Positions 1-64,000 of a stretch of DNA of 64,000 nt are shown piece by piece. A program made the position numbers and the translations under genes. The notes under the pieces are model-generated. The model saw nothing but the letters and a program-made list of their open reading frames with translations. It was not told the origin of the DNA and did no database searches. This stretch comes from Isoetes taiwanensis (lineage: Eukaryota > Streptophyta > Lycopodiopsida > Isoetales > Isoetaceae). Within the stretch, counting starts at the first letter, position 1. Each line of letters begins with the position of its first letter. The DNA is taken from positions 16,536,408 to 16,600,407 of the forward strand of contig JAJEKV010000032.1 in NCBI GenBank assembly GCA_021234155.1, in the 5' to 3' direction.

Positions 1-1160
1 TGGCGTGCTTCGTTCGGTTACCGTATTGCTGTCGCTGCGATCTGAAGCGGTGATTATTTTCCTTCCACCGCACTGTTGTTACGCTCTATTAAATATCAGG
101 ATCACGGTGTCGTAGTTGAGTGCTTTCCGGTCGGTCTGCTTGCCCACGTGCTCTCATATTTCCTTCTTACGCCCATTTCTTTAGTTTGTTATCCAATACC
201 TTTCCAAACCATTTCGCGAGAAAATCGGAGGCTTACCATTATCGTCGCACAGTTCCACCAGGTCTTTTTACGTTTCACCTTCCATGTAGAGGTATGACTC
301 ATTATCATCTGTCACGGGGAGATCGTATGTATGATGCCGATGAAATGTCGTAACACAATACGCTTGCGTTTCGCGATTTTGACACTTATTGATTCCACGG
401 TTAGTCGTGTCGTCCGATGCTTTATGATTGGCCATCCTGTTTAGGGCTAGCATTACACTTCCTAACTATGTTGTCCCCAACAAACATAGCCCGATCAAAA
501 TGGTCGCATCGCATATAAGTGGTGAAAATTTTGATTCAATAAAGCGAAACCTATAAATTGAATGTAAAAGGTGGAGTTATAAAATTGTGATGATCATCTT
601 AAGACACCATCTTTGATGGTGATTATTGCATTTGTAGAACTTTTGGTGTTTCGGGGTTGAATGGATTAACTTAATTGGATTATATCATTGTTTTGATACC
701 TATGGGTGATTTTTATATTCACGGTAACTAATCATTTTGTGCCACCTAAACCATATGTTGGCCAAAATCGGCATAAAACATTTTCGTGCCCCAAATCATA
801 CGTGTATATCAACACGAAATTGCCATTTGGCCCTTTGTTTTGAAATATTACTTGTTTATGCCGCTGTTTGTGGCCGGAGATGGCATGGACAGTTCGGTTA
901 TATTGCATGAAAAATAGATTACATCACAAAGGATCTAGCAATTTCGTATGCCATAATTGTCCGCGACACAAATTCATTGAATCCTTCATACTAAGACCCT
1001 GTTCTCCAATATACACACAAAAAAAAACAAAATTAGCGACTATTATGTACTTGACGTCTCAACTTTATGTCTCACTCTTTTCTTCTCTCAGTCAAGCTGC
1101 ATTTTACAACTATGCGGTGGTGCTAAGGCACCATTACTAGTAATTAATAATTAAATAAAT
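1..1160. other. No recognisable gene
   Basis: AT-rich DNA with only short open frames and no domain I recognise on either strand. I see no repeat of other parts of the window here. Confidence 0.4.
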
Positions 1161-3044
1161 ACTCCATACTTTTTTTTCTTTTTCTTTTTTTAAATTGAAG
1201 CCAGATTTTATATTTCTATACAAAATTTGGCAAATAACAGAAAGAAGCTAATTTTGGTCTCAGAATACTCATCACGAGACCAATTGTCATGATAGTATTC
1301 TGCTGTAATTCTACCGAGGGTTAAACATCCTACAAAAAGTTATCAAGTGTCTTGGCTCTGTGGGTCGGTATAGCAAAGATTTGGAACTGAAGATGCATCG
1401 ATGCTTGTGCTTTATCTCTGGACCCGGTGGTGAAGGAAGCTTATTGTGACTCTATTGCCTTTAATACTTACGGATCTCCCTGTATAGCGGTGCAGCCTAT
1501 ACCTATCACGGCTTCGCCGGTGAGTGGAGCTTCTTAGGCGGAGTCGCCTGCTGTGAGTGGAGGCGAAGCGGCGTCTGCCGATCTAATGATAGAGAGCTTC
1601 GTGAAAGCTTTGCCAATGCCCATCTTGAAACTTCGTCGCCAGTAGGCTTCAAAGGCACCGCGCGAACTCACGCGCCATTTTAAAAAGGCCAGGGAGCTTT
1701 GGTCTAGTTAGAACGCGTGCGATGCGCTCTTGGTTTTGTTTGGATCTGGCGGTGAAGAGTCATAACCGGCAACTCCTACCGTTAACACTCTTACCCCGTT
1801 CAAGCTCTGTTGTCACGACGTAATACGGTACCATCACCTCTTCCACCTCGGCGATGGCCGGTGACCCTTCTTAGTAGCTTCGACCTTATATATCGGCCTA
1901 GCACGCATATCGGTGAATGGCTATCATGGCGTCCAGGAGTGAGATAGTGGTATGTCGCTAAATAAACTTCAGAGACACCTCATCAAAGGGTGATGGGAGG
2001 AAGATTAAAGGGGTCCTCATTTTATGATGTGCACGTCGGTGGTATACTCCCTGCGGGTCTTTGGATCTCTCCCCTCTTCGTTTCACCGTGCATCATCAGA
2101 CCTATAACCTTTCCGGCCTAAAACGAGATGATGGCTGTCTTGACAGCCTCCGCATGAGAGGTGTAAAACCGACATCGACCCGGTCACGGTTTGTTCCGCC
2201 AAGGTATGAAAACCACAAGGGCATTCAACTTTTAGGAGGAAGCTTACCCGGCGTGTGGAGATAGGGTGGGGTACCCTATGCACGAGCCGTCATTTGAACC
2301 AGCTCATCTCTAGGAGGGTGGGCCTTTTAGTCATCGGCAAAGCTGCCTACATGGCTTCAGCGAATGCAGTGAATCTTGAGTTATATATCCTAAAACAGGA
2401 TCTGAGCCATGTTCATTGGTATTACAGTGAAGCTTCAGACATTAGTACTTAATGGCGGTGTAGTGAATATGAGGTTAGGAAACAGCGCTCTTCGGTAGCT
2501 ATAAGTGAGACGAGCGATAAATGACACAAGTGGCCGAGATGGCGGGAAAATAAAAGAGTAGCAGATCACTTTTTTAAGTTCAATTTTTTTTTTCATTTTT
2601 TTTAAATTCCTCTGAAATACACATTTTTGCTCTTTGAGTCCATATTAGGAAAATCTGCAGCGTTTCTTTTGAGTTGTGGGCGATGTTTTCTGGCAGATCC
2701 AACTCTGTGTTCCTTCTATTTTGTCGCAGTCTTGACCAGGAAACGGTGGCCGTGATCAATTCGTTGCTTCGACATTTTGGTACATAAAACTGGCAACTTC
2801 ATTCGGGCTACCTACTAGAAGTTATGGCTTGTGGAAACAAGGGACCTTGTTCTCCCCCTCAAAACATAACATCATGATCTAATAGCTCACTCCTTGACCC
2901 TAACTCTCTCTCACAATTGGAGCCAATACACATAGCGCTATGAAGTTGGAGTAATTCAACAAGATTAATATCCCCTAGCAAGTAGATCTAAGAGTTGGAG
3001 TCCGGCCAGTCTGTGTTGGTCTACACCGAATAGCTGCTCATTAC
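1161..3044. other. Unassigned decayed DNA
   Basis: A poly-T/C run lies near 1,165-1,190, followed by moderately GC-richer sequence (about 1,440-2,300) with several short frames and no recognised domain. An 8-base inverted repeat (AGAATACT / AGTATTCT) brackets 1,261-1,300. The composition shift suggests old transposon DNA, but I cannot assign a family. Confidence 0.3.
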
Positions 3045-3960
3045 CACTATAGCTCGAGAATCTATCTGATGCTTCGTCATACAAATAAAGGGAAATTCCC
3101 TCCCATGGCTATCACCATGGAAAGGTCCTAGTCTAACTCGGACCACTTAGGATGTGCAGAGATGTCGGGGTGAGGCTATAGAGGTGTCATTAGATCCCAC
3201 GTCTATGGGGTCCTCTGGTGAAGCGTGCAGCACGCCCTGGGATTATACAACGGCGTACTCCAATGGTATACCGATGTGTGTGGTCGTCCATCATCAATAC
3301 AAGTACAATATAACATAGGCAATATACCATAAATATAAGGTGTCTACCTGACTCAGACTCCATGGGGTCGGCCCACGACTGATCCGAGGGTCTTAAGATA
3401 ATAGCGAACTGAGAGGGAATTATACTTTATATAGCGTTAGTGGCATAGAACAATGGATAGGGTAGTCCCACTGCGTCAACCCCTCACATGCACACACTTT
3501 CTTGAGATAAGTACGAAGCAATACTATAGCATGATTATGCTCTCCGAGAATGCTATATCATGGAATCCTGCTTATAGAACTACTCAGAAGTTACATCTCC
3601 CGGTCGATGAAACGGTCGAGCGTCCTGCTTAGGCATGGCGTTGGAACGTGCTAGAAAATACGATGCCACATGGTGACCCGACATCCGCCACGACTTACTC
3701 TAAACCTATACGCCGACTCACGGCTTATTCAGGTCAGCGGCGTCCTTAGGCACATCGCACGCAGCGAAATTAATAGGATACCCACGCTGGGTGATGGGCT
3801 ATGGTCTAGCACCTGTAAAGTCGGCAGCCAAGCTGGGCAAGACCCACCGCGTTTCACCTTCATGTGCACGTGGGGTGTTGAATCGACATAGCATCCACAG
3901 CGGTGGGCAATACTTGCAGTGCATTTTACTGGGTCTTGGGGTTTTCTAGCTTCATCTCAG
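3045..3960 (-). repeat. Degenerate gypsy LTR-like sequence
   Basis: This block aligns by eye along most of its length, in the same order, with the minus-strand LTR at 55,290-56,255. Shared landmarks include the segment before the 'catgg' near 3,105, the 'gactccatg' block near 3,355, and the 'gtttcacc...catgtgc...catagcatccacagc' block near 3,857-3,900. Through that LTR it is also related to the reverse complement of the LTRs of the 13.3 kb element. I see no adjoining internal coding sequence, so it is either a solo LTR or the remains of a deleted element. The edges are approximate because divergence is high. Confidence 0.5.
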
Positions 3961-5394
3961 CTTTCTGGGAAACGGTCTCACCACCCCTTGTCCTGCAGGA
4001 GAGAGCAGAGGAACATGTCCTTGTCCAAAGTGTCCAAATAAATGTCTTGGTAGCTTTTTATAAAGAAAGTGTAATTTCATCTATTGAGGAGAGGGTTGAA
4101 ATCTGAATATCTAGGGACTAGCTGGTCTCTTTGCTGGGTGTTGAAATGTGAAAGCTTCCATTCTTGAAGTGCGGTTTGCAATGGTGGTAGCTCCCTCCTT
4201 CTTCCAACTCTCCCCAAACCGATTTGTGGCGGGGAGAACTAGAGTGGGGCTCTATTTCCCTCAAACTTAGCAAATTCCCCACAGCTAATCAATTTGGGCC
4301 GGTGGCATTATATTAGCTTTTCTTTACTAATTAATAACCTAATTAGCCTAATTAGGTTATTTACTACTAATAATATTTTACTTATACTAAAAACCCTTAC
4401 AGGATTACTCCGAGTTATTCTCCGTCTACCACCATTTCCATTTTCCATTTCCATATTCCATTTCATCCACCCCATTCGCTCCCTTCCATTCCATTCCCCC
4501 TTCTTCCAGTTCTGATCTCCCTGTTCCTTCCTCCTTGTTTCCGGCTGTTCCTTGTTCTGAACCGGTCAGTCCTCCGCCGACCCATCCGCCCCACGTTTGC
4601 TTTCGCTGCTTCCGGGCCAGATACTTTGCGCAGTTCCTTCTCCTTGATCTCTTGGTGCCTCTCGTTCTTCCCTTGCCCCACACCCCTTTGGCACGGCTCC
4701 CCGCCCCTATCTCCTATTTCTCAGTCCACTTTAAATTTAAATGTCTCCCGTAAGCGTTTGATCTCCAAGGCTTGCTTATTCTGGAATATTGCTTTTGCCA
4801 CCGCCTGGGGTGCGCCTTCGTTTCTTATTTTCGCGGTTTTCCAGTTCCTGGCCCCTGCATCTTAGTTTGGTGACTTTGACTCCATGCGATCGGTCTTTGC
4901 TTTCAGCGGGTATCACGCTCTTCGTTATTTGATCCGGGGAGGAATTGACGTTGATGTTATTCGGCGCTCTGCCCGTACACCAGCTCTCCTCACGCCCTTG
5001 TTATTATCAATCTAAGATTCTCCCATCTGCTTTCTAGAAAAAAGTCGCGGCCAGTTCCTTACACATTTTCTTTGGGAAATTCACCTAATTCTGATTACGA
5101 CATCTGGCTTTGTCGTCTCGTTTTATTCTTTTCAATTCTCTTACCCCCTTGCCTTTCAAAATTCCTTCTACTTCAACTTTTGATAGTCCTTCCATCCTTA
5201 ATAAGCTGCTGCCAATACTCTCAGTTGGAGTTATGCTTGCCCTTCCACTTATGCTTTGCTTTGATTGTTAATGACTCTTAACATTTACATCACTAAAACA
5301 ATGTAGGATGACATCAAAAGGTTACATAAAGGTCCGATGAATGTAGAGCTTCTCTTGCATAAAAGTGCAAACAATTTAGAGGCCATACTTATTT
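3961..5394. other. No gene seen; pyrimidine-rich tract
   Basis: Plus-strand positions 4,410-4,560 are strongly pyrimidine-rich (repeated CCATTTCC/CCATTCC words), which produces long but low-complexity open frames on both strands. Such tracts occur in plant 5' leaders, but no convincing coding sequence follows. The remaining frames have no recognised domain. Confidence 0.35.
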
Positions 5395-5705
5395 CATGTC
5401 AAAGCCATAAAACAACAAACAACGAGACCATTGAATGATATTGATTGGCATGCAAAACCACAAATCAAATAAACAAATGGTTACAAGCAGGTGGAATTTA
5501 ATTTGATTTGGTGAATAAGTAATGCATATGCTCACATCTGAGCTCTTAATACAATAGGGCCAAAGCTCGTACTCACAGTGAACCAAAGCCCTTGGGAAGA
5601 TGGAAGAGCTGTTGGTTTGAGAACACAGAAGGCGCGAGAAAATGCATGGTGGTGGAGTTATCAAAGGCTTCGATGAAACCCACGTAGGCATGCGACGTGG
5701 GCCAC
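5395..5705. repeat. Diverged direct repeat, copy 1
   Basis: This copy resembles 6,783-7,205 in the same orientation: 'aacaacaaa', 'caaatcaaataaa', 'atttaatttg(a/g)tttggtg', the 'gagaaaa..gcatgg' segment and the 'ggcatgcg' end appear in order. The two copies are about 1.4 kb apart and differ by many substitutions and an insertion in the second copy. They could be the ends of a small decayed element or an old segmental duplication. Confidence 0.45.
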
Positions 5706-6782
5706 ATGGAACGTGTGCGGAAATGATTAGTAGGTAGTAGGAAAAGTAGCTATGGATGGGTCTTCAAAAGTTGACAAAACAAAAGTTGCTGTTAAAACGG
5801 CGAGCTACGTAGGGCTCAAGAAACTTGACCGAGAGAAAACATTTGATATTTTCACTTGGGGTTTCCTACGCATTTTGAGGTTGGCATGTGATTTTTGGGT
5901 CCTTTCCTTATTATCAAATGTATGTTCCATATAGATATAATTGTTAAGCATTCTCACGTTGTGATGGAAGAATTTTAGAGCATGCATTTCTAATTGTAGA
6001 AAGGTCTAATGGTTCTTAATCAATTGTATTTTTTTAGTATATCCTAAAAGAAAACACATGGTTGCCATCTTGATTGAGTTTTGCCATGGCATCGGATAAA
6101 ACATTAGAAGTAGCTAAATGAGTCATACATAAAGACGAAAATATACTAAAACAAACACAAAATGTATGCGACTTAAATTGGTGATATTCCTGTATCATTT
6201 GCTGCGATTTTATGGTGTAGCCTTTTTATGGTTTTCCATGGCCAGCTGGCATTTGCTGGAGTGATGGCGTCATGTCTTCAATCACGCTTACCAATGAAAT
6301 CATTGGACAAAGGCATGTAACTTCATAGGGTGCCTCACTAGGGAACTGAACTTAATGATTGTCTTTTTGGATGCTTGGAGCTTTGCACTAACATGATCCT
6401 TTTTTGCAATTATAAATGTTTCTGATTGATTAGGTTATAGAAATCGGTTGAACCTGAATGACAAACAGTCCCCATAAAATTGTTTACCATTAGAGTTTAC
6501 GTAGGTATTTTCTTCATTGGTCTTCGACGTTCATCACCACCAAAAAGCTACAATGGTGTTGGCTTATTCTCCATCAAGTAGCTTCTTCAGCAAATTATCA
6601 TGAATAAATCACCAGAAATACATAATATCTCCAACTCTACTTAAAGTTATAAGCTCACCCTTTTACATCAAAAACTTTAAAGGTTACTTGAATCACTTTA
6701 AAAATTTATATTTACATGAAGTGCAAATGAATTTTAAAGGGAAGTGCCCTCGAAACACCATATCAGAGAGCCCTTAAAAACA
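5706..6782. other. AT-rich spacer between the two repeat copies
   Basis: No coding sequence is recognised. If the flanking repeats are terminal repeats of one element, this would be its non-coding interior, but I see neither a primer-binding site nor a polypurine tract. Confidence 0.3.
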
Positions 6783-7205
6783 GCAAAACAACAAATACCT
6801 ATTTAGACAGTAAGATTGGAATACAAAGCCTGAAATCAAATAAATAAATGGAGTTACAAACAATAGAAATTTAATTTGGTTTGGTGGAATAAGTCATCTG
6901 GGGACTACGTATGTTTGGCCTACAAAGCTCCACATACAAACTCCTCCCTCGATAGAAGCCGTGTGATTCCACTAGGCCAATGGTCAGTCTCAAGTAAAAT
7001 AGCTACAAAAATCTATTCGGTTCTCAGTAAAATAATATTACGTACACGAAGCCAGACCAGAAGCCATTGGGAGGGAAGGAGGCGTTGGCCGGGGAAGGCG
7101 AGCGACCACGAGAAAACTACATGGGTGAGTGCGGGTTATCCAAGGGCTTCAGGAGAGCCCACATCAGGCATAGGCATGCGGCATCGTGGTGATGCTCATG
7201 GGTGG
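6783..7205. repeat. Diverged direct repeat, copy 2
   Basis: Partner of 5,395-5,705, about 100 bases longer because of an insertion after the 'ggtggaataagt' segment. An open frame of 160 codons crosses it, but the frame follows the repeat and shows no known domain, so I do not call a gene. Confidence 0.45.
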
Positions 7206-10200
7206 AAACCGTCGGGGGTGCCTGCAAGGAGTCGTGGCGTTCGGCCACCACTTAGGTCGCGCTCGGGTTTACTTTGTTTTCAATTCCCTTTGTTTTTCAA
7301 TAAATGTATTGCTTTAGTAGATAAATGGTGTTCTCGCGAGAGTTTTCGCGATAAATAAGGCGGGTTACATTTGTAATAGCAGAAATAAAAGGTACGATAA
7401 ATTTTTAACCTTCCCAAAAAGTGCAACTCAAAATATACCCGCCATGTGAAAAAAAATTAGGGTCCACCCATATAAGTTGATCCACGTACTTCGGGCCGGC
7501 GGGGCAAAGCTTTGGGAATGGTTTTGAGGGCTTGGATTATCCACCGGACATCTGACCGGTCTGATTAATATTACACTCCCGAACTCGACCCCATTTCCCA
7601 TTCACGTCCGAATCCGGTATTTCGCCGTATGATACGTACTCTGGGATTTGCATAAGCCCTCACCTCCTCTTTTCGTCCCTGTATTACGCCATTCTTGTCG
7701 GATCTTTGAACAACTTTCTCCTGCCTGTTGAGTACATTTGAATGAAACAAAATGAAAATCCATTACCCGCTATACGGGCTATGATTTCCGTTTGTGCCAT
7801 TTGGATTGGAAGCGTGGTTATCGATTACCGACTTTCTCTTCTTTTTTGTGGTACGAGGCCGGACTTAGCCTACCACAGTTTGCACCTCGATACGGTTTGG
7901 ACCATTTCGATTTGACTGTCAACTTTGCTGCAATTTTGCGGGGCGATTCTAATCTTAATGTATCACCTAAAATCTGAGGAAATCTTATTATATCATCTAA
8001 ACCTTATCCGCGTGTCTAGGCCCGGAGGAAGAATCTTGGCCTATGACTAAGAAGTCTTCCTCTGGAGCAACATTCTTTGTACCTTACTGAAACCAAGGCC
8101 ATTGAGTGCCATTTGGAATCTAGTATTTGAGAGTGTTCAATACTGCGGCGAGTGAAAAATATTAGCATTCTCTTACATCCCTTTTACGGCCGATGGCAAC
8201 AATTCTTTAAAATTGTTGAATGAATGAAAATCAAATCCACCGGATGAGGAGTCGATGGTTTACTTTCAATGATTCCCTCTTGAAACACAGTTTCTGCCGG
8301 GCAATCACTTTACCTTGCATTCTCTCCATTTCACCCTACAATCACGTAACACCTTGTTACCAATTTTGCCGTCGCGAGAATATCTTTTGTCTTCACGTTA
8401 TAGGAACTACACCCGGTCGAATTTGAGTGTCAGCGATTGAAGCGTCTTTGGGAACGCTGGTAACACCACGGAATTAGGACAGGGGTGTAGTTCGTATGGA
8501 AAGTTGAGAATCGTATTAAAATATCCAATAAGAAGAGCATCCAAAGTGAAATACTTCCATAGGCTTTATCAAAGGAACTCCATGGCCTACGCCCTAAGTG
8601 CTATCTATGTCCGTGTTCTCAACTTCTTATCACGGAAAGAATAGAATGGAATATAACAGAATCTATATAATAACGTGGAAATTGAATTCGAGGGACTACA
8701 TTCTGTTGATTGAAATGGGAGTAAATTCCTAGGATCTGAGAATTGAAATCTTAGAATAAAATTAAGTGTGGCAGAATCTGAGATGCGTGATGGAAATGCA
8801 TCCACAAGGATCATCATACGTGTGTCTCCGAATAGGGGGCTCGGACCTACATACTAGATAATCAGAAGAGGATCACATTAGAAACGCAACTAGGAAGAAG
8901 CGATCAGAAGCGAATATAGGGATCATCCACGGTATTTTAATGTATAGAACCATCTTCAACGGTCATGTCTAAGTTTGAAAGCGCGCTGCTCCGAGTTGGT
9001 CGGAGACTTCCAGAAATTCCGGTGATACAAAATATTTAGGCATAAGAGGAAGATTCCGAAGTGCGACCTTAGCCACAGTACTGAAATATATAGAGATCTG
9101 GGAAGGAACGAAGGGTATATCATGGTCAACGTCCGTTAGGAGTTGGATGGTAGAGTAAATCTACTCGGATAATGGTTAACACAGACATATGTCTAGGTTA
9201 TACTTCTTTACTCGATTTAGGATTTTGCATGTTTTTCTAGCAGTCTTGATCCATGCTCAAATCTCACGCTCTCTTATCTGATAGAATGAGGTTTTAGGGG
9301 CTAGCAGTGATTTCAATGGTGTTTGAACCCGGATTAAACTATTCAAGAAGTTGATTCTGACCTCTATTCAAAGATCGTGCCCAAAACAGTATCCGCGCTC
9401 AATTCATAAGCATTGGTTATCAATAAGCTCTAATGCTACTTCGAGACAAAGAAGATGTGGATTAGCTTCAGGACCTTGGCCGGTGGTTAACCGGACAATG
9501 TCCCGTTCCTGCATCTGGAGTAGATATATTGCGTTCCATTAGGGTAGGGACCACACTCTTTAGGAAAAACAAAGACATCCACCAGTTGAAGAAGCAGAAC
9601 AAGAGAGAAAAGAACCAATGCCTCCCGACCAAAAATAGTGCATTGGCCTTGTATGCATGGAAGGCCAGCGACCATTCTAAATTTGGAATGATACGAATAG
9701 GAGTTGGTTGAGGGTTATTCTAGCTAGCAATACAATATTTTCCGACACCCCCACTCAGGGGATGCCTTGTGCAATGAAGGTTCCTTTGAACATGACTGGG
9801 ATGGGATCTTCTAAGCCCAGCACCCCAGCTCAAAATGGCACTAAGTGTAATGAGGCCCTTTTTGCTTTAGAGTATAGAAACCCCACTCAGGGCTCAGCAG
9901 TATGGGGGCAGGACTGGTAACCAATGTGGGCATGGGTTATGTAGGCTGATGTGAGAGAGAGGAGATGAGGGAGGCAGCCTAACAAATTGGTTTTGGCTGG
10001 AGTTATTCTTCCTTAATCAATGGAATCTCCTACAACATGGCGATTAGAATGGTTTTGACATAGGCGATATTCTCTTAGAATAGCTTTTAAAACATAGCGT
10101 ATTCTCTTAGTTTTTAAAACATAGCGTATCCTTAATCTCTTGCAAAATAATGAGGTTGATATTCCTCCATATTGAAGTAAACTACTCGGTTTGCACTTAG

Positions 10201-10832
10201 AAATTACCCTCTTTACACTTAAAAGATCAAGGTATATACAACATTATTTAGCTACCAGATGTTTGTGCCAGTTTAGTTGTTTGCCCTCTATACATACTGG
10301 CATGCATAGCTATAAAGATACAAAATTTTAGCGTCTAAGGCAACTTAAAGTGGTCAATCAAAAATCCAAAATATATACCAATGCTAAGAAAAGTAGTTAG
10401 GGTTTCCATTGGTGTGGTTGAATTAAAACCAACTTAAAATATTCAACCCAGAATCCAAAATCACATCAATGCTATGAAAAACATATATTGTCCATTAGGC
10501 TAAGTTTTTATGCTCTTGGTGTGGGCAACCCATGATTAACTTGGGTTCCATTCTTTTTTAATCAAAATATGGAGCTATGTAAGTTCTATTATCAGAATTT
10601 GGGAATTTGGAACCCCAGAGCCAATTCCTGTAAGGCAACAAAACCCAAGCGTGTTATAGATGAGAACTCATGCCCCAAACCTTCTTGGCAGTCCCTCCCA
10701 CAGGTGTCTCTGCATCGGAATCTTAACCTTTTGCCAAAAGGCGCTTGTTGGTTGCAGCCTCTATCTAAACCTTGGCCAAACAATGAAGGGCAAATCCAAA
10801 TGTCCTTTCAAATCCTAGAGACAGTATGGACA
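7206..10832. other. No recognisable gene
   Basis: Only short frames without known domains on either strand. A 35-base near-perfect tandem duplication containing 'ttttaaaacatagcgtat' lies at about 10,070-10,130, and short 'ccccactcaggg' words recur near 9,750 and 9,880. Confidence 0.35.
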
Positions 10833-10955
10833 GTATGGGCTTTAAGAATCAAAAGGTTTGATTGTCCTCATTCATCATTAACAAATGTTAATGGAACGTA
10901 TGGGCTTTAATCAAGAGATTTGATTGTCCTCATTCATCTGGCAAATGTTAAGCTT
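10833..10955. repeat. 66-base tandem duplication, two copies
   Basis: The segment starting 'tatgggctttaa' and containing 'tttgattgtcctcattcat' and 'aaatgttaa' occurs twice, starting at 10,833 and 10,899. The period is 66 bases and the copies differ by small indels. Confidence 0.75.
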
Positions 10956-13949
10956 GCCATGTTCCTTCAACTATAGCTCACATGGTACTTACAATTTCCA
11001 ACTTACATTCTACAACATAACCTTAAGGTGTAGAGTTTATAATTCTCTTGGTGTTTGGTTACCATTTGCTTGGTTCCCATAATTCAATGGAAACTCATTT
11101 TTGCAATTTGCCTCATATCTATCATGAACCTTATGATTTCATATGTTATTCACCTTATCCATATGCTACAGCATATGATTATAAACCTTATCCACAAGAT
11201 ATATATCTCAACAACATCCTTCTAAATAACTTTGCAATTCAAAGCATAAGCATATTAAAGAATGACTTTGTAAAGCATATAAGCATATTAAAGCATATCA
11301 AAGAAAGAACTACACTTTGTTGTGCTCCACAGATAAAATAAACCTTTAATTACAAATAAACCTTTAATCATAAAGAGCTGAATCGTAACGCAATGTTGCA
11401 CTTAATAAAAAAGCAAGAAATAAGATGGAAACAAAGAAGCACAATTTCATTATATATATGGACTTCCTCTGAGTCTGTATGCCTCTGAAATGATGGTAAT
11501 TTTTAGAATATTGCATTTTTTTAATTATAATGATGCAATTTTTTGGGAATCGATGCAGATGAGTGAGCTGGCAGGCATTGTGTCAGGTAAGTGGGTTACG
11601 AAGAAAATCAAAGGCGGTGTTCTGGAAAGCGCCTTCCTTAACCAAGCGTTGCTTGGATTAAAGAACGTACAAATCTGCTCACTGGGTGCTTTCTCCGAGG
11701 ACACTGAAATGGTTGGGCGAGTAGCGGATATGGATTTACAATGGTAATCACGGATCCCCATATTAGTGTATGAACCAATCTTAGCCCATGCGGTCGGTTT
11801 AGCAGCTAGAGGTTGCCAAAGCGAGGATAAACCGACATGGAAGAAGTCGATGTCAGTCTTGAAGCTCCTCCATGTGGGAAGGGTTAGCCTGCGAAATTAA
11901 GCGATAGCCGAAGGTCGGCTTCAGTGAAATGAGAGCTAGAGTCACCGCCTCATATCAGCGAAGTAAAGGCAGCGAAGGAAATTTCTGCGAAAATGGAGGG
12001 GCGTTTGGATGCCGCGATATACGCGTTTGGTACGTTATTTAAAAGACTTTATAAAATTAAAAAACATGAAGCTTGCAGCAGCAAGCTTCGTTGTCAACAC
12101 CTACTCACTCATACCGAGGACTTTTGCGGTAGGCGTTATTTAGTAGCATTGAGTTGATCTGGGGATCTTATTCGAAGATTCCGAAGCGGAGCGTGGCCAG
12201 AAACTTTGCTCTGATATTATCTATTATACATCTTTATATTATCACGTTACTTTAGATGTCGAGGGAACCATATTCTGGGTTCTATATACTTCTGCTTTAT
12301 AAAAGGTTTCTCTGTTATTTCCATAAAAGAGCATAATAGCCCTACAATAGCTTCCTGCGGTGGGGAACCCAGTGGGTGCAGCGCTGGTTCCTTCTCCCCT
12401 AGGGAGAAGCCTCATCCAAGTCTCACAGAGCCTCAGAAAGCGGCCCGCTTAATTTCCTCGGGGAGTTTAGGGTTTAATGATGCTTGAGGCTGTACTTTAT
12501 ACTGGCAATTTATTATTAAACTTAGAAAACTTAGATGTGTACATTCTTATAACTTAACTCACATATAAATTCTTACATCTAATATTTGCATAATATAGTT
12601 ATTCATAGATACTCTTATAGCATACATGGATTCTGGAGAATTATAAGGCATTGGTTATATTATCAATCTAAAGAAATGCCTTCACGGATCCGAGAATAGC
12701 ATTGAAGCCTTGATGCTCAGTTGTGCATGCATAAGCCACATGGCGATAGGCGCCGATTACAAACTTTGCTTGATCGCCCACAGGTGGCGACTTCATGCAG
12801 CCAGTATAAACATCTACCGTACTTCAGGCATTCAACATCATCCTACATTGGTTATGTTTAATACCGATACCTATTTTCTTGAATTTGCTTGTACTACATG
12901 TCTTTTATACTCAAAAGATTAGACAAAGACCAACCATGGTTGGCATTTTTAGATAACCTCTGTCTTAGCAACTGGTTGGCGGAAGGTTCACAAGATCGAC
13001 TTAACACGAGGATGGTAAGCAACCTGTTTTTAAGATTGTGGCGAAGATCTTCGGGAACTTCACTTCAAACTAGCATTACCTAATACCCAAAATATCTTAA
13101 AAATCTCAAGCAGGTCCACCACCACTCAAATACCGTTTCAACCTTAATATTTCTAAAACTTAGGTAACTGCACTATCTTGGTAGTTTAAATTCTTGAATG
13201 CAAGACAAAAAACAGTCATGGCATTGCTTACTTGGTCCTGGGATTCACACGGGGTGGCAATCGAGGCCGTCCGAGACACGGCGGAATGTGGCATCGATTG
13301 CCACACATGCTAACAAAATCTATTCACGCCAATCCGCCCTTTTCATGACTGCCAATGTGAACAGGTGGCTCCTTCATCACACTTCAAATGGGTCGCTTTT
13401 GGCTGCTGTAATTGCTCGCCTTCTTGGCTGGAGTCCGTCGGATATGAAAATTTTTCTGTAAGCTCGGCATTTTTCTCGTTTGCACTTCTCTACAAATTCT
13501 AACCTGCAGCAGACGTGAAGATTAATCGATTCTTTGAAACAGGTTTGTGAAACCTGCAGAGTTCAATATTTGATTGACGTAGAAGATCTACCAAAATCCA
13601 AGCAAGTTCCTAGTCTCTTTGCTTTCATTCTTTGGTCGCTGCCGTATTTCCTTCATTCTTTTTCATATCTTATCCTAGGTATACTTCAATCTTTGTGAAT
13701 CCGCCGTTTCAAATATTTCTCGGGTTTTGCCCTGTTTCATCTTTTCAGCATATTGTTATTACACTCATATTATATATTTCTTGAATCTGCTGCTACTGTA
13801 GAAGGTTATGGCAGTTCTGCACGTTATCTCCAAGCCACAGCCGCCCTGGATTGGTAAACATGGTTTATAATCTTTCTGTTTGCAGCTTTAGGACTATTTG
13901 CTATGAAAGATTCGGCAAACCTGTAGTCTGATATTACAGCAATATCCGT
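10956..13949. other. No recognisable gene; one unassigned open frame
   Basis: An 85-codon plus-strand frame at 11,490-11,747 has reasonably gene-like composition in its second half (AGIVSGKW...VTKKIKGGV...), but I do not recognise it. It could be a stray exon or a transposon fragment. The GC-richer stretch at 11,760-12,060 and the frames near 12,710-13,460 also show no known domain. Confidence 0.3.
12068..12089. other. Short perfect inverted repeat
   Basis: Two 9-base arms (GAAGCTTGC and GCAAGCTTC) flank a 4-base loop. No T-run follows directly and no gene is adjacent, so I give it no function. Confidence 0.5.
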
Positions 13950-14640
13950 GATCCCTTCCTTCAAAGCCTTGCATGGACCTTTCTTGCTGCAATCATTCAT
14001 TATGCTACCACAAATACATTTCCCCAGCAAGCATTTGAGGAAATAATACTTACTGCCAGAGTATTAGCCAAGTGGCTGTTTCTTAGTTTTTGGTCTAGGT
14101 TTTGAGCAGTGATACGCAATGGAAAAGCCTCAACATGGTGGCAGAACTGTGTTCTTGGAAGAAACAAAGGAATGGATGGAGAGTGTAAGGGGAAACATAA
14201 AATTTAGAAGCATACCATGTTCAATACAATACTCAACTTAAGGATGCAAATGGTCTGATGGATTATGCAAGATCTGAGCGAAAAAAGGCCTGCAGACCTA
14301 TTCAGAAGATACAGGATTCTACGTGCAAAATTGCATTGAATATGCTTCGGAAGAGCTTTATTCTGTAGAATGGGATGTGATTATAGTAGATGCACCTAGG
14401 GGTTATTTTCCTGAAGCTCAGGAAGAATGGAGTTATCTTCAGCGCTGGAGTTATGGCCAGAAGCAGATCGAACAACCGCACAACTCATATTTTTTGTGCA
14501 TGATGTAGAACCAGTTGAGAGAGGACCTTTTTGCCAGGAATTTTTGTGCTCAAAATATCTGGCTGAGAACCCTACTAAGAGGTTATGGCATTTCCATATA
14601 CCGCCAAGCTCAATCCCAAATCAAAGAGAGTTCTGCTGAT
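13950..14640 (+). pseudogene. DUF579 (IRX15/GXM-like) gene, broken
   Basis: Three reading frames read in succession give the core of a DUF579 protein. The family includes glucuronoxylan 4-O-methyltransferases (GXM) and IRX15, Golgi proteins of secondary-wall xylan synthesis. Landmarks in order are HYATTNTFPQQ (about 13,999), FLVFGLGFE (about 14,080), HGGRTVFLEE (about 14,131), AYHVQYNTQLKDANGLM (about 14,211), YSVEWDVIIVDAPRGYFPEA (about 14,355) and FFVHDVEPVER...QEFLCSKYL (about 14,485). An in-frame TGA falls at 14,110-14,112, one frame change lies near 14,205 and another near 14,425. No intron is seen within it. The usual N-terminal membrane anchor is not recognisable upstream. The motif order is characteristic, so I am fairly sure of the family but not of IRX15 versus GXM. 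Confidence 0.8.
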
Positions 14641-17090
14641 TTTTCTGCTGGGTATGCTTGGTCACGATCTGATTGTTTCACATACTCTTAGCCTACAGGT
14701 GAAGAATTTTTGGTACTTATTGGGGATCAGCAAAACAAGAAAAATCATTAAGCAGGTTGCTTTCCTTCCAAAACTTGCAAAGAACGTCATTCTTCAGATA
14801 TCTTTTAACTTATAGGTATTCTTTTAATGATTATTTTTTTCAATCAAGTTTGCAACTTGTAGAAATGATAGCATGGTACTTAAATAAATCCGTTTGTTCC
14901 CATCCAAACGCAACGATTTGTTGTGAAAAATGGGTATGTTATAGCCATGGTATAATGGTGCTATATTTTAGAAATATGACAGCATATTTCTGGTTGATCA
15001 ACGGAAACACAGAATTTATTTAGTGACAGCATTTTCCCATGATTATTTGGGTATAACGCATCGGAAAAAAAAAAAGGGACCCAACGTTGACACATTCCGG
15101 TTACAATTGAAAATATCCGATTTGGATGCATACATGCAGAAATTGCACATGTGAGCATGGAAAAAATTATGGTAAAAGTAAATAGGTCGTGGTGTAAAAT
15201 CTAATTAGTTTGTAGTAATAACCATCATTGTGTATTTTTTGGCACATTTTATATTGTGTTCTTGGCCAAGATTTTCTAAACAATAACATGCACACTCCTC
15301 AAAAAACAATTCCCTCTGAAATTGCCAAACATCACAAACAAGGGACAAACTGGGGGTTGTGTGAAACGTGGTACAACATCAGAGGGTCACATTGTGAGCA
15401 AGGTTCAAAATTAAAAATTACGCTAGCCAACAAGTTTACCTACAAAAGTTAGCCTCAAACATATTTTACATCAAATCCTACACGAAACCACTAATTTTGA
15501 AATATCTAGCATATAAGAATACACGAAACCCTAGTCAATTTGACTAAATACACATATGGTGCCCCTAATATTCCTGTACACATCAAATATGAATATCGTA
15601 TTTGTATATAGAACACATTGTCTGAACATTTATACTCATTATTCGTTTTTGTTCCGCGCTCTTGATTTTTTACACATGTTTGATAGCTACCTTTGGTGGA
15701 GGAAAAGAAAATAAAGGGGACCCAGTAAGCCACGACTGCTCTTCTTCGAATGATCGTGCCTTTTCTGCTATCGCAAAGCTATTTTGGCACTCCAAATTTT
15801 TCCTTTTTTTTCGCATTTTGCAGATGGTTTGATGCTAGATTCAAGTTTTCGATTTGAGACGAAGGAAAGGGAGAAAAAAGGGCAGCTATATGTTTTGAAT
15901 GATGTCAGACATTTAACTATGCATGTTGTTTAGGCGGGATGCCTTAGCTGCACTACTTTGATTTTCTAGCTCAAGTTTGATTTCAAAAATTTTAAGTACG
16001 AGCAATTTGTATCCAAATAGGACGTGTAATATTTCGCGGCTTTGCCCTATGCTCCATTTCCTCTTCCCAGCATGACGTTCTTTTTGGCTATGCAATGGAC
16101 GCCGCACCTCTACTGGCGGTGTTGAATGCAAGCGTAGTTGCAATAACGTTTCCACCGGCATGGCCACAAAAGCAAAATAAAAACACGAAAATATGCATTT
16201 AGGCCGCGGTGCTTCTTGCATTATCGGTTATGGAACATGAAAACACAAGAAAAGCATCTTGTTTTTAGTTCCAAGAAGCACATTTGCCTCCTGCTCTACT
16301 GGAAGTAGCGTGCATTTGGGACTAAAACCTCGAGCTACACCATCAAGCAATAAACTTACCAGGGCCACGTAATGCGAAAGAATAAACTGCGGATTCGAAA
16401 CATAAAACATGACACCAGCAGGTTCTATTCTATATTTTTCCAATTAAATTTCCTCTAAAACCTCTTTTGTTTCGCGTGCATATTCATCACAGTGGTGCCT
16501 TCGGATATGTCGAACTGGATTGGATAGGCATATTTCAAGATATCATATATTTGTTGAATGGCGATACCGGTTTGTGGTATATGTCTCCCACAAGTTAGAG
16601 ATTTTGCTATATAGGCGAGATTGGTGAAATACTATCACGGTTTGGGTGGAATGTGCTTATTGGTGTTAATTTACATTTGTCTGCGGGTAGCCACAATTAG
16701 AGGGGCGAGGGGAGAAAAATGGGCTCTTCTTTATGTATCCTCATTGCAAAATATACACCAAAATAAAAGGGGGTTTTCAGGGGGAACTTAATTAAAAGTA
16801 TAGAATGAAATGGTTTGTGTTGTGTTGTGCTGTTTTGTCCAGAATTTGGCCCCTTCGAGGCCTTGGAATGTGTGCATATTATGCAAAACAAAGAAGCAAG
16901 GCACAATAATTCCATATGTATAGGAGGACAAAGCAATTACATAACATCAATTTAATGGTATAGTAGAATATTATTGAAGGCATTGTGCTCACATGTAGGC
17001 ATAGATAAATACATAAAACCATTCTTTATCATAACAAGAAATTTATCGCGACGGCCAAGGCCGCTGCGGACATTTCTCTCTATCGATTTT
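14641..17090. other. No recognisable gene
   Basis: AT-rich sequence with short frames only. Frames at 15,913-16,221 and 16,228-16,443 on the minus strand show no recognised domain. Confidence 0.35.
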
Positions 17091-17620
17091 CATTCTATTC
17101 TATTCTATTCTATCGATTTTCATGTATTATGGAAGTGACTTCCCTCTATTGGCTCACTTACTAATTAGAACTCGGTTTACCCTAGATTCTATGAAGGTTC
17201 CCTTACGTGCCATAGGGATTCCCATGATTCTCGTACGATTCCTCTAGGTTCTCCAAGATTCTCTTATGATTTTGTTGGGTTCCCCAAGATTCTATAAAGA
17301 TTACCCCATTCTCTTAATATTCTGATGCATTCTCTAATATTCTATGAATCCCTTAGATTCTCTAAGATTCTATCAAGATCCTCCTAGATGCTCTAACTTT
17401 CCTCTCGATTCCCTTAAATACCAGAAGATTCCCCAATAATATATAAAGTTTCCCATAGATTCTCGAAGATTCTACGAAGTTTCTCTAGGGTTCTCTAAGG
17501 TTCTATAAGGATTTTTTTAGAGTCTCTTAAGATTTGTCTAAATTCCTAAAGATTCTCTCAAGATTCTCTAAGATTCTAGGAATACTTCACATAGGTTCTC
17601 TAAGATTCCATGAAGATTCT
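17091..17620. repeat. Degenerate minisatellite of 'GATTCTCTAA'-like units
   Basis: The tract begins with a short TATTC pentamer run (17,091-17,116). From about 17,180 the words 'agattct', 'gattctctaa' and 'ggttctctaag' then recur every 10-20 bases. Units are heavily mutated but in phase over about 440 bases. A 141-codon frame starts inside the tail (17,534), but its first 35 codons are simply translated repeat, so I do not call it a gene. Confidence 0.7.
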
Positions 17621-17957
17621 CCATATTTCAATGACATTGGCTGTAAGAACTTTGAAGCAAATGTGAAGATGATACGCGATTATTGGAAAGAACTTCGACG
17701 AGAAGTATCCAATGGCGTGGGGTTCTCCTTGATCAGACTCAATCATTGTGGGATATGGTTGTTGGAAGAAGAGGCAAGAAAAAAGAAGATTTCTAGAATG
17801 CTACAGTGCCACCTCATCCTTTCCACATTAATTATAGTGCCACTTCTTGGCACCAGCTTTAACCTACTCAACAAGTTCGCACACGTGTCAAGGTTTTGGA
17901 ATAGAATGTTGGATAACAAAATGTTGAGGTGTCAATTTTTAGAAAGAATTCATTGGT
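17621..17957 (+). other. Open frame after the minisatellite, unassigned
   Basis: The frame at 17,534-17,959 continues past the repeat for about 110 codons. This part has ordinary composition (ANVKMIRDYWKELRREVSNG, then a hydrophobic stretch 'LILSTLIIVPLLGT'). I recognise no family and see no introns or promoter. It may be chance or a decayed fragment. Confidence 0.2.
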
Positions 17958-18103
17958 AATAAATACGCCTTGGGACATGTGTCAAAAAAAGGCCTTAAAA
18001 GTGTTCAAAACGTTATCTAAACTATATTATCCAAAGTGTCAGAAATAAATAAGCCTTTGGACACGTGTCAAAAAATGGCTTTAAAAGTGTTACAAACGGA
18101 TAA
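17958..18103. repeat. 86-base tandem duplication with CACGTGTC-type motif
   Basis: Two copies of a block of the form 'aaata.gcct..ggaca.gtgtcaaaaaa.ggc.ttaaaagtgtt' start at about 17,961 and 18,047. The second contains CACGTGTC and the first CATGTGTC. A further CACGTGTC lies at 17,882. CACGTGTC is an ABRE/G-box-type word in plants, but no gene follows closely. Confidence 0.65.
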
Positions 18104-21100
18104 GCCTACGTGTTCACAAAACAAACATGGATCCTTAGAGAATATTCTATAGGAATCTTGCCTATCTCTACATATGTAATTCAGTTTGCAATTTTTCATT
18201 TTTGTTTTTGTTCCTTCCCTGAATTTTTACCAGCATTTGCCAATCTTTTTTTTCTTTTAACCGCATACGAGTCACGAAGATCATCTATTAGTTAAAATGC
18301 AGGCTTAAAGCTCGACTACCGCGATACCCTAGCACAAAAGCAGGCTTCTCGCGGCTACCCTAGCACTTTGTGTGAGGGCCTCTGTTTATATCCTTGGTTT
18401 TGCTTAGAAATTTCTCACTGAAATTTACGTCTATGTGTCGATGTAAAGGCCAAAGTGATCTAGATTCTTCTTTGGGCGGATTACTTCGCGAGCATGCAAA
18501 GGGGCATCAAAGTTTTGCGTTGTTTTAAGTTTATCTAGAAATTAGTATTATCTGGCAATAGAATCAGTGCGGACATGGATCTTCTTTGCTTTTGGATTTT
18601 CTTACGTGATTTACGGATCAATGCGGTATGTGTATTCTTTAGGTTGGAAGCTGCCTTGGCTTAAACAGGATTTATGTTATGCCAAATAGCGATGCTAGGA
18701 TCTTCAATGCGAGAAAGAAATATTGTTTTGATGATTTTGAAAAAGCAAAGGGATGCTCAGATGATGCTCAAAAGGCAATAAGTTAAATCTAGAGTTCAAT
18801 GTGGGCGACAATAGGATTAAATCTAAGAGTTGGAGCCAGGCTGCCGGAGGAAGAAAGAAAAGAAGGCGACCCTCCGGCAAAGCGACCCATCAGCTTTGGA
18901 GGTATGTGTCATCTTTTCTTTAAAGGCTACGGTAGTGCTTGAATCAAAATTTTCTTCTGAGACCTAAGATCGAAGCGATCACGAGTTCGATTTTTGCTTC
19001 TTCAAAAAGCTCTTGATGCGGTAGTTTGCTTCCCGTTTTGAAAAGATGAAAAGTAAAGAGGAGAAATTAGCGTTCCTTTGTAGCCTCACCCGCCAGACTT
19101 CTGGCCATGGCCTGCTTCAAACAGTCTACTTTCGCGAGATCCTACATAAAAGGCAAATGGTGAACTTTGATTCGCAGCAGATAATTTATTCAGCTATGGG
19201 CAAGCTGATGGGTGGGCATCATTTTTGAGGTGCTCACACTTTTGAACAAGGGTGTTTTAGCTTCGTTACTCATTCTCTCTCACTTCTTTCAAAAGCCTCC
19301 CAAAATTTCAGAAAAAAGTGGCTACATAAGCGTTCCATCATCATCATTATTAGCCATGTTAAAATCCTGCAGCCATCCGTAAAGTAATTTGATCGCTAAC
19401 TCATTTCATCCCACAAGACATCATACCAAACCGGTAAAATTAAAGGGCTCTTATTCTTTCCTCTTCGATTATGGATAAGGCATATGACTAATAAACAATG
19501 GAGGAGGACCACACATGCGCATGTCCACTAAGATACAAAGATGGAGGACTGATAGCGCGCCAAACCAAACATTGGAAAAATGGGACCAACTTATTTACGT
19601 GGTGTCTACATTGATGCTTATCAAGTCAAATCTATGAGAGAATCCACTATGAATACTACATGTATCAATCTAATATTCCTCATAAACATAACCTCTAAAT
19701 GGCTCCTGTTAGATTACGGATCAGAGTTCTTTACCCAAGGATGAAGTTACATTGTCTATAGTGGAAGATCATCAAGTCGACACACCAATGTTTTGCGCTG
19801 ATAAAATCATGGGGTTTAACTTCCCGCGTAAGTGTATGTCGAAATGCCTGAAAGCATTTTGCTTTCTTTGCATTGATTATCTTATACAAGGTGGCCGCGC
19901 GATAAATTTCTTGTAGCAATTATCCTTCTATGAGTAAGCGGTTTCAATTTACGTTACATGCTTAATTTCTTCCTTAAAAATTATAATTGGCATGACCGCG
20001 TTACATCCATCGCATTTATAAGCGGACACATGCATTTATTCGCGACCGATAATACTTGCATTTAATACCGCAGCGTTAACGGAAGTGGGCCTGTGGTAGG
20101 CAGGATTTGAAGCGACTAAATTTTGGAGAGATAGCGAGGAAGAACCCACACTATGGATCTCTTGGGGCGCTTACTTCAATTCCTAAGCAAAATCGATTAT
20201 AAAAGCGTTGCCTTACCATTTACTGGGACACTTGCCCGAATCCTTAAGCCTGACCTCAATCGGGCCAGTTTCAAGGCGAAGCGATATAGTAGAGCAAATT
20301 AAGCCACCGCACAATCGTTCTTAAAACAAAGGAAAAGAAGGGGGTCAAAAGCTCACGTTTCTTCGGCACCGAGGCTCCATGCTTGCAATAAAAAAACTCT
20401 GTTCACAAATCAATGCTACGTTCTAAAATTTCGTGATGGGGAACATCACGAAGGATCAATTTCAGGCCAAATATTTATTCCACTTTATTATTAAAGCTTG
20501 AAACCCGAGGAGAAGCGGGGCTACGAAAGAAATGGCGAACATTATGGACTCAGATGCACGTGGTCTTCTCTCTCTATCTTCCTTTCAGTCAGCGTCCTAA
20601 TATCGTCCGCGAGGTGAATTATCGTCCTTTTGCACTTACTTTTTGAACTTGTAGCCCATCTTTGGCGGTTTGTCGTAACATATGTCGAAATTAAGTTCTC
20701 CTTTGAATTGTTGCAGCATTATGATCCCTTTTTTTGTGAAATTATGTTGTATGGTTAAAACTTTTGTTTCATGCAATGCCAATGACGTAATTTCACCATA
20801 GTGAACAAGCATGGCTCAACCCAAGGAATTGCTATTGTGCGACCTCAGTTCTTTGATGGATTTACTTGCCAACATGTCGAGGCCAATTGACCCGGTGTCC
20901 ATCTTTACGTTTTCCATACATTGCCTATTGCCGATGGTGGTTCTATGATAGGGTGCTCACCTATTTAACATCAATAGTTCTTGACCACTAATTTCAATAA
21001 CATACCAGTTGCCTTTTAATGGTTTGAAATTTAACATATCTCAATAATGCCTTTAGATATTAACCATATATGCTATAAAACTAGAAGCGTATGCGTGATC

Positions 21101-24100
21101 AGAACATGATGTCGTCGAAACACCAAGCTCGGTTTATAGAAGCGTATATGTACGATTCTAATAAAAGTATATTCCCGAAAAGTATGGACATTTTAGATGA
21201 AAATAAAATTAGGAAACAGTGGAATGTTTGAAAATGCTAGTAGGAGATGTCTTTAAATGAAGACGTAATGTGGAATTTTCGCAAGCATCATCCTTGATCC
21301 AACATCCTTTATGCCAAAATTGTGCATCACGTTGAAGAAGATTACAAAGGCCTATTAATAGGACATATACCCATATTACTAGCGGTATTCTTGTTTCTTA
21401 ACTTGTCATTTTCGGGAGTGTAAAGTGAAGATAAAGGGGCCAAATTCATTGATCTAATGCGCTTATCAATCAATGAACTAAGCGGATCAGGAAAGTGTTA
21501 TCATATCACAATAGTAACATACTACAGATTACAAGATCCTACTTCATATCCCATAAAGGTGCAGCCACACTTGCCTTAAGAGGAACTCTATAAAGGGAAT
21601 TCCTATGACAACATTGAGCGTAAAATGCAAGAGAAGATTGCATTTGATATCATGAAATCATCATTCTAAGTTACAAATTGATGTTGAAAAATAATGTGAC
21701 CATATCATTGCCATAGATAAGATTGCTTGTTGGATTTGGGACATACCTCACGGCTGCAATTGTGTTTTTACTTTCTATAAATTGGATCAAATGTCTTTAT
21801 CGCATTTATTCCCAATGCCATGTACAAATAAGGATAGGAATTATTGTTTTAATTGCTATTTATTTGGTAAAATATATGTAACAAATATTTTTGTTATTCC
21901 ATCATTAACAATTTAAAGCTTAACACCAATTTCGATATAAATCCATTTGTATGAGGCCCAACACCATTATTCCATCTCACACATGCTACCTTTGTGATTA
22001 ACCATCTATAATAATGCACATTACATCAACACAATGGGTTTTCCTAGCTGCCAATGTCTATTTAAAAATGTCCTTGAGTGTTGGAAGTTTACCGCTGGCG
22101 AAGGCTTTGCAAGGGCGATAAACAAACTTTGGAGAAATAAGAAGCCTTATTTAACATACTCAAATTTGACATGAATTATACCAACGTGGAGAGCTCCAAT
22201 GCACAGGCTGCAAAATAGTTGCAATAATGAAATATTTTACAAATTAAATTCGGAGTTACGATGGCTATCTTGAGAAATACCTTAGAGACTAGATTTCCTA
22301 AACAGGAGTTCAGAGTCCAAAAACAATAGTTAAAAATCCTTTCTTTGAATTCTCAATTTGTTTCAAGCTCAAAATACCTATCGATTGGAATGCATTATAT
22401 AATCCAAGGAGCAAGTAGCTAAGTGAAAATAGGAAATCATATAGTGGATTAATAATGTTAAAAGCTATTTATTGTATTCAAATTAGGCATCGCGAGACAT
22501 ACCCTGTGACATATCTCTTTGGAATGATGCGGACCAATGAAGCAATCAAAAGTGACCCGGTAATGAATATTGACCAGTAGCAATAAACATTTTTTTCCAT
22601 CCTTTTGAGAGCAGGTAGTTAAGAGATGCATTATTTAGCTCATATATTCTACGCTGTGAAGTTCACATCTCACCATTCTGGCAAAACTTCATATCTGATT
22701 GAAACACATCATGCAAAGCATTGGCTTCAAATTACTTGATCTATTAAAAGCTTCAAAGTATGACAAACCCATCTTCTTCTATTATCCCGGATATAAAGCC
22801 CACGGCTATGGGAGGCAAAACATAAGCAAATTGAGAACTTAGAAAAAGCATTAGCCAGTCATGGGATGCCCGTGTTAGATGAGAGCTTGCATGCGAGAAT
22901 AGTTCCAACTACCGTAGTTTGCATCAATTATCACGGGTGCCCATTGAAAAATGCATATGTTTATCCATTTACTTGAAAAGGACCATGAGAATGCAATTTC
23001 AAACTTGCATAGCGCTTCAAAAATAAAATGCCTATAAGGCTCTAAAGCACCCCTCTTTTTTTATCAGATGTAAAACTATATTTGCAATGGTGCGGCGTGA
23101 AGGTGGGCGACATCTTACAAAGACTATGCAGCCCGATGCATCACAATGGAACAATGCGGAAAACAACCCCAAAGGATCCGGTACCCACAGGCTGAAAGCA
23201 AAGAGACCTTGTTAGGATGCTTAATTCAAATGTGAACACATGATGTCTGCTTGATAAGCCAAAGAGACCATCGATTGCCCATTACAACATGATTGTAGTT
23301 TACAGAGTATGTAACGTTCCACTCCCATTCCCATCCCAGTCGTGACTTCAAGCTCCTACTAATGAGTTACATTTATCCAAATTATGCAAGAAAGCATTTG
23401 CGTACATATCTATAAAAATATGCCTTATCATCCTATGGTTCACCTTATCATGTCAGGATTTCATGTCATTGCATCTCTTTGGGAAGCCCTTTGGTCACAC
23501 CATTTGTTTTCTATTTTAGGGCTGCAACCATATCATCACTTCCTCCTAGATTTGTGGCTAAAGCACGTGCCATATAATTTTTCCTGTTTGAATCTTACCT
23601 ACGATGTTTCCTTGTTGTCATGTTAGAGCTTGGCCTTCTTGGGGCAATACGTATTTCTTAACAATCAAAAGTGACGAGATACTTGAAATCATTTCCGTTG
23701 TATAAATATGTCTTTTTCATCTAAAAGCAGTGTAAGCAAAAGAATGCAGTATTGCTTCCCATTTAGTGCAGGAAACAAGTCTCAATACGGCTTTAAAAAA
23801 ACAATGTAAAAACCATGAAGAATCTAAAATACCATCGGACATAAAATCAATTAATAGATTCGGCCACATATTTGAGTGCATCACCACAACATGGCGTCAT
23901 TAGCAATGTAGAACTCCAAATCATGACTCACGAAGATATATAGAGTAATAGCATGAAAGCATTACATTCAAGCGGTCTTACACTCATTTATTTACATTAC
24001 CAAAATTTTCTTCTTTTGTCCTCAACAATTTGCATTCAAAGCATTCAAGTGAGCAAGCAAATTTGAAGAAACAAATCAAGATAAAGAAATAGAGTGAAGT

Positions 24101-24488
24101 CTGAGGGCATCTGGCGGAGCTAAGAATTTTACATTCTGCATTTTACTTCATCATATACTATGTGTTTTGTAAAGATTTGAAACAGGTTTAGCGGTGTATT
24201 AAAGCGAAGGTCTTTTTAAGCAAGGTGAGCTTTGTTAGAAAAATGGATAACTTAAAGATTTTAAATTAAATGCCCACGAAAGCAAAAATGGAGGTAGAGA
24301 TTTACCCGCAGGAGATGAAACAACCTTTCGGGCCTCATGCGGTTGGTGAAAGATTATAATGTGAAATGATGATTCAAAGCAAGACCAAATCCAGGGCAAA
24401 TGCGAATTCGAAGGCAATATTCATTTCATGTCCCTTGCCCCAAATGCATAGTAGTGAAGCGGTGGATCTCAACTTGTTTCTTGCCCAG
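18104..24488. other. Long stretch without recognisable genes
   Basis: About 6.4 kb of AT-rich DNA. Frames do not exceed about 80 codons and none matches a family I know. I see no terminal repeats, tRNA genes or hairpins worth naming. It is most likely decayed transposon DNA, but no family can be assigned. Confidence 0.35.
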
Positions 24489-24836
24489 ACACGGTTTCCC
24501 TTGACGAAGATCACGTAGGCGCGGATCCACGTATTTCAAGATTTGAGGTAATATCTTATCCTGTTGATCGTTGATCGTGAACTCACGGTAGAAAAATGCA
24601 TTGCAATGAGGTGGTGGTAGTGAAACCCGGTGTGATGGAGGAACGGCGAACTTTCTTTTGAACACGGTTTCCCTTGACGAGAAGATCACAGGCGCCCGGA
24701 TCCACGTATTTCAAGATTTCGAGAAAGTTATATCTTACCTCATTGTCACGGGTGAGTCGCGGAGCTGTTAAGAAAAATGCGTACTTTTGTGAGGGTGGTA
24801 TGACCAAGAATCGTAAAGCTGTGAGACGATTGTGAT
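24489..24836. repeat. 173-base tandem duplication, two copies
   Basis: The segment starting 'acggtttcccttgacga' and continuing with 'gatcac..ggcgc..ggatccacgtatttcaagattt' begins at 24,491 and again at 24,664. The later part of the unit ('tatctta.c', 'gaaaaatgc', 'gtggta') is also shared but less similar. The unit overlaps minus-strand frames that simply repeat. Confidence 0.7.
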
Positions 24837-27800
24837 GAGGAAGAATTAAGTAGAAAGCGAGGAAGATCATGTAGGTGTCCGGTCTCGCAATTTCATTCAA
24901 ATTTTGCAATCAAAGCGGCAGCATAGATCATAGAAGGAGCCCGGCCGAAAGGAAGGCATACATGGAGGCCGGCCCGAAAGGCGCCGCTGCGGCGTTCATC
25001 GTTCCATGCGGTTGCCACGAACAATTACCAACACCTTACCGAAATAAAAAAGAAGATGTGTTGCATTATTAGCGTCCCTAAGGCTAAGCATTCAAAGGTG
25101 CACCAAAAATTCCGGACTAGGGAAATATGGGACCTACATAATTTTTCATGCCAGCAGGACTTGGGATGGACTTGGGATCTAAGCGGCATGATATGGTGCG
25201 GTATCCTATCTTTTGAAAAGTTCTTGGCGAAGAGTAGGAGTGATCTTCCTAAAATTCCATTTTGCACCATAGGGCTATTTGAGGTCGAGATATAACAAAG
25301 GAAATGTAGAATTGGGCCTAGAATTAAACTCCATGAGAACAATTGCAATTACTAGGGCGGTTGCAATTCTTGGACTACATGCTTGGTGAGAAATGGTGAA
25401 TGATTTCAGCGGACCTCTTAAACCACAATGAGGGAGGTATTGCGCTCTTCAATTTGTTCAGTTTAAACAACCGATGTGGAGTAAGGGTAGCACATGGAGT
25501 GGGGGATTGTTGATAACCATGGAAGCTACCTTTATAATGTTAAGTCTTGAGCGTTATATTGTCTAGTGCATAGGCCGACATGTCTCGAATATCTGAGGGA
25601 ACCTAATCTAAGATAGGGTCGATGGACCATATTAACTTGCTTTGACAATGCAATGCGATTAGAAAAAGAGGAGGCTAGCTTTGCCAAAGGGACATCCATT
25701 GTATATCTGAAGAAAGTTGAAGCAAACAACAATATATCAAACTAAAGGGATCAGCCCAGGTGCCAAGTTTATATATATGGTTTGGCGGATTCCATTTGAG
25801 CCCGTAATCAAAGGGTTTAGTGCCTCCTAAGGGGCTTGTTAGAAGAAGGGGCGATTTGGAATAACCGCGCTAAAGATTAGGTGTGGCGTGGGGCGAGACC
25901 CTAATCAAAAGATACAAACCACATTTTATAAGAGTTACGAACAATAAGAATGAATCTATGTATTACAAATGAATCTTTCTTGAACAAATAAATTGTGGTG
26001 TTTTTCTTCAAAAATCGACAAATAATCTCTAGTTTATATTCAAAATCCGATTGGAGCATGACACTTACCCAGGCAAATTATCACAGTTAGAGCTCTGGGG
26101 ATTTTGAAGCTGTTAGAATACATGAATGCGTTGACAATGGCCATATGAACAATTTTTCAAAACTTCGAGGGGTAGATCGTGAATTATGACAAAACATAAG
26201 GATATCTAATAGTTTTTCCCTATTTTATGTTATTCATTGACATGTATTCTTATAAATGTCGGGTGATAAATTTGTTGAATTCATAGTGGTTGAGATGAAA
26301 AGCAATGAACAGGTTTCGTTAGGCATCTTCTCTAGCCTACGATCGGTCTGTTTTTCTTCGGCTCCTTTAGCGATGGGTCATCGAGGATAGCATTTCTATT
26401 CTTCAGGCTTATTCACACAAATATCACTTTCGGCTTGGTGACTTGATGGAGGCACGCTGTTTGGAGTTACCGAGAATTTTCCACACTACTCCTTGAGGCA
26501 AACACATGTAGGAGGTCGAGGAGAGGAAAATACACCGATTATGGAGTTCACCGCATCTCAATCTTGTGTGATTTCCTCTTGCCGAGTCAAAATCGAACTC
26601 GAAGTAACCACCAAATTAGACACCAATGAAGCACGAGCACAAGGATGATTGTTTGCCATTTGCCAAGCATGGGAGTTTGAAACCCGGGCCTTAAGCGTCG
26701 ATACATATCTGCGGTGGAAAGGCTGGCTGGATTAAGCTGAAAGACAGAGGAAAAGAATCAGCATTAAGGAAGCCTTTGGTACGCAAAACCATCATAAAGC
26801 GGAGTCCACGATTGTTAGTACCATCAGCTTGAGCACAAAGCCGGAGACAACTAGAAGAATCATGCCTTAGCTCGAATCTGGGTAGAATCTCACTGTAGCC
26901 CGGCAACCCAATTTGAACAGCCAGCATTTTCCACAAAAACCTTCACGACCTAAATTGTCATTGGGAAACCTAATTAATCAAGGAGTTGCATAATGAAGAG
27001 GGCATAACTCTAAGCCATGACCTATTCACGCCAGATAAAATTATCCAAAGAATTGAGGCCAAAAAGCTTCTGCGGCAACACAAAGTCATAAGCCACGAGC
27101 TCGATGTTGACTTGTTTGGTTTAGGACTTTACCGAGTCATAAGCAAAACCTAAGCTCTCAAGGTTGGCCAATTTGTCATAAACCACGAGCTATCTTCGAC
27201 TCAGGATGTCAACCCTCCATGAGGCCAACGAATCCTAAATTTGCATCAATTAGCATGTCGCTCTTTATTTATACTAAAACCAGATTTTTAAGAAAAATCC
27301 TTAATTTGTCATTTGCATTTCGCATTCAGGGCATAAATCATAGTACAGAATCAGGGAAGGGAACTAGAATGTATCTGGGAGAAAGCGTTATCAAAGGGAT
27401 TGATCGGTACATGAGCTTGGATGGATCGCGGATGGAAAAATTAAAATTTGGAAGCGGAAGTTAAGGGGGATGGAGGTCTTCAGATGGAGTGGAGCATTTA
27501 GTTTCTTGTGAGAAGCATGGAAGAGGCGATTATCGGGATATAGCGAGATACACCAACAAGCCAATCGAATCCGGACGCAACTTGGGAATAAGTAACACAG
27601 AATTTTGGTCCTTGATGTCCGGCATTTGGTATATTTTACAAACAACAAATAACTAAGGAAAACTTCGATGGACATTAGCTACACTCACTTTAATCACGTA
27701 AAAGGTCATTTCATAGCTACTAAATGAAATTCAAACCCTATAAAATTCATAAACTTATGGTATGGCAGGATAACCAGCAACATAGGTACCTCTAAGTCTC

Positions 27801-30689
27801 GGCCATCAAATTCACAACACCAACCTCTATTGTGGTATGCACCGTCTAAAATCTTTGATAAAATTGTAAATTTTGCTTTCCGCCATGAGCCTCTAGTGTT
27901 CAGGCAGTCTGTTCTTTCCTATGACCTTTTTCAATATAAAGTCCTTGATAATCATTCTGGAACACAAGCTTAGCGATAAAGCAAGTACCAGCGATGAAAG
28001 CAATCATTACCTTTGCTCTTAGCGTTTTGCTCAAGCCCCTTCCCAGCCGTAGTTGTACATGCATCGCGGATTGCTTAGCACCTAAGCGTTATGACAATGC
28101 AAGTAGCAAATAAAAACCACAATGCATTTAAGATGGATTCATTGGTGGAAGGCAGCCTCGTCACGAATAAACAAATAAGTAAATAGAGGTATTAAGGTTC
28201 TACACCGCTCGGTATATGATCTTCATGCATAATAAGGTATGCGTACGGTAGGCCTTGGTATTAGGCCAAAAGCGGTTTAACTCCGGCTACCCGGCTTTGA
28301 AATGAAAGGTGGCGGCAGTAAACATGCAATGAAAATAAAATAAGCATTAAAAGATAAAAGCGGGGCTATTAGGCGGCTTACGAAACCCGACCCGGCCACG
28401 AAGGATCTATCTAAAAACCGGTTAAAGTCACGAAGCTGCAGATTTTGCCTACACCGAAAACATAAAGAATGAAAATCTCCCGAAAATAGATGGATTTAAA
28501 GCGGCCTGATCCGTTCTATGACATGCAAAAGAAAAAAGGGGGATAAAGAGGAGAGGCTAAAGGAAAGCGAGGAAAATTCATGTTGCGGACTTACCCTCTT
28601 GAGAAGGTAAACATTGGCTTCCTTACACGGCGCTAGTTTTGTCACTCCCCATTCCCACTCAAATGTTGAAACATACTCGGAAAAGGACTGTGAGACGGTC
28701 TAAATTGTTCAATCCATATATGGTTGAAAGTACATGCAATCATAAGAATCGGTGCACCCTAAATCCACGTTAGATATGGAGATTTAGATTAAACCCATTT
28801 AAGGGTACTGACTTTAAAAGCGGATCAAGAGTCATATGAGACAAAGAAATCCGGAATTTGAGGTTAAAGGAATGGTACTCAAAGGAAAAGATTCTACCTT
28901 AAGCTTTCTTTCCTTCGACTCCTAAAAGCCGATTGAGCTTCCACGCTGATTGAAACCCTATAATGGGAATGCGGAAGGGTTTGCTTCTTGGTTCTATCGA
29001 TGCGGAGCCGATACGGAGCCTTGAAAGCTGACTGCGAAGAGGTGTAGCGGCGAATGGTCTATACCCTACCGGATCCATGCGGGCGCATTTCCAGCCACCA
29101 CCCTAGCGTTTTGAATGCGCTAGAGGCGGTTTTCATTACCAAACTGTATCGTCCTGGGATTTTGGCAATTAAAAACCCCCTACGATCACGATGTTGATTA
29201 TCACGGGTTCAACATGAACGCGAAGTCCGGTGAGGAGATGGAATTACTGCGGACGAGCTCTGTTTCTTTAAGGGTGCATCAAATCGAGAACTCAACAACT
29301 TAGCGTCACGAAATATTCGAGTTGGTAATGGCGCCATGAATGCCACGGCGTTTAACGTCGACTCCGCGAAATATTCGAGTTTATTAATGGCCGCAATAAA
29401 TGCCTTATAATCAATGAGTGCACACGTGCCATGTTTTAAGTATTTTTAAGGAACAAAATAAGAATATAGTGTGATGACATAGCTTATCATAGTGTTGGCT
29501 ATTAAGAAAAAATGGATCGTAAAGAATTGTATAAATAACTTTTGTCCACTGATGTTTTGAGATCAAAATGTTCACAGCCTTTAAAGCCAAAAGCCAAAGC
29601 GTTGATGCCATAGCAATTCTTGGGTAAGGGCTTTTAATGTAACAAGCCCATGAAAACAAATTGAGTGCAAAATAATGATACAGTAAACTGGCGGTATACA
29701 AATATGCCTATAAATTTTAGCATAAAAGAACTGTCGCCTTCCCTTTGGCCTTTTCTCATGCTTGTGAAGGGTCCTGCAGTATAAAAGTGGCCTAATTTTT
29801 CAACTTCTCTTTCTTATTAAAATTTGGATTAACAGATTGAATAACTAAGTACTCACTAGGACATCGGACCTGCACCAAATTTATAGGCCACCACACTTGT
29901 GCAGATTCAAGCACAAACTTTCAAAATATTCCAACAAATTATATTCGAGAATCTGCCATATTGCAAAGGTGATGATTAAAGACAGAAAATCTTATTGACT
30001 CGGTTGAATTGAATTATAAACAATATCGGAGTTGTTAGGTCACAAGTTGTAAATGGAGAAATTAATTTCTCTTTTATAAAAGGCTTTTAAAGTAGTAAAA
30101 ATATGCATAACATACACACCACCGTACCTCCAACATTCACAATAATAGTGATCAGAACATAAATTCTTTTACAGTAGAAGGGCCAAGATCGACAAAAAAT
30201 TCCAGTTTGTGCCAATCAATCGAAATTGTTTAGAAGGCAAAGATGCAGTCATAAAGCAGTCGATTGGATTGGCAGTGCCAGAATTTAGGCAGTAATGAAA
30301 TTACATAAGGAAGTCAAAGAAATAATGCCATACCTTGGCCCAGGAAGAGACAATCCAAGTACTTTGAAATTTGGCAATCACCTAAAAAGCAAGGATGATG
30401 ACGAAATTTGAGCAAAGGGATGCTTCAAATATGTGAGGAAATTTGGGCTAAAGGATTCGCCAAATCCGCCTGCGTAGGCCACTACTAAACCTAGAATAGC
30501 AAGGACCAAAGCACAAAATAAAAGGCATCTCAAATTTGCTCTACCATTGCTAATTCTTGAGCTAAAATTGACGGCATAGTGTATCCCATCAGAAGCAATC
30601 CGACCTTTCCCGAGAATCTTTACATTCTTTTAGATAACTACGTAGTTATTATCGAAGACTTGTGGAGGAACACCTTTTGTTTGGGATAT
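24837..30689. other. Long stretch without recognisable genes
   Basis: Mostly AT-rich with scattered 'agcgg' words. The frames at 24,875-25,348, 26,691-26,936 and 27,219-27,675 show no known domain. Nothing here could be assigned to a transposon family by eye. Confidence 0.35.
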
Positions 30690-32530
30690 GGAGGCTAAGG
30701 AATTTTTTCCAGATTTTGAAGAAAAACTTAGCAACAGAATCGGTATTAGCCTTGCCAGTGGAAATGCCATTGGCGTCGTGCTTATGTAAGATTGAAATCC
30801 ATTAGCTTATGCTAGCCGCATGATAAAACCTTCAAAGCAAGGGTATAACACTTATGAAAAAGATTGCTTTAGTGCATGCGCTAAAGAAATGAAGACATTA
30901 TCTCATGGGATCACAATTTGTTGCCTGTTTTGACCAGCAAAATCAAAAAAAATATTTCAAGACAAGAAATTAGCAATGCACGTCAGTTGAAGCTTATTCA
31001 CACTGTAAAAGGTTTTAAAGGGTTACAACTTGAGTACAAACCGGGAAGGAAATCCAAGTTACTGATGCTTTGAGTAGAGTATTCATTCACGCCATATCCA
31101 TTGCAAAAAATGTCGATTTAGATGAAAACAAAATATATAAATGATCTTTCTTTTGTCATTCCCTATGCTAAGATAAAGATAGAAAATTATGGTAGACATC
31201 ATCTTTTAGATTACATGATTCATAATGGTTTACTCTTATATAGAGATCGTACATGTGTTACACAGGCACATAGGTCAAGAATGATACAGGAATGTCAGAA
31301 CCTCCATATTTCGGGCATAGAGTTATTTAAGATACTCTAGCCACTATGAAGGGACAATTTTATTGGCCTAAACTTGAAAGGGATGTTAACAATATGAAGG
31401 CATTTGTAAATGGCTCTGCAAAGCAAAGCTGTGGACTAGTCGGCCTTTCGATTCTGAGAAATCTTGGAAGCACATCACTATGAATTTCATCCAAGGATTA
31501 CAGAAATCAGCTCATAAAAATGACTAGATTTGGACAGTTGTAGATAAGTTATCTAAACATGTTCACTTTATCCCTTGTAAATCGAGCATAACAGCTCCTC
31601 AGGCAAGCAAACTTTTCATGAAGAGATGCTTCGAATTTATAGAATATCTGGCGCAATTATAATGGATAGGGATTCATTATTTTGCATTAGATTCTTGTCA
31701 GGGCTTATGGAGAGTCTAGGAACAATCTTATAGTTTTCCACATCCTACAATCCTTAGACGGATGGGCAAACTAAGATTGTGAACCGTGTCATTGAGGATA
31801 TCTTGCAAATTTATGTTGCAAAAAGACAAAGTCAATGGGAAGAGTATCTTTATCTTTTGGAGTTTGCTTACAATAACATTGCTCATTTCATCATTTAGAG
31901 ACTTTTTTTGAAGTGGTATACTCTCTGGAATCTCCAATTATGAAAATAGGAGGTGAAGTGCCAACTTCAGATGAAGCAATAAGTGACTTTGCAGACATTG
32001 TACAATAAGTAAAAACCTGTATATAAGAAAATAAAAAAAATTATGATTTCTTGACTTGCAAAGAACCGAAGAAAAGTAGACTATGCAAAGGCCAATTGGT
32101 TTGGTTACATCTTCCTAAGAAATGTCTTTGAAAAATGGGTAGCAGGTACGTAAAATTGGCCCCTAGGTATTGTGGTGCATTTTAAGTTGATGACAAAATC
32201 GATAAGAATATCTATTGTCTGCACTTGTATGGAAAATGGACTAGCATCAATGGTGATGAGGAGGTGCTTGAAGCAGAAAATATACTTACTCATCAGATAA
32301 GATAAGATAGGTAGATATTTAGATTTTTTTTTTTTTTTTTTTTTTTTTACTTCCACAGAGACCAAATTGGCCATGGGACCCAAACAATAAAAGGGGCTTG
32401 GAAGCCAAAAAAGTACAAAAAAGGGACTTTCTTATCGAAGATATCTAGTTAAATTCAAATTTCATCCGCCTCCTGATGCAAAATGGTATTCTGAGGAACA
32501 ACTTAAAGAATATAAAGCACTTGTGGATGA
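30690..32530 (+). pseudogene. Chromovirus RNase H-integrase-chromodomain remnant
   Basis: Translation in shifting frames gives the 3' half of a Ty3/gypsy pol. An RNase H region (NAIGVVLM...NPLAYASRMIKPSKQGYNTYEKD) lies at about 30,760-30,870, followed by the VTDALSRV end of RNase H near 31,060. The integrase zinc-finger region follows (LLYRDRTCV near 31,236, GQFYWPKLERDV near 31,352). Decayed integrase core is present around 31,460-31,900. The end at about 32,430-32,530 reads RRYLVKFKFHPPPDAKWYSE then EEQLKEYKALVDEY, a chromodomain-type tail. There are many stops and frame changes, and a LINE 3' end has inserted near 32,325-32,400. It is far more decayed than the 13.3 kb element and from a different subfamily. 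Confidence 0.75.
32325..32400 (-). mobile_element. LINE 3' end with poly(A) tail, very short
   Basis: On the minus strand this reads a LINE 3' terminus ('gggtcccatggccaatttgg' near 32,358-32,377, then 'tctctgtgg') followed by an A-run of roughly 28 bases (T-run on the plus strand, about 32,322-32,349). The same 3' terminus occurs at about 32,585-32,620 and 62,520-62,560. It appears to have landed inside the older chromovirus remnant. Confidence 0.6.
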
Positions 32531-32554
32531 ATATGAGCAAACTTGGTGAAAGGA

Positions 32555-33530
32555 ATATATTGAATTGAATTGAATTGATTTTTTTCGTCCACAGAGTCCA
32601 ATTGACCTATGGGACCCAATCATGGAGTACAACAAACGTACTACCTTCAAGATAAAAAACCCCAACCCTGAAAGTTTTTCGAGGGAAAAACTTTGGCGAT
32701 GTAGGCATCTTTGGCTATTACAATGATACATTATGATATATTTTTTGCAATCGACATCGCGAGGGCATAAGCGGAGTGCATTCATCAGTTTCTTGGAGTA
32801 GGGCCCTAGCAGATCCACTGAAGGCATGCCTAGCAGCAAATGGAGCGGTTGGTTGGGGGGATCAACTCAGCATAGCGGGCGCGAATGTGGGTGAATGTTG
32901 GACAGTTCTGATGAGTGTGGCATTCATTCTCAATGGCATCCTATTTGCAACACTGACAAATTCTATCCTCCCTTGCCTCTCTAGCCCATCTGTCTGTCTC
33001 AAATCGGAGGCGATATGCACTTGTAAGAATTATGGCTATCAATATGTGTTTTTTCGGTGGCAAATGTGCACATAGGTAGTGTTGTAGGCCTCGTGTGAGC
33101 ATGGGATTGATCTGGTGCTGGTAATGTATTGTCTTAACATGCTCTAGGGCATCAGCATCCTACAGCTTGCTGAGGAGGCAAGCATCAAAATACTGTCTCA
33201 AGTGATGGTAATCCTCTTCATTTTCTACATGAATTCACCTGTTCTGTTGCATCTAACTGTCTCAATCTTTTCCATAACTTTTCTCAATGCATAGTGTCAA
33301 AAGCCTGTGCAAAGTCGACGAAGCAACAATAGAGGTATTGGCGCTGCTGTGGATAATTTCTAGATTTCTTTTGGTCAAATTCTTTTGATATGCAGATAAT
33401 GGATGTGGAATTAGATGGTTTATATATGTATTTTAGGTTTAAATCCTTAGGTACCATACTTGGATTCTGTTTGTATGTGCAATAAATGGCTCTAAAATTG
33501 CTAGGCATGTTGCATAATTGTTAAGATTAC
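32555..33530 (-). mobile_element. LINE remnant with RT motif A
   Basis: The minus strand contains the RT palm motif CCFVDFAQAFDT (about 33,290-33,330), typical of non-LTR retrotransposons (family form F-V-D-F-x-K-A-F-D). Downstream sequence (33,230 to 32,570) matches the 3' part of the LINE at 62,490-64,000 block by block (compare 33,060-33,210 with 63,040-63,190). It ends in the shared 3' terminus, followed by an ATTCA-type repeat tail at 32,555-32,580. The distance from motif A to the 3' end is under 800 bases and no YxDD motif is seen, so the copy is internally deleted as well as mutated. Confidence 0.7.
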
Positions 33531-33870
33531 TTTTTAGTTCTTTTATCCTTTAACCTACCTTTCTAACTTTCCTTTGTGTTTAGGAAGTCCAATGTTCATA
33601 TAAAGTTGTCACCAACTTCTGCACGTTCCTCTGTGCCATCCACCAAATTGGATGATTCACTATTTTGTAAATAGAAAAGACATGTAATAAAGTAGAAGTT
33701 GAATTTCACGTTTCTTGGGACTCCCAAAAAACATGAGTCTTTACTTAAAAGTACTCTATGGATAATCTATTCCCTAACATGAAAACAACCATATACCATT
33801 TCCTTCAACCATTATTTGAATTGGAGTTGGGTGCCATGCAAAAAATCTTGCTTATTGAACAATTTAGAGA

Positions 33871-34550
33871 GTCCAATGGTATAAAAAAAATATATTAGTA
33901 TTATAGTCGTGTGGCAATTTCGCAGGCTGGCTTCTACAAAATAACACTCTGGACTACCACAATCGTCGGATTCGTCGATCCTATGACCCAGACCGTATGT
34001 TGGGACCTTTGGGCACCTCTCGTTTCACTTATAGTCATTTATAATTGGGGGCCCCTATGATTTTGAAATATGAAATACGAGTTCACCTAAGGCTTTGAGG
34101 GAATATTGAACCTCTATACGGCTTTGCCTAAGGTTTAAGAATATGAAATACGTGGGCTCGAACCTATATCAAAATAACTCAATGTCCCATGGTATAAAAA
34201 AAATCTATTAGTATTATAGTCGTGTGGCAATTTTGCAGGCTGACTTCTACAAAATAACACCCTGGACTACTACAATCATTGGATCCGTCGATCCTATGGC
34301 TTAGACCGTATGTTGGGACTTCTGGGCACTTCTCGTTTCACTTATAGTCATTTATAATTGGGGCACCCATGATTTTGAAATATGAAATACGAGTTTACCT
34401 AAGGTTTTGAGGGAATATTGAACCTCGATACGGCTTTGCCTAAGGTTTAAGAATATGAAATACGTGGGCTCGAACCTCTACCAAAATAACTCAATGTCCA
34501 AGAATATGAAATACGTGGGCTCGAACCTCTACCAAAATAACTCAATGTCC
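33871..34550. repeat. 313-base tandem duplication plus a 50-base partial third copy
   Basis: The block beginning 'gtcc(a/c)atggtataaaaaaaat' and ending 'aaaataactcaatgtcc' starts at 33,871 and 34,184. A final 50-base copy of its end ('aagaatatgaaatacgtgggctcg...') follows to 34,550. Copies 1 and 2 differ by scattered substitutions and a few small indels. Confidence 0.85.
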
Positions 34551-34763
34551 TAATAAGACTGTTTTGACCAATATAACCAGTAAGCTAACATGATTATTTT
34601 CTATCTTGAATTTATATTTTTTCTTTTATAACAACCCATTCAATTGTTTTAGGAATATACCTGGTCTGTTATCTTCTATCATTATCACGAATCACATTTG
34701 GTAATCAATAAACAAGCTAACTAAAGAGGTATGTTGGAGTAGAGAAAGCACAACTAAAAGAAA

Positions 34764-34930
34764 GCCACATCTGGGCAACTCCACTAAACAAATAATATGA
34801 GTCACAAATGCTGAAATAAAGAAAGAAAGCCACATCTGGACATCTCCACTAAACAAATAATATGAGTCACAAATGCTAAAAGCCACAACTGGGCATCTTC
34901 ACTAAACAAATAATATGAGTCACAAATGAT
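34764..34930. repeat. Three tandem units of 53-65 bases
   Basis: Units starting 'gccaca(t/a)ctgg' and containing 'ccactaaacaaataatatgag' (with small changes) begin at 34,764, 34,829 and 34,882. A diverged relative of the first unit and its upstream flank recurs at about 38,338-38,400. Several minus-strand frames crossing here are only translations of the repeat. Confidence 0.75.
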
Positions 34931-35149
34931 GGACCACAATAAGAGAGCCACACATTAGCCACAATGCTAATGTTGCCGACCTCAAACAGGCACATACAAA
35001 CAAGACACATTAGCCACAGTACTTTGTATTGCTCGAACCCTGAGGCCTCCTGGAAACATAACATGCACCCTGACATGAGGCTGACATATCGACCACAATG
35101 CTAATGTTGCTGAGGCTACTAAGCTCCATAACAACTTTGCACATATGTT

Positions 35150-35425
35150 TTGGATTCTTGGCATACACCACCTTGTGATCCATGGTACCAGATGCTACAA
35201 AAGTACATGCTCATGATCACAAAACAAAGAAAGACAAAAGAAATATGCAGAATGAGGCGTGCCAAGTGAGGCTCTCCAAATTTGAGATAAACACAGTACA
35301 AATGAAGAGGCTCCGTTAATATAGTGTAGACCGCAAATGCGACCGTACACTAACTAAATCTAATCCTACATATGTTAACCTAAGCGTGCAGTAGCCGATT
35401 TTGCCCTGCTTGACACCTAACGTAT
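35150..35425. repeat. Dispersed repeat, copy 1
   Basis: It shares a long run with 37,768-38,065 in the same orientation. Both start at 'ttggattcttggcatacacca' and run through 'catgctcatgatcacaaaac', 'gcgtgccaagtgaggctctc' and 'aatttgagataaacacagta' to 'gcttgacacctaac'. The copies differ by indels and clustered substitutions. Confidence 0.75.
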
Positions 35426-37767
35426 TAAATACACAATATTAGCCTTCACTAGGTGGGTAACCTCCCCTAAAGTTTTTAGCACAAAACATGTCTGAGACTT
35501 TTATAGACAAGTCAGACAATTACAACATGGTGCAAAATTTTAGGAGGCGAAAATGATGGTAATGGTTGGGTTGTGTGGCCGTAAAAGATCTTCATGAGAT
35601 ATTAATGCGATGGCCGGATAAGATAGAAAAGAATGTCGTCGCGAGAACATGGATCATAGGAACTTTGGGGCCAAAAACATAGGAGCCATCCGGTATATGA
35701 TAGGAAAGTCCATTTTAACAAATATTGCCCAATAATTCACTTAAAACAATTATGATAGGGATCTTAAAAACATATACTTCAAAAAAACATCCCCGTGATC
35801 AGCCATAAAGAAGCGTGACAATAATAGTTTTGAAGCGTGGATTATGAGCTAGGGCGTGGCCATGAAGCAGCTGATGGTCTGCGGCGATGTGGCTATTGAA
35901 AATGGCGTGGGCTGGTGAAAGTGGCGTGGGAAGAAAAGCGTGGCGGCGTAACTGGCGTGGACTGTTAGGTATTGGTATGTGGCGTGGGCAAAATGGCGGC
36001 GTGGGTCCGGTTGCGTGGGTCGAAGGCGTGGAAATTGAGGAGGTCAACATCATTGGCAGGTAAAGCGGCGTGGAAAAATTAGAGGGGAAGCTATCAAAGC
36101 GTCGGCGTGACTAGCGTGAGGCACAAAATTTTAGTGCATCGACCATAGAGATATGTAGCCAAATCGAGCCATTGGTTCCAAAAAAACCCTGGCGTGTGCA
36201 ACTAGCGAAACCGTAGCGCGCCGATGGTGCGGTAGCGATTTGGCGAGAATTAAGTTCTTGCTTAACAGATGCAAAATTTGGAAGTTACTAATCTGGTATA
36301 AGCCCGGATATGATGCGAAAATATGGCGCTTATGGTTAGGCCCGGTCGATTGGTGCACGAGATACTCAAATCTTCCGAAATGATGTGCGAGAAATTGTTT
36401 ACCGCAGTGAAAACTTGATGGATCTGATTAAAACTGGTGCCCACAAAGGCTTAAAGCCATGGGTGCCGTATAGATGAAAGAAGCCAAGGGGTCCAATAGG
36501 TAAAGTTCGTTTGAAAATATGTTTGTGCTCTATTCGCGGTGGAAGTTTGATGTACTAATGGTGCGGTAATGCGGATGAGGGAAATTTGGAAAGCGAAGAA
36601 ATCGAGTCTATTAACAGTATGCGGATGTGCTTGCGCGAATATTGTGCGCCGACACGTATTTCCTAGATGAATGGGAATGGCAAGTCTTCCTCTTGAAAAA
36701 TACCAATAAGCATCGAGGAAGATGCGTTCGGAATAAGAGCTTGCTTGCAAGAAGGTGCAATGATGCTATGGAGTTTCTTTGTGTCGCGGATAATAAACTT
36801 TTATGCGGGGCGTCCGAACGAATTGCCAAAGGCTGCGAGCATTAGAAAGCTTGAACATCAAAAGAGGCTCACGGGCATATAAGCGAAGGTATCTTTTGTG
36901 TTCCAAATAGGCGAAATCCAGAACTTTGATCTGTGAGAGAATATGTAAGCTTGATAGACGTATTTGCGACTTGGGCGAGTGATGATGATGATATAGGGGC
37001 TAGCCAAAGGCAGCCCCTCTTAAAACTCAATAAAATAGAATTGGCGTACAATGGAGATGAAATGCTTGAATGATTTCATTGTATCAAAATAAAGTACGAT
37101 AAAGCGTGATCTCGCAGAATGCTTGATGAATGCTTGGAGAAACATGTAACGCATCTGATTTGAAGAAGAACTTCGATGCTTGTTGTTTTGAATATCGCGA
37201 GGGCTAGTCTTTCGCGGATGAACAACATGAAGAAGCGACTATCGATTGTGAATCATAAGGAAAGGGCTAGCCAAAGGTCAACCCTCCCAAATAAAAGCGA
37301 AGAAGAAATGATAAAGAGAATATTTTTGGGTGATACTAGCGGCCACGATTCCGATAAAAGCGAGAAAAAAGAAGGATAATGAAAAGAGCATGATATTTTG
37401 ACAATTTTTCAGCGGATAGAAGAAAAAAGGATCAAAGCGGTGATTTTTACGAAGATCTTCAGAGAGGAGTCAGCGTCACCACTCGAAATCTGGAAGCGCC
37501 AAGCATTATGGCGCGCGAAAAAGCGAGTCTTGAAAGCAATTCTGAGAATTAAATTTAGCTGTTGCTTGAAATCATCGGTGTGTGGAAAACAAAGCGCCTC
37601 AAAGCGGATACACAAATGTCGACTTGGTTGGGCAGAAGCTAAAGGAAACTGCCGGGGGAAAGAATGAGTATACAAAGAAGTCTTCAAAGCGGGAAAAATT
37701 GGGCGACAAGACAGTAGCGGCAAAGGGAGAAGAAAGTGATCATGGCGGGCAGGCAACGGCGCCAATG
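35426..37767. other. No recognisable gene; GCGTGG-rich patch
   Basis: Between about 35,830 and 36,120 the word 'gcgtgg' or 'gcgtga' occurs roughly a dozen times at irregular spacing. The minus-strand frame there is His/Pro-rich as a consequence. Elsewhere in this block frames up to 161 codons (37,409-37,894, minus) have no known domain and overlap the second dispersed repeat. Confidence 0.35.
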
Positions 37768-38065
37768 TGTTTGGATTCTTGGCATACACCACACCTGCCA
37801 GCCCGATCCATGGCCGAATGCTAAAGGCTGCCATGCTCATGATCACAAAACGAAGACAAAAGAAATAATACAAAAAGAATAGAGAGCGTGCCAAGTGAGG
37901 CTCTCAAATTTGAGATAAACACAGTACAAATGAAGGGCTCGGTCTAATATAGTGTAGGCCTTAAAATCTGGGCAGTACATAGCTAAATCTAATCCCTACA
38001 CTTATGTTAACCTAAGCATGCCAAGGGTGTCGATTACGCCTGCTTGACACCTAACATCAATGCAT
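37768..38065. repeat. Dispersed repeat, copy 2
   Basis: Partner of 35,150-35,425. Compared with copy 1, several short stretches are replaced by GC-richer words (for example around 'ccagcccgatccatggccg'). Confidence 0.75.
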
Positions 38066-38896
38066 GCACGTAACTACACTAGGTGAGTAACAACATATGA
38101 GGTGTAGACGGATGGGTGGGTAGATTGAATGAATTGGTGGGGAAGTGTTGCCAAAGCGAGGAGATGCGGATGGTGATGAAGGGAGAGAAAGAAGGGTATA
38201 AAAGGCGTCGAGGAAAATGCGTAGCTGTTAGAACTATACTCATGCAATGGTTTTGACAAAATACATTTATCTTCTTATCATTATCTGAGAAGATAAATTC
38301 AATTATCAAAACGACAAAAACAACTAAGAGAGATAAGGAGTAGAGAAAGCACAAGCGAAAGAAAGCCCTTATGAATACCCGCTAAACAAATAATATATGG
38401 TAAAAATCTTTTGAAAATAAGTAGGAGTCGCGGTTGCCAGAATTTTGAGGAGTCAACAATGGCCCCGGGGTCATAGGACCCTAAAAGCCTAAGGAGCGGG
38501 AAACAAGCAGCTGGCTGTGAATAGAAGAGACAAATATAACCATCTTTAGCGGACTCGAGAACACCACAACGAGCATATTGCCTTGAAGATTCTATACGGG
38601 ACATTCAAGCGTTTGTCGAAATGGCTCTCCTCTTCTTGCGAATGGGTACCAAAGATACTAGCATCTTCCTTCACCAATGGCATAAAGACAATGCTTGAAC
38701 CAAGGTTCTCAATTTGGAATAAAGAAACAGACTTTCTCCTCAAAAATAACCATGATCGTCACACGGATACCTCGATCAAATGGCCGCTAGCCACACCATC
38801 TAATTCCAGCATATAATTCCCCATCAACAATCTCTCCCGGAAGGCCAGCGGGGAAATAAGGACCCGGAGGCGTTGCAATAGAGCCCAGTGCCAACT
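38066..38896. other. No clear gene
   Basis: It contains a diverged relative of the 34,738-34,800 segment at about 38,338-38,400. The minus strand could hold the decayed C-terminal part of the recombinase-like gene that lies just to the right, but I do not see its R-H-R-Y catalytic residues. Confidence 0.3.
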
Positions 38897-39447
38897 TTAA
38901 TTGAATGCATCTTTGAGGAATGGATAAAAAGGCTTCGCATGGGTATCAAAATCAATATCCTCATTCCAAAGCAAAGATTGCGGCCCTTCTATATAGCGGG
39001 GAAGGTGACAAAAGGTATTAACAGATAGTGGTATCTCATAATGTCCAAAGAGAACATTTGAGGGATGTGAGCAAATGGTTAGAAAACGCGGATCATATGA
39101 GGAAGGATGGGGTTGTTTCTTCCTAAGCGATGGGGTGGATAATCTCTTAGCCACATCTCGGGCAAGGGCAACTAGAGGATGATCTATAGGTTTTGGGTAA
39201 CCAGCAAGGATGTGATAAAAAGCAACAGCAGCAAGCGCCAATCGATTAGAAAGGAGTAAGGGCTTGATGTAAAGAAAAGGCAAATGAAGTAGAGGCTTCG
39301 GCGGTAGACTAGGTTCTTATACTTGCACCAATTCTTCAAAAGGTTCCAAGCATGCTGATAACCCCTCAAAGTACTCCCAGATCTAGAAGACATCAATAGC
39401 TGCGGGAAACAATTCTTCAACTTAAGCAACTCATTGTCACCATCCAA
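38897..39447 (-). pseudogene. Tyrosine-recombinase-like fragment
   Basis: Two overlapping minus-strand frames (39,447-39,184 and 39,283-38,897) read as the N-terminal, core-binding half of a tyrosine recombinase. The first has SRSGSTLRGYQHAWNLLKNW (about 39,390-39,330) and the second ALAAVAFYHILAGYPKPIDH (about 39,247-39,188), then PLVALARDVAKRLSTP. In the family these are the 'S-T-R-x-Y...W..F..WC' helix and the 'A..Y.H...G.P.PT.HP.V' helix seen in DIRS/Crypton-type and phage-type recombinases. A frame change separates them, and the catalytic half is not recognisable downstream. The fragment abuts the decayed gypsy protease (39,450) directly. I am moderately sure of the fold and unsure of the element type. 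Confidence 0.55.
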
Positions 39448-39449
39448 CG

Positions 39450-40053
39450 TTAGCCAAAACTCTGAACAAAAAACATTTGCAGAGCAATTGGTGCTCCTGA
39501 TAGCTGGATATTCAAATTAACCCGGCGACCCGGTATGTGGCAGATAGCTCCACTTGCCAAGGTGACGGGACGTGGTTTGGATTTTAGAGTTGTAAGGTTT
39601 AATGACTCAACCAACCTGGGAGACGGAAAGTTGTGCGTACTTCCAGTATCCATTAAGATGACAAAGGGTTTGGCATCAATGTATCCAACAATGGATATGA
39701 CAGATGGCTGGTTGTCCGCGTTGCCAGTTTCTATAGCAGCAAAAATGTGAGACTCACCTTCTAGATAGTCTGGTGCCTCTTCGTCAGTAAGGGTCGGTAA
39801 GTCACAGAGAGGTATATAGTCCTCCTATTCCACTTCTGCCAGGGCTGCCTGCATCGCTTGGGTTACATATGAACATTACTGCATATGGTGCTCCGGTCGA
39901 AAACATCGGAAATAAGCTTTGTCCTACCTCAGCTGGTCGCGAGCCTCTCTAGGAATAGATTGGAGGATTTGCTGCACTTGGCCAGCAACGTTGCCTGACT
40001 TCTCTGGCACATTGAAGCTCACCTTCTTTTCTGTCTTCTACAAAGGCGGTTTG
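39450..40053 (-). pseudogene. Older gypsy element: zinc knuckle and protease half
   Basis: On the minus strand from 40,053 downward this continues the gag of the older element. A decayed CCHC knuckle (YFRCFRPEHHMQ then a stop then C, about 39,915-39,870) is followed by an acidic spacer. A retropepsin comes next, with its active site intact as MDTGSTHNF (39,653-39,627), then SKPRPVTLASGAI and GRRVNLNIQLSG. The order and wording parallel the 13.3 kb element's own knuckle and protease, so the two are close relatives. It stops abruptly at 39,450, where a tyrosine-recombinase-like fragment begins. The other half of the element lies at 53,381-56,255, beyond the 13.3 kb insertion. Confidence 0.75.
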
Positions 40054-41652
40054 TGACATTCCAAGGGAATATACGCCATAAATACATATATTCCTGGACC
40101 CGTCACTATACAAGTCTACCTTTGTAGCCTTGTATACCTTAGAAAGTGGTAATGGGTGCATATTTATAGGATAAGGCCCATTTCCACATGGCCTTAAACC
40201 GCCACACGGCCCCACCCCATTGGTGCCACGTGGCATCCCATGGGGACCCTAACCTATATTGGCCCTTTGTGACCGCCTCCTCTATGTCAGCTAGTAATAA
40301 TTCCTCTGTTATTACGACCTTTCTTACAAGAAAAGCCAGAGGTTAATCCCTTTTGGGGGTTAGTTTCCTGACCCTAGCACCTGAACACTCATCTACGCGC
40401 TCGAAACCCCGTTTCGAGCATCGTTCGTCATAGCATAGCCTGGTGCAGCAGCCCCCGAAGTGTGTGCACGATCTTGGAGGGAGCACAACTTCGACCACGT
40501 CAAGGAGCATGGAGACGCCAGGAATGGGAGGGAGTGCTTCTGGAACAGGTAGGTGGAGAAGAGTCATAGTAGTTCATCGGGAAGTTAGCACTCCAGATGG
40601 GTTTGTATCTTGTATCTAGAGTAGAGCCATCCTAGAACCCTTGTTGAACATCTTGAACCCTAATCAAGGAACCTTAACTGTAAGTTAGATATGTATGATT
40701 AGGTTAAGATGTTCTTATGACGTTCACCATGATATGATGTGATATGATGATGGTTGATCATGTTTGCTCCTCTTGTATTGGGAAGGGGGGTAGAGACCTA
40801 GTAGCCTTACTTAGTAGTATGCTCCTAGTTTAGACCCCTTAGTTCCTAATATTATTGCGGCCTGTGCATAGGAACCCACCGGGTTATGGAAGCTATGATG
40901 TGACTCAGCACTACACAACGGGGCTAGAGGCAATGCGGAGGGAGGATTCCTGCTGAGTGTGGCCACTGGGGATCCCATAGTGGGCTAGGCTTATGGTCGG
41001 TCACTTCGTGTGAGCCGGGCATGGGTCCGACACCTCCTGGGGCAATGGTGTCGCCCTGCCTCTCAAGAGTTGCAAGTGTTGGCTTGGCTCTTGTTTTGGG
41101 GGGGTAAGTCGGGTACGAATCGTGTGTCGCCACGATTCTCTAGCCGCCCGTAGAACCTCTAGACCCCGGGAAGGGGAGATGCAATCTTTCCTGCCTCGAT
41201 GGGCCAGGGAGATGCAACCTGGAGTAGTCCCGATGGGTGATGCCATGGGATTGCGTATCCTGAAGGCTAGAGTCATGCCAGAGCTTGATCTAGCCCATCT
41301 GCAAAGTATGCACAGGAGGGGCGGATGGAGTCTCCCTATGAGTCGGAGCCACGGGTAGGAGCTCTCATGTTTTATGGCATGTGATTATCTTCCTTGCAGT
41401 TATGGTTATGTGGATGAGCTACCCTTCGAGGTAGTATGATGTATTATTATTGCTAGTTCTGACGATGTTTATACTTCCGTTGTCATAGGAGCCCATAGGG
41501 GAAGGGCGCACAAGACACCTTCGTGTCCCCTTCCTGCACTACAGTGATCCCAGAGTGCGGGATAGATGGAGGGCCCGTGCGGTCGCAGGACCGGATGGGG
41601 GATTTCCTACGGAATGTACGGCTGGAAGCCGTATATTTAGTAGGGAGCGTCA
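40054..41652 (+). repeat. 5' LTR of the 13.3 kb element
   Basis: It aligns with 51,752-53,378 along nearly its whole length, including perfectly matched ends (TGAC...GTCA). Differences include an extra segment of about 90 bases near 40,263-40,365, the absence of the 'taagttaaatgtttaactta' segment and of the telobox found in the 3' LTR, and the absence of about 85 bases present in the 3' LTR at about 52,972-53,060. Two short hairpins are kept in both LTRs: GCTCGAAAC-CCC-GTTTCGAGC (40,399-40,419) and TACGGCT-GGA-AGCCGTA (41,617-41,633). Confidence 0.9.
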
Positions 41653-41655
41653 CAA

Positions 41656-41668
41656 TGGTATCAGAGCC
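41656..41668 (+). other. Primer-binding site, initiator-Met tRNA
   Basis: TGGTATCAGAGCC lies 3 bases after the LTR end. It is complementary to the 3' end of plant initiator methionine tRNA, the standard primer of plant chromoviruses and of many copia elements. It fixes the orientation and the 5' LTR boundary. Confidence 0.92.
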
Positions 41669-42214
41669 ATGTTCTTGGTTGACCAAGAACTAGCACTGAC
41701 CATATCCTTGAAAGTAGTCTAACAGGCCTGATAGGGTGTGAAATGAGAATTTCCACCATGGAACCTCGAAAATAGGGGAAAAATTTTTCCTAGGTGGTGG
41801 GTCTATAAGATAGGCTAAGTTGTTAGATGAGGAAAAAGAATGAGTCAAATTAACATTCTAGTAAAATTGGAGTGGAAATTATGAATCAACATCAAATTTC
41901 ACCTAATATGGGTCGAAGAATCATGTCAATCCGAGACCTGGGTGAAAAATGGCGCAAATTCATAATTAACACTTCAAACCATTAGGAAAAATTCGAAATT
42001 TTAATATAATACTATATTAACTATATACTAATAATTAAGTATATTGGAGTAATTAATTGGGGGGGCTAATTATTAGACCTATTAATGGTAAGGGAATATT
42101 CCCTAGAGCACCTTCCTTTTTAAATATCTTCTTGCCACCTCATTTCGCCCCAAACCTTGCCTACCACCTCTCTCTTGATTAGCCTTACGTCATCAATTTC
42201 TCAGACCGTAAGAT
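41669..42214 (+). other. Leader between primer-binding site and H3-like gene
   Basis: AT-rich non-coding leader with a GGGGGG run at about 42,060. The last 100 bases are pyrimidine-rich ('cacctcatttcgcccc', 'cctaccacctctctcttg'). No open frame of note. Confidence 0.6.
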
Positions 42215-43380
42215 GTGGCAAGGACCAAGCAAACCTATAGGAAGACTAGCCCGAGGCGAACCCCCTCGATGGCGGCAGCAGCAGCCGGAGGTCACGGCAA
42301 ACAAATCTCAGAGCATCTCCGACCGAGGCCACAGGAGAAGGCGTCGTCTTCCATTGACGAGACCTTCCATATCTCACAGGAGGAGGCCCCCAGCAGCAGC
42401 AGCAGCTCTTCGTCGGCAGGCACTCAGCGAACTGACGAGACTCGCCACTTTGGGCCCCTGTTTGACGAAGAGGTGGAGCATCAAGAGGAAGAGCGCCGGG
42501 AGGAGGAGACCGGGGAGCAGCAGCAGCAGCAGCATCAGACCCAGCCCCAGCCGGACCAGCAGGCAACCCCTTCTTCTAGCAAAAAGAAGAAGGGGAAGGA
42601 GAAGGTGAGAGAGTAGCCGGAGGAAACGGCGGCCAGGAAGAAGAGGGAGAGGGAGCTCAAGGAGAAGGAGCGGAGGAAGAAGGCGAGGAGGGATAGGCCT
42701 CGTGGGACAGTCACTATCGAAGAACCTCGCCCACGCGAGGACGAGGAGGAAGATGAAGAGGAGGAAGAAGATGAGGGGGAGAATGAAGAGGAGGAGGAGG
42801 AGCAGCAAGACGTTGGAGAACCTTCAGACCCCAACGCTACCCTAAGTGGCCCAAGCCACCTAAGATAGTAAAGAAGCAGAAGGTGGGCGAGCGCGAATTC
42901 ACGCTCCGTCAGGATCGTGAATTCAAGCGAAGAATGAAGGTGTACCAGGAGTACCTCCGTCGCTAGACGAGGTATAATAATTGGTACTGTAAGCAGAGCG
43001 TGGAGAAGTTCGTGAAGGGAGGGCGGCCGAAGAATCAGCCGAAGCCGCCATCACCTAGGCCGGAGAAGCCAAAGAAGACCCATCACGGGCCAAATTCCCG
43101 GCATGCTCGGGTGTTTAGGGAGATTAGGCACTTTCAACAGTGCACTAATCTCCTAATAAGGAAGGCGTCATTCGAACGCCTCCTTCGCGAAGTAATGCAG
43201 GAGTTCCAGACTGATTATAGGGTCACACCTCTAACCACCCGGGCCCTGCAAGAAGCATCTAAAGCAGAGCTGATTCAGCTCTTTGAGGAAGGAAATCTTT
43301 GCGCCATCCACGCCAAGCGGGTAACTGTTATGCCCAAGGACCTGCACTTGGCACGGAGGATCCGCAAAGAGAGGCCCTGA
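42215..43380 (+). pseudogene. Histone H3-like gene inside the retrotransposon
   Basis: Histone H3 is the nucleosome core protein whose tail is modified at K4 and K9. The frame opening at 42,215 starts MARTKQTYRKTS: the H3 tip ARTKQT plus R8 and K9 is kept, A7 is Tyr and S10/T11 are swapped. A linker of roughly 250 codons follows, rich in Gln/Ser and then in Glu/Lys/Arg. The last part (43,105-43,380) aligns without gaps to H3 residues 46-135, with [25 protein letters not shown] and MPKD in register. My manual count is about 54 identities in 87 positions (residues 49-135). Loop 1 has no CENH3-type insertion. Residues 56 and 79, Lys in canonical H3, are Gln here. The ORF is interrupted by TAG at 42,614, by a frame change near 42,840 and by TAG at 42,964. 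No intron is visible. If open it would give about 388 residues, against 135 for normal H3. Its position between primer-binding site and gag makes it element-encoded rather than a host gene. Confidence 0.88.
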
Positions 43381-43606
43381 GGCCTCAAGTTTTGTAATTA
43401 GAATAAGTTTTTCAATGTACTTAATTTTTTTCCATATATATAAGTTCTTCTTACTCTGTAATTTGATTGTATTATGCTTTGAAAATGTAAGTAACTAAGT
43501 TAAATTGTAGTAGAATTCTTTGTATGATGCTTAGAACGCTTATAATAGGTTAAGTAGCATAAAGTATTAGCACACAAGAAATCAACTTTGCTTCAAAAAT
43601 TGGCAA
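43381..43606 (+). other. AT-rich spacer after the H3-like gene
   Basis: Non-coding, with 'attttttt' and several 'tgtaa' words that could serve as plant near-upstream and far-upstream polyadenylation elements. The H3-like ORF might thus have its own 3' end, but this is inference only. Confidence 0.35.
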
Positions 43607-44079
43607 ACCGGGCGAGTCTGCGCCAATTGGCCCTGCGTTCGCAACGCAGAGCGATTTCGCACGAACTCACCCGGGTACCTCAATTTCGAGCAAAATTGAT
43701 CCAAAATTTGTGCTAAAAGTTAGTAAATTGCTTAGAATTTGCCTAGGAACCCGGTTTAGAACAAACTTTCAGCAAAAAAAATCATCTAAGATTGGCAAAA
43801 TTCAGGTGACCCGGGTGAGACCGCGCCGATTGGCCCTGCGTTCGCAACGCAGACCGATTTCGCGCGAACTCACCCGGTTGCCTTGAAATTCCACTTCTAG
43901 ATGCTCATTTTGCTTGAAATAAATTGCTAGCTAGGTTAGAATTGATCCAATTAGGCATATTAGTATCTTGCAACTCCTAGAAATGCTAAACTATCCCCAA
44001 ATCAGCCCAACCGGGCGAGACCGTGCCGATTGGCCTTGCGTTCGCAACGCAGAGCGATTTCGCGTGAACTCGCCGGGGT
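43607..44079. repeat. Three GC-rich dyad-symmetric boxes, 201-202-base period
   Basis: Boxes of 70 bases lie at 43,607-43,676, 43,809-43,878 and 44,010-44,079. Each begins with A-CC(C)GGG(C/T)GAG, ends with the near inverse CTC(A/G)CC(C/G)GG, and has a central inverted repeat CTGCGTT-CGC-AACGCAG (first base T in box 3). Between arms and centre lie 'gcc.attggcc' and 'gatttcgc.cgaact'. The spacers are AT-rich and share little with one another, whereas the boxes are nearly identical. This suggests that the boxes, not the whole period, have been conserved. Possible roles are a protein-binding site, an RNA hairpin for packaging or processing, or a terminator/insulator between the H3-like gene and the next ORF. 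Confidence 0.85.
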
Positions 44080-44375
44080 AGCCTCTTTTTGGCCTAGATT
44101 AGCCAAATTTGACCCAACAAACGGCCATGTAGTGGTTCTTGCTTTGTTTTACTTAGATTTGCACTTCATGGTAGTTCATTTGGAGACCCATAGCCTTAGA
44201 ACAAAAGTCTGTTCAATCAAGAACCCTTGTGCACAGAACCCGAGGCATACCATAGTCTATAAAAGGGAGTCTCGTTTGCCATTTTCCCTTCACCAAAACT
44301 GCTCTTGTCAACTTAGGCGATTTTTCAAGCTTCCACCAATCTTTCCAAGTCATTTTCTATACCTATCTCTGCTCA

Positions 44376-45902
44376 ATGGCGCCTAGCAGCTTTGTTAGAT
44401 GGTATGATGATGCCAACCACATCCATGACTTTCCCGCTGAACAGGCCTTCCAGGTGTTCGACCATTTGTTTGATCTTCATGCAACATTACCCCCTTCTAC
44501 ACTGACATCATTTGCCAATATGATCAGCAGATCCTACGCTGGGAAGTTAGCTTGCCCCATAGGGGAGGGAAATGGGTATCCCTGGAGTCGCTTAGCCAAG
44601 CCTTAGGAAGGGAGATGGGAGGATCCAAGGGCGGAACCAGTTGTGGGATAGGACCAGAACCATGCCCGACTACATGACCTGCAGGCATAATAGGCATAGA
44701 TACCTCTCATCCCAGACAGCCCTTGCTCTATTCATGCAGTATAAGTCAGTCAATAGGGTGGGAGAACCTTCCATTCAGCCTTTAGATCTAGCACCACTCG
44801 ACACTCGAAGGGACCAAAGCCACATTCACGAGATCGAGTCTTCCGAGTACATGTTCCACGGCATGATAGCAGGGACACCAGCATTGCAAATTGAACAAGA
44901 CTACGAGCAGCTAGGGGAAGAAAACCCAGGTTGGGAAAGCAGAGAGGCAATGAGGATCGAGAGGCGCATAGCCAGGCACGATGACAAAATCAGGCGAGTC
45001 TATGAGCTACCAAATCGGCATCACAGCCCTATCACTAATAGTCATCGACCGGAGAGGAGTACATCTTGGCAAACGACATCCTCAACCTTCCTTACTGTCA
45101 AGAAGAAGGGCTTAGAATCGACGAGCTTTTAGGCTTGATGGCAAAGGAGCAGAATACCAACCTCATCGACTACTCCTACCAGGAAATCCCAAGGGAGTTA
45201 GCAGAGCGGCACTCCTATGCCGCGGAGAGGTCAAACATAGCAGCCTATGAGCAGATAAGGGAGATCTATCGGTAGCAGGAACCAATCATCCCAGAGGAGG
45301 AGTTCCAAGAAATATAAAGCAGGTTGTACAAACCAGAAAGAGGCCCAAGCTCTAGCCGAACAGTTCGCTCCAGGAGTATGCGGGAGGCATCCAGTAGCAT
45401 CAACCTGGAGAACGCAACTACCATATGGAGGGATCATGAAGACCTCTTAGCAGTAGATGTCTACGGCGGGGCAGCTCAAAGGAAGGGCACAGGGTCACAG
45501 AGCATAGGCAAGGGTAAGGCGCTCCGCAACTACCTCCCAGTCCTCAGTCAAGGGCAGATGATAGTCTTTCACAAGGAGTTCAGCCCAAGAGGAGAAGAGT
45601 CCGTGGCGCTCCTCATAGCGCTCTCTGGCTTGGGGCAGCACGCCACGCTATACATCCATACGGATCATGTCATTCTCTTCAAGAGATCTGTGGCACTCCA
45701 TTGCCTTGACTTCGCCAGAGGCCACCTCAGGGATGCGACATTGTCAGTAGTAGCAGCAACCGCACCAGAACTCCCAGCACCTGAAATGGCCCGAGCACTC
45801 GAAGGGGGATCAACCAGGAACGTCTTGCGCAACCTCGACAAAGGCCTTCGGCTTAGGGACGTCAAGAATTTCTTCAAATTGACGAAGGGCCATCGAAGAT
45901 AA
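44376..45902 (+). pseudogene. Second extra ORF upstream of gag, function unknown
   Basis: A chain of frames (44,376-44,605; 44,641-45,132; 45,066-45,275; 45,324-45,902) with one or two stops and frame changes would make a protein of about 500 residues. The first frame opens at ATG 44,376 (MAPSSFVRWYDDANHIHDF). The last part (45,430-45,790) has a layout reminiscent of RNase H folds. A first strand LLAVDVYGGA is followed by a helix with Glu in PRGEESVALLIALSGL, a strand with Asp in ATLYIHTDHVILF, and an ARGH near the end. The usual first Asp would be a Gly here. This is suggestive only. Plant Tat/Ogre elements are known to carry an extra ORF upstream of gag and, separately, an extra RNase H, but chromoviruses normally do not. 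Confidence 0.5.
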
Positions 45903-46132
45903 ATAATTTCTGTTTTTACTTATCTTCTAAATTGTATTGAATGTCTTCACTTCTATGTACTATCATGTATTTTATATTAATGTGTAATTCTTATATGTTA
46001 ATGACTATAAATTGTCCTTAACTTATAAGTGCAATTTTGACATGATTTCTTTTATGCTCAACAATAATTCACTTGTAAATAAGGATGAATAATGTATAAC
46101 TTAAGTAACAGCATTGATGACTAATACTTGCA
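45903..46132 (+). other. AT-rich spacer or intron upstream of gag
   Basis: An AT-rich stretch ends in 'aatacttgcag' at 46,133. Just after it, the gag frame is open upstream of its first ATG (46,229). The composition and the CAG end look like the 3' part of an intron; the donor is not identified. Confidence 0.35.
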
Positions 46133-46133
46133 G

Positions 46134-47368
46134 CCAGGAACACCGGCTCAGGGTCTCAAGGCCAGGGCCGGCATCATCAGGTACCTAGAAACTTATTTGG
46201 GCGTGAACAAGACGACAACAATGAAGAAATGACGGTGGAGACAGTTAACGCAAGGCTCACCCAAATGAGGAACCAGATGCACCAGCTGATTCACTGGGCA
46301 ACCCCATTGATGAACGCTCAAGAATATGGACCTGCACCACCACCTCCACCACCACTACCAGCGCAAGGCATTGAGGAGGCTCCGGAACCAGAAGGGGAAG
46401 ACAATCAGGGAAATGTCAGGGACAGGAAGAGAAAAAGGAGAACCAGAAGGACCCCAACACCATCTAGCTCTAGCACATCAGATACTTTTGACAGCCAGAA
46501 CAGTTCCAGCTCCGAGAGTGAGTCCGATACATCACAGTTAAGAGCCAGGGCAAGAAAGACAGATGACTATCAGAAGAAAGTGGACAGCGCTATGAGCAAT
46601 GTATGGAAGACTAGGAAGTTGGGTCAGTTTTCAGGGAAAGACAGGTCAGGCATGGATGCAGAAGCTTGGCTTGATGAAGTGGAAGAGTTTGGTAATTCTT
46701 ACGGCATGAAGGACAAAGACATAGGGAAGGTTGCTACATCCAACTTAATAGGAGCAGCCAGGATTTGGTGGAAGGGCTACGCGAAGACCAATAAGCTGAA
46801 AAGAAATAGTTGCAGATTCAAGACCTTCTTTCGCAAACATTATGTGCCAAGATCACATACTAGTAGGCAGATCCAGCAGTTCTACAGGCTAGATCAAGGG
46901 AACCTATCAGTAGCTAAGTACACAGAGGAATTCATGCGGCTCAAGCTCAATGTTCCCGGAATCTCTAAAAGGCAAGCGGTTGATGGATACATAGAAGGGT
47001 TGAACAGCAATATCAAAAGGCTAGTCCGAGCAATCAACCCAAGGACAGTGGCAGAAGCCGAGGACAAAGCTTTAAGTTTGGAAGAAGCACCAGTAACTCC
47101 AGGCCAGAAACAGTTACCATTCAAGGGTAAAACAACAGGGCAGTATCAGAATAAGCAATCAACAACTACGTCAGCCGGAGGCCAACATCAAGGGAACATT
47201 TAAGGAAAGCCCTTTGGGGACCGTAGGCCACAAAATGGATCAAGGGGCAGTTCGCTCAAGCGTCTCCTAGACAGCCTGCCAAAGGAAAAGAGGCAGGAAT
47301 GCATTGAAAAGAAGTTATGCTTCAAGTGCTTCCAGCCAGGGCACCGAACGCACGACTGCCCATTCGTC
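46134..47368 (+). pseudogene. Gag with CCHC zinc knuckle (13.3 kb element)
   Basis: Gag forms the virus-like particle and binds element RNA. The first ATG is at 46,229, but the frame is open back to about 46,121 (ARNTGSGSQGQGRHH...), so translation may begin on an upstream spliced exon. After a Pro-run and a Ser/Asp-rich, Arg-rich linker comes the retrotransposon gag core, with EAWLDEVEEF, IWWKGYAK, FRKHYVP, IQQFYRLDQG, YTEEFMRLKLNVPGIS and GYIEGLNSNIK. An in-frame TAA at 47,201-47,203 separates it from the knuckle CFKCFQPGHRTHDC (C-x2-C-x4-H-x4-C) at about 47,320-47,361, which is in the same frame. This stop is either a lesion or a readthrough point; other lesions nearby favour a lesion. Confidence 0.88.
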
Positions 47369-48066
47369 ATGCAGGCAGCCTTGGCAGAGCTTGCAGATTG
47401 GGAATCACCAACCGAAGGAGACGACGAAGAGGACGACCAGCAGGAATCCCAAGATTTCATAGATGGTGAGTGCCATATTTGTGCAGCTATTGAGTCAGGT
47501 GATGTTGAAAATCAGTCCACAGTCATTGCGATTGAGGGAATCATAGATAGCAGTCCATATCTAGTTTTGATATATACAGGTAGCTCTCACAACTTTGCCT
47601 CTCCTAGGCTTGCTGCCCTAATGAAGAATAAAGTCTTGAAGTCAAAGCCAAGGCCAGTTAGCTTGGCAAGCGGTGCCATTCGCCACACTAAGGGGAGGAG
47701 GATCATGTTTGACATAGACCTTAGTGGAAGCGAGTGGCCGATGGGGGCAGAGGTCATGGATATTGGAAAATATGACCTTATAGTGGAATGGAGTTCCTAA
47801 AGCCAGCTAAAGCGATGATCAACTGCGAGCGCAACGAGATCTCCATGACGGCGCCGGACGGCAACAGATTCATAGTAAAAGGTAAGAAGGTAGCTTCTCC
47901 TATGCAGTGCATTTCCTTGAAGCAACTAAGAAAAAGTATAGTAAGAAATAAGGTGGAGTATATTCTGAGGTTAGAGGCAATTGAACCAACCAAAGAGAAG
48001 GGAAGTGACTTAAGTGGGAATCAGTTGCCCAAGCCAGTAGCAAGGCTCATTAGGGAGTTCAAATGA
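47369..48066 (+). pseudogene. Retropepsin (aspartic protease), inactivated
   Basis: In the gag frame the sequence continues through an acidic spacer to the protease that would cleave the Gag-Pol polyprotein. The family active site D-T-G-S is here Y-T-G-S (TAT at 47,573-47,575), which should abolish catalysis. The protease copy of the older element at 39,653 keeps DTGS, so the change is specific to this copy. SKPRPVSLASGAI and the usual strand pattern follow. The frame ends at 47,800, and the next part (47,788-48,066) is in another frame. Two further stops precede the RT. Confidence 0.85.
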
Positions 48067-48119
48067 TGTATTTTCGGATCAAATCCGTCAGCTACCACCT
48101 TATACCTTATAGAATGAGC

Positions 48120-48990
48120 ACCCCGGAGTTGATTGAGCTCAAGAAGTAGCTACAGGAATTGCTTGACCTTGGATTTATTAGAGCAAGTGTGTCTCCTTTT
48201 GGAGCACCCATACTCTTCGTGAAGAAGAAAGATGGGAGCCTAAGAATGTGCATAGATTATCGCCAGCTTAACAAGCAGACGATAAAGAATAAGTATGCTC
48301 TCCCAAGAGCAGATGACTTGATGGATCAGCTCCAAGGAGCGAAGGTTTTCTCTAAGATTGACTTAAGGTCAGGTTACCATCAGATAAGGATAAAGGAAGA
48401 AGATATCCATAAGACCGCCTTCAGAACGTGGTATGGGCACTTCGAGTTTACGGTAATGCCCTTTGGCTTATCGAATGCCCCGGCAACTTTTATGCGTCTC
48501 ATGAACGACATCTTCAGGGAGTTCTTAGATGAGTTTGTCATTGTTTTCTTCGACGACATTCTAGTCTACAGCAAGTCCATTGAAGATCATTGTCAGCAAT
48601 TGAGAAGAGTGTTGGAAAAGTTGAGACGGCATCGGTTGTATAGGAAGCTCTCCACATGCCACTTTGCTACCGAAAGAGTGGAGTACTTGGGCCACGTGAT
48701 ATCAGCAGAAGGGATCTCCACCGACCCTGCAAAGATTGAAGCAGTAGTTGATTGGCCAGCTCCAAAGAACGTGGCAGAAGTAAGGAGCTTTCTAGGTCTG
48801 GTAGGATACTATAGGAAGTTTGTAAAGGACTTCGCTAAGTGGGCGTCCCCTTTGACGGACCTCACTAAGAGTGTTAAGGTGAAATATTGGAGAACACATT
48901 GGCTAGAAAATGTTCAAGCTTCATTTGAAAAGCTTAAGGAAGCCTTAACAATAGCACCAGTGCTAATTCTGCCGGATCCGGATGAGGACA
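48120..48990 (+). pseudogene. Ty3/gypsy reverse transcriptase
   Basis: This is the polymerase that copies element RNA to DNA. Long open frame 48,159-49,055, preceded in frame by TPELIELKK then a TAG (about 48,147). Motifs in order: [32 protein letters not shown] (motif A Asp), [29 protein letters not shown] (FFDD at 48,546-48,557, catalytic pair intact), HVISAEGI, and [19 protein letters not shown] in the connection. It is the best-preserved domain of the element, with no lesion inside the palm. FFDD in place of YVDD is a common variant in gypsy RT. Confidence 0.93.
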
Positions 48991-49340
48991 AGTTAGTAGC
49001 AACTGGTGCAAGTAAGCTAGCACAGGTGGAGTCCTTATGCAAGAAGGGAGAGTAGTAGCCTATGATTCTAAAAAGTTGAATGACGCCGAGCAGCGTTATC
49101 CAACCCATGATCAGGAGCTTCTAGCTATTGTGAGAGCTCTTCGTATTTGAAGGCATTATTCGCTTGGAAGGAAATTTCAATTAGATACTGATCACCAGAG
49201 CCTCCAATACATTTTTACCCAACCACTCCTCAATCTAAGGCAAAGGAGGTGGATAGAATTCCTTGAAGAGTATGATTTCGAGATTGCTTATAAGCCGGGT
49301 AAGTTGAATGTGGTTGCTGATGCTCTCTCTACCTTGAGAC
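48991..49340 (+). pseudogene. RNase H domain, inactivated
   Basis: RNase H degrades the RNA strand of the hybrid. The first catalytic position, normally ATDAS in this family, reads ATGAS (GGT at 49,005-49,007). A frame change follows near 49,050 and a TGA near 49,148. The rest is recognisable in shifted frames: [34 protein letters not shown] (Asp retained), EYDFEIAYKPGKLNVVADAL. Both the Asp loss and the frame changes indicate a dead copy. Confidence 0.88.
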
Positions 49341-49399
49341 GAGAACACATTGTAATGCTATATCGACTCTTTCGAGTGCGTATGGCAAAAAAATTGAGG

Positions 49400-50330
49400 A
49401 GACTTTGCCATCTGATGGTGATTTCAAGGAGGTATGGGCAAGCCTCTCTAAGGAGGCTAGAACAGACAAGGAACGTGAAGCCTTCAAACATTATAGGAAG
49501 GAAGGCAACTTGTTGTACCATAAGGATAAGTTGTGTGTGCCCGAATCGTCAGGTGTAAGGAAGTTAATTCTTCATGACACACACAACAGCCCAATAGCAG
49601 GGCATGCGGGGTTTATGAAGACGTATTTCAAGATTCGAAGTAGCTATTTCTGGCTAGGAATGAAGAAACAGATAGCCAGATATATTCAGGAATGCCAATT
49701 GTGCCAGTAGACCAAGGCAGAGCAGCTTCGAATTCCAGGAGCCTTGGAACCTTTAGCAATGCCGAATGCAAAATGGGAAGTGGTAAGCATGGATTTTATC
49801 ACAGGACTTCCTAGAACTCTACGAAGCAAAGATGCACTAATGGTGGTCGTAGATAAATTATCTAAGATGGCACACTTCGTGCCTTGCAAAACTACGAACA
49901 CAGCCTTAGACACTGCCGTTCTATTTGTTAAGGAGATTTTTAGACTCCACGGCATGACTCGAGAGATAATATCAGGCAGGGATTCCAAGTTCATTAGTGC
50001 ATTCTGGCGGGATCTTTTTACCACGATCCAGACCAAGCTCGATGAGTTACGCGCACCATCCTCGATCGGATGGCCGACGGAGCGGACGAATCGCATCATC
50101 GAAGATATGCTCAGAAGTTATGTGTGGAATAAGCAATCCAAGTGGGATGATTATATCCACTTGGTAGAATTCGCCTACAACAAGATTTGGGCGGGGAGTC
50201 ATCCCGCATGTCTCCATGATCAATTACAGGTACCAAGGCCTAACCCCGGATACTTGGCACAATCCGGTGTCAAAAGTTGAAGTATCTCAGCAGATGCTAG
50301 GAGATATGCAACAACTGGTAGAGGAAGTAA
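49400..50330 (+). pseudogene. Integrase, inactivated
   Basis: Integrase inserts element DNA into the genome. The HHCC zinc-binding region is seen at 49,570-49,707 (HDTHNSPIAGHAG ... ECQLC), closed by a TAG at 49,708. The core follows from 49,744. The first catalytic Asp is in VSMDFITGLP. The second, normally in S-D-R-D, reads SGRD (GGC at 49,975-49,977). The catalytic Glu region is GWPTERTNRIIEDMLRSY. The frame slips near 50,000-50,070, where wording is lost, and again after 50,180. Loss of the second Asp together with the frame slips makes it inactive. Confidence 0.9.
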
Positions 50331-50828
50331 GGGGGTACCTACCTATTGGCACGGCAGAAGAGCGTAGCCGACAGGCACAAGACCGTAAGGGAGTTCAAGG
50401 TAGGCGATAGCGTGTGGTTGAAGATCAAGGTAAAGCAAGCTAAGCTTCACATAGGGAATTGCAAGAAGCTTGCCCCTAGGTGGACCAGGCCGTTCAAGAT
50501 CTTGGAGAGAGTGGGCTCTCAGGCCTGCAAGTTGGATCTCCCGGCGCACCTTAAAGTCCACAAGGCCTTCCATGTAAGTTTATTGAAAAGGCACAACCCA
50601 AACCCTGAGGAGGTTTTGGATACTCCAACTTTGTTGGAAATGATGGAGGAGCAAGACGAAATTGTGCCTGAATTACTTCTTGATAAGTCATTCAAGAAGA
50701 CTAGGAGATCTCAGTTCCTCCAGTATTTGGTCAAGTGGAAACACTTGCCCGTGGAAGACGCGACATGGGTATTGAAGCAGGATTTGGAGAAGCAATACCC
50801 AGACTTCATGAAGGAGTTTGATGGGTGA
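50331..50828 (+). pseudogene. Integrase C-terminus with chromodomain
   Basis: A clean 160-codon open frame at 50,346-50,828. It begins with the integrase C-terminal region (REFKVGDSVWLKIK) and a GPY/F-like module (LAPRWTRPFKILERVG...CKLDLPAHLKVHKAFHVSLLKRH). It ends with a chromodomain (FLQYLVKWKHLPVEDATWV then LEKQYPDF, about 50,710-50,815). Chromodomains of plant chromoviruses are known or thought to bind methylated histone H3 tails (classically H3K9me) and direct insertion into heterochromatin. This one keeps the Y-L-V-K-W...ATW pattern. The element also encodes an H3-type tail, which makes this domain of special interest. Confidence 0.92.
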
Positions 50829-51736
50829 GTCGTCTCCGACTTGGTCGACCCCGGCTTGCCAAGAGGTTAGCTTAGTATGTTTCTTAGTTAGCCTTAGCTC
50901 TGGCAGATGAATTCTAGCTAGTGGAATGCATATGCCAGAATCTTGGAATGTGTAGGCGATGATGAGATACGCCTTTAAGGCATTCTCTAGGCCAACATGC
51001 ACCAAGAGGTGCGCATGACTAATAGGGTCATGCGAGAGAGGAAGTGAGGCATGGTGGGCGATGATGGGACATCTGTCGGATGCTCTCTATGCCACGATGC
51101 GGGGTTCGCACACCTGACCATAGGGGGGTCATGGTGAAGGTCAAAGTGATGATGCGCGATGATGGGATCGTGAGACGTTCCCTAGCTTGAAACCCTTGGG
51201 GCATGATGCACTGGGAATACTCGGCACTGGGTAACCGAGTACAAGGTAGCACTTGATCATGGGCGATGATAGGATCATCTTAAATGGTCCTTAAGCTCAA
51301 ATCCGAAAGGGCCATGATCGAGTGCAAGGTAGTAGGGTAACCTTGAGCTAGTAGTTCGGCTCAAGGAGGTAGGTAAGGGGGGTGGTCCCCTAAAACCACA
51401 AATTTATTAACTAAACTAACGTAATGTGCTACTCGTGCAGGCAAGTGAGAAGCGAACATCGAGGAGGGGCGCATTACGAAAAGATGGAGGAGCCATGATT
51501 TATATTTAAATTATGAACCCTAATAACTCTTATAGTAATGTTTTGATTTATTATAGGGAGTAACCTTGTTAAGGCTATATAATTTTGTACAGGTACAAAT
51601 ATAGCCAAAATTTTGTCAATTAACTGTTTAATAGGAAGTTGATCGTTAATTTAAATTAAAGTTGTATACTTACGTTGTTTTGCAGGGATAGTGTAGGTTC
51701 GTCACCTTAGCGCAATGCTGAGGACAGCATTGTCCT
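50829..51736 (+). other. 3' untranslated region with four phased 13-mers
   Basis: About 900 bases of non-coding DNA between the chromodomain stop and the polypurine tract. The word GCGATGATGGGAT (with one or two changes) occurs at 50,956, 51,058, 51,156 and 51,263, spaced 98-107 bases. The intervening DNA contains looser related words ('gcatgatgcac', 'catggtg'). No open frame of note. Confidence 0.7.
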
Positions 51737-51749
51737 AAGGGGGGGAGAA
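51737..51749 (+). other. Polypurine tract
   Basis: AAGGGGGGGAGAA lies two bases before the 3' LTR start. It is the primer for plus-strand DNA synthesis and confirms the LTR boundary. Confidence 0.9.
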
Positions 51750-51751
51750 TA

Positions 51752-53378
51752 TGACGTTCCAGGGGAATATATGCCATAAATACGTATATTCCTGGACCCG
51801 TCACTATACAAGTCTACCTTTGTAGCCTTGTATACCTTAGAAAGTGGTAATGGGTGCATATCTAAGTTAAATGTTTAACTTAGATAACCTTAGGATAAAG
51901 CCCATTTCCACATGGCCTTATTCTATTGGGCAAACCGCCACACGGCCCCACCCCATTGGTGCCACGTGGCATCCCATGGGGACCCTAACCTATATTGGCC
52001 CAAACCCTAACCCTAGACTTCTTTTCCTGACCCTAGCACCTGAACACTCATTTACACGCTCGAAACCCCGTTTCGAGCATCGTTCGCCATAGCATAGCCT
52101 GGTGTAGCAGCCCCCGAAGTGTGTGCACGATCTTGGAGGGAGCACGGCTTCGACCACGTCAAGGAGCATGGAGATGCCAGGAATGGGAGGGAGTGCTTCT
52201 GGAGCAGGTAGGTGGAGAAGAGTCATAGTAGTTCATCGGGAAGTTAGCACTCCAGATGGGTTTGTATCTTGTATCTAGAGTAGAGCCATCCTAGAACCCT
52301 TGTTGAACATCTTGAACCCTAATCAAGGAACCCTAGCTGTAAGTTAGATATGTATGATTAGGTTAAGATGTTCTTATGATGTTCACCATGATATGATGTG
52401 ATGTGATGATGGTTGATAATGTTTGCTCCTCTTGTATTGGGAAGGGGGGTAGAGACCTAGTAGCCTTACTTAGTAGTATGCTCCTAGTTTAGACCCCTTA
52501 TATTGTGGCCTGTGCATAGGAACCCACCGGGCTATGGAAGCTATGATGTGACTCAGCACTACACAACGGGGCTAGAGGCAATGCGGAGGGAGGATCCCTG
52601 CTGAGCGTGGCTACTGGGGATCCCATAGTGGGCTAGGCTTATGGTCGGTCACTTCGTGTGGGTCAGGCATGGGTCCGACACCTCCTGGGGCAATGGTGTC
52701 ACCCTGCCTCTCAAGAGTTGCAAGTGTTGGCTTGGCTCTTGTTTCGAGGGGTTAAGTCGGGTACGAATCGTGTGTCGCCACGATTCTCTAGCCGCCCGTA
52801 GAACCTCTAGACCCCGGGAAGGGGAGATGCAACCCTTCCTGCCTCAACGGGCCAGGGAGATGCAACCTGGAGTAGTCCGATGCCATGGGATTGCGTATCC
52901 CGAAGGCTAGAGTCATGCCAGAGCTTGATCTAGCCCATCTGCAAAGTATGCACAGGAGGGGCGGATGGAGTGGTCAACCCTAGCTATTGTCTATAGCCAG
53001 CCCCACCATTGTTATGACTCGGTCTGCTCTATCTTGAGGCCTATCCAGTCAGTCGACCTCCCTATGAGTCGGAGCCACGGGTAGGAGCTCTCATGTTTTA
53101 TGGCATGTGATTATCTTCCTTGCAGTTATGGTTATGTGGATGAGCTACCCTTCGAGATAGTATGATGTATTATTATTGCTAGTTCTGACGATGTTTATGC
53201 TTCCGTTGTGATAGGAGCCCATAGGGGAAGGGCGCGCAAGACACCTTCGTGTCCCCTTCCCACACTATGGTGATCCCAGAGTGCGGGATAGACGGAGGGC
53301 CTGTGCGGTCGCAGGACCGGATGGGGTATTTCCTACAGAGTGTACGGCTGGAAGCCGTATATTTAGTAGGGAGCGTCA
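51752..53378 (+). repeat. 3' LTR of the 13.3 kb element
   Basis: Matches 40,054-41,652. In the first 110 bases the two LTRs differ at about five places, three of which are C/T or G/A changes at CpG sites, as expected from methylcytosine deamination. Larger differences are indels: extra segments near 51,862-51,892 and 52,972-53,060, and a different, shorter segment near 52,000-52,025. The same two hairpins occur at 52,058-52,078 and 53,343-53,359. Confidence 0.9.
52002..52016 (+). promoter_or_regulatory. Telobox in the 3' LTR
   Basis: AAACCCTAACCCTAG contains the plant telobox AAACCCTAA, a promoter element often found in genes of the translation and replication machinery and also a Polycomb-recruiting motif. 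The 5' LTR lacks it, having different sequence at this point. Two repeats are too short to mean telomeric DNA. Confidence 0.5.
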
Positions 53379-53380
53379 CA

Positions 53381-54090
53381 TGGTTGCCGAGAAGGACCCA
53401 AACTAAGAGAGCGGGCCTTGTATGACGCATATGTCTTGCTTGGAATAAAACTAGTAGGACGCGGATAAGATGAATTTGGGGCGTCCTCCTCCAAACTGAG
53501 GGCTTTTGCCTCGGCCTCTGCCACGATTTTTGGGTCAACGGTGCTCACCATCTTCCTCAAGGTTGGGAACAACCCTTCAATGTAGCCCTCTATGGCACGA
53601 CACTCATTGATTCCTGGTACATACAACCGCAGCCGCATGAATTCATCAGTATAGACTTGGACAAAGAGGACACGTTGTTCCAGGCGGTAGAATATCTGTA
53701 TCTGCTTACACCTGTGCACCCTGGGGACATAGTGGAACTTAAAGGCTTTTGCAAAGATTTTAAATTTGCACCTGCTTCTGTTCAAGCCATGGGATCTCGC
53801 ATAGCCCTTTCACCAAATTCTGGATGACTTAGTGAGGTTGATAGTGGCCATTTTACCCATGTCCCTTTCGGTCATCCCGTACGACTTTTCGAATTCATGC
53901 ATCTCATCCAACCAGGATTCAGCATCCACTCCCGAGCGGGAAGTACCGGAGAACTAGGTGAGTTTGCGATTCTTCCATATATTTGTTATGGCCAAGTCCA
54001 CTGTCTTCTGTTAGTCTTTTTTCTTGGACTTTGCACAGTCGTGATCAGAGCAGCGGAGTCTGAAGAGTCAGATGGATCTGAACTACTACC
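53381..54090 (-). pseudogene. Older gypsy element: gag N-terminal part
   Basis: Reading the minus strand from about 54,090 down, a Ser/Asp-rich linker is followed by the gag core, parallel to the inner element's gag. It contains ITNIWKNRKL, SGVDAESWLDEMHEFEKSYG, FHYVPRVHRCKQIQIFYRL, YTDEFMRLRLYVPGINECRA and GYIEGL, ending in a Pro/Ser region. At 53,381 it is interrupted by the 13.3 kb element and resumes at 40,053. There are stops and frame changes. The similarity shows host and inserted element belong to one chromovirus group. Confidence 0.8.
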
Positions 54091-54152
54091 TTATGATGAG
54101 GAACTGCGAGCACACTTTGTGCGAGTCGGCGTGACCGGTACATGGTTTGGAG

Positions 54153-54695
54153 CTAGCAGTGACAGGTACAATGTTCTTGAGTAAGGGATGCTGGTATGTC
54201 TTCCCAAATAAAACATTGGATCTCCTCATCATAATAATATGGGGGCAAGGTGAAATTCACCCTTGCGTTATAGCCCTTTATTGTTGCCTTATATTGTTGC
54301 CCTCTGACAACGGGGTCTCCAGTTGCAACCTGCAGTGCATCCTCGTCTTGGGCCATGTCCATTATCTTGGCAGCTTCACGGCGGGCTTCTTCCGTGGCGG
54401 CATCTGGGCTCAAGTCCGGAGGATAATAATGGACAAGAGTTAATACTTGGGCGTCCTGCTCCACAAGAGTGTACCTCTTGCCTTCAGCATTAAGTTTCAG
54501 CAGGAACCACTCTATGAGATGGAATATGGGGTAAGGAATCTAGTCTCCCTCCATAAACCTTTGAACCAACTGCTCTAGGAGGAGCTCAATCTTGCGGGGG
54601 CCGTCCGGGGTGTCGACGAGGTTACAGCCGAGTTCAACAAAGAGTTGGAGGAGGTTGCACAAGGCGTAGCTCTTGGTTCCCTTGGTGCAGGCCAT
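54153..54695 (-). pseudogene. Extra ORF upstream of gag in the older element
   Basis: An ATG at 54,695 opens a frame (MACTKGTKSYALCNLLQLF...) that continues in one frame to 54,153 with a single TAG at 54,540-54,542, about 180 codons in all. It has ordinary globular composition (RYTLVEQDAQVLTLVHYYPP, DPVVRGQQYKATIKGY, VNFTLPPYYYDEEIQCF). I recognise no family and see no clear similarity to either extra ORF of the inner element. Its place between the leader and gag parallels them. Confidence 0.5.
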
Positions 54696-55275
54696 ATCTG
54701 TGCAAGGGCTTAAGCGTTTGGCAAGGGTGATAGTGTAGAGGCAGTTAGCAGGGGTCGGCTATGGCAGGAAAAGTTTGCTCTAGCGGCTATGGCAAAGATC
54801 ACTAACTGCGGTGGCTATGGCGGACGAAGGGCGGTGCTTGGAGGAAGCAGGGTTCGAAAAGAAGCACCTAGAAACCATAAAGTTAAAAAAGGAAAAAAAA
54901 GAAAAAAAACCCCCTAAAAGACATATTATTTTAAATTTTATTTTTATTTTTTTGGTCAGCGGGCGCACGGTCAAACCAGCGTAAAAGGGATTTTGGGTAC
55001 TTTAAATCAAAAGTTAAGGCTGCTTTTTCCTAAGTACGCCGATTTGGATTTTTAGCTCAATTTTCGATGCTAGAGGGTCGGCCAAAGGGCGTTCTAAGCT
55101 AATTTAAGTGTTCCCGACGCAATGAAATACAAATCTCCTCAATCTGAGCTTCCTAGAGAAAGTTATGGCCTCTGAAAGAGAAGGACTACATTCTGCCAAA
55201 ACTCAACATAATCTCACCCCTGTAACTAACTTATTCACTACAAATTTAGCCATCAAACATATTACATACGGGTAT
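54696..55275 (-). other. Leader of the older element
   Basis: Non-coding on the minus strand between primer-binding site and the extra ORF. It contains an A/T low-complexity run at 54,885-54,955. A 98-codon plus-strand frame at 55,165-55,461 crosses into the LTR and is a shadow. Confidence 0.5.
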
Positions 55276-55288
55276 TGGTCTGATATCA
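55276..55288 (-). other. Decayed primer-binding site of the older element
   Basis: On the minus strand TGATATCAGACCA, matching the initiator-Met tRNA site TGGTATCAGAGCC at about 10 of 13 positions, directly follows the LTR end. This supports reading the older element on the minus strand. Confidence 0.6.
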
Positions 55289-55289
55289 T

Positions 55290-56255
55290 TGTCATGCTCC
55301 CCGAGCCTATACGATGCTCCCATCATATAAATACAGGAAATCCCTTTTCCATGGCGACCTCATCACATCCATCGACCTCGGGCCATCTGGGATGGCCAAA
55401 TGCCGGGGGAAGGGAGATGAGGTGTCATTCGTCCCATGCCTTCTATGGGAATCCTATATAGCGGAAGCGTAAATACGAGTTAGCACCTAGCACACAATAT
55501 ATAAGATAATACACCACCGTGATGGGTGGCCCATCCATCAATAATCTGTCTACTAGTGACAAAGACAAATATGGCAAATACATCGAAGTAAGGATCTAAT
55601 TCCCGGGCTCGGACTCCATGATGTCAACTGACTGGCAAGGCCTCCGGATAATAGCAGACATAATAATGGCAATGGCATTGGCTAGCATAGAACACTAGAG
55701 TAATCCACTCCATCCGCCCCTCCTGTGCACATTTTGCGGATAGGCTGAATCATGCTCTGGCATCATTGTAGCCTTCCGGAGACGCAATCTCATGGATTCA
55801 CCCTATGAGACTATTCCAGGTTGCATCTCCCCAATCTGACGAGACAGGGAGGAAATGAATTCACTCCTAGAACATGATAGTTCCATGGGTGGCTAGAGGA
55901 TTTCCCCCGAAATCCATAGGCCGCCCCGGAGCACCCATCAAGCCCAAGAAGTCCCTTTCAGTATGTATCTTGCGACCCAGGAGGTGTCAGACCCATACCC
56001 GACCCTACACAGGGACCAACTATAAGTCTAGCACACTATAGGAGCAGTCAAATTAGGCAGGATTCCACCTTCGTTTCACCATCATGCTCGTTGTATAGTG
56101 CTAAATCACAACATAGCATTCACAGCCAGGTGGGATCTTGTGCACATGCCGCAATTACTGGGATTTAAGGGGTTCTAGCTAGGAGCATCACTAAATCTAG
56201 GTAGCTTTTAGGTCAAGGTATTTATACATATATCGTATAAATATATGGGACGTCA
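55290..56255 (-). repeat. 5' LTR of the older minus-strand gypsy element
   Basis: On the plus strand it begins 'tgtcatgctcc' and ends 'gggacgtca', the inverse of the TGAC...GTCA ends of the inner LTRs. Long parts match the reverse complement of those LTRs: the 'ccatccgcccctcctgtgca' block at 55,708, and the 'tagtgct.a.tcaca.catagc' block near 56,097. It is about 970 bases, against 1.6 kb for the inner LTRs. Its 3' partner would lie left of 39,450 and is not seen, so that end of the element is lost. Confidence 0.7.
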
Positions 56256-56275
56256 CAGTTAGTTCCTGTAAGTAC

Positions 56276-57370
56276 CGCAATTTGTGAGTGAGGTTTTTCA
56301 AAACAAAATATGAAAATTAAGAAGCGGGCTAATATATGTCTTGAAAGATTGAATTTGCATATAAACCAATTTACCTTACACAAAGGTCAATTTGCATGAG
56401 ATCTTATTACTTAGAAGATCTCATGCAATTCTATGAAATGTTAGAACTTAATTACTTACATGTGCTATTGGAAAGTGAATACAATTGATGTGAACTACAT
56501 ATTTTACCAAGGTGTCAAATTAGAACTTGATTTTAAAATTTTACATCAAATGTGAACTCGAAATTCTAGAAAGTTGCAAAAGAAAATTTCTCATAATTTG
56601 AAGTTGAGAGGAATATTCTTCTAGAAACTTCTAACGCAATTTGTGAATGAAGGTTTTTAAAACAGAATGTCAAAATTAAGAAGCGAGTTAATGTAATATT
56701 AATTTTGAATATACAAATTTCATTAACTGGTTTACCTTACAAAAGGTCAATTTACATGAGATTTTAATATTTAGAAGCTTGAAGAAGCAAAGGCTACAGA
56801 GGAGAAAACTGGCATGGGAGTCTGAGATAACACTTGAAGATGTGGTCTAGTGGCAGGACCTTAAACTGCCACACCCGAGGTCACGGGTTCAAAACTGGCC
56901 AATATCGGTCTAGTAATGGGGACCTTAAAAATCCATTACCCCGAGGTCACGGGTTCAAGTGTGGCCAATCGGTCCTGTGGTAGAGACCTTAAACCTGCCA
57001 TATGTACTCGATAATCACATGCAAAGCAGCTCCTAGCATAAGGTATCGCGGCTAGGTAGTGGATTGGCTTCCATGTGATATGTAGAATAAAGTGATGTAG
57101 AATGTACTCATGATGTGATGATGAATAGACTGTCGTCCTTCAACAAAAAAAAAAAAAATGCAATTTTATGAAATGTTAGAATTTAATTATTTACATGTGC
57201 TATTGTGAAGTGAATACAATTAATGTGAACTACATATTTTTTGAAGGCATCAAATGAGAACTTGATCTTCATATTTTGTGTCAAATGTGAACTCGAAATT
57301 TTAAAAAGTTGTCAAAAGAAAATTCCTCATAATTTGAATTTTGAGGGGAACATTCTTCTAGAAACTTCCG
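56276..57370. repeat. 359-base tandem duplication, second copy split by a SINE
   Basis: Copy A is 56,276-56,634 and copy B is 56,635-57,370. Both begin 'cgcaatttgtga.tga.ggtttttc/aaaac' and end '(a/c)attcttctagaaactt'. Copy B is about 736 bases because roughly 380 bases are inserted after 'tttagaag' (about 56,778-57,158). Removing the insert leaves about 356 bases. Confidence 0.85.
56838..57158 (+). mobile_element. tRNA-derived SINE-like element with three head units
   Basis: Three related units each start with an A-box-like word and end with a B-box-like word. Unit 1 has TGGTCTAGTGG (56,843) and GGTTCAAAACT (56,886). Unit 2 has 'tcggtctagtaatgg' (about 56,904) and 'gggttcaagtg' (about 56,949). 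Unit 3 is a truncated 'tcggtcctgtggtag' (about 56,967). A unique body follows, then an A-run at 57,144-57,157. These are RNA polymerase III internal promoter features typical of tRNA-type SINEs. It has no coding potential. It sits inside copy B of the tandem duplication; about 60 bases of extra sequence lie between the duplication break and the first head, and no target duplication is clear. Confidence 0.65.
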
Positions 57371-57399
57371 GAACCAGCCCCCCTCGATAGTATATAAAG
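57348..57399 (+). promoter_or_regulatory. Heat-shock-element promoter with TATA box
   Basis: TTC-TA-GAA-AC-TTC-CG-GAA (57,356-57,373) is a perfect run of four alternating heat-shock units, preceded by GAA-CA-TTC (57,348-57,355). TATATAAAG at 57,391 lies 17 bases after it, the arrangement of plant heat-inducible promoters. The end of copy A (about 56,611-56,631) has the shorter version without the last GAA and without a TATA box. No coding gene follows that I can recognise; the product may be non-coding or a decayed element. Confidence 0.65.
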
Positions 57400-58652
57400 G
57401 AACCTTTAGCATGTGCTTCGGGATATTGGTTCAATGCCAATTGTGAGACTTTCCTTGTTCCAGCGTTCTGTTCTCTTGCACCATTCATGCCAATTGTACA
57501 TTCTTCGCAAAAAAATTCAATGTGTTTTTGTATGTTTGTATAGCTATTGTAGATTCTCTTGGCTAAACTTACATTCTTTCACTACTAACAATTACTTCTC
57601 CACATGCAAAACATAGTCTAGCCTTGCCTCTATAGTTGCATCTGGATTCGTCTTTGTATTAGCGGTTCTTTGGCTAAGCTTAAGACCTATAAAAAGAAAA
57701 CGTGACTTAACTTTTGTGGTAGTGATCAGCATTTGTACCTACACAAAGAAAGGAGAAACTAAGCAAATGCACAAAGAGAGGATCTAATTATTGAAATGCC
57801 GGTAAACTACCCTAATCCCGCCTTGCCGTTCCAGATTCTCTCTTTTTTTCCTTCAAATTTTCGTTAAGGATGGTGAAGACAAATACCTTATTATCCAACC
57901 ATCGGCAGAGCTTGACATTTCCCAGAGATTCGACTGCTCAACAATGAAAGGCAAACGTCAGTGGCAATGCCTTTATGTAGAGTTGTCAACAACTGGTCAA
58001 CACGTGTAATCTAAATATCATTGTAGATTGCAACACAACGTATAAAAAATATTTTTTGAACAAAAACAATTGTGATATATACGTATAGATAATGCTATAC
58101 ATCAAGATAAGTGGTATGCATTAGTGCCGATTCTCGGATCATTCTTATCAAGAATGAAAAATCGCATGTAGGAAACTGGTAGAAATGAGTCGTCTTACCT
58201 TGATGTACTGGAAACAGAACAGGGCAAGGCATGCGAATTCTACAGGTCGTGGAGCTGGCAAAAATGCCCTCCCCCTTTCCATTCCAGATAACAAGATGTG
58301 AGATGTAAAATTTTTAAACCTTCATTTAGGTATATTCTCAAAACATACCGTAATCCGAGGGCCATTATGAAATGAACAAGGTAGTTGCTACCAAAGGACA
58401 TTGAAGGGTGTAGAAGAAAGCAACCCTAAGTGGGACCTTCAAATAAAGCCAAACGGGCACTAACATCAACAATAATAATGCCACAACGTTTATACATGTT
58501 AGAAGTATCTAAAGAGCATATGCTAGAATCTTGGGAAGCATTGGGACCGTAGATTTCCTTATCATCACGGCCGTCCGATCGCGCCGCCCTGGAAGGTCAT
58601 GTGCGCAACTAAAGGTATGCGGGAGCCGGACGGCGGCATCCGACCTTTTTTT
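57400..58652 (+). other. Region between heat-shock promoter and TCTP
   Basis: Only short frames (for example 57,413-57,616) without known domains. It may hold the transcript driven by the TATA box at 57,391, but no splice pattern or ORF supports a protein. The last part, 58,520-58,650, is GC-richer and probably belongs to the TCTP promoter. Confidence 0.35.
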
Positions 58653-58690
58653 TATATATACCTTTCCCCTTTTGTTCGAGCTCCCTTTTG
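58653..58690 (+). promoter_or_regulatory. TCTP core promoter and TOP-like start
   Basis: TATATATA at 58,653-58,660 is followed 21-30 bases later by the pyrimidine run CTCCCTTTTGCCTCGCC (58,681), the right distance for a transcription start. TCTP mRNAs in animals are classical 5'-TOP mRNAs (C then pyrimidines) under TOR control. The same arrangement here suggests conserved translational control, though the start site is inferred. Confidence 0.55.
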
Positions 58691-58825
58691 CCTCGCCTTT
58701 TTCCATCGATTTAGAGGCAGCGAGCGCCCTTCCCACATCAATCCAGCTCAATCCGGTGCCTTGGGTCCTCCAGATCGGTAACGAATCCTTCCAACCCGTT
58801 TTTTTTCTGCCTAGATCTAGCCGCC

Positions 58826-59724
58826 ATGTTGGTTTACCAGGATCTCATCTCCGGCGATGAGCTTTTGTCTGATTCCTTCCCTTACACTGAGATCCAGAAT
58901 GGGATTTTGTGGGAAGTCGAAGGAAAATGGGTTGTTAAGGGCTCTGTAGACGTTGATATTGGTGCAAATCCTTCTGCTGAAGGTGGTGAGGATGAAGAAG
59001 GTGTTGATGACCAGGCTGTTAAGGTTGTGGATATTGTTGATACCTTCCGGTTGCAGGAGCAGCCTGCCTTCGACAAGAAGGGTTTTTTGGGCTATATTAA
59101 GCGCTATATCAAGGCTTTGACCCCCCTTGTTCCTGAGGACCGTCGTGATGAGTTTAAGAAAAATGTGGAGGGTGCTGTGAAGTGGCTGCTTTCCAAGCTT
59201 AACGATTTCCAGTAGTGAGTTTTCTTCTCTTCCTTCCCTTTATTTTAAGATTGGTGTACAGCATGCATTTTTAGATCTTATTGTGCTCATTCTTTCATTT
59301 ATATTGTATATGTCAACCATGTTTGTTGATTCATATTGTCTTTTATTATTCGTATGCATTGCTGATCAATGTATAAAAAACATGGTCTTATACTGGCATT
59401 GTCTATCTTTTGTGTATTTGCATGAGAAGCTGCATTACATTACATGTCAAAGAAGTTTGTATCGTGCATAAAACGTAGAGACAAACTTCACTTTTTGTTT
59501 ATGCTTTTAGTTTTATTTCAAGGGTTTTGGTTTCTGTCATAAAGTTAGAATCATGTTGAATGGTCTATATTCAGTTTTCTGATGCTTTGTCTTTTTGAAT
59601 ATGTAGCTTTGTTGGAGAGAGCATGAAGGATGATGCCACTCTGGTCTTTGCATATTATAAGGAGGGCAAAACTGATCCTACATTTCTCTACTTCAGGGAT
59701 GCTCTTAAAGAATACAAGTGTTAA
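58826..59724 (+). CDS. Translationally controlled tumour protein (TCTP)
   Basis: TCTP is a small cytosolic protein linked to TOR signalling, cell growth and calcium/microtubule binding. The start ATG (58,826) lies in a strong GCCGCC-ATG context. Exon 1 (58,826-59,214) encodes [38 protein letters not shown] (TCTP signature 1), [20 protein letters not shown] and the basic helix pair up to KLNDFQ. The splice donor is GTGAGT at 59,215. The acceptor is ATGTAG at 59,601-59,606. A Tyr codon (TA|C) spans the junction, giving Q-Y-FVGESM as in other TCTPs (signature 2). Exon 2 ends [11 protein letters not shown] and TAA at 59,722. The product is 168 residues, the usual plant length, with no lesions. 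It is the only gene in the window that appears intact and functional. Confidence 0.96.
59215..59606 (+). other. TCTP intron, 392 bases
   Basis: GT-AG intron in phase 2, T-rich and AT-rich. The open frame at 59,283-59,471 inside it is a chance frame. Confidence 0.9.
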
Positions 59725-60352
59725 GCTTGTATGGTTTTGCTAGACCTTTTTTACTTTACGGCCTTATTGAAGCTACTGTCAAAGTTGATCAGAGTATCTA
59801 AACCATTTGTTTAGTATAGTGACTCTAAATAGAATAATTCTTATTCATTGAATCACTATTTATGTCAATTGAGTCTTTTACCAGACTGCATCGTTTGATT
59901 TAGCTTGTGATTTAACCTGGAATGTTTTATCTTAATAATAGAACATGTTTTTCTGGTTATGGATTCCGTCTGTTGTAACTTGTGAGGTTAATGTGTGCTT
60001 CGTGTGACGCATGAAGACACTTTTTTAATGTGAGGGAAGGTTTTTCTTTTTCCACCTTGAAATTCATTCTTATAGTTATTACTGTTCTCATAGACGGTTG
60101 CAAGTCTAAGATGCTTGTTTTATGAAAGGGAAGGCTAGTCTCATTCTTATAAATTAGGCTGTACTTGATCCAAGATCCAACTGTTTTGCTCTACTTAATA
60201 GCTTGTCAATCTAGGTAATAGCAAATTTTTAGTTTGGCGTCCTTAATTCTTTTAAACGTTTTTTTGCATCTTTCATTTCTGGTCATTGATGTGACAAATA
60301 TTCGGTGTTTTATGCCACATCAAAGGCCACTAAATTTTGATCAAAAACCTGC
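59725..60352 (+). other. TCTP 3' region
   Basis: T-rich sequence typical of plant 3' untranslated DNA; possible polyadenylation words 'aataat' and 'aatagaac' lie near 59,935-59,942. No other gene seen. Confidence 0.5.
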
Positions 60353-60530
60353 CTTGCCACTTCCAATGGTGCAAAACACATTGCCACTTCCAATGGTGCA
60401 AAACACACCAATGGTGCGACACTTCCAGAAATACAAGAACTAGATCCCTTTACTTGTGTGCAATACAAGAACTAGATCCCTCCATTTGTGTGCTACTCGG
60501 CTCTGCTACCTGCTGTGTGCTACTCGGCTG
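60353..60530. repeat. Three adjacent short tandem duplications
   Basis: Three different units are each duplicated in turn. One contains 'ttgccacttccaatggtgca' (about 27 bases, 60,353-60,407). The next contains 'acaagaactagatccct' (about 32 bases, 60,432-60,497). The last contains 'gtgtgctactcggct' (about 27 bases, 60,489-60,530). Confidence 0.8.
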
Positions 60531-60674
60531 ATTTGGCTGCAACAAGCTCTAAATAACTCGGCAGAATCGGAACACGTTGAATCGAAACAAGCTTGCATCT
60601 GTGCATCTCTTCATACTCATAGCAATCTGATTTTCAACTCCCACTTGCACCACAGGCAGATTTCTATCGCCATA

Positions 60675-60944
60675 ATGGATATTGCCCTAACCAACCCCGA
60701 AGCTGAATCCTCTTCGCCGACAACACCGTGGCTGCAACATTTCAATTTCATCTTAAGGACTATGGCCCGAACCCCCGCCGCCAAGCCGGATCCGCTGCCA
60801 CCCTCGCTGAAAAAAGAAAGGAACGTGTATTCTTATCCTTCTATCCTTAAACCATGCATAGAAACCACCAAAAAAATGCTTATTTTAGAACGCTACCTTC
60901 ACCGGCCAATAAGCACCTCAAATCAGATAAAAAATACAGTTTGA
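60675..60944 (+). CDS. Orphan GC-rich coding exon, hypothetical
   Basis: An ATG at 60,675 (context GCCATAATGG) opens an 89-codon frame whose first 50 codons (MDIALTNPEAESSSPTTPW ... PPSLKKERN) have plant-coding-like codon use and higher GC than the surroundings. They are followed by AT-rich sequence where the frame probably becomes non-coding (possible intron from about 60,820). I do not recognise the protein. The rest of such a gene is not visible before the transposon block starting at 61,516, so it may be a truncated gene or a first exon with distant partners. Confidence 0.35.
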   Translation: MDIALTNPEAESSSPTTPWLQHFNFILRTMARTPAAKPDPLPPSLKKERNVYSYPSILKPCIETTKKMLILERYLHRPISTSNQIKNTV

Positions 60945-61515
60945 ATATGATTTCCCATATAATACAAGGCCAAATCTTGGCCCAACCTTGCTAATATCGC
61001 CCTTAAATACCAAACAAAAAAAATTGGAAGCTTATCACTTGACCCAAAATGAGTTGGAATTTGTCAGAAATAATGGATGTTTTGTGGCTTTTTCATTACC
61101 CTCCTCAGATATCATACTTGGTGATTCTGTTTCGTGATTCTATAGCTTGTAAAGTCAAGTCTCTTGGAGTTGTAAGAAATCTCTGGATTGTGTACATCTT
61201 TGTTTTCTGGTGTAGCTTGTTCTCAAGTGTACATCCTTATAAATTATCCTTTTTATCATGCATTTTGGCTAAGAAAAAAATGTTCAAAGGTTATATCATA
61301 AGAAGTGGCTTGAAAACAGGTTTGGTTTGATATGCAAGTTCCATGAATTGATTAATCAAGCAAGGCAACGTCATGCAATGTTTTTTAATCTTAATGTAGA
61401 GTTGCCAACCTAATAAAATTTGCACAATTAGTTTCAGATATTATGGAAAAGGGACTATGATTCTTGGCGTGTATTATATAGGAAATTATATATTTTAATG
61501 ATGTTTGAGCAGCTT
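60945..61515. other. No recognisable gene
   Basis: AT-rich; a 93-codon plus-strand frame at 61,049-61,330 is hydrophobic but unrecognised, and could be an intron of the exon to the left. Confidence 0.3.
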
Positions 61516-62473
61516 TTAATTGCACTTGCTAGTAATTGCATATGCCAGGATCTGGCAATTGCACTTGCCAGGCAATGTCAAAACTGGGACCGTTGTTAAG
61601 GCTTCCTTCAACGTCTCAAATGCTGCTTGGGCCTTCTTTTGCCAATGACTCGCCCACTCTTTTATCTTCTCTGCCTTGGTGAGGTCCGTTAGTGGTGCTG
61701 CTATCTTGGCAAAGTTCTTGACGAACTTTCTATAATAACTCGCTAAGCCGAGGAAGCTCCTCACTTCATGGATGTTCTTTGGTGCTGGCCAATCAATTAC
61801 TGCTCCAAATTTCGCAAGGTCGATGGAAATTCCTTCTCCTAAAATACATACTTCAAGTACTCTACTCTTTCAGTGGCGAAGTAAGACTTGGATAGCTTCG
61901 CATAAAGTTAATGCCTCCTCAACTTTTAAGTACCTTCCTCAAGTGTTGGGCATGCTCCTCCAGGGACTTGCTGCACACCAAATGTCATCAAAGAAAACTA
62001 TGACGAACATATCTAGAAACTCACGAAAAACGTCGTTCATGAGCCTCATGAATGTTGTTGGGGCGTTGGACAACCTGAATGGCATCACCGTGAACTCGTA
62101 GTGGCCATATCTCATTCTGAATGTAGTCTTATGAATGTCTTCTTCCTTGATCTTAATCCGATGATAGCATGACCTCAAGTCTATCTTGGAGAAAACCTTT
62201 TCTTCTTGGAGTTGATCCATCAAATCATCAGATCTGGGCAACGCGTACTTGTTCTTGATGGTGTGCTTGTTCAATGGACGATAGTCAATGCACATTCTCG
62301 TGACTTCCGCCTTTCTTCTTGACAAATAGGATCGGGCGCCCCCGACGAGGGAGACACTAGGTCTTATAAACCCTAGTGTTGAACCATAGATAACTATAGG
62401 ACGTGCAAATTTAGGTTGCCAACCTAATAAGGAGCTAAAAATGAGCCAAAAGGTTTCTAAGTGTCGAACCATT
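61516..62473 (-). pseudogene. Truncated gypsy reverse transcriptase
   Basis: The minus strand reads RT of the same chromovirus group as the 13.3 kb element: [63 protein letters not shown] (catalytic pair intact, about 61,997). After a frame change come [19 protein letters not shown] and APLTDLTKA. It stops near 61,516 at the beginning of RNase H and starts within the fingers, so both ends are missing. Stops and frame changes lie between 61,765 and 61,940. No LTR is visible at either side. Confidence 0.88.
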
Positions 62474-62489
62474 AGAAACCATAGGACAT

Positions 62490-64000
62490 GCGAATAGAAT
62501 ATAGAATAGAATGCTTTTTATCGTCTACAGAGACCAATTGACCTATGGGACTCAATGAAAGAGCGCAACAAACTTATTATTGCCCGGATTAAAAAACCCC
62601 TACCCCAAGAGTTTTCAAAAGAAAACCATAGCAAGAATAAAAAATGCTATCAAACTATATAGATATACATCATGGAATGCTGTCAAACTGTTCAAATATA
62701 CATCATGGAATGGAATTACTATACATGTCAAGTGAGTGTACAAGGACATAGTTGATCCAACATACTCATGACCTCCTGAAGGTATAATCCCAAAGATCCT
62801 TATCGGGCCGCCAATATCACATGTAGCGGCTAGTCGCCCTGACCAACTCAACAGAAGGTCCGGAATTTGATCATATGATGGACATCAGCTCTAGAGGGTA
62901 TGTCAATCACCCTCAACGGCTCCCATTTGGCAAAGATTGACAAAACTTGTCCCCGCATGGCTCCCCAATCCATCCGCCGCCTCCATTCGTAGATGGTGTG
63001 CACCTGTGCGAATCGAGCCAATGAGTCTGTGCCTTTTCATAAGTAGATGGGTATACAAGTAGTGTTGCATACCCTGTTCCAATGTGGGGTTTATGTGGTG
63101 ATGGTAATGTGCTGTCTTGACCTGTTTAAGAGCGTTGGCATTTTAGAGCTTGTTCATGATGTAAACGTCAAGATATTGCCTCAAGCTATGTCGACCAAGA
63201 TCCGCTCGCGACTTGTATGCACATGTGCTCCTCGCCATTCCATCCGGCCAGCCACTAAGCTTGTTTTTCCTTCCATCAAGCCTTAAGGTAATGTAGGCTC
63301 ATTGCCACGGTATAAGCCAGGCTAGGGAGGCGAGCATCATTTATATTAACCACTATGTGGTGATCAAGGGCCGCCTAGTGAAGAGGCAAGAAACTTGTCT
63401 TTTGCAATATGATTTGATATGGGACTATGGACCACCCCAGTGCCTGCACTAAGATGGCTTTTTGCACCTGTTCTAAGTTTTTCTAGATAGCGAGAGACAC
63501 TATAAGACCCCATACTTTAATCTTGTATAAAAGGACAGACTCCAATAAGACCTTGAACAGGTGCGACTGATGGGCCCATTAATATAGTTTCGCTCTGTGC
63601 ACTGTTGTTCTAGATTGCATGTAATGCCTACCAGCCCACTAGTGTTCGTAACAGGATGGTGTGACGAAGGTTCATGACAGATGGAAATGTGCCAGTGCAT
63701 GGTAGAAGGAAACTCCACTTCCAAATACTTGTAGGTGGAGGCCACTTCCATATCATGCCCTCGGTAACTAAAGGAGGGGGACCTTGGCTGATGTGAGGAT
63801 GTTATGAGGACCACCTTAGCTTTGGCAAGATTGATGTCCATGTTAATCGCCTGGTAGAATGAGATTCTAGGGCATCAAGATGTCACTGCATGCCTGCCAT
63901 ATTATAAGCTACGATGTCTACATCGTCGACATATATTAGCTGTCTGGTCTGGTAAATAAAATGAGCTCCGCCACCACCATTGTCAGCTAGCCAGCTCTCC
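62490..64000 (-). mobile_element. LINE (non-LTR retrotransposon), 3' part, runs off the window
   Basis: On the minus strand from 64,000 down: RT motif YVDDVDIVAYNMAG (about 63,938-63,900) with the catalytic Y-x-D-D. The thumb region follows (MDINLAKAKVVLI, then FSYRGHDMEVASTYKYLEVEF, 63,841-63,720), typical of plant LINEs (usual form 'N..KT..M.F', '..YKYLG..'). More than 900 bases of decayed downstream region come next, with landmarks shared with the LINE at 32,555-33,530. The shared 3' terminus is near 62,520-62,620, followed by an AGAATAG-type repeat tail near 62,490-62,515 (read on the minus strand). Stops and frame changes are present. The 5' part lies beyond the window. Confidence 0.82.

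Follow-up and report, generated by a model that had tools for sequence, protein, structure and literature searches.

An H3-like histone encoded by a family of chromodomain Ty3/gypsy retrotransposons in Isoetes taiwanensis is maintained by purifying selection

Introduction

Core histones encoded by parasitic genomes have been described in several settings. In Dothideomycete fungi, histone H3 is carried by hAT DNA transposons that have spread to hundreds of copies and have been inactivated by RIP (PMC6710886). Bracoviruses encode an H4 with an extended tail and some large DNA viruses encode singlet H3-like histones, which the passages on single viral histones describe as being thought to enter host nucleosomes (PMC9145170). 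Plant LTR retrotransposons are known to contain additional ORFs (aORFs); most of those described are found downstream of pol, before the 3' LTR, and their products are env-like or unknown (PMC7264820).

In this work we analysed a stretch of 64,000 nucleotides from Isoetes taiwanensis (contig JAJEKV010000032.1, positions 16,536,408 to 16,600,407), referred to here as the window. A preliminary description made from the sequence had noticed in it a histone H3-like gene lying between the primer-binding site and gag of a Ty3/gypsy chromovirus, and had proposed that the element family evolved a chromatin-mimicking protein, which might package element DNA, enter nucleosomes or divert silencing marks of the host.

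Results

A nearly complete chromodomain Ty3/gypsy LTR element with LTRs of 1.6 kb occupies positions 40052-53380 of the window, in forward orientation. It is flanked by the 5-mers CGGTT (40047-40051) on the left and TGGTT (53381-53385) on the right, a target-site duplication with one mismatch. The LTR pair, tRNA primer-binding site and polypurine tract of a chromovirus are all present: the 5' LTR (40052-41654), with termini TGTGAC...GTCACA, is followed by the primer-binding site TGGTATCAGAGCCA (41656-41669), which we take to be complementary to initiator tRNA-Met, and the polypurine tract AAGGGGGGGAGAA (51737-51749) directly precedes the 3' LTR (51750-53380). The domains are arranged in the order gag, protease, RT/RNase H, integrase and chromodomain. 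Above the Pfam cut-offs are gag (46229-47203; Retrotrans_gag, 8.1e-15), the reverse transcriptase with the start of RNase H (48159-49055; RVT_1, 1.4e-36) and the integrase C-terminal SH3-like region with the chromodomain (50346-50828; SH3_Tf2-1, 8.9e-20, and Chromo, 2.9e-11). The protease-like stretch (47369-47800; RVP_2, 6.9e-4, slightly under the cut-off) and the decayed integrase core (49744-50280; rve, 2.4e-4) are in the expected place but below the cut-off in this decayed copy. Length and LTR size hint at a possible placement in the Tekay/Del clade. Of 1506 aligned sites, 61 distinguish the two LTRs, 52 of them by a transition (K2P 0.042), and thus the window element is a copy of some age.

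The interval between primer-binding site and gag measures 4.5 kb and harbours two extra ORFs. ORF1 (42215-43380, natural end at the TGA at 43378) encodes the H3-like protein and is broken in the window copy; ORF2 (44376-45902), which belongs to no known family, is split here over several frames. The region between them contains three copies of a 79-bp repeat (43596-44077, repeat family D5) spaced by about 200 bp. These repeats include palindromic stretches (GCGTTCGCAACGC), and a related repeat was present in 18 of the 20 genomic contexts fetched from other loci. A splice-donor-like ACC/GTAAGAT lies at 42205-42216, right before the start of ORF1; it is found in many copies and is absent from L025 and L027.

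The whole element has inserted into the gag of a relative that lies on the opposite strand; the preliminary description had mentioned neither this nesting nor the conserved ORF2. On the reverse strand, the flanks at 53384-53902 and 39480-40037 match residues 1-173 and 178-359 of the gag-pol of L051, a member of the type-B subfamily described below, at 67% and 59%. Further out, 54192-54695 (reverse strand) encodes a sequence related to the N-terminal domain of type B (33%, E 3.7e-25), which starts with MACTKGTK and lies directly before gag, and an LTR-like stretch of this outer element spans 55420-56193, also on the reverse strand. Neither a type-B H3 fold nor an ORF2 was found beside this N-terminal domain, and thus the outer element looks internally deleted or H3-less.

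ORF1 can be divided into three parts. The H3 tip (42215-42244) reads VARTKQTYRK, with MARTKQT(Y/A)RK in relatives. It is followed by a long insert (42245-43098) that passes from a Ser/Gln-rich into a Glu/Lys/Arg-rich stretch and ends in a conserved linker (PKWPKPPK...KPKKTHH). The last part (43099-43377) is a histone H3 fold, aligned to H3 residues 43/47-135 on the basis of Pfam, PDB and residue counts. The identity proposed in the preliminary description is upheld: positions 43000-43377 (126 aa) score 101.9 bits against Pfam Histone (3.8e-29), well over its cut-off of 26.4, the runners-up CENP-S (0.0066) and CENP-T_C (0.036) are both under their own cut-offs, so that no domain fits this region better than the histone family, and a PDB sequence search with the window fold returned H3 chains, the best at 4.6e-31. 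The H3 tip is an additional point of agreement. The earlier manual count of about 54 identities in 87 also agrees with the 57-66% identity to H3 residues 47-135, in gap-free register, of the 44 copies of the same type as the window (type A), and the location between primer-binding site and gag was found both in the window and in other copies. Two details had to be amended. The frame at 42215 reads VARTKQTYRKTS, and its first codon is GTG, so that the initial M given before is a V in the window copy, with GTG in place of ATG. Moreover, the region does not form a single ORF over 42215-43380 as first described, since it is interrupted by in-frame TAG codons at 42614 and 42964 and by a frame change near 42838; in other copies ORF1 is unbroken over 365-390 codons. 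By its fold the element protein is closest to H3, and the complete H3 tail with K4, K9, K14, K18, K23, K27 and K36 is found neither in type A, which has its residues 1-9 and no more, nor in type B.

The genome assembly searched for further copies comprises 1,658,258,908 bases in 1110 contigs. The best 150 matches to the window fold were 80-99% identical to it, and the searches with the window fold and with the fold of a second copy, L022 (best 150 matches each), together yielded at least 262 distinct H3 places. The candidate numbers obtained at first look (9921, 9022 and 9646) are not copy counts; the best 150 were scored per search. Type-A copies are dispersed across many contigs, and 27 of the best 150 type-A matches, by hand count from the table, have a stop-free frame of at least 360.

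Twenty contexts of 10 kb, chosen from the window-fold match list with preference for long open frames, were inspected for the arrangement of the element. A matching LTR was present upstream of the H3 ORF in 17, ORF2 downstream of it in 19 and gag in 14; the order LTR-H3-ORF2-gag was complete in 13, and the primer-binding-site 12-mer TGGTATCAGAGC was exact in 14. A search with gag, independent of H3, gave 123 places. For 37 of these, one of the listed H3 places lies 2.3-4.7 kb upstream in the same orientation, compared with one at equal distance downstream and none on the opposite strand as controls. The remaining 86 have no H3 among the at least 262 listed places, a figure that neither shows nor excludes H3-less relatives. 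The ORF2 search returned 84 places, 34 with a listed H3 place just upstream. Thus, the H3-like ORF recurs at the same position in further copies, and it is the family as a whole that carries it, as the preliminary description had supposed, rather than a single element.

A second subfamily, type B, emerged from the search with canonical H3, in which 15 host H3 places at 96-98% identity were followed by at least 135 places at 71-86%. Two of these, L051 and L052, fetched with their context, are LTR elements with the same primer-binding site as the window element, and within the fetched stretch the type-B domains extend from gag to RNase H. ORF1 of L051 encodes 409 aa, that of L054 419 aa. The type-B fold is 85-86% identical to canonical H3, and the type-B N-terminal domain differs from that of type A, beginning with MAITK... 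or MTNTK..., with no ARTKQTARK tip and nothing of the H3 tail beyond M.x.T.K. Compared with the window element, ORF2 is 24% identical (E 4.7e-9), gag 61%, protease 51% and RT 76%, and these relationships indicate a common ancestor of the two subfamilies. Judging from the sequences, this ancestor would most simply have carried both extra ORFs, although a second uptake, or a replacement of the H3 part in one subfamily, could also have occurred. When the N-terminal 199 residues of type B, without the fold, were used as query, at least 150 places were found among the matches listed; a frame of 400 or more without a stop is present in 69 of these 150, and in 43 a listed H3-fold place follows directly. 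The AlphaFold model of the type-B protein (mean pLDDT 40.1) was too poor to inform.

Selection was estimated with a codon model on type-A sets from which type-B loci were kept out, and copies covering less than 60% of a stretch were excluded from its omega. The 44 type-A copies include the window; L001 (the window itself) and L002, L003, L005 and L008 (duplicates of L009-L012) were dropped. Omega was 0.092 for the fold (44 copies; lnL -3793.8 versus -4249.1 at omega 1), 0.131 for the linker (25 copies) and 0.229 for the N-terminal 60 codons (37 copies), each rejecting omega 1 by more than 120 log-likelihood units. For the other parts of the element the values were 0.251 for ORF2 (19 copies), 0.276 for protease (11 copies), 0.197-0.204 for gag (11 copies) and 0.198 for RT (10 copies, after removal of a foreign RT, L013, only 27% identical). 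In type B, the comparison of L051 with L054 gave 45 synonymous changes against 5 nonsynonymous ones for the fold (ratio 0.018) and 124 against 123 for the N-terminal part (0.164), and that of L053 with L054 gave 28 against none for the fold; these pairs were also drawn from an H3 search. Because resemblance to the query protein was the criterion for choosing fold copies, the dN/dS of the fold is biased downward. The linker, ORF2, gag and RT were not used as query in the fold searches, and their low omegas agree with that of the fold. Purifying selection on the H3-like protein therefore equals or exceeds that on gag and RT, and the selective constraint that the preliminary description had put forward for checking is borne out, with a fold value of about 0.09 and not near 1.

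These values bear directly on the idea that a host H3 gene is simply being transduced without function, as in the fungal hAT elements. The window copy and many others are indeed broken, and passive, transposon-driven amplification of H3 is documented in fungi (PMC6710886). However, the dN/dS of 0.09, 0.13 and 0.23 for fold, linker and N-terminus, with 1 rejected, and the retention of H3 in two divergent subfamilies after an old uptake make this explanation hardly credible. For the family, passive carriage was rejected, as the relaxed selection that it entails was not found. Recurrence together with purifying selection instead identifies a selected, element-encoded family of H3 variants and not a one-off capture; this family is real and recurrent.

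We then considered the fold residue by residue, taking the roles of H3 residues in DNA contact, H3-H3 contact and chaperone reading to be those generally accepted. In type A, H113, K115, V117, T118, D123, L126 and K64 are kept in all 44 copies, R83 and K122 in 43, R72 and R116 in 41, R63 and R69 in 40 and R49 in 37; the four type-B copies retain every one of these contact residues. R129 is also kept in all or nearly all type-A copies. Type A has in turn its own substitutions: K53H, E59N and S87L in 44 of 44, Y99E in 43, F84V in 42, A90R in 41, K56Q in 38 and K56M in the other 6, and K79 changed to R, Q or V in 40. Type B retains K56, K79 and F84. The tip MARTKQT(Y/A)RK is recognisable in 39 of the 44 type-A copies, with the initial M in 36 of these 39, R2, K4 and K9 in 38 and R8 in 37, and with Y (26) or A (8) at residue 7. 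Likeness to the H3 tail ends after residue 9, positions 10-11 being variable (T 12, Y 9, C 7, P 5 of 39), and in type A the tail residues 10 to about 40 are gone, among them K14, K18, K23, K27 and K36. The conservation of contact residues thus indicates that the fold has remained suited to H4 and DNA, whereas only nine residues of the tail are left in type A and the type-B tail has been replaced.

The abrupt end of conservation after residue 9 would also be expected if the protein were a decoy, in which ARTKQT(A/Y)RK, displayed on a long, disordered acidic and basic arm, engages in solution the host proteins that read and write H3K4 and H3K9, or host histone chaperones, and interferes with silencing outside nucleosomes. 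The long Glu-rich stretch resembles, from general knowledge, the acid tracts of histone chaperones, and the chaperone-recognition stretch 86-90 is changed in type A. We regard this alternative as less likely, because it leaves unexplained why constraint is strongest on the fold (0.092, compared with 0.229 over the N-terminal 60 codons) and why DNA-contact and H3-H3 residues are retained; moreover, type B has no ARTKQTARK tip and yet has the most conserved fold. The retained DNA-contact residues, and the position of ORF1 as the first ORF after the leader and before gag, could alternatively reflect packaging, with the H3-like protein and host H4 condensing the cDNA of the element within virus-like particles or upon release from them, like the histones of giant viruses. 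Histones that viruses encode and use to pack their DNA have been described (PMC12297534, PMC9145170). However, the cDNA is made in a cytoplasmic particle, where a lone H3-like protein would need host H4, and a Pfam scan of ten stretches of the element revealed no H4-, H2A- or H2B-like ORF; packaging is therefore unlikely.

Regarding the origin of the H3 part, type B and a host H3 gene have diverged to saturation at synonymous sites (pS 0.85-0.95), which indicates that the uptake is old and that the protein outlived the capture. A recent derivation from a host H3 gene or retrocopy was rejected, given the host H3 places at 96-98% and the saturated synonymous divergence of type B. In trees built with H3 and CENH3 reference sequences, type A forms one clade (100/100) whose branching point is left without support, and type B a separate clade (94/97 and 93/99) in the neighbourhood of plant H3 and of the long CENH3 branches, which it adjoins at 82/85 and 75/69, probably by long-branch attraction.

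The protein could also be imagined as a CENH3-like histone by which the element or its chromatin is directed to centromeres. This would fit the motif EIRHFQ..TNLLI that type A has in common with Arabidopsis CENH3, and CRM-clade chromoviruses are generally known to reside in centromeres. This explanation is nevertheless very unlikely, since type A and CENH3 do not group together in the tree, the copies lie over many contigs, and loop 1 of the element H3 is ungapped and of canonical H3 length, without the CENH3 insertion; loop 1 of CENH3/CENP-A is longer than that of H3. An origin from CENH3 was rejected on these grounds.

ORF2 is conserved and often unbroken among copies, with 509 aa in L025 (L025:4587-6113) and 382 aa in type B (L051:4297-5442). 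No Pfam family was above cut-off for it, none of the 8000 candidates scored in a protein search reached E<=0.001, and its AlphaFold model (mean pLDDT 39.0) was too poor to use. For the linker plus fold of L025, no protein reached E<=0.001 among 117 candidates, and three scans of viral contigs, with P0016, P0017 and the protein of L025, gave no relative either. Multicopy H3-fold proteins with N-terminal extensions are numerous in protein databases, where they derive from ENA contigs (P0010-P0116); one motif family (MTKTKTTKRKYHS...) makes up 40 of the 120 listed extended H3-fold matches, and there are smaller families (MVRTKQTARKES... and others). These proteins may be further element-borne H3s.

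Discussion

Host organisms mark histone tails to silence retrotransposons. The explanation that we favour, with a probability of about one half, is that a chromodomain Ty3/gypsy lineage took up H3 long ago and has kept it as a functional protein that would form nucleosomes evading this silencing. The H3 coding sequence would have been inserted between the primer-binding site and gag, beside the second accessory ORF. The protein would enter the nucleus and, by means of the conserved H3-H4 and H3-H3 contact surfaces, pair with host H4 and form nucleosomes or tetramers on DNA. A nucleosome containing type-A H3 would carry no host K27 or K36 marks, would have looser entry DNA and would show only the K4/K9 tip, which the chromodomain of the element itself may read. 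The most likely benefit would be that new element DNA, or active copies, covered by such nucleosomes are silenced less well.

Since the conserved parts are the contact surfaces, we infer that the element H3 works as a histone, and its entry into nucleosomes with host H4 is, from the residues retained, the most likely course. However, residue 84, K79 and the chaperone-read stretch 86-90 are altered in type A, and thus assembly may be altered or lost there. K9 is the main silencing site in plants, and its retention in type A speaks against evasion, though Tyr replaces Ala at residue 7 in 26 of 39 copies.

A more far-reaching version, which we consider speculative, is that the lineage both writes and reads its own chromatin. 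H3 variants whose N-terminal domains differ between subfamilies would be deposited with host H4 on element DNA without the main silencing sites, the integrase chromodomain would read the K4/K9 tip, and new copies would land or stay active there; the extended multicopy H3 proteins in databases would represent the same strategy elsewhere.

If silencing is indeed evaded through an H3 that the element supplies itself and that lacks most of the markable tail sites, this would be a direct counter-move to the host and a natural experiment revealing what a nucleosome requires of H3, and elements may dress or disguise DNA with self-made chromatin. Whether a parasite can alter the histones of its own chromatin is a general question that becomes testable with this family, which also provides new variants of H3. 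In addition, matches annotated as histone H3 in plant genomes can be element genes.

The closest described case remains that of the fungal hAT elements, in which, as here, a mobile element took up and multiplied an H3 coding sequence (PMC6710886). The carrier there is a DNA transposon and the H3 is near-canonical and unfused, whereas the Isoetes family is an LTR retrotransposon whose H3 has a long new N-terminal part, is under purifying selection and occurs in two subfamilies. The single viral histones resemble it in that a parasite genome encodes one core histone, and the passages that describe them name no retrotransposon (PMC9145170); they belong to DNA viruses or are virus-derived, while the histone described here belongs to a retrotransposon resident in a plant genome and has had most of its tail replaced. 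The aORFs, in the sections that treat them, are likewise conserved extra ORFs beside gag-pol (PMC7264820). In the window family, however, the extra ORFs lie between the primer-binding site and gag and one of them is a core histone, a word (histone) absent from the aORF paper. The open-access literature, which was the scope of our search, yielded in the parts available no retrotransposon coding for a core histone. Thus, genes carried by elements and histones encoded by viruses are known, and what appears to be new, as far as searched, is a retrotransposon lineage with its own selected H3. With canonical plant H3 and CENH3 this protein has in common the fold, the tip, and the DNA-contact and H3-H3 residues; it differs from plant H3 in that residues 10 to about 40 are replaced by about 250 residues and, in type A, in K56Q/M, F84V and the changed stretch 86-90.
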